From positions 1 through 38,797 of the forward strand of contig SEEL01000035.1 in NCBI GenBank assembly GCA_004144345.1: a DNA stretch of 38,797 bases, written 5' to 3'. The translations under genes were made by a program, and so were the position numbers. This DNA comes from Hyphomicrobiales bacterium. GTDB taxonomy: Bacteria; Pseudomonadota; Alphaproteobacteria; Rhizobiales; Devosiaceae. Position 1 is the stretch's first letter. Each line of letters begins with the position of its first letter. The notes under the pieces were generated by a model that was given only the letters and a program-made list of their open reading frames with translations, ran no database searches and was not told the DNA's origin. Of this stretch, positions 1 to 38,797 are shown piece by piece.

Positions 1-2
1 CC

Positions 3-150
3 ACCATGCTTCGCATGGTCCCCCCTCCCCACAAGGGGGAGGGAGACCCGACTGCGAGACCGGCGGCCCCGACTGACGGATCGGGGGCTTGGTGCTAAAG
101 TCGGCACTGTCATCCCTCCCCACCGGGGAGGAAGGACCGGCGAAGCCGGT
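3..150. repeat. REP/BIME-like inverted palindrome pair
   Basis: Two palindromic modules face each other. Module 1 has the stem ACCATGC-ttc-GCATGGT (3-19) followed by CCCTCCCC/GGGGAGGG (23-30 with 36-43). Module 2 has CCTCCCC-acc-GGGGAGG (115-131) followed by ACCGGC-gaa-GCCGGT (136-150). The order and the loop sequence (ttc against gaa) are reversed between them, so together they form an inverted pair. This is typical of extragenic palindromic repeats in high-GC alphaproteobacteria. The DUF559 gene begins 12 bp after module 2. Confidence 0.65.
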
Positions 151-162
151 GGGTGGGGGTCG

Positions 163-501
163 ATGAGCGTTCAGCGGGCACGATCGCTGCGACGGCGCAT
201 GTCGCCAGTGGAAGCGCGGGTGTGGAACCTGCTGCGTATGGCGCCTCTCTCGGAGCTGCACTTCCGGCGCCAGGTACCGATCGGTCCCTACTATGCCGAC
301 TTCGCGTCGCATGGTGCCAAACTCATCATCGAGATCGACGGCAGCCAGCACGGCACGGATGCTGCCATGGCCTATGATGCCCGCCGCGACACCTACCTCA
401 TGAGCCAGGGCTACCGGGTGATCCGGCTCACGACGCTGGACGTCCTCGACAATCTCGCGGGTATTTCCGAACTGCTGATGGCGGAACTTCCACTGCCCTA
501 G
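163..501 (+). CDS. DUF559 domain protein (endonuclease-fold)
   Basis: A 112-residue protein of the DUF559 family, which has a restriction-endonuclease-like (Vsr/PD-(D/E)XK-type) fold. Visible family hallmarks are an Arg-rich N-terminus (RARSLRRRMS), FRRQVPIGPYYADF with the conserved Asp, LIIEIDGSQH with the core E-x-D-G and His, and a C-terminal GYRVIRL strand. The ATG at 163 follows a GGGGGT stretch that belongs to the upstream palindromic repeat, so the repeat may supply the ribosome-binding site. The length is normal for the family. Its cellular role is unknown; DUF559 genes often sit beside extragenic repeats, as here. It converges on the DUF2336 gene across a bidirectional terminator. 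Confidence 0.85.
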   Translation: MSVQRARSLRRRMSPVEARVWNLLRMAPLSELHFRRQVPIGPYYADFASHGAKLIIEIDGSQHGTDAAMAYDARRDTYLMSQGYRVIRLTTLDVLDNLAGISELLMAELPLP

Positions 502-508
502 AAACAAA

Positions 509-540
509 ACGGCGGCCTTGGGAGCCGCCGTGAGTTTTTT
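509..540. terminator. Bidirectional Rho-independent terminator
   Basis: An 8-bp stem ACGGCGGC (509-516) pairs with GCCGCCGT (524-531). It is followed by gagTTTTTT on the + strand and preceded by a run that reads TTTTGTTTC on the - strand. It lies between the convergent DUF559 and DUF2336 genes and can serve both. Confidence 0.85.
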
Positions 541-558
541 GGAGGTCGACAGTTTTGG

Positions 559-1680
559 TCAGGCGACACGGTCTTCCGTGGCCTGGCGGCGGCGGAAGGC
601 GTGGGTGCGCCAGAGTTCGAAGATGCCGGCGGCTTCTTCCTGGCTCAGGGCTTCGTAGCGCCGGCGGACATTGGTCTTGTCCGCTTCGGTGGGAAGGTCG
701 CGCCACGGCATGGTGGCGACGGCCGCCTCGAACAGATCGGGCGCGAGGTTGAGCGCGCGGAGCGCCACCGTGACGGCGACGTAATCCTGCATGGCGAGCC
801 ATTTCACCAGCACTTCGGGCGACACGTTGAGCATCACCGTCAGCGCCGCGGCGACATGGTGGCCATAGCCGAAGCGGGTGAAGCGGATCAGCGAGCGTTC
901 GTCGAGCTGCTTGCGATCGCTGAGGGCCTTCACCTGATTGTAGGCGACCTTCCACTCCTGGCTCGAGAAGCCGGCGCGGTTGCGCATGCGGTTGTAGACG
1001 ACGGCGTTGACCTTGCCGGCGGTCACCGGATCGAGCGCCTTGTTCGGGGTGAGGCCTTCGAGGACCTTCTGGCCGGCGGCGTTGATCTGGCCGCGCAGCG
1101 AGCCCCAGTCGATATCGCTGCGACCGCGCAGGTTCGCGGCGAGACCGGCATCGGTGGTGGCGCGGGCGACGAGCTTTTCAACCGTCACCGGGCCAAGTTC
1201 GGCCGAGGGGTTGGCGGCGAGACGGGCGACCGAGGGCGCGCCGCCATGTTCGGCGATGGCATCGCCGACGCGCTCCGGAACGGTGTTCCGGCCGGCGATG
1301 GCGACGCGATGCGCTTCGGATTGATTGGAGACGATCTCGATGAGGTCGTCGTCGCTCAGCACATTGGAGAATTCGAGCAGCGGCGCGGCCACTTCGATAT
1401 CGTCATTGGCGAGCTTGGCGACCACATTGCCCGGCGCCCGGTCGAGCGGCGCGAGAAGCTTTGCCACATGGGTCCGGGCCTGGACCTCGACGAGTTCGGC
1501 CAATTGGCACAGCACTTCGTCATATTGCGCGACCTGCTCATCGTCGCAACGGTCCGACACGTAGGAATAGAGCTGCGCCATGTTGCGGAACAGCTGGTCC
1601 CGCTCCACCACATTGGCATCGCCGTTGAGAACACGGAACGTCGAGAACGCCCGCTGGGTGTCTTCCATTTCTTGCGCCAC
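559..1680 (-). CDS. DUF2336 domain-containing protein
   Basis: A 373-residue soluble protein that matches the DUF2336 family, which is largely alphaproteobacterial and of unknown function. It is almost wholly alpha-helical with HEAT-like helical pairs. Visible family-type segments are PLLEFSNVLSDDDLIEIV near residue 100, then EAHRVAIAGRNTVPERVGDAI and PSVARLAANPSAEL. No signal peptide or membrane segment is seen. The start is a GTG at 1680 preceded by GGGAG seven bases upstream; an ATG four codons inside is the alternative. It is transcribed as a single gene and ends at the shared terminator. Confidence is good for the family and nil for function. Confidence 0.8.
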   Translation of the reverse strand: MAQEMEDTQRAFSTFRVLNGDANVVERDQLFRNMAQLYSYVSDRCDDEQVAQYDEVLCQLAELVEVQARTHVAKLLAPLDRAPGNVVAKLANDDIEVAAPLLEFSNVLSDDDLIEIVSNQSEAHRVAIAGRNTVPERVGDAIAEHGGAPSVARLAANPSAELGPVTVEKLVARATTDAGLAANLRGRSDIDWGSLRGQINAAGQKVLEGLTPNKALDPVTAGKVNAVVYNRMRNRAGFSSQEWKVAYNQVKALSDRKQLDERSLIRFTRFGYGHHVAAALTVMLNVSPEVLVKWLAMQDYVAVTVALRALNLAPDLFEAAVATMPWRDLPTEADKTNVRRRYEALSQEEAAGIFELWRTHAFRRRQATEDRVA

Positions 1681-1794
1681 TTTTGCACTCCCGGCTTCTG
1701 CCGCTGTGAGGAGGAGAGTGGCATGCCCATCGGTGTGGCGATTGAAGGCACCGGCGGTGATTTGAATAAAATTCTATCGATCCGGGCAAGCAAA

Positions 1795-1823
1795 GGGCCC
1801 GTCTCCGGCGGGAGAACGGGCCC
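1795..1823 (-). terminator. Probable katG terminator hairpin
   Basis: GGGCCCGT(T)CTCC-type inverted repeat (1795-1806 with about 1810-1823), 64 bp downstream of the katG stop. On the - strand it is followed by TTTGCTTGCC, so the T tract is weak. It is a likely terminator or transcript-end stabiliser. Confidence 0.5.
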
Positions 1824-1886
1824 AGTTCCTACGCAATCGTTAAGGCCGGGATCGGGGCGGCACCGCCGCCCTGCCCCGCCGCGTGC

Positions 1887-4183
<2,297 letters not shown>

Positions 4184-4185
<2 letters not shown>

Positions 4186-5080
4186 GGCAGTCAATTTCAC
4201 CCTCAAACAGCTCCGTTACGCCGCCGCCGTCGCCCAGACCGGTCATTTCGGCCGCGCCGCGGCGCTCCTCCATGTCACCCAGCCGGCGCTCAGCCAGCAG
4301 ATCCAGGCCCTCGAAGCGCTGTGCGGCGGCACCCTGTTCGACCGCCTCGCGCGCGGTGTCAGGCTGACCCCCTTCGGCGCCGAATTCCTTGATCTGGCGC
4401 AAGGCGTGCTGAATGCGGCCGACCGCCTGTCGATTCTGGTCGAGACGCAGGCCGGCCGCCCGGCCCGGCCGCTCCGCTTCGGCATCATCCCGACGGTCGC
4501 GCCCTATCTGCTGCCGACGATGTTTCCGGCGCTGACCGACCAATTGCCGGGCGTCCGCTTCGCCATCTCCGAGAACCGCACCGACCCGCTGCTCGACGGG
4601 CTGGCCTCGGGCGCGCTCGACCTGGCGCTGATCGCCAGCGACCCCAGGCCGGGCGGCCCGCGGCTCGCCACCGAGCCGCTGTTCCACGACGATTTCGTGC
4701 TGGCGACGGCGGCCGACGATGCCGGGCGGCCCGAGCCTGTGCCGCTCGGCACCATGGATACGAGCCGCATGCTGCTGCTCGACGAGGGTCATTGCTTCCG
4801 CGACCAGGCGCTCGCCGCCTGCGGGCTCAGCGCCGACAGCGCCCGCACCTTTGCCGCCACCTCGCTCTCGACCATCGTCGAGTTCGTCGCCAACGGCCAG
4901 GGCATCACGCTGTTGCCGGAAATTGCGCTGCGCAAGGAGACGGCGGGCGATCGCATCCAGATCCACCGCCTCGCCTCCCCAGGCGCGGGCCGCCTGCTGC
5001 AGCTGGTCTGGCGCGAGGCCTCGCCCTATGGGGAGTTGTTCCGCCAGATCGCCGGCATCGTGCGCGGCGCGCAGCCCTAG
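4184..5080 (+). CDS. oxyR: LysR-family peroxide sensor OxyR
   Basis: A 298-residue LysR-type regulator. The N-terminal winged HTH reads LKQLRYAAAVAQTGHFGRAA, then HVTQPALSQQIQALE; an effector domain follows. The redox pair that defines OxyR is present: Cys204 in DEGHCFRDQAL and Cys213 in AACGLSAD, nine residues apart as in E. coli OxyR (199/208). It should sense hydrogen peroxide through disulfide formation and activate the divergent katG. Its stop overlaps the converging MOSC gene by 4 bp. Confidence 0.95.
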
Positions 5081-5667
5081 GCGGTATAGAGCCCCTGCTC
5101 CCAGACACGAATCCTGGCGACGTCGCCGGGGCGGATCTCGCCCTCGCGTTCGACCCAGCCCAGAATGCCGCGCTTGTATTTGGCGGCCTTGACGAAGCCG
5201 AACTCGATATCGGCGCGGCCGGCGAAATTGGCGGCGATGGCGGCGCCCGATTTGCGGCACGGGCCATTGTCGCCATCGATGCGGATGGTGGCGCCCGAGG
5301 GGAACATCAAAATCGAACGCGGCGGCAAGAGGCTGAGCTGCGGCACGCCCTCGAGCAGCAGATTGCCGCCGATCCATTCGGGCCTGAGTTCGGGGATTAA
5401 GAGCGCGGCCGCGACTTCGGCCAGCTCCTCGACCGACAGCAGCGACAGCTGGCGTTCGTTGCGCATCGGCGTGCCGCGCGGATACCACGGCTCGCGCGGC
5501 CCGCTCTGGCGATAGAGCCCGGCGTGGCGGTCGCCCACAATGCCCTCATAGGTCAGCTGCAGCACATCGAGCGGCTCGGAGACGAACGTGCCATGTGGCG
5601 CCCAATAGAGGCCGCGGACGATCGCTTCGATGGTGCGGGCAGCAAGGCGTTCCGGCACGGCGCTCAT
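5077..5667 (-). CDS. MOSC domain-containing protein
   Basis: A 196-residue MOSC (MoCo sulfurase C-terminal) domain protein. MOSC proteins bind sulfur or molybdopterin-type cofactors through a conserved Cys, seen here in DGDNGPCRKSG. Other family segments are EGIVGDRHAG near residue 40, NERQLSLLS, and RGILGWVEREGEIRPGD near the C-terminus. There is no signal peptide. The start ATG at 5667 overlaps the stop of the upstream rarD-like gene as ATGA, so the two genes are probably translationally coupled. The substrate is unknown. It could contribute to molybdenum-cofactor traffic, since a molybdopterin oxidoreductase lies elsewhere in the window, but that is inference. Confidence 0.85.
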   Translation of the reverse strand: MSAVPERLAARTIEAIVRGLYWAPHGTFVSEPLDVLQLTYEGIVGDRHAGLYRQSGPREPWYPRGTPMRNERQLSLLSVEELAEVAAALLIPELRPEWIGGNLLLEGVPQLSLLPPRSILMFPSGATIRIDGDNGPCRKSGAAIAANFAGRADIEFGFVKAAKYKRGILGWVEREGEIRPGDVARIRVWEQGLYTA

Positions 5668-6602
5668 CCGGTTCGGGGCCGCCTCAGGAACGAGTCAGCC
5701 GAATAGACCGCCAGTGATAGCCAGATCAGCCCGAAGCTCAACAGCTGGACCCCGTTGATCGGCTCGCGGAACAGCGTGATGGCGAGCAGGAACGCGATCG
5801 ACGGGCTCAGATATTGCAGCATGCCGATGGTGGTGAGCCTGAGCCGCTGCACCGCATAGGCGAACATCAGCAGCGGCAGCGCCGTACCCGGCCCGAGCAG
5901 CAGCAGGAGGACGAGGTGCCCGGGGTCCGCATGGAGCCCCACGCCGCCATCGCGGATGAAAATGAAGGCGAGATAGGCCACCGCCACCGGCAGCATCACC
6001 AGCGTTTCAACAAACAGCCCGGGCGCCGAGCTGACCTTGGCGGTCTTGCGGAAATAGCCATAGGCGCCGAAGCTGAGCGCGAGGCCCAGCGCCACATAGG
6101 GAATGCGCCCGATACCGAAGGCCTGGATGACGATGGCGACGCAGGCCACCGCGATCGCCAGCCATTGCAGGCGGTTCTGCCGCTCGCCCAGCAGCAGCAT
6201 GCCGATGGCGACGTTGACCAGCGGGTTGATGAAATAGCCAAAGCTCGCTTCGAGCAGCATGCCGCTCTCGACCGCCCAGACGAAGAGCAGCCAATTGCCC
6301 GCGAGCAGCACCGACGAAATGATCATGCTGCGCAGGGTCGGCCAGTCGCGCAGCGCCACGCCCACTTCGCTGAAACGGCGGCTGGCGGCGAGGATGATGC
6401 CGACGACGACCAGCGAGGCGATGGTGCGGTCGGCCACGATGGTGACCGAGCCGATATCCTGCAGCGCCTTGAAGAGGAGCGGCAGGAAGCCCCACAGCAG
6501 ATAGCAGACGAGACCGACGATCAGGCCGGAGCGCGCATCGCCCGCCGGACGGGCCGGCGGGGCTTGATCGAGGGTCGTTTCGGGGAGCGTAGCCAAAATC
6601 AC
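5664..6602 (-). CDS. rarD: RarD-like EamA family permease
   Basis: An inner-membrane permease of about 312 residues with ten hydrophobic segments in two EamA halves. It matches RarD: GLVCYLLWGFLPLLFKAL in helix 1, DRTIAS, then ALNWLLFVWAVESG-like AGNWLLFVWAVESG, SFGYFINPLVNV, and a C-terminal LQYLSPSIAFLLAI. The transported substrate is not known for most members. The start is uncertain: a GTG at 6602 is chosen because it leaves a short N-terminal tail before helix 1. A TTG at 6665 would extend the protein without a recognisable ribosome-binding site. The 3' end overlaps the MOSC gene by 4 bp. Confidence 0.85.
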   Translation of the reverse strand: MILATLPETTLDQAPPARPAGDARSGLIVGLVCYLLWGFLPLLFKALQDIGSVTIVADRTIASLVVVGIILAASRRFSEVGVALRDWPTLRSMIISSVLLAGNWLLFVWAVESGMLLEASFGYFINPLVNVAIGMLLLGERQNRLQWLAIAVACVAIVIQAFGIGRIPYVALGLALSFGAYGYFRKTAKVSSAPGLFVETLVMLPVAVAYLAFIFIRDGGVGLHADPGHLVLLLLLGPGTALPLLMFAYAVQRLRLTTIGMLQYLSPSIAFLLAITLFREPINGVQLLSFGLIWLSLAVYSADSFLRRPRTG

Positions 6603-6755
6603 ATGCCGCGGTGGCCCGCGGTCCTTCGAGGGGGCTTCTAGCAAGAGCCGCCCCGGCGCGGCCAATCATTCTTTTTGATCCAACTCATGGCGGAAGCTGA
6701 TCGATGCGACCATTTGAAGGATGGGTGCGTTCTGATCCCGACACAGAGGAGAACC

Positions 6756-7211
6756 ATGATGAAGCCCACCATCACCTGGATCGTGATTGCCGATGGCAAT
6801 GAGGCGAAGATTTTCGAGCATGGCGGACCGGGCAAAGGCCTCCACGCCCTCGGCGATCTGCATTTCAGGCAGGAGCCGCTCAAGGCCGGGGAGATCATGG
6901 CCGACAAGCCGGGCCGCAGCTATTCCTCCGCCGCCCCGGGCTCGCGCTCCAGCATGGAATATTCCTCCGACCCCGTGGCGGTGCGCGAACGCCGCTTCGT
7001 CGAAAAGCTCGCCGATGTGCTGGAAGAAAAGCGCCGCGAGGGGAAGTTCGACCGCCTCGTGATCGCCGCCGCCCCCGCCGCCCTCGGCGACATCCGCCCT
7101 GCCCTCACCGACGCGGTCAAGCAGACCATCCTCGCCGAACTGCCCAAGGATCTGACCAACGTCCCGACGCCGAAACTCACGGCACATTTCGACGATTTAA
7201 TCGCCGTGTAA
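6756..7211 (+). CDS. Host attachment (Host_attach, AtsE-like) protein
   Basis: A 151-residue protein of the Host_attach family (named after a plant-attachment gene in Agrobacterium; related to the bacterial eRF1-like fold). Visible signature: ITWIVIADGNEAKIFEHGG at the N-terminus, a central basic and Ser-rich stretch, RFVEKLADVLEEKRREGKFD, LVIAAAPAALGDIRPALT, then the C-terminal ILAELPKDLTNVP. The real molecular role is unsettled. The start is ATG 6756 (or the adjacent ATG 6759), placed by AGAGGAGA at 6745-6752. It is a lone + strand gene that ends 33 bp before the converging TIR gene. Confidence 0.88.
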   Translation: MMKPTITWIVIADGNEAKIFEHGGPGKGLHALGDLHFRQEPLKAGEIMADKPGRSYSSAAPGSRSSMEYSSDPVAVRERRFVEKLADVLEEKRREGKFDRLVIAAAPAALGDIRPALTDAVKQTILAELPKDLTNVPTPKLTAHFDDLIAV

Positions 7212-7244
7212 GCGCGCTCGGGCCGCCGTCAGCGGCGGTCCGAT

Positions 7245-8852
7245 CTATCGCGTAGCGAAGCGCCTGACCTCGCCGGTGTGACCATCGGCGTAGGTGAACT
7301 GCGCATAGACATAGTCGTGCTGGCCGGGGAACTGCAGGTCGAGACCGCAGAGGCCATAATAGGCGTCGGGACAGTCCCTGCCGCCCTCGAAGCTCCTGTT
7401 CATGGCGCTCGGTGACGTGCCGTAGACCGCGCGGACGATGCCCCGCCAATTGTTCTGGACCTGGCACTCGACGCCCTCGATCTTGGGACCGGGCGAGTTG
7501 AAATCATTGTTGGGCCACCAGTTGGACGCGTAGCAGCTCAGGGCGCGCGCCTCATCCCAGTACTGCTCCCATTCGCCGATCTCGAGCCGTGTCCGGTCAA
7601 TCACGAAGTCCGACTTGCCAACGCTCTGGTCGAAGCGATCGACCAGCTCGATCGCCAGCGTGTCGTCTGCCGGCCAGCTTTGGTCGAGCGGGAAAGTGAT
7701 CATCTGCCGGTCATCGGCCTCATAGGGCGCCATGAACCCGTCGCCGAAATCGATGCGGTAGGTTTTGATCGTCCGGCTGGTTACCGCGCGCAAACGCATG
7801 GTCCCGCGATCGAGCGCGGCGATCATCCGGAACTTGCCGGTGCCGCCATCCACTGGTCCCGCAACGAGCGAATTGGAGAGATCGCCACTGCCGACGTCAT
7901 CGAGAATTGCCTTGGTCTTGATGCCTTCGAGGTCGAACTCGTAGCGGAATGGCCCCGCCTTCGTGCCGTCGCTGAAGCGGAACTCGAGCCAGATCGCATT
8001 GGTCGGCGGATCTTCGAGCAGGATCACCGCTTCGCTGCGGTGCGAGCGCTCGAAGAACTTCCCGTCCAGCGAATAATAGGTCTCATAGCCGATGTAGCGG
8101 GCACCGATCCGGCTGGAAATGTAGAAGCCCCAATGCGTGTCATTGTAGGCGACGTTCGGCTCGAAATAGTCCGCCTGCAAATATTCGTCCTGGGGCGGAA
8201 CCGGCTCCTCGCTCGGCAGCGGCGGCTCGGACGAGGGCTGCTCGGAAATCACCGTGTCGGGGATAGGCACGCTGGGCTCGACAGTGCGCGAGAAGAAGGG
8301 CGCTGCGGCAAACACCGCCACCGCAATCACGACCGCCGCGACACCGGCCAGCCCGCCCCAGAGCAGCAGCGGCCGCCGCACCGGCGCGTTCGGGGGCGCG
8401 CCATGCCGCTCATGCTTGGGCACCGTAAAGGGTGTGGTGGCGCCCGACTTTGCATGCTCGATCCGGTCGTTGACGGCCGCCAGCAATTGCCGGAACCCGG
8501 CCGCGCCCGCATCGCCGTTCCAGCGCTTGAGATCTAGCATGTGGATGCTGTGGTAGAGCATAGGCAGCGCGTCGATGGCGACGTCGTCGATCAGTACAGG
8601 CAGGGTCGAGTGCCGCTTGCGCGCAATCTCGGCTTCGGCGCGCACCCAGTCCGACGCCACGGAATGCCGCGACCACAAGACGATCGCCACGGGCGCCTCG
8701 TGCAGCGCCTGGTGAATCTGATCCTCGAACCGCCGGCCGCCTTCCATTTCGGCGTCCCACCAGACGTCATAGCCCTGCGCCTCGAGGTGCCCGGCGAGCG
8801 TGCGCGCGAGTTCGAGGTCGCGACGGCTGTAGGAAATGAAGATCTGCGTCAC
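7245..8852 (-). CDS. Membrane-anchored TIR domain protein
   Basis: A 535-residue three-part protein. Residues 1-130 form a TIR domain: FISYSRRD at the start, GYDVWWDAEMEGG, then VLWSRHSVASDWVRAEAEIA, in which Glu73 is at the position of the catalytic Glu of NAD-cleaving TIRs. Residues 162-184 form one membrane helix (LLLWGGLAGVAAVVIAVAVF). After a Pro/Glu-rich linker, residues about 225-535 form a beta-rich domain with five Cys in its last part (SCYASN, VECQVQ, RDCPDAYYGLCG), expected to lie in the periplasm. This layout suggests an envelope signal passed to a cytoplasmic TIR. It lies downstream of two exported proteins on the same strand. I do not recognise the C-terminal domain. Confidence 0.8.
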   Translation of the reverse strand: MTQIFISYSRRDLELARTLAGHLEAQGYDVWWDAEMEGGRRFEDQIHQALHEAPVAIVLWSRHSVASDWVRAEAEIARKRHSTLPVLIDDVAIDALPMLYHSIHMLDLKRWNGDAGAAGFRQLLAAVNDRIEHAKSGATTPFTVPKHERHGAPPNAPVRRPLLLWGGLAGVAAVVIAVAVFAAAPFFSRTVEPSVPIPDTVISEQPSSEPPLPSEEPVPPQDEYLQADYFEPNVAYNDTHWGFYISSRIGARYIGYETYYSLDGKFFERSHRSEAVILLEDPPTNAIWLEFRFSDGTKAGPFRYEFDLEGIKTKAILDDVGSGDLSNSLVAGPVDGGTGKFRMIAALDRGTMRLRAVTSRTIKTYRIDFGDGFMAPYEADDRQMITFPLDQSWPADDTLAIELVDRFDQSVGKSDFVIDRTRLEIGEWEQYWDEARALSCYASNWWPNNDFNSPGPKIEGVECQVQNNWRGIVRAVYGTSPSAMNRSFEGGRDCPDAYYGLCGLDLQFPGQHDYVYAQFTYADGHTGEVRRFATR

Positions 8853-9029
8853 CGGCGTCCGTCCCCCAGCAAGCGCCGGTCAGCCGAAGACCCGCAGGGG
8901 CGCAGTCGAAGCGCCGCCGGGCAATGAGATGAGCAACAGGTAATCCCCCAACACGATCAGGGTAATGGGCCATGGCCGTGCGGATCGTGCAAGTGCAAAT
9001 GGCGGAGACGGAGCAGCGCCTGGGAAGCC

Positions 9030-10160
9030 CTAGAGTCCGATATCCATTTCGCGCGGCGGGTCCAGCAGGCGCGATTCCTCCGCCGGTTCACCCAGTTGCA
9101 GTGTCGCAAGGAACGCCTGCAGGCGGATGGCAGCGGCAAAACTGTCGGCGGTCTTGCTGTAGCCGATGATCTGCAGCGCCCCGAGCGCCGGATCGGAATA
9201 ATAGTTGTTCTGGAACATCAGCAGCATGCCATCGACTTTGACGTTGTAGACGATGACGTCGAACTCCCGGCCCAAAATGCTGGCATGGCGTTCGCTGAGC
9301 ACCTGCACATCGGCCTCTGCCCCATCGGCGCCCTTGATGGCATTGTCGATGATGGCGTCGCGAAACGCCTGCTGGCTGAACGACTCCTGCTCGGTGACCA
9401 GCATGAGGCCGAAGGAATCGTCCTCGAGGCCGAAGACGAATTCCTGCGCGCCCGTGCCCGCCACCTCGACGAAATCGTGCGCCACGCAGGCTTCGAGCGC
9501 GATGGTGCGGCTCTCGATCGGGCGGCAGCCAGCCGTGGCCACGCCGCTCAGCGCAATCGGCGGCTTCGCGAGCAGCGCATCGAGTTCAGCGAAGTCGCGG
9601 CTCGGCGTCCGGTCGATGCCGAGATCGGCCAGTTCCCTTGTCGAGAACACATACATCGAGTCCGGCGGCGTGCGGAGCATCTCGGAAACGACCTCATGCC
9701 GCACGCCGAATTCGTTCAGCGCGTCGAGCACGTCGGACAGCGCGATCTGCGTGCCCACCACATCGAAATCGTCATCGGGGCCATAGACCTGATGCACGCC
9801 CAGCTCGCCCACCGCCTTGCGGTTGGCGCCGGCGAGAAACACATAGGCGCAGGCCGAGTAGCAGCCCGAGCCGGCCGGCACATAGGTATCGAGCCCGCGC
9901 TCGCTGATCTCGTGCGCGATGAGCAGCGCCTGCTCGACAAGACCGCCATCGCTGTTGAGCACCAGTGTCGTCACCTCGGGCCGCTTGCGCAGCGCGCGAA
10001 GGAAATCGAGCGCCGCGGCATCTTCGATGGTGCGGTCGAGATAGAGGGTGCGCGGATCGTCATCGCTCAGCCGGAACGGCCCGATCGTCTCCGCCTGCAC
10101 GGGCAGCGCGGCCAGCGCCATGAGGACCAGCGCCGCGAGGATTTTCCACTTTGCGACCAA
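9030..10160 (-). CDS. Periplasmic ClpP/SppA-like serine hydrolase with extra domain
   Basis: A 376-residue exported protein. The signal peptide is residues 1-23, ending PVQA. Residues 30-200 have a ClpP/crotonase-like fold, with the strand motif LVLNSDGG (67-73), the likely nucleophile Ser102 in GSGCYSACAYVFLAG, His123 in LGVHQVYG, and possibly Asp179 in ELADLGI. This resembles the COG3904 group of predicted periplasmic proteins. Residues 211-360 form a second domain nearly duplicated in the upstream gene (both contain GTGAQEFVFG). The TTG at 10160 is preferred: it has GGGAG five bases upstream and places the signal peptide at the N-terminus. A GTG at 10196 lies in the loop of an intergenic hairpin. 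Confidence 0.78.
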   Translation of the reverse strand: MVAKWKILAALVLMALAALPVQAETIGPFRLSDDDPRTLYLDRTIEDAAALDFLRALRKRPEVTTLVLNSDGGLVEQALLIAHEISERGLDTYVPAGSGCYSACAYVFLAGANRKAVGELGVHQVYGPDDDFDVVGTQIALSDVLDALNEFGVRHEVVSEMLRTPPDSMYVFSTRELADLGIDRTPSRDFAELDALLAKPPIALSGVATAGCRPIESRTIALEACVAHDFVEVAGTGAQEFVFGLEDDSFGLMLVTEQESFSQQAFRDAIIDNAIKGADGAEADVQVLSERHASILGREFDVIVYNVKVDGMLLMFQNNYYSDPALGALQIIGYSKTADSFAAAIRLQAFLATLQLGEPAEESRLLDPPREMDIGL

Positions 10161-10186
10161 TCTCGCTCCCTGACGCCCGAAGGGGG

Positions 10187-10211
10187 AGCGGATCACTGGC
10201 CCGCTCCCTGT
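10187..10211 (-). other. Intercistronic hairpin
   Basis: GGGAGCGG and CCGCTCCC form a perfect 8-bp stem around a nine-base loop, between the small secreted protein gene (stop 10228) and the ClpP-like gene. There is no T tract. It may stabilise or attenuate the transcript. The loop contains a GTG in frame with the downstream gene. Confidence 0.55.
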
Positions 10212-10227
10212 TGCCTGCGGCGGGCGC

Positions 10228-10734
10228 TTAGCCGCCGATCTGCACCGTGCTGGCGAAGACGCCGGTCTTGAAGGCGGCGGCGGTGGCGGATTCGGACAGG
10301 CTGTAGCCGAGGATCTGCACCGAGCCGAAGCCGGGCTTGCTCAGATAGTAGTTCTGGAAGGTCAACGGCGAGCCCTGGAAATCGACATTGTATTCGACCA
10401 CGCTCCACGGTTCGCCCGAGATGGTCTCGATGCGCTCGCCCACCACCTGGACCTTGGAGGCATCGCCGCCATTGCCGTTGATGGCGTTCTGGACGATGGC
10501 GTCGCGGAACTGCGCCATGGTGAACACCTCTTTTTCGGTGATGACCATGATGCCGAACATGTCGTCGGCCGTGCCGAAGACGAATTCCTGGGCGCCGGTG
10601 CCCGGCGTGGCGTTCCATTCGCTCTCGACGCAGGCCGTCAGCTGGACGGTCTGGCTGGCGATGTCGGTGCAGGCATAGGCCGACGCCGCGGACAGCAGCA
10701 GGATGCCGGCGCCGGCGAGCAGAGATTTGTACAT
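10228..10734 (-). CDS. Small secreted protein, single copy of the hydrolase's C-terminal domain
   Basis: A 168-residue protein with a clear signal peptide (MYKSLLAGAGILLLSAASAYA), then one domain that aligns end to end with residues 211-360 of the neighbouring ClpP-like protein. Shared blocks are GTGAQEFVFG, FRDAI..NAI.G, VQV..ER, YNV...G..L.FQN.Y, and IGYS/LGYS. I judge about half the positions identical by eye. The start ATG at 10734 follows AGGGGGA. I do not recognise the domain from any named family. The pair probably arose by duplication; this copy may bind a partner or regulate the hydrolase copy. Confidence 0.72.
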   Translation of the reverse strand: MYKSLLAGAGILLLSAASAYACTDIASQTVQLTACVESEWNATPGTGAQEFVFGTADDMFGIMVITEKEVFTMAQFRDAIVQNAINGNGGDASKVQVVGERIETISGEPWSVVEYNVDFQGSPLTFQNYYLSKPGFGSVQILGYSLSESATAAAFKTGVFASTVQIGG

Positions 10735-10852
10735 GTGAGTCCCCCTGGAGAAAGCCGCGTGGCAGTGGGCCACGGCGGCGCATGTGGTGCAATAGCTATC
10801 GCCTATAGGCGGTTTTTGTGAAGCCGGTGCGGCTTTTGCGGCAGACCGGTGA

Positions 10853-11674
10853 CTATTGTGTAGCGGCGCTGAGGAATTCCAGCAGCAGCGGGTTGAACAG
10901 CTCCGGCCGCTCCAGATTGGGCAGATGCGCCGTCCCCTCGATGATGGTGGCAAAGGCGTTGGGCAACTCGTCGCTCAGCCCCTCATGGCGGGTGAGGATG
11001 TAGTTGAAGTCGAGATCCCCAGCGACCAGCAGCGCCGGCGCCCCGATCTGCCCGACCCGGTCCCGGGCCGACGGACGCTGCTGCTCCTGCGTCAGCGACG
11101 GGCCGTTCGCCAGCGCTTTGGCGTTCATGTCGAAGAACAGCTCGCGCACGGCGCCCGTGACGCGGCCATTGGCCGAGCGCGGCCCATCGAGCCAGGCATG
11201 GGCATCGGCCTTGTTCTGGAACTCGGGATCGCCGCGCTCCTCGGCATCGTCGAGCACGTCGGACATCTGCTGGTCGGTATCCGACAGCAGATAATCGCCG
11301 CCGGTGATCGCGGTGCCCGAGAGCACGAGGCCGACGGTGCGGCCGGGATGGCGCAGCGCGAAGTCGATGGCGAGGCCGCCGCCCATCGAGCAGCCGACCA
11401 GCACCGCCGCGTGAATCCCGGCGGTCGTCAGCAGCGCTTCGAGATCGTCGAGATGGCTGAACGGCTCATCGGGCGATTGCGCCGCACCAAAGCCGCGCCG
11501 CGTATAGGCGATGGCGCGGTAGCCCTCGGCCGCCACGGCCGCCACCTGCGCCGCCCACATGCGGTGGTCGCAGACGCCCGCATGGAGGAAGATCACGGGG
11601 ATGCCGTCGGCCGGGCCCGCCTCGATGGCGGGGAGCGTCGCGGCGCCGATACGGATGGAGAGGGAGTTCGTCAC
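10853..11674 (-). CDS. Alpha/beta hydrolase
   Basis: A 273-residue cytoplasmic alpha/beta-hydrolase-fold enzyme. The oxyanion segment is VIFLHAGVCDHRMW near residue 30, the nucleophile elbow is GCSMGG near residue 94, and the catalytic acid and His are likely in the C-terminal VAGDLDFNY and EGTAHLPNLERPE segments. This pattern resembles the small 3-oxoadipate enol-lactonase/esterase group, but the substrate cannot be named. The start is GTG 11674. The LLM flavin oxidoreductase gene lies 80 bp upstream on the same strand, and the two may be co-transcribed. Confidence 0.88.
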   Translation of the reverse strand: MTNSLSIRIGAATLPAIEAGPADGIPVIFLHAGVCDHRMWAAQVAAVAAEGYRAIAYTRRGFGAAQSPDEPFSHLDDLEALLTTAGIHAAVLVGCSMGGGLAIDFALRHPGRTVGLVLSGTAITGGDYLLSDTDQQMSDVLDDAEERGDPEFQNKADAHAWLDGPRSANGRVTGAVRELFFDMNAKALANGPSLTQEQQRPSARDRVGQIGAPALLVAGDLDFNYILTRHEGLSDELPNAFATIIEGTAHLPNLERPELFNPLLLEFLSAATQ

Positions 11675-11754
11675 GCAAGATCCCCTGCACCGGAAACATC
11701 CCTGCTAGGGGACATCGATTCGGCGCGCCGGGAAAGCCGGTCGCGCCGCTTCGC

Positions 11755-12774
11755 TCAGCGCCAGCCGAGGCCCGGCGCCACCAGCTTGACGACGCTCTCG
11801 ATGACGTGCGCGTTGTACTCGACGCCCAGCTGGTTGGGGACGGTCAGCAGCAGCGTATCGGCTTCCTGAATGCCCTCGTCGCCCTTGAGCTGCTCGATCA
11901 GCCGGTCGGGCGTATCGGCATAGGAGCGGCCGAAGGCGGCGCGCTTGGTCGGCTCGATATAGCCGAAATGGTCCTCGCTGTCGGAGCGGCCGAAATAGGC
12001 CTGGTCGAGATCGTTGACGAGCGGGAAAATCGAGCGCGACACCGAGATGCGCGGCGTGCGGGTATGGCCGGCTTCCTTCCACGCCTCCTTGTAGGCACGG
12101 ATCTGTTCGGCCTGCTGCACATGGAACGGCTTTCCAGTTTCGTCAAAGACGAGAGTGGAACTCTGGAGGTTCATCCCCATCTTGGCCGCCCACTGCACCG
12201 TCGGCGTCGACGCGGCGCCCCACCAGATGCGCTCGCGCAAGCCTTCCGAATGCGGCTCCAGCCGCAAGAGGCCCGGCGGATTGGGGAACATCGGGCGCGG
12301 ATTGGGCTGCGCAAACCCCTCGCCGCCGAGCAGGTCGAGAAACACTTCGGCATGGCCGCGCGCCATGTCGGCATCGGTCTGCCCCTCGGCCGGAACATAG
12401 CCGAAATGCTTGAAGCCATCGATCACCTGCTCGGGCGAACCGCGCGAGATGCCCAGCTGCAGGCGGCCACCGGCGATGAGGTCGGCGGCGCCGGCATCCT
12501 CGGCCATGTAGAGCGGGTTCTCGTAGCGCATGTCGATCACGGCGGTGCCAAGCTCGATGCGCTTGGTCTTCGCCCCGGCCGCGGCGAGCAGCGGGAACGG
12601 CGAGGCCAGCTGGCGGGCAAAATGATGGACGCGGAAATACGCGCCGTCGGCGCCCACTTCCTCGGCCGCCACGGCAAGGTCGATCGACTGCAGCAGCGCA
12701 TCCGACGCCGAGCGCGTGCCCGAATGCGGCGAGGGCGACCAGTGGCCGAAGGAGAGGAAACCGATGGATTTCAT
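11755..12774 (-). CDS. LLM-class flavin-dependent oxidoreductase
   Basis: A 339-residue bacterial luciferase-like monooxygenase (TIM-barrel, FMN or F420 type). Family features are GADGAYFRVHHFARQLASPF near residue 40, RIELGTAVIDMRYENPLYMAED near residue 90, and LIAGGRLQLGISRGSPEQV. The C-terminal part carries DRLIEQLKGDEG and TLLLTVPNQLGV. Substrate unknown. The alditol-oxidase-like gene upstream and the hydrolase downstream lie on the same strand with short gaps, which suggests a small catabolic group, but no pathway can be fixed. Confidence 0.9.
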   Translation of the reverse strand: MKSIGFLSFGHWSPSPHSGTRSASDALLQSIDLAVAAEEVGADGAYFRVHHFARQLASPFPLLAAAGAKTKRIELGTAVIDMRYENPLYMAEDAGAADLIAGGRLQLGISRGSPEQVIDGFKHFGYVPAEGQTDADMARGHAEVFLDLLGGEGFAQPNPRPMFPNPPGLLRLEPHSEGLRERIWWGAASTPTVQWAAKMGMNLQSSTLVFDETGKPFHVQQAEQIRAYKEAWKEAGHTRTPRISVSRSIFPLVNDLDQAYFGRSDSEDHFGYIEPTKRAAFGRSYADTPDRLIEQLKGDEGIQEADTLLLTVPNQLGVEYNAHVIESVVKLVAPGLGWR

Positions 12775-12846
12775 GGCGGGAGTCCCGTTTGCGATGGCTT
12801 GCGCGCTATATAGGTCGCCCCGATGCGATTGGCGACAGGCGCCCGG

Positions 12847-14097
12847 TCACGCGCCGAAGATGAACCGGTCGAGATAGGTGTTGCGGAATTTCCCGGCAGG
12901 ATCGTGGCGCGCTGCGAGCGCCCGGAACGCTTCAAGCCTGGGGTAAAGCGGCATCACCGCCGATGGCGGCAGCACGTAGAGCTTGCCCCAATGCGGCCGC
13001 GGCTTGAACGGCGCCAGCGCCGCCTCGAGCGCCAGCAGCGCCGGGCGCACCACAGCCCAGTCGCGGACGAGCGAGAAATGGAAGCCGACGCTGTCCGCCC
13101 CATGATTGGTGCTGAGCCAGAACTCGTCGCCCTTGATCGTCCGGATTTCGCTGACGACCAGCGCCGGATGCAGCGCTGCCTCGATCGCCTTGATGGCCCG
13201 CATGGCGGCGGGTGCATCGGCGCGGGCGACGAAATACTCGGCCTGGTATTCATAGCCAATGGCAGGTATGGCGCCGATCCGCGCATGCGGCAGCCGGTCA
13301 TACCAGGTGCCGGCAACGCCCTGCTGTGCCGTCGTGCCCGCCGGGTCCTTGCCCCACACCGGACTGCTTTCGCCCGGCGCCGGTTGCCCGCCGAAGAGGG
13401 TCGGCGGGGCCGTCTCGCCCTCGCGTTGTTTGAGCCAGGCCTGATCGACCAGATCGCCGTTCCAATGGGTGAACAGGCTGAGGCTGTAGGCGCTGCCCAT
13501 CACCGCATCGAAATTGCCCACGACGTCGTCGAAGGGCAGCTTGTGATAGACGCTCTGCCGGATGTCGAAGCGCGGCACCAGATCGAGCGTCAGGCTCACG
13601 ACCACGCCCAGCGCGCCAAGGCTGACCACGGCGCCGTCGAAATCCGGCTCGCCGCGCCTCAGCTGCACGATATCGCCGGTGGCGGTGACGATGTCGAGCG
13701 CCGCGACGGACGACGCGAGATTGCGGTTGCCATCGCCCGACCCATGCGTCGCTGTGCTCACCGCGCCGACAATTGTGAAATCGGGAATCGAGGGCAGATT
13801 GAACAGCGCCCAGCCGGCCGCATCGAGCACCGGGCAGAGTTCGGCGTATGTCGTCCCGCCATCGACCGTCACCGTCCGCGCAGCCGCATCGATTCGGATC
13901 CGCCGTTCGAGCCCGCGCAGCGAAAGGATCGCGCCCGGCGTATCGACAATGTCGTTGAACGAGTGCCGCGCCCCGGCCACCCGCAGTTTTGGGGTCTGCC
14001 GGACAAGCTCCTGCAACGCCGGGATATCGGCCGGAAAATGCGAGGAAAGGGCGCCGAAAGCGAACTGTTCGGACCAATTATGGGTGATTTTGTGCAT
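12847..14097 (-). CDS. FAD-dependent alditol/lactone oxidase-like enzyme
   Basis: A 416-residue enzyme of the VAO/PCMH flavoprotein superfamily that fits the alditol (xylitol) oxidase or D-arabinono-lactone oxidase group. His45 in AGARHSFND is the position of the covalent FAD link in AldO. The FAD-binding segments VTVDGGTTYAEL and STATHGSGDGN follow. The substrate-site segment SEIRTIKGDEFWLST holds the Glu and Arg seen in AldO. The C-terminus DPAGKFRNTYLDRFIFG is typical. It should oxidise a polyol or lactone with oxygen and release peroxide. No signal peptide. Exact substrate unknown. Confidence 0.88.
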   Translation of the reverse strand: MHKITHNWSEQFAFGALSSHFPADIPALQELVRQTPKLRVAGARHSFNDIVDTPGAILSLRGLERRIRIDAAARTVTVDGGTTYAELCPVLDAAGWALFNLPSIPDFTIVGAVSTATHGSGDGNRNLASSVAALDIVTATGDIVQLRRGEPDFDGAVVSLGALGVVVSLTLDLVPRFDIRQSVYHKLPFDDVVGNFDAVMGSAYSLSLFTHWNGDLVDQAWLKQREGETAPPTLFGGQPAPGESSPVWGKDPAGTTAQQGVAGTWYDRLPHARIGAIPAIGYEYQAEYFVARADAPAAMRAIKAIEAALHPALVVSEIRTIKGDEFWLSTNHGADSVGFHFSLVRDWAVVRPALLALEAALAPFKPRPHWGKLYVLPPSAVMPLYPRLEAFRALAARHDPAGKFRNTYLDRFIFGA

Positions 14098-14288
14098 CGG
14101 GCGGGGGTGCGGCGGCCTGGGGCGGGACGCGGCAGCCCGCGGCCCGGACTGCAGCAGATCAAATCGTTAGCGCGGCGGCAGGCGGCTGTCACGCCGTCGT
14201 TCTTTTGTGGGTAAGCCGGGCAGCGGGCGGTCGTCCCCGGCGGGGCGTGCTATAGGCGGGCTTTCCGCACGAGACTTGCCCCGCCCAC

Positions 14289-15776
14289 ATGAATATTGCC
14301 GTCGACATGGGAACCGCCACGAGCGGCAGCGTCGCGGGGCTCGATCTCGAGGAATTGCTGGCGACGCGCCTCCTGGTGCAGGGCAATTCCGGCTCCGGCA
14401 AATCCCATCTGCTTCGCCGCCTGCTCGAACAGAGCGCGGCGCATGTGCAGCAGATCATCATCGATCCGGAGGGCGATTTCGTCAGCCTTGCCGGCAAATA
14501 CGGCCATCTGGTCATCGACGGCGCCCGCACCGAATCCGAGCTGACCCGCATCGCCGGCCGCGTCCGCCAGCATCGCGTCTCCGCCGTGCTCAATCTCGAA
14601 GGGCTGGATGTGGAGCAGCAGATGCGCTGCGCCGCCGCCTTCCTCGGCGGGCTGTTCGAGGCCGAGCGCGATTTCTGGTATCCGGTGCTGGTGGTGGTGG
14701 ACGAAGCGCAGCTCTTTGCGCCCGCCGTCGCCGGTGAAGTCTCGGACGAAGCGCGCAAGCTCTCCCTCGGCGCCATGACCAACCTCATGTGCCGCGGCCG
14801 CAAGCGCGGCCTTGCCGGGGTGATCGCGACGCAGCGGCTGGCCAAGCTCGCCAAGAACGTCGCGGCCGAAGCGTCGAACTTCCTCATGGGCCGCACCTTC
14901 CTCGATATCGACATGGCGCGCGCCGCCGATCTGCTCGGCATGGACCGGCGGCAGGCCGAGATGTTCCGCGAGCTGGCGCGCGGGCATTTCGTAGCGCTCG
15001 GCCCGGCGCTGTCGCGCCGCCCGCTGCCCGTGGTGATCGGGCCGGTCGAAACCAGCGCGCAATCGGCTAACCCGAAGCTGAAGCCGCTGCCCGATGTGCC
15101 CGAGGACGTGGAATCGCTGATCTTCACCGCGAGCCCCGAGGAAATGGCGCGCCCGGTGCGCCGCCCGGCCGCCCCGGTGATCACGCCCACCGCCGATATC
15201 CTTGCCCAATTGAGCAAGCCGCGGCTGGTCGAGCCGGTGGCCGACGCCGAGCCGATCGACGCAGCCGAGCGCGACGCGCTGATCGACAAGGTGATGCGCG
15301 AAGTGCTCGACGATCCCGAGACCGGCTTCCGCTCGGTGGCGGTGCTGTATCAGGATTTCCTCGTCCGCTGCCGCATCCATCGCGTGCCGGGCGAGCCGCT
15401 GGCGCTGCCCGCGTTCCGCCGCCGCCTCGCGGTGGGCCGCGCCAATGTCGCGGCCGATATCGCGGCCGGCGAGGACTGGCGGCAGGTGCTGGAATTGTCG
15501 GAGCGGCTGCCCGACGATGTGCAGAGCGTTTTCCTCACCATCGCGCAGGCGGCGGTGACGCAGACCCCCTGCCCGCCCGACGCGGCGCTGGCCCGCATCT
15601 ATGGCACCCATTCGGTGAGCCGCGCCCGGCGCCTGCTCACCTATTTCGAGGAGCGCAACCTCGTGGTGGTGCGCACCGATTTCCATGGCCGCCGCATCGT
15701 CGCCTTCCCCGATCTCGGCATCGAGACGGCACCGGGCGACCCCAACGCGCCCGACCAGCTGCAGGCCGCCGAGTAA
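14289..15776 (+). CDS. HerA/VirB4-like P-loop ATPase (DUF87)
   Basis: A 495-residue ATP-binding protein of the HerA/FtsK-type helicase group. Walker A is GNSGSGKS at residues 32-39 and Walker B is VLVVVDEAQLF with Asp138-Glu139. A further motif is CRGRKRGLAGVIATQRLAKLAKN, with the sensor Gln. The C-terminal third (from about 280) has Pro-rich linkers and two possible winged-helix segments, the last being SVSRARRLLTYFEERNLVVV. No NurA nuclease partner lies next to it, so a standalone role in DNA or protein translocation is possible. It is divergent from the alditol oxidase gene. Confidence 0.85.
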   Translation: MNIAVDMGTATSGSVAGLDLEELLATRLLVQGNSGSGKSHLLRRLLEQSAAHVQQIIIDPEGDFVSLAGKYGHLVIDGARTESELTRIAGRVRQHRVSAVLNLEGLDVEQQMRCAAAFLGGLFEAERDFWYPVLVVVDEAQLFAPAVAGEVSDEARKLSLGAMTNLMCRGRKRGLAGVIATQRLAKLAKNVAAEASNFLMGRTFLDIDMARAADLLGMDRRQAEMFRELARGHFVALGPALSRRPLPVVIGPVETSAQSANPKLKPLPDVPEDVESLIFTASPEEMARPVRRPAAPVITPTADILAQLSKPRLVEPVADAEPIDAAERDALIDKVMREVLDDPETGFRSVAVLYQDFLVRCRIHRVPGEPLALPAFRRRLAVGRANVAADIAAGEDWRQVLELSERLPDDVQSVFLTIAQAAVTQTPCPPDAALARIYGTHSVSRARRLLTYFEERNLVVVRTDFHGRRIVAFPDLGIETAPGDPNAPDQLQAAE

Positions 15777-15885
15777 GCCGGCAACAGCGCGTCAGGCGAT
15801 AGCCTGTCCCTCACCCGCCCTTGACGCAGATCAAGGCAGCGCCTGCGCGGGCGCTGTCAGATTTGGGCACGAGGAGGGACTGATC

Positions 15886-16521
15886 ATGGGACTCACCAGA
15901 CTGCTGTTGCTCTGCGGTGTCGCGGCGACCGTGCTCTATGCCGGTATGGACATCGTCGCGGGCGCGCTGTTTTACCCCGGCTACGACTTCACCACCCAGC
16001 AGGTCAGCGAACTGTCGGCGATCGGCGCGCCCTCGCGCGATTTCTGGATGGCCATGAGCTACCCCTTTGCGCTGCTGCTGCTCGCCTTCGCCGCCGGCGT
16101 ATGGTCCACCGGCGCCGGAAAGATGAGCCTCAGGATTGCTGCGGTGCTGATCGCGCTCTTTGCCGCCAACGCCCTCGCCTGGGGGTGGCTGGCGCCGATG
16201 CACATGCGGAACACCGAGTTCACCGGCACCGACACCATGCATCTGGTGTTTGCGGTGTCGGCCATTGTGCTCATCCTCGCCTTCATCGGCTTCGGCGCGG
16301 CAGCGCTGGGCCGCGGCTTCCGCCTCTACTCGGCAATCACACTGGTCCTGATGCTGGGCGCCGGCGCCTGGGTGGGCACGCAGGTGGCCGCGATTGCCGC
16401 CGGCGGGCCGACGCCGGGCGCGGGCCTGGTCGAGCGGCTCAGCGTCCACGGGCCGATGCTCTGGCTCGCGGTCTTTGCCCTGGCGCTGCTGCCATTGACG
16501 CGCCAGCACCCCACCGGCTAG
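15886..16521 (+). CDS. DUF998-like integral membrane protein
   Basis: A 211-residue membrane protein with about six hydrophobic helices. The N-terminal segment GVAATVLYAGMDIVAGALFYPGYD and QQVSELSAIGAPSR match the DUF998 pattern, with a conserved SELSA-G-PSR after helix 1. A polar loop with PMHMRNTEFTGTDTMHL follows helix 4. Start ATG 15886 is fixed by GAGGAGG at 15871-15877; the reading frame is open further upstream, but without such a site. Function unknown. Confidence 0.82.
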   Translation: MGLTRLLLLCGVAATVLYAGMDIVAGALFYPGYDFTTQQVSELSAIGAPSRDFWMAMSYPFALLLLAFAAGVWSTGAGKMSLRIAAVLIALFAANALAWGWLAPMHMRNTEFTGTDTMHLVFAVSAIVLILAFIGFGAAALGRGFRLYSAITLVLMLGAGAWVGTQVAAIAAGGPTPGAGLVERLSVHGPMLWLAVFALALLPLTRQHPTG

Positions 16522-16645
16522 CGGCGGCCGTCGCTGCCGCCTGACGCGCTTTGTGATCGTGCCGTTAAGGTTTTGTTAACCAGCGGCGCGCAGCCTTGTG
16601 CGTGCTTTCTTGGTCGGTTTGGGGGCTTGGAAAGGTGTTAGAACC

Positions 16646-16870
16646 ATGTATCTCAGCGGCCCCGAACCGCGCCAGTTTGTTGACGCCCTTGTTGGCCTCA
16701 CTGCAGCCCAGGTCGAACGGGAACTGATCCTGTCGACGCTGCACCTCTCCGGCGGCAACCGGACGCACACTGCAAAGATGCTCGGCATCTCCATCCGCAC
16801 GCTGCGGAACAAGCTGAGCCAATATGCCCGCGAAGGCATCCACATCGATATCGGGGCAGACGCCCTGTAA
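16646..16870 (+). CDS. Small Fis-type helix-turn-helix protein
   Basis: A 74-residue protein consisting mainly of a Fis/NtrC-type C-terminal HTH: VERELILSTLHLSGGNRTHTA, then KMLGISIRTLRNKLSQYA. This module is the usual DNA-binding tail of sigma-54 activators such as FlbD. Here it stands alone without a AAA+ or receiver domain. Start ATG 16646 is preferred because AAAGGTG precedes it by eight bases; an upstream ATG at 16598 would add 16 residues. It may act as a nucleoid-type or accessory regulator. Target genes unknown. Confidence 0.8.
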   Translation: MYLSGPEPRQFVDALVGLTAAQVERELILSTLHLSGGNRTHTAKMLGISIRTLRNKLSQYAREGIHIDIGADAL

Positions 16871-17198
16871 CAGCTTGCTGCGGAGCGGCGGGGTCGCCCC
16901 CACATCTATTGGCCCCACTGGATAGCCGTTCCGCAGCAACCCAATTGCTCAGCGATAGATGTCGCCACGGTTGCCGACCGTCAGCACCATCGCGACAAGC
17001 TCGCCGAGTTCAGTGGGGCGCCCACCGCTTCTCCCACATGTCAGCGGTCGTCGCGACTTGACGCCGAGATTGGCATCCCGGAACGGCATTCTCCACGAAC
17101 GCTCCCCGTTTGCCCTCCAATCGTAGTGAGGGACTGAGCACCAAACGCGGCATGCGCGAGTCTATGAGCACGTCCCTTACGATGGTATATATGGCCGC
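16871..17198. other. Intergenic stretch at start of AT-richer island
   Basis: About 330 bases without an intact long gene. Composition becomes visibly less GC-rich from about 16930. The stretch holds only the short - strand frame at 16949-17089 that ends like a RelE toxin. No terminator, tRNA or integrase remnant was recognised. Confidence 0.6.
16949..17089 (-). pseudogene. Possible RelE/ParE toxin C-terminal remnant
   Basis: A short open frame of 46 codons (ATG at 17089) ending GELVAMVLTVGNRGDIYR-stop. This tail looks like the last strand of RelE/ParE toxins (pattern V..VGHRR.VYR). The first 28 residues do not look like RelE and may be random sequence fused to the remnant. There is no antitoxin gene alongside. 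It could equally be a small unrelated ORF. Confidence 0.35.
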
Positions 17199-18098
17199 AT
17201 TCTTGAGCACGCTCGATTCAGAATCGCTTGGTGGAACACTAGGCTGTCGCCACCTCGTGGCAGCCGGCTTGAGAATCTCGATCGTGAACTAGCCCTAGCA
17301 ACTATCCTAGAGATCGTCGCAGGCGACGTTGATATCGTTTGCTTGGGCGAAGTCGGCGATTCCGACCTTGACGATATTGGCCAGCGAATTGGCGTCACCT
17401 ACGCCGTTATACCCCTCATTAGTAGCGAGCGCGGCCGACGGTTCCACATGGCACTTTTGGTGCGGCGGGAACGGATCGTAGTGCATAGCACGACTTTCCT
17501 CACGTCCCGAGCCGCCGACGCGGAATACCGCATTGCCGTTTTGGCATCCTGCCTAGTGGACGATCTGAGCTTCGACCTATTCGTCGTGCACTGGGCAAGC
17601 AGGCTCTACGCGAAGCAGGATGGCTTCGAACGGGGATTCTTCGGGCACGCTCTGCGCCAAGCTGTTGACGAAAGACTCCAAGTCGGACGACAAAACTTAA
17701 TCTTGATAGGCGACTTTAACGACGAACCGTTTGACGCATCTCTCAACGACTACCTCTTGGCAACTAGAGATCCGATACTTGCACTTCGCAGGTCGCACCT
17801 TCTGTACAATCCCTTTTGGAAACGAATGGCCCCGGTGCGGGGCTACGATGCGACCGATACACACCCACCCGAGACGTTTGGGACCTACTACCACGCTCAG
17901 GGGCGAACTTCTAAGTGGCGAACGCTCGATCAGATGTTGGTGTCGTCGTCTTTCGTGGGAGGATCCGAGTGGCACCTTAGCGAGGATGAGACAGACGTAT
18001 GGCGCACGAGCGCCGTAACTCCTCACCTTTCAAGCACCAGTAGCTTACTCGATCATCTTCCTATCATTGGAACCTTTGTGAGGTACGAAAATGGCTGA
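17199..18098 (+). CDS. Endonuclease/exonuclease/phosphatase (EEP) family protein without canonical start
   Basis: The EEP fold is intact: FRIAWWNTRLSPP (about 17217), DIVCLGEV with the metal-binding Glu (17331), FVVHWASRLY, LILIGDFNDEPF, WRTLDQMLVSS, and DHLPIIGTF near the end. The frame is open from a stop at 17127 but holds no ATG, GTG or TTG before a TTG at 17343, which lies inside the DIVCL motif. Possible starts are a rare ATT at 17199, or the ATGs at 17182/17191 if a frameshift is present. Codon use and base composition are less GC-rich than in neighbouring genes, so it is probably acquired. It should be a Mg-dependent nuclease or phosphodiesterase. It overlaps the next gene by 8 bp. 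Confidence 0.7.
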   Translation: MLEHARFRIAWWNTRLSPPRGSRLENLDRELALATILEIVAGDVDIVCLGEVGDSDLDDIGQRIGVTYAVIPLISSERGRRFHMALLVRRERIVVHSTTFLTSRAADAEYRIAVLASCLVDDLSFDLFVVHWASRLYAKQDGFERGFFGHALRQAVDERLQVGRQNLILIGDFNDEPFDASLNDYLLATRDPILALRRSHLLYNPFWKRMAPVRGYDATDTHPPETFGTYYHAQGRTSKWRTLDQMLVSSSFVGGSEWHLSEDETDVWRTSAVTPHLSSTSSLLDHLPIIGTFVRYENG

Positions 18099-18561
18099 CT
18101 TCAAGGAGAACATCGAACGGGGCCTGCGAGCACATCAGGTCACGCTCAGGCATCGTGCGGAAATCTCAGAAGTCCTCAACGAGCTAAACGAACAGATGCT
18201 CGCGAGCACTAACGGAAAAGTGGGGGCGAAGGTCAAGGACCTGAGGCTGAGCATCGTCGAAAGCGTTGAACTTGGAAACGAGATGTCTTCGGCAATCGTT
18301 GCTGTGAGTACTGCGTACCCAGACATCTTCAAGCGGATAGCGTTCATTGTCATTCCGCCTTCCGCGTATCCGGTGACCCTCGTGTATAACCGCGATAGGA
18401 TTGCATGTAAGGATCGGCCCAGCTTCGAAGCGACGCTTGGCAGCATCCTTGCCCAGCCACCTACTGGAAAGGCGATACTAGATATCATGGAATACGTTCC
18501 CCAGAACGTTAGTCGGCTAGCGGAACCGCCGTCGACTACCAACGCTGAGGAACCTAGCTAG
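18091..18561 (+). CDS. Small hypothetical protein coupled to EEP gene
   Basis: A 156-residue protein I do not recognise. The first half is helical and charged (ENIERGLRAHQVTLRHRAEISEV), the middle hydrophobic stretch is FKRIAFIVIPPSAYPVTLVY, and the tail is Pro/Ser/Glu-rich. There is no signal peptide. Its ATG overlaps the EEP gene by 8 bp, which implies translational coupling and a joint function. The shared AT-richer composition suggests that both arrived together. It might be a regulator or specificity partner of the EEP protein. Confidence 0.65.
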   Translation: MADFKENIERGLRAHQVTLRHRAEISEVLNELNEQMLASTNGKVGAKVKDLRLSIVESVELGNEMSSAIVAVSTAYPDIFKRIAFIVIPPSAYPVTLVYNRDRIACKDRPSFEATLGSILAQPPTGKAILDIMEYVPQNVSRLAEPPSTTNAEEPS

Positions 18562-18667
18562 GCAAGAGAACCTCCTTCTCTACAGCGGCTCATACGTGGC
18601 CCATGACGCTGCTGGGCCAAGCCATCGGGTTTTGTTGGCTTCATAACTGTAAAGTCCCTCTAAAAAC

Positions 18668-18698
18668 TCGAGTGCCGATTGCCTTCATAGTCCAGCCG
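18668..18698. repeat. Short imperfect copy of an ettA segment
   Basis: The 30-bp stretch CTCGAGTGCCGATTGCCTTC... (from 18668) matches about 27 of 31 positions, with one gap, of the ettA coding sequence near 20498-20528. It lies at the right edge of the AT-richer island, 1.8 kb from ettA. It may be a trace of a past rearrangement or chance. Confidence 0.35.
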
Positions 18699-18777
18699 CG
18701 CGCACATCGCGTCACCTCTTCCCAATCCCCTCGCCTTTTGCGACAACGCGCTTCCTCCCCCTAACCCCGGCATCTCC

Positions 18778-19647
18778 ATGAAAATCGGCGGCCTGTTGTT
18801 GTGCTTTGCGGGCATGGCGTGCCTGTGCGCCATGGATGCGGTGGCCAAGGGGCTTGGACCGCATCTCAATGCGTTCCAGATCGGCCTTGTGCGCTATGGC
18901 GGCGCGGCGCTGTGGATGCTGCTCTATATCGCGCTGAGCGGCGCGGCCTGGCCCAAGCGCGCTAATTGGCGGCGGCATCTGGTGCGCGCCGCGCTGATGG
19001 TGGTGACGGCGTGCCTGTTCTTCTACGCCGTCACGCATCTGCCGCTCGCCATGGTGACGGCGCTGGCGATGACCGCGCCGATCTATGTGTCGCTGCTCGG
19101 CATCACCTTCCTCGGCGAGCGTCCCTCCGCCGGCCTTGCCATTGCCATCGGCCTCGGCATTGCCGGCTCGGCGGTGATCATCTTCGGCGGGGAGCTGACG
19201 GCGGGCGGCGATCTCAGCGGCTGGATCGCCGGGCTGCTCGCGCCTATCACCTATGCGGCCGCCATCGTGCTGCTGAAACATCATTCCGATACCGAGGGCG
19301 CCGAGGCGATGACGCTGAGCACGGCGGCCTTTGCGGCGCTGATCCTCGTGCCTGTCGCCCTGCCCGGCTTTGCGTTGCCGCCGCAGGCGGCCTGGCCGCT
19401 GCTGCCGCTGATCGGCTTCCTCGGCGCCGCCGGCTTCGTGCTGCTGACGCTCGGGCTGCGCACCACCGCCGCCTCGACCTTCGCCGTGGTCGATTACGCG
19501 AGCCTGCTCTGGGCGGCACTGCTGGGCTATGTGTTCTTCAGCGAAGTGCCCGAGACGCGCTTCTGGATCGGCGGCGCGCTGATCGTCTGCGCCTGCGTCG
19601 TCGTGATGCGCAACACCCGGAGGGCCGCGACCACCGGCTCAGCCTGA
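18778..19647 (+). CDS. DMT/EamA family transporter
   Basis: A 289-residue inner-membrane protein with ten hydrophobic segments arranged as two EamA repeats (drug/metabolite transporter superfamily). Typical features are CAMDAVAKGLGP in helix 1, LVRYGGAALWMLL, FYAVTHLPLAMVTALAMTAPIYV near residue 85 and the second-repeat counterpart TTAASTFAVVDYASLLWAALLGY near residue 235. Substrate unknown; members export amino acids, metabolites or drugs. The start ATG 18778 directly precedes helix 1. It converges on the next gene with only 2 bp between. Confidence 0.88.
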   Translation: MKIGGLLLCFAGMACLCAMDAVAKGLGPHLNAFQIGLVRYGGAALWMLLYIALSGAAWPKRANWRRHLVRAALMVVTACLFFYAVTHLPLAMVTALAMTAPIYVSLLGITFLGERPSAGLAIAIGLGIAGSAVIIFGGELTAGGDLSGWIAGLLAPITYAAAIVLLKHHSDTEGAEAMTLSTAAFAALILVPVALPGFALPPQAAWPLLPLIGFLGAAGFVLLTLGLRTTAASTFAVVDYASLLWAALLGYVFFSEVPETRFWIGGALIVCACVVVMRNTRRAATTGSA

Positions 19648-19649
19648 CG

Positions 19650-20306
19650 CTAGCTCCTCGCCGGACACTCGCCCGCATAGGCAGCAATTGATCTGGCGCG
19701 GTCGCCGTCAAAAATGCTGCGCCAGAGTTCGGTCGTGTAGGCGTGCATCCGGCCGAGATTGGCCGGGTCGGCGCGGCTGGGTCCGGCGCCCGTGACAAAC
19801 TCGTCGCTCGCCTTGCGGGAGTTCGTGTCGACGTCGAACATCAGGAAGGCCAGCACGTTGTCGCCCTCACTCGCTTCCGGCCGCGGCAGGCTGCCGTGGT
19901 AGATTGCCTGCTGCTTGCCATTGCTGGCGGCGATCGCCTGGACGTCGCGCGGCTTGTCGCCCCGCGCATGCACCGGCTCGCCATTGACGAAGAGCTGCGT
20001 CAGCGCGCCGGCCGCATCGAAATTGGCCGAGATGTTCCAGCGCCAGACATAGAATTTGCAGAGGTTGATGTCGTAGACCCACTTCTCGACACCGGCGAGA
20101 TCGGGGTGCTTGTAGCGCTTGGCACCGGCACCATCGAACGTCGCATGCAAGGCGGCACGGTCGCTGCCCAGCGGGAACGCCCGCTTGAGCGAGGCCGCCA
20201 TCGCATCGAGCGTCTTGATCGTGTGGAAGCTGAAATCGGCGGCCCGCCCCGGCGCCGCCATCGCCAGCAAGGCGACAATAGACAATATCGCAGCAAGTAA
20301 ACGCAT
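19650..20306 (-). CDS. Secreted hypothetical protein
   Basis: A 218-residue protein with a signal peptide (MRLLAAILSIVALLAMAAPGRA). The mature part has one Cys in DINLCKFYVWRWNIS and one near the C-terminus (GECPARS), which could form a disulfide. I do not recognise the family; it appears to be a single alpha/beta periplasmic domain. The start ATG 20306 follows GGGGGTGA. An upstream ATG would add nine residues and bury the signal peptide. It lies 84 bp downstream of ettA on the same strand and may be read through from it. Confidence 0.7.
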   Translation of the reverse strand: MRLLAAILSIVALLAMAAPGRAADFSFHTIKTLDAMAASLKRAFPLGSDRAALHATFDGAGAKRYKHPDLAGVEKWVYDINLCKFYVWRWNISANFDAAGALTQLFVNGEPVHARGDKPRDVQAIAASNGKQQAIYHGSLPRPEASEGDNVLAFLMFDVDTNSRKASDEFVTGAGPSRADPANLGRMHAYTTELWRSIFDGDRARSIAAYAGECPARS

Positions 20307-20390
20307 GACATTCACCCCCATGAATGCCTGCACATTAGGTCTGCCGGCGCCTGTTGTTCAAGCGCCGGCAGAACAGTCGTTGCGCGAGGT

Positions 20391-22046
20391 CTAGCGCTCC
20401 AGCGGCTTATACGTCGCGCGCTTCGGGTTGACCGAGTCCGCGCCCAGCCGGCGGATCTTGTCCGCTTCATAGTCCGCGAAATTGCCCTCGAACCACTCGA
20501 AGTGCGAATTGCCTTCATAGGCCAGCATGTGCGTGGCGAGACGGTCGAGGAACATGCGGTCGTGGCTGATGATCACGGCGCAACCGGCGAATTCCTCCAG
20601 CGCCTCTTCGAGCGCGGCGAGGGTTTCGGTGTCGAGATCGTTGGTCGGCTCGTCGAGGAGGAGGACGTTCGCGCCCGACTTCAGCATCTTGGCAAGATGC
20701 ACGCGGTTGCGCTGGCCACCCGAGAGATTGCCCACCTTCTGCTGCTGGTCGGCGCCCTTGAAGTTGAACGCCGAGGTGTAGGCACGCGAGTTCATTTCGC
20801 GCTTGCCCAGCATCAGCAATTCATTGCCGCCGGAAATTTCTTCCCACACGGTCTTGTTCGGGCTGAGCGTATCGCGGCTCTGGTCGACATAGCCAAGGTG
20901 CACGCTCTCGGCGATGGTGATCTTGCCGCTGTCGGGCTGCTCCTGCCCGGTGAGCAGGCGGAAGAGCGTCGTTTTACCGACGCCGTTCGGACCGATCACG
21001 CCGACGATGCCGCCGGGCGGCAGCTTGAAGCTGAGATTGTCGATCAGCAGGCGATCATCATAGGATTTCGAGACGCCCTCGATATCGATGACGTTCTGGC
21101 CCAGCCGCTCGCCGGGCGGAATGATGATCTGGGCGGTCGAGGACTGCGTGCGCGCCTCGTTGACCTTGACCAGTTCGTCATAGGCCCGGATACGCGCCTT
21201 GGACTTGGCCATGCGCGCCTGCGGCGACTGGCCCATCCATTCGCGCTCGCGATCCAGCACCTTGGCCCGCGCCGCGTCCTCGCTCTGCTCCTGCGCAAAA
21301 CGCTTCGACTTGGCGTCGAGATAGGCCGAGTAATTGCCCTCATACGGCACGCTGCGGCCGCGATCGAGCTCGAGGATCCAGCCGGTGACATTGTCGAGGA
21401 AGTAGCGGTCGTGGGTGATGATCAGCACCGCGCCTTCGAACTCGCGCAGATGCCGTTCGAGCCAGGCCGTGGTCTCGGCGTCGAGATGGTTGGTCGGCTC
21501 GTCAAGGAGCAGCAGATCGGGCTTGGACAGCAGCAGCGCGCACAGCGCCACGCGGCGCTTCTCGCCGCCCGACAGATTGTCGATCGAGGCATCGCCCGGC
21601 GGGCAGCCCAGCGCTTCCATGGCGACGCCCACCTGGGCTTCGAGGTCCCAGAGGTTCTGGCTGTCGATGATGTCCTGGAGCTTGGTCGCCTCGTCGGCGG
21701 TCTCGTCGGAATAGTTCATCATCAACTCGTTGTAGCGGTCGATGATGTCCTTCTTTTCCTTGACCCCGGTCATGACGTTGCCGAGCACGTTCAGCTGCGG
21801 ATCGAGCTGCGGCTCCTGCGCCAAATAGCCAACCTTGGCGCCCTGCGCGACCCAGGCCTCGCCGGTAAACTCGGTATCGATGCCGGCCATGATCTTGAGC
21901 AGCGTCGACTTACCCGAGCCGTTCGGGCCGAGCACGCCGATCTTGGCGTCCGGGTAGAAACTGAGATGGATATTGTCGAGCACCTTCTTGCCGCCGGAGT
22001 AGGCCTTCGACATTCCGTGCATGTGATAGATGAACTGACGCGCCAT
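20391..22046 (-). CDS. ettA: Energy-dependent translational throttle protein EttA
   Basis: A 551-residue ABC-F ATPase without membrane domains. The first ATP-binding cassette has GPNGSGKST near residue 40, LSGGEKRRVALC and LLLLDEPTNHLD. The linker carries the ABC-F region near residue 250 (EREWMGQSPQARMAKSKAR). The second cassette has GPNGVGKTT, LSGGQRNRVHLAK and LLLDEPTNDLD. The N-terminus (RQFIYHMHGMSKAYSGGKKVL) and the length are those of EttA. EttA binds the ribosomal E site and gates the first peptide bonds according to ATP/ADP ratio. Confidence 0.95.
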   Translation of the reverse strand: MARQFIYHMHGMSKAYSGGKKVLDNIHLSFYPDAKIGVLGPNGSGKSTLLKIMAGIDTEFTGEAWVAQGAKVGYLAQEPQLDPQLNVLGNVMTGVKEKKDIIDRYNELMMNYSDETADEATKLQDIIDSQNLWDLEAQVGVAMEALGCPPGDASIDNLSGGEKRRVALCALLLSKPDLLLLDEPTNHLDAETTAWLERHLREFEGAVLIITHDRYFLDNVTGWILELDRGRSVPYEGNYSAYLDAKSKRFAQEQSEDAARAKVLDREREWMGQSPQARMAKSKARIRAYDELVKVNEARTQSSTAQIIIPPGERLGQNVIDIEGVSKSYDDRLLIDNLSFKLPPGGIVGVIGPNGVGKTTLFRLLTGQEQPDSGKITIAESVHLGYVDQSRDTLSPNKTVWEEISGGNELLMLGKREMNSRAYTSAFNFKGADQQQKVGNLSGGQRNRVHLAKMLKSGANVLLLDEPTNDLDTETLAALEEALEEFAGCAVIISHDRMFLDRLATHMLAYEGNSHFEWFEGNFADYEADKIRRLGADSVNPKRATYKPLER

Positions 22047-22227
22047 AGAGCGATAACCTGCCGCTGGATAAGGGATTTGGCGCCGTATGTAGGTGAACCG
22101 CGCCTGAGGGGCAACTGCCGGGCCCCGACTGGACGCTTTGGTCGCATTCCGCCTAGCTGCCTCGCTGAATTATCGTTAATATGACCGCAGCAGGCGCGGA
22201 CTCAACGGCGCCCCCAGGGAGTGCCTC

Positions 22228-23130
22228 ATGCCGTCGCCATTCACCCGCAAATTCCGCGAACTCCTGCCCGGCCAGCGGTCGGAGCTGACGCTCATCAATG
22301 CCGATGGCACGGGCCGCGAGGTGATCTTCGTCGCCGACGAAATCATCGAGGCGCCCAACTGGCACCCGGATGGCTATCTGGTGTTCAACGCCGGCGGCGA
22401 GATCTGGCGCATCAATGCCGACGGCTCGGGGCTCAAGCGGATCGAGACCGGCACCATCCGCGATCTCAACAATGACCATGTGATCTCGCCCGACGGCCGG
22501 ACCATCTATCTGAGCAATTCGGGCGACTTCGCGCTTTATGCCGTGGGCATCGAGGGCGGCACGCCGCGCAAGGTCTCCAATGACCATGCCGGCGAATACA
22601 AATTCATGCATTTCCTGCATGGCATCTCGCCGGACGGCAAGACGCTCTCCTATGTCGGCATCGAGGGGCCGGAGGGCCAGCGCCGCATCAACCTCTTCAC
22701 CATCCCGGCGGCGGGCGGGCCCGACACGCGGCTCTCCGATGTGAGCTACCCCAATGACGGGCCGGAATATTCGCCGGACGGCCAGTGGATCTATTTCAGC
22801 TCGGAGCGCAACGCCACGCAGCCGGGCCACGCCCAATGCTACCGCATGCGCCCCGACGGCACGGGCATCGAGCAGCTGACCCATGACGAGCGCGTCAACT
22901 GGTTCCCCCACCCCTCGCCCGACGGCCAGCTCTACGCCTATATCAGCTACCCGCAGGGGACGCTCGGCCATCCCGCCGACAAGGCCGTCCGCATCATGCT
23001 GATGCCGCCCGATGGCAGCTGGCACAAGCAGCTCGACGCCTTCAATGGCGGCCAGGGCACCATCAACGTCAACTCCTGGTCGCCCGACAGCCAGCGCTTC
23101 GCCTATGTCACCTACCCAATCACGACCTAG
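22228..23130 (+). CDS. TolB-like WD40/beta-propeller protein
   Basis: A 300-residue protein of repeated PD40-type propeller blades: LTLINADGTGREVIF, IWRINADGSGLKRI, VISPDGRTIYLSN, GISPDGKTLSYVG, EYSPDGQWIYFSS, YRMRPDGTGIEQL, HPSPDGQLYAYIS and SWSPDSQRFAYVT. This resembles the C-terminal propeller of TolB, but the TolB N-terminal domain and a signal peptide are absent, so it probably works in the cytoplasm. Start ATG 22228 follows GGGAG at 22217-22221. Function unknown. It ends 21 bp before the converging response regulator gene. Confidence 0.85.
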   Translation: MPSPFTRKFRELLPGQRSELTLINADGTGREVIFVADEIIEAPNWHPDGYLVFNAGGEIWRINADGSGLKRIETGTIRDLNNDHVISPDGRTIYLSNSGDFALYAVGIEGGTPRKVSNDHAGEYKFMHFLHGISPDGKTLSYVGIEGPEGQRRINLFTIPAAGGPDTRLSDVSYPNDGPEYSPDGQWIYFSSERNATQPGHAQCYRMRPDGTGIEQLTHDERVNWFPHPSPDGQLYAYISYPQGTLGHPADKAVRIMLMPPDGSWHKQLDAFNGGQGTINVNSWSPDSQRFAYVTYPITT

Positions 23131-23133
23131 ATC

Positions 23134-23149
23134 GCCGTTCCGAAACGGC
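23134..23149. terminator. Hairpin between convergent genes
   Basis: GCCGTT-ccga-AACGGC, a 6-bp stem in the 21-bp gap between the propeller gene and the converging response regulator. No T tract on either strand, so termination here is only possible. Confidence 0.35.
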
Positions 23150-23151
23150 CC

Positions 23152-23796
23152 TCATGGCATGACCCCGAACCAGCCTTCGCTGATGGCGAAATTGACGAGG
23201 CTCGCGCGGCTCCTCGTGCCAAGCTTGTCATAAGCCCGCGCACGGTAGGTTTCGACCGTCTTGATGCCGATCGAGAGCTTGCGCGATATCTCCTTGTTGC
23301 TGAAGCCCTGGGCCACCAGCCGGACGACCATCTCCTCGCGCTCGCTCAGTTCCTCCACCGGCCGCGACAACGCCCGCGAGCCCGGCAGTACCTTGTTGGC
23401 GATGCCCGGATCGACGAAGACGTCGCCGCCCCTGATGCAGCGCAGCGCCCTGAGCAGATCGTCGGCCGCCGTGCGCTTCAGCACGAAGCCGTTGGCGCCG
23501 GCCTTGAAGAACTCGCGCACATAGGTGCTCTCCTCATGCAGTGTCAAAGCGAGGAGCAGGAGGCTGGGCATGGCGGCGCGCAGTTGGCTCACCAGCGCGA
23601 TGCCGGAGCCGCCCGGCAGCGACCCGTCGACGATGACGATCGCGGGCGCTGCGCCAAGCACGCCGGCCAGCCCGGATGCATAGTCGCCGGCATGGCCGAC
23701 GACGTGATACTCGCCCTCGGCTTCGAGCAGGGCGCGCAGGCCCACGACCACGACCGGATGATCGTCAATTAGGTAGACCGGACAGGGAGCGCCCAT
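23152..23796 (-). CDS. NarL/FixJ-type response regulator
   Basis: A 214-residue two-component regulator. The receiver domain has Asp11-Asp12 in YLIDDHPVVV, the phosphoacceptor Asp57 in IVIVDGSLPGG, and Lys in FVLKRTAADD. The C-terminal LuxR HTH is LSEREEMVVRLVAQGFSNKEI, then SRKLSIGIKTVETYRARAYD. ATG 23796 is fixed by AGGAGG six bases upstream; the frame is open further upstream, inside the kinase gene. It overlaps the 3' end of the histidine kinase gene by 32 bp, so the pair is co-expressed. Confidence 0.93.
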   Translation of the reverse strand: MGAPCPVYLIDDHPVVVVGLRALLEAEGEYHVVGHAGDYASGLAGVLGAAPAIVIVDGSLPGGSGIALVSQLRAAMPSLLLLALTLHEESTYVREFFKAGANGFVLKRTAADDLLRALRCIRGGDVFVDPGIANKVLPGSRALSRPVEELSEREEMVVRLVAQGFSNKEISRKLSIGIKTVETYRARAYDKLGTRSRASLVNFAISEGWFGVMP

Positions 23797-25117
23797 GGGA
23801 TACCTCCTCACGCATAGGAAGGTTGACGAACAGCGTGGTGCCGGCCCCCGGGCTGCTTTCGACTTCGAGAGTGCCACCAATCGTGAACAGCCGCTCGGAG
23901 ATCCCGGTCAGCCCGAAATGACGCCCGGCAGTCGCCGGTCGCACCGGGGGCGTGAACCCCAAGCCGTCGTCCTCGACGACAATCCGTAGCTGGCCGTCAT
24001 TCAGCCGGGCGGTCAGGCTGATCGAGCGCGCGTTTGCATGCTTGGCAACATTCGTGAGGGCCTCCTGCACGACGCGGTAGGCCACCAGTTCCGATGTTTC
24101 CGGCAGGCGCTCGGGCAGATCGTCAAGATGCACGTCGACACTGATGGCGAGCCGCTCACCCCAGCCATGCGCCAGTTCCTCAAGCGCGTGGCGCAGGCCG
24201 AAATCGACCAGCACCAGCGGCCGCAGGTCGGCGGTGATGGCGCGGACATGCTTGCTCATCATCTCGACGGTCCGCCGGAACCCGGCGACCTTGGCCTTGC
24301 GGTCCGCGTCCGGGGCGGTGGATTCAAGGCTCTTCAAGCCGATCGACAGGGCTGCCAGATCCTGCCCCAGTTCATCATGCAGTTCGCGCGCGATCCGCAG
24401 CCTTTCGCTTTCCTGCGCGCTGATGACGCCCCGCAGGGCGTTGGTGTTGGCTTCCTCGCTGAAGCGGCGGTCGGATACGTCGCTGAACACAATCACCACC
24501 GAGGATAACGTCCCCGTACTGTCCGACGTCGGGGCCGCGCTGACGGAGAGCCATATCCGCTCGCCGTCGCCGACGCTGACGAGCATGTCTTCGCCATGGA
24601 TGGTCTCGCCAGTCCGCAAGGCGCGCTGGCATGGCCACCGGTCGACCGTATAGAGCTCGCCGGCAGGACTGAAGGCGTCGAAATCCGTGTGCATCGACAG
24701 GTGCGGCGCGTTCGCGCTGCGGAACATCTTTTCGTAATTGTCGTTGCACATCACCAGATCGCGCGCGGGTGTCAGCACGCAAACGGCCGCCGGCATGTGC
24801 TGCAGGACCGCCGCCAATTGCCGCTCGTGCTCAAGCACCTCCTGCTGGGCGGTGAATCTCTCGTAATCGGACTTGATCTCGCGGCGGGCCGCGACAATCA
24901 GCACCGCGCCGGTCAACAGGTTTATCGCAAGAGCGAGGGCGAGGACGACATCGTCGTAGCGGTAGCCCCAGAACGGCATTGTACCGTCGGCGTTGCGGAC
25001 CAGATAGGCGCAGGCGACGGCCGAACTGAGGACAAGGGAGGCGGCGCCGAACCACAGATGACGCATGGGAATTCGGTCACTAAGGCGCGGAGGCTGACCC
25101 GCTCGCTCAACACGCAT
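23765..25117 (-). CDS. NarX/DegS-type sensor histidine kinase
   Basis: A 450-residue membrane sensor kinase. Two hydrophobic segments near residues 19-40 and 57-77 flank a very short periplasmic loop (RNADGTMPFWGYRYDD), so the signal is probably sensed in the membrane or cytoplasm. A PAS domain covers about 95-215. HisKA_3 follows, with the phosphoaccepting His247 in ARELHDELGQDLAAL, then the ATPase with VQEALTNVAKHA (N box), VEDDGLGF (G1) and GRHFGLTGISERL (G2). ATG 25117 follows GAAGG; a GTG at 25144 is the alternative. Partner: the overlapping response regulator. Confidence 0.9.
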   Translation of the reverse strand: MRVERAGQPPRLSDRIPMRHLWFGAASLVLSSAVACAYLVRNADGTMPFWGYRYDDVVLALALAINLLTGAVLIVAARREIKSDYERFTAQQEVLEHERQLAAVLQHMPAAVCVLTPARDLVMCNDNYEKMFRSANAPHLSMHTDFDAFSPAGELYTVDRWPCQRALRTGETIHGEDMLVSVGDGERIWLSVSAAPTSDSTGTLSSVVIVFSDVSDRRFSEEANTNALRGVISAQESERLRIARELHDELGQDLAALSIGLKSLESTAPDADRKAKVAGFRRTVEMMSKHVRAITADLRPLVLVDFGLRHALEELAHGWGERLAISVDVHLDDLPERLPETSELVAYRVVQEALTNVAKHANARSISLTARLNDGQLRIVVEDDGLGFTPPVRPATAGRHFGLTGISERLFTIGGTLEVESSPGAGTTLFVNLPMREEVSHGRSLSGLPN

Positions 25118-25330
25118 CGACAATACCTTCACTGAAGCCGGCACGTCCTCACACGCAGCTTACCACCGGCGCCTCAGCCTAAGATAGGCGCAAAACGGTG
25201 TCTGTCAGGCATTCCCCCAAGCCGTCGGATTTTGCCTCGCACGGCCTCCGAAATGGCCCCGGCCATCACGTCCTGACAAAGCCCGATTTCACCGGGCGCG
25301 TGATCGCCGATGATCAGACGCGGTCACCAT

Positions 25331-25344
25331 GTGGTGATCACCAC
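25331..25344. promoter_or_regulatory. 14-bp palindrome upstream of Asn/Gly cluster
   Basis: GTGGTGATCACCAC is a perfect 14-bp palindrome, 23 bp before the TTG start of the first repeat protein, and sits in a region with further GATC-centred dyads (GTGATCGC, GATGATCAG). It is a candidate repressor or activator site for the four-gene cluster. Confidence 0.45.
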
Positions 25345-25367
25345 CCAGTGAAAATGGAGTCGTCAAA

Positions 25368-25706
25368 TTGAAAGCACTGCTTCTCGCGGGCGTCGCCGTT
25401 ATCGCCCTTTCGGGCTACGCCGCCGCCGCCTCAGTTGGCAGCGGCAATGGCAACGGCAATGGCAACGTTGGTGTTGGCAACGGCAATGGCAACGGCAACA
25501 GCAACATTGGCGCGTTCAACGGCAATTGGAACGGCAATGGCAACGTTGGTATCGGCAACGGCAATTCCAACGGCAACGGGAACATCGGCGTCTGGAACGG
25601 CAATTCCAACGGCAACCTGAACCTCGGCGCCTTCAACGGCAACGGCAACGGCAACTACAACTTCGGGTTCAACAACGGCAATTTGAACGGCAACATGAAC
25701 CACTAG
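25368..25706 (+). CDS. Secreted Asn/Gly-repeat protein A
   Basis: A 112-residue protein with a signal peptide (residues 1 to about 21, MKALLLAGVAVIALSGYAAAA). The rest consists of short Asn/Gly repeats such as [27 protein letters not shown] and GVWNGNSNG. Every few residues an aromatic or aliphatic side chain (I, V, F, W, L) sits between the Gly-Asn pairs, in phase with a five-residue period. The NxGxx pattern resembles the Pentapeptide_2/MPTR repeats of mycobacterial PPE proteins, and less so curlin. No Cys. Start is TTG 25368, placed by GGAG at 25356-25359. First of four tandem genes; a beta-solenoid or fibre is plausible. Confidence 0.78.
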   Translation: MKALLLAGVAVIALSGYAAAASVGSGNGNGNGNVGVGNGNGNGNSNIGAFNGNWNGNGNVGIGNGNSNGNGNIGVWNGNSNGNLNLGAFNGNGNGNYNFGFNNGNLNGNMNH

Positions 25707-25798
25707 CAGGCGCCCCCGGAGACGCCAGCCCCAAGGCCTGCGGCCCACCCCCCCGCACCAGGCTGGCGCCTTCGCTCGATGCAACCGGGAGAATTACC

Positions 25799-26227
25799 AT
25801 GAACATCGCGATCATTTCAGCAACCTGCAGTCTCCTGCTGTTCGCGCCGCTTCAGGTCGGAGCCGCCGGGATTGGCAATGGCAACGGCAATGGCAACGGC
25901 AATATCGGCATCAACAACGGCAATATGAACGGCAATTTCAACATCGGGATCGGCAACGGCAACGGTAACGGCAATGGCAATGGCGCTCCCACCACGAACG
26001 GCAATCTGGGCGCGTTCAACACCGGCACCGGCAACATCGGCGCCTTCAATAGCGGAACGGGCAATGTCGGGGCGTTCAATGGCCTGGGCAATACCTCGCC
26101 GACCAGTGGCAATAACAACATCGGTGCCTTCAACGGCAACTGGAACGGCGGCATGTACAACGGCAATAACAACATTGGCGCGTTCAACGGCAACTACAAT
26201 GGCAACGGCAATACGCCGACGCCCTAG
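25799..26227 (+). CDS. Secreted Asn/Gly-repeat protein B
   Basis: A 142-residue protein with a signal peptide ([20 protein letters not shown], cleavage near GAA-G). The body is [17 protein letters not shown]-type repeats, then a middle block with [18 protein letters not shown], a spacer GLGNTSPTSGNN, and closing GAFNGNWNGGMYNG units. GGGAGA at 25787-25792 precedes the ATG. It is closely similar to protein C, signal peptide included, so the two are recent duplicates. Function unknown. Confidence 0.8.
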   Translation: MNIAIISATCSLLLFAPLQVGAAGIGNGNGNGNGNIGINNGNMNGNFNIGIGNGNGNGNGNGAPTTNGNLGAFNTGTGNIGAFNSGTGNVGAFNGLGNTSPTSGNNNIGAFNGNWNGGMYNGNNNIGAFNGNYNGNGNTPTP

Positions 26228-26312
26228 GCGTTGAATATGCGCACCGCCGATGGCTCGACGCCCTCGCCGGTGGGTCAGCGATGGTGCCCCATGCACACGC
26301 GGACTCCGGCAC

Positions 26313-26366
26313 GGCAACGATAACATCGGCGTCTGGAACGGCAATTTGGACGGCAACATGAAGCCC
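26313..26366 (+). pseudogene. Decayed repeat-gene fragment (copy of protein A end)
   Basis: [18 protein letters not shown] reads in frame and matches the last part of protein A (GVWNGNSNG, NGNLNGNMNH). The stop codon is lost and the sequence continues into an intergenic region very like the one between A and B (shared CCGCACCAG and CAACCGGGAGAA). It is a trace of a duplication of [end of A + gap + B], which produced protein C. Confidence 0.7.
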
Positions 26367-26446
26367 AGGGGCACCCGGGAGATCGCCGCATGGCTCGCGG
26401 CCCTCACCGCACCAGACCGGTGCTCGCTTCAACCGGGAGAACGAAG

Positions 26447-26959
26447 ATGAACATCGCGATCATTTCAGCAACATGCAGTCTCCTCCTCCTCGCACCGCTG
26501 CAGGCCCAGGCCGCCGGGATCGGCAATGGCAATGGCAACGGCAATGGCAACATCGGCGTCGGCAACGGCAATTTTAACGGCAGCTTCAACGTCGGCACCG
26601 GCAACGGGAACGGCAATGGCAACGGCAATATCGGCATCGGTAATGGCAACTGGAACGGCCGTTTCAATGTCGGCATCGGTAATGGCAACGGCAATGGCAA
26701 CGGCAATGGCGCGTTCAACACCGGCACCGGCAACATCGGCGCGTTCAACAGCGGCACCGGCAACATCGGCGCGTTCAACAGCGGCACGGGCAATATCGGG
26801 GCGTTCAACGGCCTCGGGAACAGCTCGCCGACCAGCGGCAACTACAACATCGGCGCCTTCAACGGCAACTTCAATGGCGGCACGTACAACGGCAACGGCA
26901 ACATTGGCGCCTTCAACGGCAACTTCAACGGCATCGGCAACACGACCGTGCTGCCCTAG
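26447..26959 (+). CDS. Secreted Asn/Gly-repeat protein C
   Basis: A 170-residue protein, the longest of the set. The signal peptide [20 protein letters not shown] is followed by QAAG and then [20 protein letters not shown]-type repeats. Three copies of the ten-residue unit [10 protein letters not shown] (one variant) form the middle block; protein B has two, so the block expands and contracts. The same SSPTSGN spacer and GAFNGNFNG units close the protein. CCGGGAGAAC precedes the ATG at 26447. Nine bases separate its stop from gene D. Confidence 0.8.
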
Positions 26960-26968
26960 GAGGCTGAC

Positions 26969-27436
26969 ATGAGCCCTGTGCAAAAATGGGTGAGCGTGGC
27001 CCTCATCTTCGGCACGCTCGCCGCGGCTTCAGCGATCATGCCCCCCGCCCATGCGGGGCCCGGCAACAACAACGGCAATGGCAATGTCGGGAATGGCAAC
27101 GGCAACGGCAATTCCGGCAGCAATAACGGCAACAACAATGTCGGCAGCAACAATGGCAACAACAATGCCGGCAACGGCAACGGCAACGGCGTTGTGGGAG
27201 ACAATCAGGGGAACGGCAACGAGAAGGGTACGAGCCGCCCGGCGGGGCTGAAGCTCTGGAACACCGACAGCGGGATCAACGACTATGCGGTGAGCTTTTG
27301 TGCGGCGTGGGTCGCCAGCCACACGACCGGCCACAGCGCGAACATTTCGGCTGCGCGCCCCCTCAAAGCCGCCCTGCCCTTTCCCTGTCTGTGGTGGTAT
27401 TGGCCAGCCGATCTGATCTCGGCCCGGCCGCGATAG
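26969..27436 (+). CDS. Secreted Asn-rich protein D with unrelated tail
   Basis: A 155-residue protein. The signal peptide ends near PPAHA (residue 29). Residues 30-78 are [20 protein letters not shown]-type repeats richer in NN and SNNG than in A-C. From about residue 80 the composition changes to GTSRPAGLKLWNTDSGIND and a Trp/Cys/Pro-containing tail (CLWWYWPADL) with no repeats. The tail looks like either a different domain or a frame read past an original stop. The ATG at 26969 follows AGGAGG at 26958-26963, overlapping the stop of C, so the genes are probably one operon. Confidence 0.65.
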   Translation: MSPVQKWVSVALIFGTLAAASAIMPPAHAGPGNNNGNGNVGNGNGNGNSGSNNGNNNVGSNNGNNNAGNGNGNGVVGDNQGNGNEKGTSRPAGLKLWNTDSGINDYAVSFCAAWVASHTTGHSANISAARPLKAALPFPCLWWYWPADLISARPR

Positions 27437-27473
27437 GCAGCGAACAGGCGGCACTGGTCGCTAGAGCGCGGTT

Positions 27474-28400
27474 TCAGCCGCTCGGGTGCCGGCCGCCTTC
27501 ATAGAGCACCAGCCCGCGATAGACGGATGTATGCGCCGGCGTCGGGATGCCCAGTTCGGCGCCCAGCGCATGGACGCGCCCTGACAGCCAGGGCAGCTCG
27601 AGCCGGCGGCCCTGCAGGAGATCCACCGCCATCGACGCATAGGCGCCGGGCGCGATCTTGCCCAGCTGCCCGAACGCGACCTCCGCGACATCGGGCGGCA
27701 GGTGCACCCCCCTGGCGAGGGCGATGGTCGCCGTCTCCGTCACGAGGTCCTTCAGCAGGCCGCGCGTCAGCGGATGGGCCCACACCTCGCCGATCGGCTT
27801 GCGCAACAGCGCGGTCACGCCCGAGAAGGCGGTGAGGCCGACGAATTTGCGCCAGATGAAATCGACCGCCGGGTCGGCGATCTCGCAGACCAGCCCCGTC
27901 GCCGCTTCGCAGGCCGCCTTGAACGCCGCGATCCGCGCATCGCCACCCAGCCCCTCGATCAGCATGCGGTTCTCCACCCCGGCATCGTCGATGACGCCCG
28001 GCCGCGCCACATGCGCCGAGATGTAATAGGCGCCGCGCACCACCTGCTCGCGCGGCATGTAGCGCGCGAGGAGATCGGCGCTGTCGATGCCGTTCTGGAA
28101 CGTCACGACGAGCGTCTGCGGTCCGATCATCGGCCGCATCGCCTGCGCCGCGCTTTCGGTGTCCCAGAGTTTGACACTGAAGATCACGAGATCGACCACA
28201 CCGATGCTCGCCGGATCGGCGGTGGCCGTGACATGCGGCAGATGCACATCGCCGCGCCCGCTGCGAATGGTGAGGCCGGTCTCGCGCAGCGCCGCCAGAT
28301 GCGCGCCGCGGGCGATGAAGGCAACCTCCTGCCCCGCCGCGGCCAGCCGCCCGCCGGTATAGGCGCCGATGCCGCCCGCCCCCATGATCGCGATCTTCAT
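27474..28400 (-). CDS. Ketopantoate reductase family protein (PanE/ApbA)
   Basis: A 308-residue NAD(P)H-dependent 2-dehydropantoate 2-reductase-family enzyme. The N-terminal Rossmann motif is IMGAGGIGAYTGGRLA. Other family features are FSVKLWDTES with the Lys of the active-site region, VTFQNGIDSADLL, and the C-terminal helical domain with IWRKFVGLTAFSGVTALLRK (Lys) and PSM-like ASMAVDLLQGRRLELPWLSG. It would reduce ketopantoate to pantoate or a related 2-oxoacid; members of this family often serve other oxoacids. It converges on the repeat cluster, 37 bp away, and ends close to RsmB's gene at its other side. Confidence 0.88.
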   Translation of the reverse strand: MKIAIMGAGGIGAYTGGRLAAAGQEVAFIARGAHLAALRETGLTIRSGRGDVHLPHVTATADPASIGVVDLVIFSVKLWDTESAAQAMRPMIGPQTLVVTFQNGIDSADLLARYMPREQVVRGAYYISAHVARPGVIDDAGVENRMLIEGLGGDARIAAFKAACEAATGLVCEIADPAVDFIWRKFVGLTAFSGVTALLRKPIGEVWAHPLTRGLLKDLVTETATIALARGVHLPPDVAEVAFGQLGKIAPGAYASMAVDLLQGRRLELPWLSGRVHALGAELGIPTPAHTSVYRGLVLYEGGRHPSG

Positions 28401-28470
28401 GGCATGCCCCTTATGCGGCCCAATCGGCCCGACCCTACGCTCGCCGCCCGCGCCCCCGCAAGCTGGCGGC

Positions 28471-29781
28471 CTACTCGGCTGCCGGCGCCTGCTTGCGTTG
28501 CAGCACCGCGGCGAAGAAGCCGTCGGTGTTGTGCTGCGCCGGGGTCAGCGACAGATAGTCGGGATGCGCGGAGCTGAGGCCGGGCGCCACTTCGCCGAGC
28601 TTCACCAGCTCGAAATCCGGCGAGGCCGCGAGGAAGGCTTCCACCTGCGCTTCGTTCTCCTCGGGCAGCATCGAGCAGGTCGCATAGACCAGCCGCCCGC
28701 CCGGCTTCACCAGCCGCGCCGCACTCATGAGGATGCGCGCCTGCAGCGGCACGAGATTGTCGAGCCCCTGCCCCTCGCCCAGCGCCCGCCAGCGCGCATC
28801 GGGATTGCGCCGCCAGGTGCCGGTGCCGGTGCAGGGCGCATCGACCAGCACGCGGTCATAGCCGAGCTTGTGCCGCTTCACCCAGCGATCGGTCTCGCTC
28901 GAGAGCAGCCGCGTCTCGACATTGTGGAAGCAGGCGCGGCGGAACCGCTCGGCGCTGCGCTTCAACCGCGCCTCGCTCACATCGCACGCAACGATATGAC
29001 CGCGATTGTTCATCGCCGCCGCCAGCGCCAGCGTCTTGCCGCCGGCCCCGGCGCAGAAATCGGCCACCCGCTCGCCCGGCCGCGCGCCGACCAGCATGGC
29101 CACCAGCTGCGAGCCCTCGTCCTGGATTTCGACCGCGCCGCTCCGCAGCATCGGCAGGCCCGACAGCGACACGCGCTCCGGTAGCCTGATGCCAAGGGGC
29201 GCGAGTTTCAACGGCGTCGGCTGGAAGCCGAGATCGCGCAGCGCCGCGACCATCTCGTCGCGCGTCGCCTTCAGCGGATTGACGCGCAGGTCGAGCGGCG
29301 GGGCGGTGAGCAGCGCCGCCATCTCGCGCGCGAACGCATCGCCGAAGCGGCGGCGCAGCGGCTCGACTGCCCAGTCCGGACATTCGACGCGCAGTTCTTC
29401 CGGCATCGAAGGGCTGTCGATATCGGCGCCCCGCAATTTTGTCACCAGCGCGAGCTCGTCCGCGCTCAGCGCTGCGGGCGCCTCGCGGCCGCCACTGAAC
29501 AGTTTTGCGATCTGCTCCGGCGCCCGCCCGCTCAGCGCCAGCCAGGCAAGCAGCCGGTTGCGCGCACCGTCGTCGGCCCCCTGCTGCGCCAGCCACCAGC
29601 CCAGCCGTCCCTGATGCCTGAGCAGCGCATAGCAAAGCTCGATGATCTGCCCGCGATCCCCCTCCCCGATATCCCGGTGCTGCCGCACCCACCCCGACAC
29701 GACAGCATCGGCCGGCCGCGCCAGCGTCGCGATGTCCTGCATCAGATCAAGGGTGGCGGTGAGGATGGCGGAGGGGGTCAC
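28471..29781 (-). CDS. rsmB: RsmB/NOP-family rRNA cytosine-C5 methyltransferase
   Basis: A 436-residue SAM-dependent methyltransferase of the RsmB/NOP family, expected to make m5C967 in 16S rRNA. The N-terminal helical NusB-like part is followed by GEIQDEGSQ-type VEIQDEGSQLVAMLVGA, SAM motif FCAGAGGKTLALAA, VLVDAPCTGTGTWRRNPDARW and the second catalytic Cys in YATCSMLPEENE. The typical C-terminal strand (HNTDGFFAAVLQRK) is present. The start is GTG 29781. The assignment to RsmB rather than another RCMT is likely but not certain. Confidence 0.88.
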   Translation of the reverse strand: MTPSAILTATLDLMQDIATLARPADAVVSGWVRQHRDIGEGDRGQIIELCYALLRHQGRLGWWLAQQGADDGARNRLLAWLALSGRAPEQIAKLFSGGREAPAALSADELALVTKLRGADIDSPSMPEELRVECPDWAVEPLRRRFGDAFAREMAALLTAPPLDLRVNPLKATRDEMVAALRDLGFQPTPLKLAPLGIRLPERVSLSGLPMLRSGAVEIQDEGSQLVAMLVGARPGERVADFCAGAGGKTLALAAAMNNRGHIVACDVSEARLKRSAERFRRACFHNVETRLLSSETDRWVKRHKLGYDRVLVDAPCTGTGTWRRNPDARWRALGEGQGLDNLVPLQARILMSAARLVKPGGRLVYATCSMLPEENEAQVEAFLAASPDFELVKLGEVAPGLSSAHPDYLSLTPAQHNTDGFFAAVLQRKQAPAAE

Positions 29782-29887
29782 GGGCGATGATCAACCAAGG
29801 GAAAGACGGCGCAACATATATGTGACGCGCGAACAAGCCGCCATGTTCTTCGTCGCCGCGAATAGTTGGGCACGAATCTCTCACGCT

Positions 29888-30607
29888 TCAGTCAAAACTC
29901 TCGATGATTGACTTGGTTAGCGCCGCGAAGTCGCGCAGCACCACCGCCACTGGCCGCCCTTTTATGGCGGTCGGTTCCGCGAAGTTAATATCGAGTCCTA
30001 GGTTGGCCTCTAGGAACGTACCCTTTCCCACTCGCATGAAGGGTTGCCTTTGGCCCGCAGTGAGTGAACCAGTCCCCAGCCATTCAAGCGACGTGACGGT
30101 GCCGTTAACAATGCCAAGGGAGCCGATGCCCGTGGCCGTGACGATTAGGCGCTGATGCTTGCGAGTAAGATCGATTGCATGGAGCGCGTGGAGAAGTGGG
30201 TTCCCATCGGCCCAAGGCTTGAAGCTTGCCATGGTCCCTTGGTCCTTCGGCGACAACTTCTTTAGCTTGTTTCGAATCCCATCCTTCTCGAACGTGGTCT
30301 TGTCTCGTGCGACACAAAAGTAGACCTTGTCGGCAGACTGCCCATTGCGCGCAGCTAATACGCAGGCAAGTTCGTCAAGGGTCGCCCGCATCTCGTGTGC
30401 AATCAGACCCGCCTGAATGGAGAACAGCTTCGGCAGCGGCTTTGTGAGTTCGATGAAGAACGTGCCACCACCAGTAGCAGAATCTACATCCTGGGAAATT
30501 GCGTGCGCGCCCGATGCGATGAACCGGTCAATCTCGGCAGCCAGAACAGTGATCTGCCCGTAGCAGTACCCGACGCGCATCTTTGCATCTTGGAGATCGG
30601 AAGCCAT
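29888..30607 (-). CDS. Hypothetical protein, AT-richer
   Basis: A 239-residue protein I do not recognise. The N-terminal half is helical (DLQDAKMRVGYCYGQITVLA, then AGLIAHEMRATLDELACVLA), resembling uncharacterised proteins found in accessory regions. The C-terminal half is a mixed beta region ending RPVAVVLRDFAALTKSIIESFD. No signal peptide or membrane segment. Start ATG 30607 is preferred because AGGTGG lies just upstream; a GTG at 30613 adds two residues. Composition is less GC-rich than the genes on either side, which suggests acquisition. Confidence 0.6.
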   Translation of the reverse strand: MASDLQDAKMRVGYCYGQITVLAAEIDRFIASGAHAISQDVDSATGGGTFFIELTKPLPKLFSIQAGLIAHEMRATLDELACVLAARNGQSADKVYFCVARDKTTFEKDGIRNKLKKLSPKDQGTMASFKPWADGNPLLHALHAIDLTRKHQRLIVTATGIGSLGIVNGTVTSLEWLGTGSLTAGQRQPFMRVGKGTFLEANLGLDINFAEPTAIKGRPVAVVLRDFAALTKSIIESFD

Positions 30608-30777
30608 TGCCACCTGTCAGCGGTGTTGGCACGAGGCGATGAGCGCCGCCACCCACGCAGAATTACTACTGGTGCGGTTCTGGCTGCACGTCGAGTGGGA
30701 AGGAGCACTTGGCCACACTCGTTAGCACCTGTATCTGGCTACTTTGGACGCTTTTCCCGACATCATGTCGTATTTAC

Positions 30778-30806
30778 TTGACATAGAGTCCGCTAACCCA
30801 TACATC
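30778..30806 (+). promoter_or_regulatory. Promoter of membrane protein/XRE pair
   Basis: A perfect -35 hexamer TTGACA at 30778-30783 and TACATC at 30801-30806 with a 17-bp spacer. Transcription would begin near 30813, 20 bp before the ATG at 30834. This rules out the longer in-frame starts at 30744 and 30765. Confidence 0.6.
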
Positions 30807-30833
30807 ACGTCCCATCGAACAATGGGGATGGCC

Positions 30834-31259
30834 ATGACGAGCAAGGAACTCAGTGCGTGGGTGATGGCGCTTAGCGCCGTGGTGATTTCGGGCTGGGTGG
30901 CGTGGGAGGCGAGCCGGGGCTTGCCGGCGAGCGTCAGCGAGGCGGCGTGGAAAATGCTGTGGGCGATCGGCGCGTCGATCGTGCTCAACATCATCGCCGT
31001 CATCATCGGCACCATCGCCGTCAGCATCGCGCGGCGCGAGGAAATGAAGGACGAGCGCGCCGACGAGCGCGACAAGGCGATCAACGACCGCTCGATGCGC
31101 AACGCCTATTTCGTGCTCTCGCTGGGCCTGCTCGGCGTGCTGTTCTGGCAGGCTTTCGGGCTCGAGGCGGTGCTCGCCCCCTATGCGCTGTTCGGCATCT
31201 CGATGCTGGCGGGCGCGAGCTTCGCCGTGTCGCAGATCGTCTATTACCGGATCAGCTGA
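30834..31259 (+). CDS. Four-helix membrane protein next to XRE regulator
   Basis: A 141-residue integral membrane protein with four hydrophobic helices: AWVMALSAVVISGWVAW, WAIGASIVLNIIAVIIGTIA, AYFVLSLGLLGVLFWQAFGL and VLAPYALFGISMLAGASFA. A charged cytoplasmic loop (REEMKDERADERDKAINDRS) lies between helices 2 and 3. This is the known arrangement of a small membrane protein paired with a YgzD-like HTH gene. Start ATG 30834 follows GGGGAT. Only 3 bp separate it from the regulator. Function unknown. Confidence 0.82.
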   Translation: MTSKELSAWVMALSAVVISGWVAWEASRGLPASVSEAAWKMLWAIGASIVLNIIAVIIGTIAVSIARREEMKDERADERDKAINDRSMRNAYFVLSLGLLGVLFWQAFGLEAVLAPYALFGISMLAGASFAVSQIVYYRIS

Positions 31260-31262
31260 CCC

Positions 31263-31481
31263 ATGGGGAAAGGCGAGCCGAAGATTTCGAATATCGTGCG
31301 CACGCTGCGCTTCCATGCCGGCGAGATGACGCAGGCGGCGCTGGCCGAAAAGGTCGGCGTCACCCGCCAGACCATCGTCGCCATCGAGCAGGGGCGCTAC
31401 TCGCCCTCGCTCGAAGTCGCCTTCCGCATTGCGCGGGTGTTCGGCGTGCCGCTTGAAACGGCATTCCAGTACGACGACTAG
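31263..31481 (+). CDS. XRE-family HTH regulator (YgzD-like)
   Basis: A 72-residue Cro/C1-type HTH protein: [20 protein letters not shown] forms the DNA-binding helices, followed by [20 protein letters not shown]. It contains only the HTH module. It lies immediately after the membrane protein in the same operon and most likely represses their common promoter; members of this pairing sense an unknown signal through the membrane partner. Confidence 0.9.
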
Positions 31482-31559
31482 ACATTGACCCATCGGCCAT
31501 CCGCCGCCCCTGCCCGCGCAGGGATCGATGGCGCACGCCCCGACGACAGGAGATTGACC

Positions 31560-32549
31560 ATGAAGGCCGCCTACCTCACCGCCTATGGCGGACCGGACGT
31601 CCTCGCCATCCGCGACATCCCCGCCCCGGTGCTTGCGCCGCATGACGTGCTGATCCGCCAGCACGCCTCGACCGTCTCGCCCGCCGATTGCGCCATGCGC
31701 TCGGGCAACCCGGCACTGATCCGGCTGTTCACCGGCCTCACCCGGCCCAGGCAACCCGTGCCCGGCGGCGCCGTGGCCGGCGTGGTGGAAGCGGTCGGCG
31801 CGGCGGTGACGCGCTACCGCCCCGGCGATCGGGTGTTCGGCACCACCGACCCCCACCCCAACGCCATGGCCGAGCTGGTCGCCCTGCCCGAGGAGGGCGC
31901 CTTGGCGCTGTTGCCCGAGAGGGCCAGTTACGCCGACGCGGCGGCGCTGAGCTACAGCTTTCTCACCGCCATGCCCTATCTGCGCGACGAGGCACAGCTC
32001 AAGCCCGGCCAGTCGATCCTGATCCACGGCGCGGCGGGCAGCATCGGCGTGGTCGCGGTACAGCTGGCGCGGCAGATGGGCGCCATCGTCACCGCCACCT
32101 GCAGCACGCATCGCCTGGCGCTGGTCGAAAGCCTCGGCCCCGACCGCACCATCGACCGCACGGCGGAGGATTTCACCGCGACCAGCGCCGCCTATGACGT
32201 GATCTTCGACACCGTCGGCAAATCCAGCTTCGCCGCCTGCCGCGAGGCGCTGAAGCCGGGCGGCATCTATCTCACCACCACGCCCTCGCTCGCTATCGCC
32301 ACCAACATGCTGCGCGGCACGCAGGCCGACGGCAAGCGCGCGAAGATGGCGACGACGGGCTTGCGCAAGACCGCTGACAAGGCCAGGGACATCGAGCTGC
32401 TGCGCACGATGCTGGCCGCAGGCACGCTGCGCGCCGTGATCGACCGGACCTATCCACTCGAGCGCATCGCCGAGGCGCATGCCTATGTTGAGACCGGCAC
32501 CAAGGCCGGCGACGTCGTCATCGAGATCACCCCGTCGCTCAGCGCCTGA
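31560..32549 (+). CDS. MDR-family NAD(P)-dependent alcohol dehydrogenase/quinone reductase
   Basis: A 329-residue medium-chain dehydrogenase/reductase of the quinone-oxidoreductase branch. Visible: KAAYLTAYGGPDVLAIRDIP at the N-terminus, VSPADCAMRSG, PGGAVAGVVEAVGAAVTRYRPGDRVFG, the Rossmann motif ILIHGAAGSIGVVAVQLAR, and the C-terminal TYPLERIAEAHAYVETGTKAGDVVIEI. The structural zinc Cys cluster is absent, so it is zinc-independent. It should reduce enones or quinones with NAD(P)H. Start ATG 31560 follows AGGAG. It is 78 bp after the XRE gene. Confidence 0.9.
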   Translation: MKAAYLTAYGGPDVLAIRDIPAPVLAPHDVLIRQHASTVSPADCAMRSGNPALIRLFTGLTRPRQPVPGGAVAGVVEAVGAAVTRYRPGDRVFGTTDPHPNAMAELVALPEEGALALLPERASYADAAALSYSFLTAMPYLRDEAQLKPGQSILIHGAAGSIGVVAVQLARQMGAIVTATCSTHRLALVESLGPDRTIDRTAEDFTATSAAYDVIFDTVGKSSFAACREALKPGGIYLTTTPSLAIATNMLRGTQADGKRAKMATTGLRKTADKARDIELLRTMLAAGTLRAVIDRTYPLERIAEAHAYVETGTKAGDVVIEITPSLSA

Positions 32550-32600
32550 TGGAACGGCGGCGGCATCGTGACGTTGCGCCTGCTCATTAGGAGAAGCCCC

Positions 32601-33122
32601 ATGTCCCGAGCCGCCCTGATCCTGGCCGCCGCCGCGCTGCTGAGCACGCCTGCTCTGGCGCAATCGCCCACCGCCAGCGTCACGCTGCTCGACCAGTCCG
32701 GCACCAATCTGGGCACGCTGACGCTGACCGAGATGGATGGCGGCATCCACATCTCCGGCGAGCTCAGCGGCGTGCCCAATGGCGAACACGGCTTCCACAT
32801 TCACGAGACGGGCGTCTGCGATGCCTCGGCGAAATTCGAATCCGCCGGCGCGCATTTCGAGCCGGGCGACAACAAGCATGGCAGCGAGAACCCCGAAGGC
32901 CCGCATGCCGGCGACCTCACCAATGTCGATGCCGACGACAATGGGATGGCGACCGTCGAGATCCACAGCATAAACGTGACGCTGGCGGCCGGTCCCAACA
33001 GCGTGCTCGACGCCGACGGTTCGGCCATCGTGCTGCATGCCGATCCGGATGATTATTTGACCGACCCCGGCGGCAATGCCGGCGACCGCTTCGCCTGCGG
33101 CATCATCGAAAGCGCCAGCTAG
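32601..33122 (+). CDS. sodC: Periplasmic Cu/Zn superoxide dismutase
   Basis: A 173-residue exported enzyme with a signal peptide (residues 1-21, ending STPALA-Q). Copper and zinc ligands are visible in GEHGFHIHETGVC, GAHFEPGDNKHG, GPHAGDL and AIVLHADPDDY; the Cys pair in GVC and FACGII forms the conserved disulfide. It should dismutate superoxide in the periplasm. Start ATG 32601 follows TAGGAGA. It is 51 bp downstream of the MDR gene and may be read through from it. Confidence 0.95.
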   Translation: MSRAALILAAAALLSTPALAQSPTASVTLLDQSGTNLGTLTLTEMDGGIHISGELSGVPNGEHGFHIHETGVCDASAKFESAGAHFEPGDNKHGSENPEGPHAGDLTNVDADDNGMATVEIHSINVTLAAGPNSVLDADGSAIVLHADPDDYLTDPGGNAGDRFACGIIESAS

Positions 33123-33129
33123 GCGGCGC

Positions 33130-33816
33130 TCACCCCTGCTCCACTTCGTCGAGCAGCCATTTGTTGATCGGCCACAGCGCCGCATAGTGCTTGGCGCACA
33201 GCGCCGCGAGCCCCGGCTTCGCGGCGACCGTCACCGGCAGATCGATATGCGCGTATAGCCCCTCATGCAGCAGATACTCGGCCCGGTCCAGGTCGGTCGA
33301 AAAGCCGCGCGGCATGAGCTTGCGGTTCTTGCCGGCGATCTCGTATTTGCCCGCATCCTTCACCGCCGCAACGGCCGCCAGCAGCGCCCTGCCCGACCGC
33401 GGATGGATCACCGACTGCCGATAGGCATCGAGCTGTTCGCCCTGCATCATGTAGAGCCCGACGCCGAGCTGCACATGTTTGGGTGTCAGCTCGAACCAGA
33501 AGCCCGGCACGTCCCAGCGGCGCCTGCCGCCATGCCAGAACCACAGCCCCAGATGCTCCTTGTAGGGCCGCTTGTCCTTCGAGAACCGGATGTCGCGATT
33601 GATCCGGCTCAGCGAGCCATTGACCTTGGCGTTGAACTGCACCTCGAGCGAGATGGCGCGCAGCAGCGGCCCCATCGTCTCGACGAACTCCCGCGCCGGT
33701 TCCACATAGCCGGCCTCGTAGAGCGCGCGATTGTCATCGAACCACGCCTTCTCATTGTGCGCCGCAATCCCGGTGAGAAATTGCAGCGTCGCTGGCGGAA
33801 AGCCGGAAAAGCTCAC
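33130..33816 (-). CDS. DUF2461 (TIGR02453) family protein
   Basis: A 228-residue protein of the DUF2461/TIGR02453 family. Family features: FSGFPPATLQFLTGIAAHNE and WFDDNRALYE at the N-terminus, NGSLSRINRDIRFSKDKRPY, HLGLWFWHGG, FWFELTPKHVQLGVGLY, and the C-terminal KHYAALWPINKWLL. Function unknown, cytoplasmic. The start GTG at 33816 overlaps the brnA stop as GTGA, so translation is coupled to the toxin-antitoxin operon. A longer frame to 33999 runs inside brnA and is not used. Confidence 0.88.
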   Translation of the reverse strand: MSFSGFPPATLQFLTGIAAHNEKAWFDDNRALYEAGYVEPAREFVETMGPLLRAISLEVQFNAKVNGSLSRINRDIRFSKDKRPYKEHLGLWFWHGGRRRWDVPGFWFELTPKHVQLGVGLYMMQGEQLDAYRQSVIHPRSGRALLAAVAAVKDAGKYEIAGKNRKLMPRGFSTDLDRAEYLLHEGLYAHIDLPVTVAAKPGLAALCAKHYAALWPINKWLLDEVEQG

Positions 33817-34112
33817 GACGCCTTCTTCTTGCGCGACGCTGCCGCGTTCGCCGCCTTCACGTGCTTGGCCAGCACGGCATTGATCCGCGTCTGCCAGCCT
33901 TCGCCGTCGGCCTTGAAGTAAGCAAGGATGTCCGGATCGAGCCGGAGGTTGGTCGGCACCTTGGTGACGGCCGCCTTCGGGCGCCCCGGCATCTTCCAAC
34001 CCATCTGCCGTGCCAGTTCCGGAAACGGAATGGCCTTGGCAAAATCCTCTTCGGTCCAGAGCGGATTTTCCTCGTCCGGCGTCCCGTATTGCGGCTGCTT
34101 CACTCTAGCCAA
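33813..34112 (-). CDS. brnA: BrnA-type antitoxin
   Basis: A 99-residue BrnA-family protein. It has the basic-acidic N-terminal region and the ribbon-helix-helix part VTKVPTNLRLDPDILAYFKA, then GEGWQTRINAVLAKHVKAAN. BrnA neutralises the BrnT RNase and represses the operon promoter as a DNA-binding complex. It overlaps brnT by 13 bp and is followed by the coupled DUF2461 gene. Confidence 0.92.
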   Translation of the reverse strand: MARVKQPQYGTPDEENPLWTEEDFAKAIPFPELARQMGWKMPGRPKAAVTKVPTNLRLDPDILAYFKADGEGWQTRINAVLAKHVKAANAAASRKKKAS

Positions 34113-34360
34113 TGTCGAAACTCCTTCTCATGCCCGCGGCGCACGCTGATGATGCGATAGATGGCGCCGCGCCGCGTGAACACCACCACCGTGCGCTCAT
34201 CGCCTGCGCGATGAAAAGCGGTCCAGCGCGGCTCGCCGAAATCACCCGGCACGGTCCGGATGATAGCGGCGGCCCAATCGAGGTCGAGAACCACCTCGAA
34301 CGCCACGCCATGCTTGGCGAGATTGCTCGCCGCCTTGTCCGCGTCCCAGTCGAATTCCAT
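34100..34360 (-). CDS. brnT: BrnT-type ribonuclease toxin
   Basis: An 86-residue toxin of the BrnT family, a RelE-like RNase. Visible family features: FDWDADKAASNLAKHGVAFE at the N-terminus, the DLDWAAAI segment, GDFGEPRW, and the C-terminal RRGAIYRIISVRRGHEKEFR with the catalytic basic residues. ATG 34360 is used because the promoter -10 box lies at 34375-34380, which excludes the GTG at 34372. The transcript leader would then be about eight bases, without a Shine-Dalgarno site. Confidence 0.92.
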   Translation of the reverse strand: MEFDWDADKAASNLAKHGVAFEVVLDLDWAAAIIRTVPGDFGEPRWTAFHRAGDERTVVVFTRRGAIYRIISVRRGHEKEFRHWLE

Positions 34361-34374
34361 CGGGGCACCCACTT

Positions 34375-34420
34375 AATGTAGATACAGAAACGACGGCAGT
34401 CAACATTATCGTAGATACAG
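34375..34420 (-). promoter_or_regulatory. brnTA promoter with repeated operator
   Basis: On the - strand: -35 TTGACT (34398-34403), a 17-bp spacer and -10 TACATT (34375-34380). The sequence CTGTATCTAC occurs twice, at 34378-34387 overlapping the -10 box and at 34411-34420 upstream of the -35, 33 bp apart (about three helical turns). These are likely BrnA/BrnTA binding sites. Confidence 0.65.
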
Positions 34421-34423
34421 CAA

Positions 34424-36601
34424 TTAGGTCTCGATCCACACCGGCACCGACTTGAACGCCGGTGTCTTGCTGCGCGCGTCGACGGCCGTGCCGCACAGCA
34501 CATTGGCCTCGGGGTAATAGGCCATGGCCGAGCCGCGCGGCAGATCGAACGCGGTGGCGACGCCCGCCATCCTGCCCTGGTCCGAGGCGATGGTGATGCG
34601 GTCGCCATCGAGCACGCCGGCCGCGCTCATATCGGCGCGGTTGAGGAAGATCGCGTCGCGCGGCGCCTTGTTGCGATAGGAATCGCGCTCCTCATAGATG
34701 ATCGAGTTGAACTGCCCCTCCGAGCGCACCGTCGCCAGCGTCAGCTTCTGCCGGTCGATGGCGGGAATGGGCACCACGACAAAATGCGCCTTGCCGTCGG
34801 GCGTGCCGAACTCGGGCTTGTGCAGCACGCGATGGCGGATGTGGAACTCCTGCTTCGCCAAATCGATATCGGCCAGCTGCTCAAGCCCCGGCACCACCGC
34901 GGCGATCACCTGGCGGACTTCGCGATGCTCCTTGAACTTCTCGAACGGGATCGGACTATCAGGCATCAGCCGCTGCGCGAGGTCAGAGAGGATCACCGTC
35001 TCCGGCCGCACATTGTCGAGTCTGTCGATCCCCCCGTCCGACAGGCGCACGAAGTTGAACATCGATTCCTGCGTCGTCGGCGACCATTCCTCGTCCCGCG
35101 CCGTCACCGGCAGGATCAGCGCCTCGCCCTCCCCGAGCCCGTGCACATGGCCGCGGTTGAGCGTCGTGGTGAGGAACAGCTTGAAGCCGATCGCCGCCAT
35201 GGCGCGCGTCGAGAAGTCCGTGTCCGGCGTCGCGCCCCAGAGGTTGCCACCCATGATCACGGCCGCATCGATGTCGCCGCGTTCCGCCGCCTTGAGCCCG
35301 GCCATCGTATCGACGCCCTTGTCGCGCGGCAGCGTGATGCCGAAGGCCTGCTCCATCGCCGCGAACACTTCCGCCGACACCACCGGCTTGACGCCGATCG
35401 TGCCGATGCCCTGCACATTGGAATGGCCGCGCAGCGGCAGCAGGCCGGCGAACGGCCGGCCGATCATGCCGCGCAGCAGCGCCAGATTGGCGATGGCCTC
35501 GACATTAGCGGTGCCGTGGAGATGATGCGTCATCCCCATGCCCCAGGCGAACACGACATTCTTGCGCTTGGCATAGATGCGTGCGACACGGAAAATGTCG
35601 TCGCGCTCGATGCCGCAGGCGGCCGAGATTTCCTCCCAGCTCAGCGCCTCGAGATCGGCGCGGAAGGTGTCGAACGCCACCGCGTGGGCAGCGAGAAACG
35701 CGCTATCCTCCGCACCCAGTTCCAGCACGGCCTTGGCCAGCCCCTTGAACAGCGCGATATCGGTGCCGGTGCGCGGCTGCAGATAGTCCGACGCAATCTC
35801 GTCGCCGCCGCGCAGCATCGAGCCCGGGCTCTTGGGCACGGCGAAGCGGACGAGGCCCGGCTCCTTGGCCGGATTGATCACCACCACATCGCCGCCCGCA
35901 TCGCGGCAATGCTTCAGCATGTGGATGAAGCGTGGATGGTTGGACGACGGATTGGCGCCGATGACGAAGATCAGATCGGCGCCGGTGAGGTCGTTGAGCT
36001 CGACCGTCGCCGTGCCCTTGCCGATGGTGGTCGCCAGCCCCTCGCTCGTCGCCTGGTGGCAGTAATAGGAGCAATTGTTGACATTGTTGGTGCCCCAGGC
36101 CCGCGCCATCAGCTGGAACACGAAGCCCGCCTCGTTCGACGAGCGGCCGGAGGAATAAAAGAACGTTCTGTTCGGCGTGAGCGGCTTCAGCTTTTCTGCC
36201 GCGTGATCGAGCGCCCAGTCCCAGCTGACCGGCAGATAATGCGTGCTGCGCGGTCCCTTGTAGAGCGGCGTGTTCAGCCGGCCGAGCTTTTCCATCTCGC
36301 GGCCGCTGAGCCGCGACAGTTCGCCGATCGAATGGTGGAAGGCCTCATGCGGAATGCCCGGCTGGATATCGGTCGATTGCGCCTGCACCGATTTGTTGCA
36401 GACCGACGGAAACTCGCCCAGCTCATTGGTCATGCCGCCCAGTTGCCCGCCCATGCCATAGGCGCAGGCCTTGCAGGTGTTGCGCGCCGTCAGCGCCTTG
36501 GCCGATTTGCCCACGCCCATCTTGAGGATGGTGTCGGCGGCATAAAGCAGCTTCCTTGCCCCGCCCCCAACCACCCGCGGCCGCTGATCGTCGATCGTCA
36601 T
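34424..36601 (-). CDS. FdhF/YdeP-family molybdopterin oxidoreductase
   Basis: A 725-residue oxidoreductase with a bis-molybdopterin-guanine-dinucleotide fold (TIGR01701-type formate dehydrogenase alpha-like). It has CKACAYGMGGQLGGMTNELG near residue 43, then NCSYYCHQATSEGLATTIGKG near residue 175, with a Cys at the position of the Mo ligand (no in-frame TGA, so not selenocysteine), and GANPSSNHPRF. YdeP of E. coli is the best-known relative. No fdhD gene for Mo sulfuration and no electron-transfer subunits are adjacent. Substrate unknown; formate is only a family guess. A hairpin (CTCCGA-gag-TCGGAG, 36610-36624) precedes the gene. Confidence 0.88.
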   Translation of the reverse strand: MTIDDQRPRVVGGGARKLLYAADTILKMGVGKSAKALTARNTCKACAYGMGGQLGGMTNELGEFPSVCNKSVQAQSTDIQPGIPHEAFHHSIGELSRLSGREMEKLGRLNTPLYKGPRSTHYLPVSWDWALDHAAEKLKPLTPNRTFFYSSGRSSNEAGFVFQLMARAWGTNNVNNCSYYCHQATSEGLATTIGKGTATVELNDLTGADLIFVIGANPSSNHPRFIHMLKHCRDAGGDVVVINPAKEPGLVRFAVPKSPGSMLRGGDEIASDYLQPRTGTDIALFKGLAKAVLELGAEDSAFLAAHAVAFDTFRADLEALSWEEISAACGIERDDIFRVARIYAKRKNVVFAWGMGMTHHLHGTANVEAIANLALLRGMIGRPFAGLLPLRGHSNVQGIGTIGVKPVVSAEVFAAMEQAFGITLPRDKGVDTMAGLKAAERGDIDAAVIMGGNLWGATPDTDFSTRAMAAIGFKLFLTTTLNRGHVHGLGEGEALILPVTARDEEWSPTTQESMFNFVRLSDGGIDRLDNVRPETVILSDLAQRLMPDSPIPFEKFKEHREVRQVIAAVVPGLEQLADIDLAKQEFHIRHRVLHKPEFGTPDGKAHFVVVPIPAIDRQKLTLATVRSEGQFNSIIYEERDSYRNKAPRDAIFLNRADMSAAGVLDGDRITIASDQGRMAGVATAFDLPRGSAMAYYPEANVLCGTAVDARSKTPAFKSVPVWIET

Positions 36602-36736
36602 TCAATGCACTCCGAGAGTCGGAGCTTAGCCGAGACTTCGTCTCACGTAACTAGCAGTCGGGACTCCCGCGGTTGGCCAAACGGCTGCCGCGCGCCCCGC
36701 GCGCGTAACCGCCTGGTCCAGAGCACCAGGAGAGAG

Positions 36737-36771
36737 AGAAGGCGCGGATCGGGGCAAGATCCGCGCCTTCT
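36737..36771 (-). terminator. Strong hairpin terminator of LDLGG-repeat gene
   Basis: A perfect 14-bp stem, AGAAGGCGCGGATC (36737-36750) with GATCCGCGCCTTCT (36758-36771), 42 bp beyond the stop of the LDLGG-repeat gene. On the - strand it is followed by CTCTCTCC. It is long and stable, with only a short pyrimidine tract. Confidence 0.7.
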
Positions 36772-36812
36772 GGCCATCTACGCTGGGGAGGAAATCCGGG
36801 CCGGGGGGAGGC

Positions 36813-38105
36813 CTAGATCACGTAGACGATAAGCACGCTGCCATCATGGTCGGCAGCGATGACGTCGCTGGGGCTATAACCCTGCGACTGGAGGGCCGCG
36901 CTCACCTTGGCCTGCGCCGCGAGGAAAGCCTGGAGCCGCGCGATGTTCGCATCGCCGCCCACGCTCATCGCGACCTTTTCCATTTGGCCTTCGCACAGGT
37001 CGACCTTCACCACCTTGAGCTGGCTGGCACTGGCCCAACTGTTGAAGGTCGCGCGGCTGTAATTGTGGCGGTTGACCAGCTGCTTCAGCTCATTGGCGCT
37101 GAGCGACAGGCAGGCATCGTCACCGGCCGCCGCGATCAGGCTCCCGCCCGACCCGCCATTGCCGCCACCACCGCCATTGCCGCCGTTACCACCATTGCCA
37201 CCGCCGCCAGTACCACCGCCGCCGGCGCCACCGCTGCCGCCGCCGATGGCCACGTTCACGTCAGTGCCGCCAAGCAGTCCCGTACCAAGCAGGCCGCCAT
37301 TGCCGGTGCCGATGTTTATATCGGCGATGGAGTCGCCATTGAGGACATCGGCACTGATGTCGGTGCCGAGTACATTGGCCGCCACCAGCTCGTCGGTCCC
37401 GCCCAGATCGAGCAGGCCGCCATTGCCGAGATCGAGCAGATCGTCGGTGCTGCCCAGATTGAGCAGCGCTTCATTATCATCGGCGCCCAGATTGAGCAGC
37501 GGATCGGTGCCGTCGAGATCGATCAGCCGGCCGGCGCCGATGCCACCGGTGCTGCTGAGGTCAATCACATCGTCGTCACCGAGCAGCGCCAGATCGACCG
37601 CGCCATCGCCGAGATCGAGGAAGCCGGCGCCCAGATCGAGCAGGCCGCCCTCGCCGCCGAGGTCGAGCACATTGCCGGTGCCACCGAGGTCCAGCAGGTC
37701 ACCGCTGCCACCCAGATTGAGCAGCGCCGCATCGTCGTCGTTACCGAGATTGAGCAGCGGGCCATTGCCATCGAGATCGATCAGCCCGTTCGTGCCGCCG
37801 AGATCGAGCACATTGCCGGTGCCGCCCAGATCGAGCAGGCCGCCCTCCCCGCCACCACTGCCGAGCACATTGCTCAGATTGACGGTCACGCCGCCATCGA
37901 CGCTGGCGCCGTCATCCTCGCCGCCCGACCCGCCGAGCAGATTGCCGGTGTCGATGCCGAGCGTGGCGTCCGCATTATTGTCGTTGCCGAGATCGATCAG
38001 CGGACCGCTGCCGCCGCCGAGATTGAGCGACAGCGCGCTTGCGGGCAAAACACCGACCGCCGTCGTCAGCAGCACAATCGCTGAAAGTTTGAGATACTTC
38101 CTCAC
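36813..38105 (-). CDS. Secreted LDLGG-repeat protein with Gly-rich linker and C-terminal domain
   Basis: A 430-residue exported protein. The signal peptide covers residues 1-25 (MRKYLKLSAIVLLTTAVGVLPASA). Residues about 25-240 are imperfect repeats of roughly 9-12 residues around LLDLGG, LIDLDG and LLNLG, alternating with Asp/Asn/Gly turns. This pattern suits a beta-solenoid, perhaps binding calcium. A poly-Gly/Asn linker follows (near 285-325). The last ~100 residues form a globular domain with two Cys (DDACLSLS, VDLCEGQM) ending DVIAADHDGSVLIVYVI, which resembles the end of the next protein. I do not recognise the family. Adhesin or surface matrix role is possible. Confidence 0.72.
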   Translation of the reverse strand: MRKYLKLSAIVLLTTAVGVLPASALSLNLGGGSGPLIDLGNDNNADATLGIDTGNLLGGSGGEDDGASVDGGVTVNLSNVLGSGGGEGGLLDLGGTGNVLDLGGTNGLIDLDGNGPLLNLGNDDDAALLNLGGSGDLLDLGGTGNVLDLGGEGGLLDLGAGFLDLGDGAVDLALLGDDDVIDLSSTGGIGAGRLIDLDGTDPLLNLGADDNEALLNLGSTDDLLDLGNGGLLDLGGTDELVAANVLGTDISADVLNGDSIADINIGTGNGGLLGTGLLGGTDVNVAIGGGSGGAGGGGTGGGGNGGNGGNGGGGGNGGSGGSLIAAAGDDACLSLSANELKQLVNRHNYSRATFNSWASASQLKVVKVDLCEGQMEKVAMSVGGDANIARLQAFLAAQAKVSAALQSQGYSPSDVIAADHDGSVLIVYVI

Positions 38106-38241
38106 TTGCTTCTCCTACCAACGGGAGCCGCTTCGGGAGCGTCGACGCATACGCACCGCGCAGAGCGGCGATGAGAGGCAAAGATGTGGGGTGATGTTTC
38201 GTTTCAGCGCCGCTGGCGCCTTGGTTGTGCAGTCACCAACA

Positions 38242-38265
38242 GGAAGGACTCAATTGAGTCCTTCC
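38242..38265. terminator. 24-bp perfect palindrome
   Basis: GGAAGGACTCAA followed by its exact reverse complement, with no loop. It lies downstream of the Gly-rich gene (stop 38317) and upstream of the LDLGG gene (start 38105). It could be a terminator of the Gly-rich gene (weak T tract) or an operator for the LDLGG gene. Confidence 0.5.
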
Positions 38266-38316
38266 GTTATGTCGTTACGTTCCAGTGCAGTCAGCACTAA
38301 TACGTAGTTCTACGAA

Positions 38317-38797
38317 TCACAGCAGATAGAGCACCGGCCGCCCGTTCTTGTCGATGTCGATGCCGATCACGCGGTTCATGTTGCTGAAGTTCAGTGCCGT
38401 CACCTGATTGCGGCAATTGGCGAGCAGTTCGCGCAGCGCATAGATGTCGTAGGAGTGGTTGGCGAGCGCCTGCTGCAGCGTGCTCCATTCGCTCTTCTTG
38501 ATCACCCAGTTCGCGGCATCGGCAATCGCGAAATTGTTGAGGCACACCGCCCTGCCGTTCGACAACTGCAGATAGTCGCGCTCGGCGAGCATGCGCAGCA
38601 GCGTACGTAGCCGGCTCGAAATGCCGTCCGGGATCACGAAGCTGCCGCCGCCGCCATTGGCGCCATAGCCGCCACCGCCGCCCGGACCACCGGGACCGCC
38701 CGGCCCACCAGGGCCACCGGGGCCACCATTGCCACCGCCGCCCCCGGTGCCACCACCGCCGCCACCAGTCCCACCGCCGCCCGAGCTGCCGCCCAAT
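38317..38797 (-). CDS. Gly-rich secreted-type protein, N-terminus beyond the window
   Basis: The C-terminal 159 residues of a protein whose start lies to the right of the window. It begins in a Gly-rich linker with GGTGGGGGN and collagen-like GGPGGPGGP runs, then YGANGGGGS. A domain of about 100 residues follows with Cys in GRAVCLNNF and ANCRNQV; its end VIGIDIDKNGRPVLYLL matches the LDLGG protein's ending (VIAADHDGSVLIVYVI). The two are paralogues in layout: Gly-rich repeat plus the same C-terminal domain. A signal peptide is expected but not visible. Confidence 0.65.
   Translation of the reverse strand, partial: LGGSSGGGGTGGGGGGTGGGGGNGGPGGPGGPGGPGGPGGGGGYGANGGGGSFVIPDGISSRLRTLLRMLAERDYLQLSNGRAVCLNNFAIADAANWVIKKSEWSTLQQALANHSYDIYALRELLANCRNQVTALNFSNMNRVIGIDIDKNGRPVLYLL

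Follow-up and report, generated by a model that had tools for sequence, protein, structure and literature searches.

Asn/Gly-repeat genes with signal-peptide-like segments form a recurrent A-B-C module, possibly for a surface matrix, in scattered alphaproteobacteria

The nonapeptide of the RTX beta-roll is GGxGxDxUx, in which GGxGxD constitutes the calcium motif. Pentapeptides of the XNXGX type define the Pentapeptide_2 family (PF01469) of mycobacterial PE/PPE-MPTR proteins; according to a 2016 paper (PMC4858275), 95% of the Pfam sequences of this family occur in mycobacteria. The curli system comprises the CsgA and CsgB subunits with CsgG, CsgE and CsgF, and PMC3521004 describes many alphaproteobacteria with curlin genes in which only the subunit genes are identifiable. 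As to export, PMC5985334 describes the MacAB-TolC system of E. coli as carrying a small periplasmic protein, delivered by Sec, to the outside.

Here we compare with these systems a gene cluster of a member of the Devosiaceae, contained in a 38,797-nucleotide stretch of DNA (hereafter, the window). Among the titles and abstracts listed in literature searches, which covered few subscription journals, none describes the proteins, designated A, B and C, or their family.

Three types of repeat gene in the window

A sequence-only reading of the window had proposed four adjacent secreted Asn/Gly-repeat genes at 25368-27436. All four (Table 1) do lie on the same strand within this interval, and the products of A, B1, B2 and C, the only ones inspected for this feature, each open with a hydrophobic signal-peptide-like segment that ends in an AxA-type site, as judged by eye. 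They represent three protein types rather than four, B1 and B2 being duplicates with 84% identity. The 219 bases separating B1 from B2 hold a decayed tail of gene A, whose local alignment score is 122 (the best of 200 shuffles reached 43). Since the decayed A end and the A-B spacer sit between B1 and B2, the simplest reading is a tandem duplication of an A-B unit, followed by loss of one copy of A, the second. Gene A itself is preceded by a GGAG sequence upstream of its start, and its homologues were recovered in a multiple alignment.

Table 1. Coordinates of the features in the window and, where a locus is named, in other loci
Feature	Coordinates	Strand	Description
LuxR/NarL-type response regulator	23152..23880	-	ORF overlaps the end of the kinase ORF
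PAS sensor histidine kinase	23765..25144	-	divergent from gene A
TGTCAGG element	25203..25209	+	kinase-A intergenic region; second copy on the reverse strand, 25272-25278
Overlapping inverted repeats TCACCATGTGGTGATCACCAC	25324..25344		upstream of A
Gene A	25368..25706	+	112 aa, TTG start; signal-peptide-like segment and 13-residue units (NhGxx NGNx NGNx)
Gene B1	25799..26227	+	142 aa; signal-peptide-like segment, 4-4-5 block, pentapeptide block, 4-5-4-5 block
Decayed remnant of gene A 3' end and A-B spacer	26307..26441	+	72% identity to 25643-25793 (blastn)
Gene B2	26447..26959	+	170 aa; duplicate of B1 with two extra 13-residue units
Pentapeptide_2-like block of B2	26705..26821	+	PF01469, 34.1 bits (cut-off 26.4), fragment scanned alone
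Gene C	26969..27436	+	155 aa; signal-peptide-like segment, 9-residue units (NxGxx NGNx), non-repetitive tail
Fourth protein, other loci	L010:9736-10374, L027:476-1102, L028:4054-4893, L049:8887-9510, L050:6695-7318, L051:6824-7447		short Asn/Gly stretch and conserved cysteine-bearing domain

The description of these proteins as almost pure Asn/Gly suits the repeat parts of A (72% N+G) and B1 (63%) but not C, where about 60 repeat residues are followed by about 68 of ordinary composition. The C tail has a third-position GC of 0.82 and is not conserved among the C proteins of relatives, in an alignment of 17 of the 19 that left out the C-type proteins of loci L016 and L019, assigned by position. 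A simple counting method gave dN/dS values of 0.31 when A was compared with its same-genus copy, 0.19 between B1 and B2, and 0.11-0.23 when A, B1 and part of C were compared with locus L009. Silent changes per site therefore exceed amino-acid changes over the five comparisons (0.11-0.31).

Elsewhere in the window, two more ORFs with Gly-rich stretches lie on the minus strand (36813-38105 and 38317-38796); the former has a signal-like segment at its start and gave no NCBIfam match.

Pentads, tetrads and known repeat families

The repeats of A, B and C can all be written in two words, a pentad (NxGxx) and a tetrad (NGNx). A reads 4-4-5 (period 13) and C reads 4-5 (period 9), while the B proteins of the window run through 4-4-5, then 5-5-5-5, then 4-5-4-5. 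The hydrophobic residue seen at every fifth position in the sequence-only reading is thus a feature of the middle of B1 and B2 only, and does not extend to A or C with their different periods. Among 19 A proteins, 103 spacings between successive NxG heads were of exactly 13 residues, against a shuffle mean of 0.5, a regularity that does not arise by chance. Spacings of 9 numbered 33 in 19 C proteins, a count that has no shuffle value beside it, and 20 B proteins gave 45, 38, 35 and 35 spacings of 13, 5, 18 and 9, respectively. The two words cover 93% of A (48% when shuffled), 85% of B (48%) and 57% of C (42%), the figure for C including the non-repeat tails. The rule was composed after viewing the first set of sequences and then applied unchanged to five later loci, where it covers 96% of A in all five, 87-92% of B, 44-62% of C and 76-80% of extra A-like genes (shuffles, 22-51%). 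The grammar thus also holds in five loci not used in composing it.

Of 21 B proteins, 15 have all three blocks (4-4-5, 5-5 and 4-5). In L016, L019 and L024 the B protein lacks the 4-4-5 block, in L013, L017 and L027 it lacks the 4-5-4-5 block, and in L047, one of the later loci, it has no spacing of 13; B is therefore not always a hybrid. In B of L012, L013, L017, L025, L027 and L028 and in A of L012 and L025, the repeat region opens with a CxxC motif, which is absent in the window.

Scanned as whole proteins against Pfam and NCBIfam, A, B1, B2 and C gave no credible match. The likeness to Pentapeptide_2 put forward in the sequence-only reading holds for part of one protein: the XNXGX block in the middle of B2 passes the family cut-off when scanned alone (Table 1), but none of the four whole proteins gives a match. 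The other fragments scanned fall just below the cut-off of 26.4 (B1, 24.6; L009, 25.5; L014, 23.4). As whole proteins, 2 of 21 B sequences match at E<=1 (best, 0.00069) and none of 19 A sequences does; an Aureimonas fusion protein of the YadA type (see below) passes in its entirety. In contrast to PE/PPE-MPTR proteins, A, B, window C and three fusions show no match to the N-terminal PPE domain (PF00823; Pfam scans of C proteins covered that of the window). Moreover, the pentapeptide is confined to one block of one of the three proteins, A and C being built of 13- and 9-residue units, and all are small, stand-alone proteins of alphaproteobacteria.

RTX beta-roll proteins offer a further comparison. 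C has a period of 9 and B one of 18, and one relative joins B repeats to a type I secretion (T1SS) signal. However, the calcium motif was not seen in the repeats on inspection by eye, A, B and window C gave no RTX-type Pfam match, and no T1SS gene was recognised beside the module.

A recurrent module and its neighbours

Scanning species genomes with B2 identified 20 loci in 19 genomes, with record titles that include Methylobacterium, Bradyrhizobium, Aureimonas, Rhizobium, Mesorhizobium, Pseudaminobacter, Aestuariivirga, Afipia and Paracoccaceae. The order A-B-C on one strand is found in 16 of the 20, counting L016 and L019, whose C was assigned by position (in L019, beyond a LuxR-type gene). 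As for the others, L012 has A on the opposite strand, L013 starts too near a contig end to show A, no C was found in L027, and L023, which shares its genome with L013, consists of a lone fusion. An order-level profile search supplied six loci; one (L052) proved to be L018 again, and the five new ones all carry A-B-C, three of them belonging to one genus and having an extra A-like gene. In a genome of the window's own genus (G010), A and the beginning of B are readable, and the sequence beyond them reads N. A-B-C is thus a recurrent module in scattered alphaproteobacteria.

The module is also rare and patchy, as few genomes match in any of the searches. At E<=1e-10, a limit of our own choosing, and with the own genome counted, the B profile matched 7 of 397 genomes sampled in the order, 1 of 385 in the class and 3 of 398 in the phylum; these counts are minima because only some first-look candidates were scored in each genome. 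Among 61 near relatives, B2 matched two, its own genome included. Plasmid records gave no match to B2. The matches listed from virus contigs include one A-B-C set (L059:529-1940) on a 5.6 kb contig, which could be cellular DNA or a mobile carrier. Also among the listed matches from the virus collection, L060, L061 and L062 have NxGxx runs in other kinds of protein, with preceding N-terminal regions that are alike in L060 and L061 and different in L062, so that this pentapeptide is put to use in further settings. A fourth protein lies near or beside the module in six loci (Table 1); its L010 copy has no Pfam or NCBIfam match and its L049 copy no NCBIfam match.

In the window, gene A diverges from a kinase/regulator pair (Table 1); this pair had gone unnoted in the sequence-only reading, as had the recurring gene order, the three repeat periods and the MacAB genes at other loci. 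Tblastn with regulator references from L009, L017 and the window found a LuxR-type regulator in 17 of the 20 loci of the genome scan (the exceptions being L023, L027 and L028), and the window, the same-genus locus L029 and all five new loci have one too, LuxR-type genes being generally common. A histidine kinase divergent from A accompanies the regulator in the window, L029, L009, L011, L014, L016, L022 and L047, although L011 and L047 gave only a partial match to it and L016 one divided between two frames; L020 has the regulator and no kinase match. When 37 genomes were searched (19 of the own genus, four others of the family and 14 others of the order), the kinase was found at E<=1e-60 in two, the same two that carry the module. 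Partial matches at E<=1e-40 occur in three genomes of the order, none of them among the B-profile carriers of the order search, and the six other carriers from that search show no kinase match at this level. These three non-carriers and six carriers speak against a strict tie between kinase and module.

The intergenic region between kinase and A contains a short element on both strands (Table 1). Among nine intergenic regions that separate a kinase or regulator gene from A (type I), GTCAGG is found in all nine and TGTCAGG in seven; in 100 approximate shuffles, no 6-mer reached nine and no 7-mer reached seven. TGTCAGG is absent from the 11 other upstream regions. Common ancestry of the intergenic regions may account for part of this sharing. 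Closer to A, the overlapping inverted repeats of the window have a counterpart, TCACCACATGGTGA, which in the same-genus locus precedes A by 45 bases (44 in the window); no similar inverted repeat was listed for the other 17 loci compared. A promoter and terminator scan gave no signal above shuffles.

A MacA-like gene is found in nine of 19 loci and MacB in eight (L023 being left out of these counts), 0.14 loci with MacB being expected by chance. The nine loci come from few lineages and so do not represent nine independent events. Neither gene is beside the module in the window, in L029, in the remaining ten of the 19 loci or in the five new ones, and the MacB match of the own genome lies on an unlinked contig (C77). 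Because MacAB-TolC can export a Sec-delivered small protein (PMC5985334), this neighbourhood suggests an exit route. The link between MacAB and the repeat proteins as its substrate, drawn from gene neighbourhood, is a putative one.

The absence of a carrier domain, as claimed by the sequence-only reading, is borne out for the window proteins but not for three relatives, which join B-type repeats to surface or secretion domains. A 520-aa Aureimonas protein, whose gene is separated by about 0.5 kb from that of the regulator in its locus, combines the repeats with a YadA head, both domains above their Pfam cut-offs. A protein from a record titled Bradyrhizobium ends in a T1SS C-terminal signal above the NCBIfam cut-off, and a Paracoccaceae protein whose gene adjoins B and C ends in a VPLPA-CTERM tail close to the cut-off (24.3 versus 25.35). 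The fusions support, without proving, an outside location of stand-alone A, B and C.

A putative surface matrix and the alternatives

The whole is best explained, in our view, by a module for a regulated, exported, beta-rich surface matrix or fibre, an interpretation on which we are evenly divided between acceptance and doubt. The window genes would be the local copy of a patchily distributed secreted-matrix module. We infer that the kinase and the LuxR-type regulator switch on the divergent A-B1-B2-C genes, probably via the TGTCAGG sites. A, B and C would enter the periplasm by putative Sec signal peptides and then reach the outside; in the relatives with MacAB, exit would probably occur via MacA/MacB-TolC. 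Outside, blocks of pentads and tetrads, each opening with Asn and having Gly at a fixed place, might stack into beta-rich coils, and these assemble into a matrix or fibre. A, with its 13-residue units, could be the main polymer, and C, with its 9-residue units and individual tail, another component. B usually combines the two periods with a pentapeptide stretch and might serve as a subunit that joins or nucleates. In favour of this interpretation are the recurrent gene order, the grammar, the dN/dS values, the neighbouring regulators, the shared TGTCAGG element, the MacAB genes near some copies, the three fusions and the low charge of A. Speaking against it are the weak structure models (see below), the many loci with no MacAB beside the module, the loose tie between kinase and module, the B proteins that lack a block and the variable C tails.

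A more specific version, which we advance tentatively and consider unlikely in its full detail, is a block-copolymer surface fibre in which A contributes turns of 13 residues, C turns of 9, and B acts as an adaptor that splices or nucleates both, the whole being exported by MacAB in some lineages. The adaptor role would rest on the layout of most B proteins, in which the A period is N-terminal, the pentapeptide is in the middle and the C period comes after.

Alternatively, the proteins might form a secreted, disordered, water-holding gel or protectant against desiccation or cold, with no ordered fibre. We regard this as doubtful, but it accommodates several observations. The proteins are very rich in Gly and Asn, and most A proteins are nearly uncharged (charged residues make up at most 2% of the repeat part in 16 of 19). 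Structure prediction for A and B2 yielded no confident fold: AlphaFold2 gave mean pLDDT values of 62.9 and 51.5, respectively, from alignments that left out L029. Of the 15 Foldseek matches to the A model, none reached E<=0.001. In PDB sequence profiles B had no match, and A had four weak ones, headed by lysozyme (E 0.047), which were taken as chance. Against a gel, the spacings of 13, 9, 5 and 18 are exactly kept across many genera, which a disordered coil would not need, and in A the NxG position often carries a hydrophobic or aromatic residue.

Regular beta-solenoid proteins that bind ice, a polysaccharide or a mineral surface, and are released as single molecules, are a further possibility, although an improbable one. 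Known ice-binding solenoids have flat faces, with which the Asn rows and short regular turns of the repeats could be compatible by analogy. However, the keeping together of three proteins of different period suggests assembly, and no sequence match to solved ice-binding proteins was obtained.

A divergent curli-type amyloid, with A and B as CsgA/CsgB-like subunits exported by CsgG or, where this is missing, by another route, appears more improbable still. Like curli, the module consists of neighbouring, small, secreted-type Asn/Gly-rich repeat genes in tandem with a possible nucleator. The own genome has CsgG and three of 20 other carriers have a CsgG match, and absence of CsgG would not by itself exclude curli, since many alphaproteobacterial curlin loci are found without other Csg genes (PMC3521004). 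The sequence-only reading was right that no curli secretion gene is nearby within the window; the own CsgG is on another contig. Yet the Curlin search that it recommended found no match in 19 A proteins, 21 B proteins and window C, and the QXGX2N motif was not seen in the repeats by eye. Furthermore, 17 of the 20 other carrier genomes, including that of the same genus (G010, the only one of known completeness), have no CsgG match in a survey from which L023 was left out. The own CsgG adjoins separate Q/G/N-repeat genes, as judged by eye, and, unlike curli, the module has a kinase/regulator pair or a LuxR-type gene beside it, and MacAB in some loci. Sequence comparison thus makes a curli identity unlikely. 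The CsgG locus of the own genome (L035:6521-15343, contig C16), in which CsgG was recognised by profile and is followed by several Q/G/N-repeat genes, resembles a separate curli-type locus.

Finally, replication slippage might maintain low-complexity sequence that has no function as protein. This would fit the tandem repeats present in the DNA of the cluster and the decay of one A copy, but it is hardly credible and already disfavoured by the dN/dS values in all five comparisons and by a gene order conserved beside regulators in many genera.

If the matrix or fibre interpretation is correct, scattered alphaproteobacteria would make an extracellular material from proteins in which two amino acids predominate. 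A dedicated two-component system would probably control it, and Pfam and NCBIfam do not recognise it in the whole proteins of the window. The pentad/tetrad code would then amount to a natural design rule for repeat materials, and some MacAB-type pumps would gain a natural structural-protein substrate. Should the block-copolymer version hold as well, the module would represent a new class of regulated bacterial extracellular fibre.
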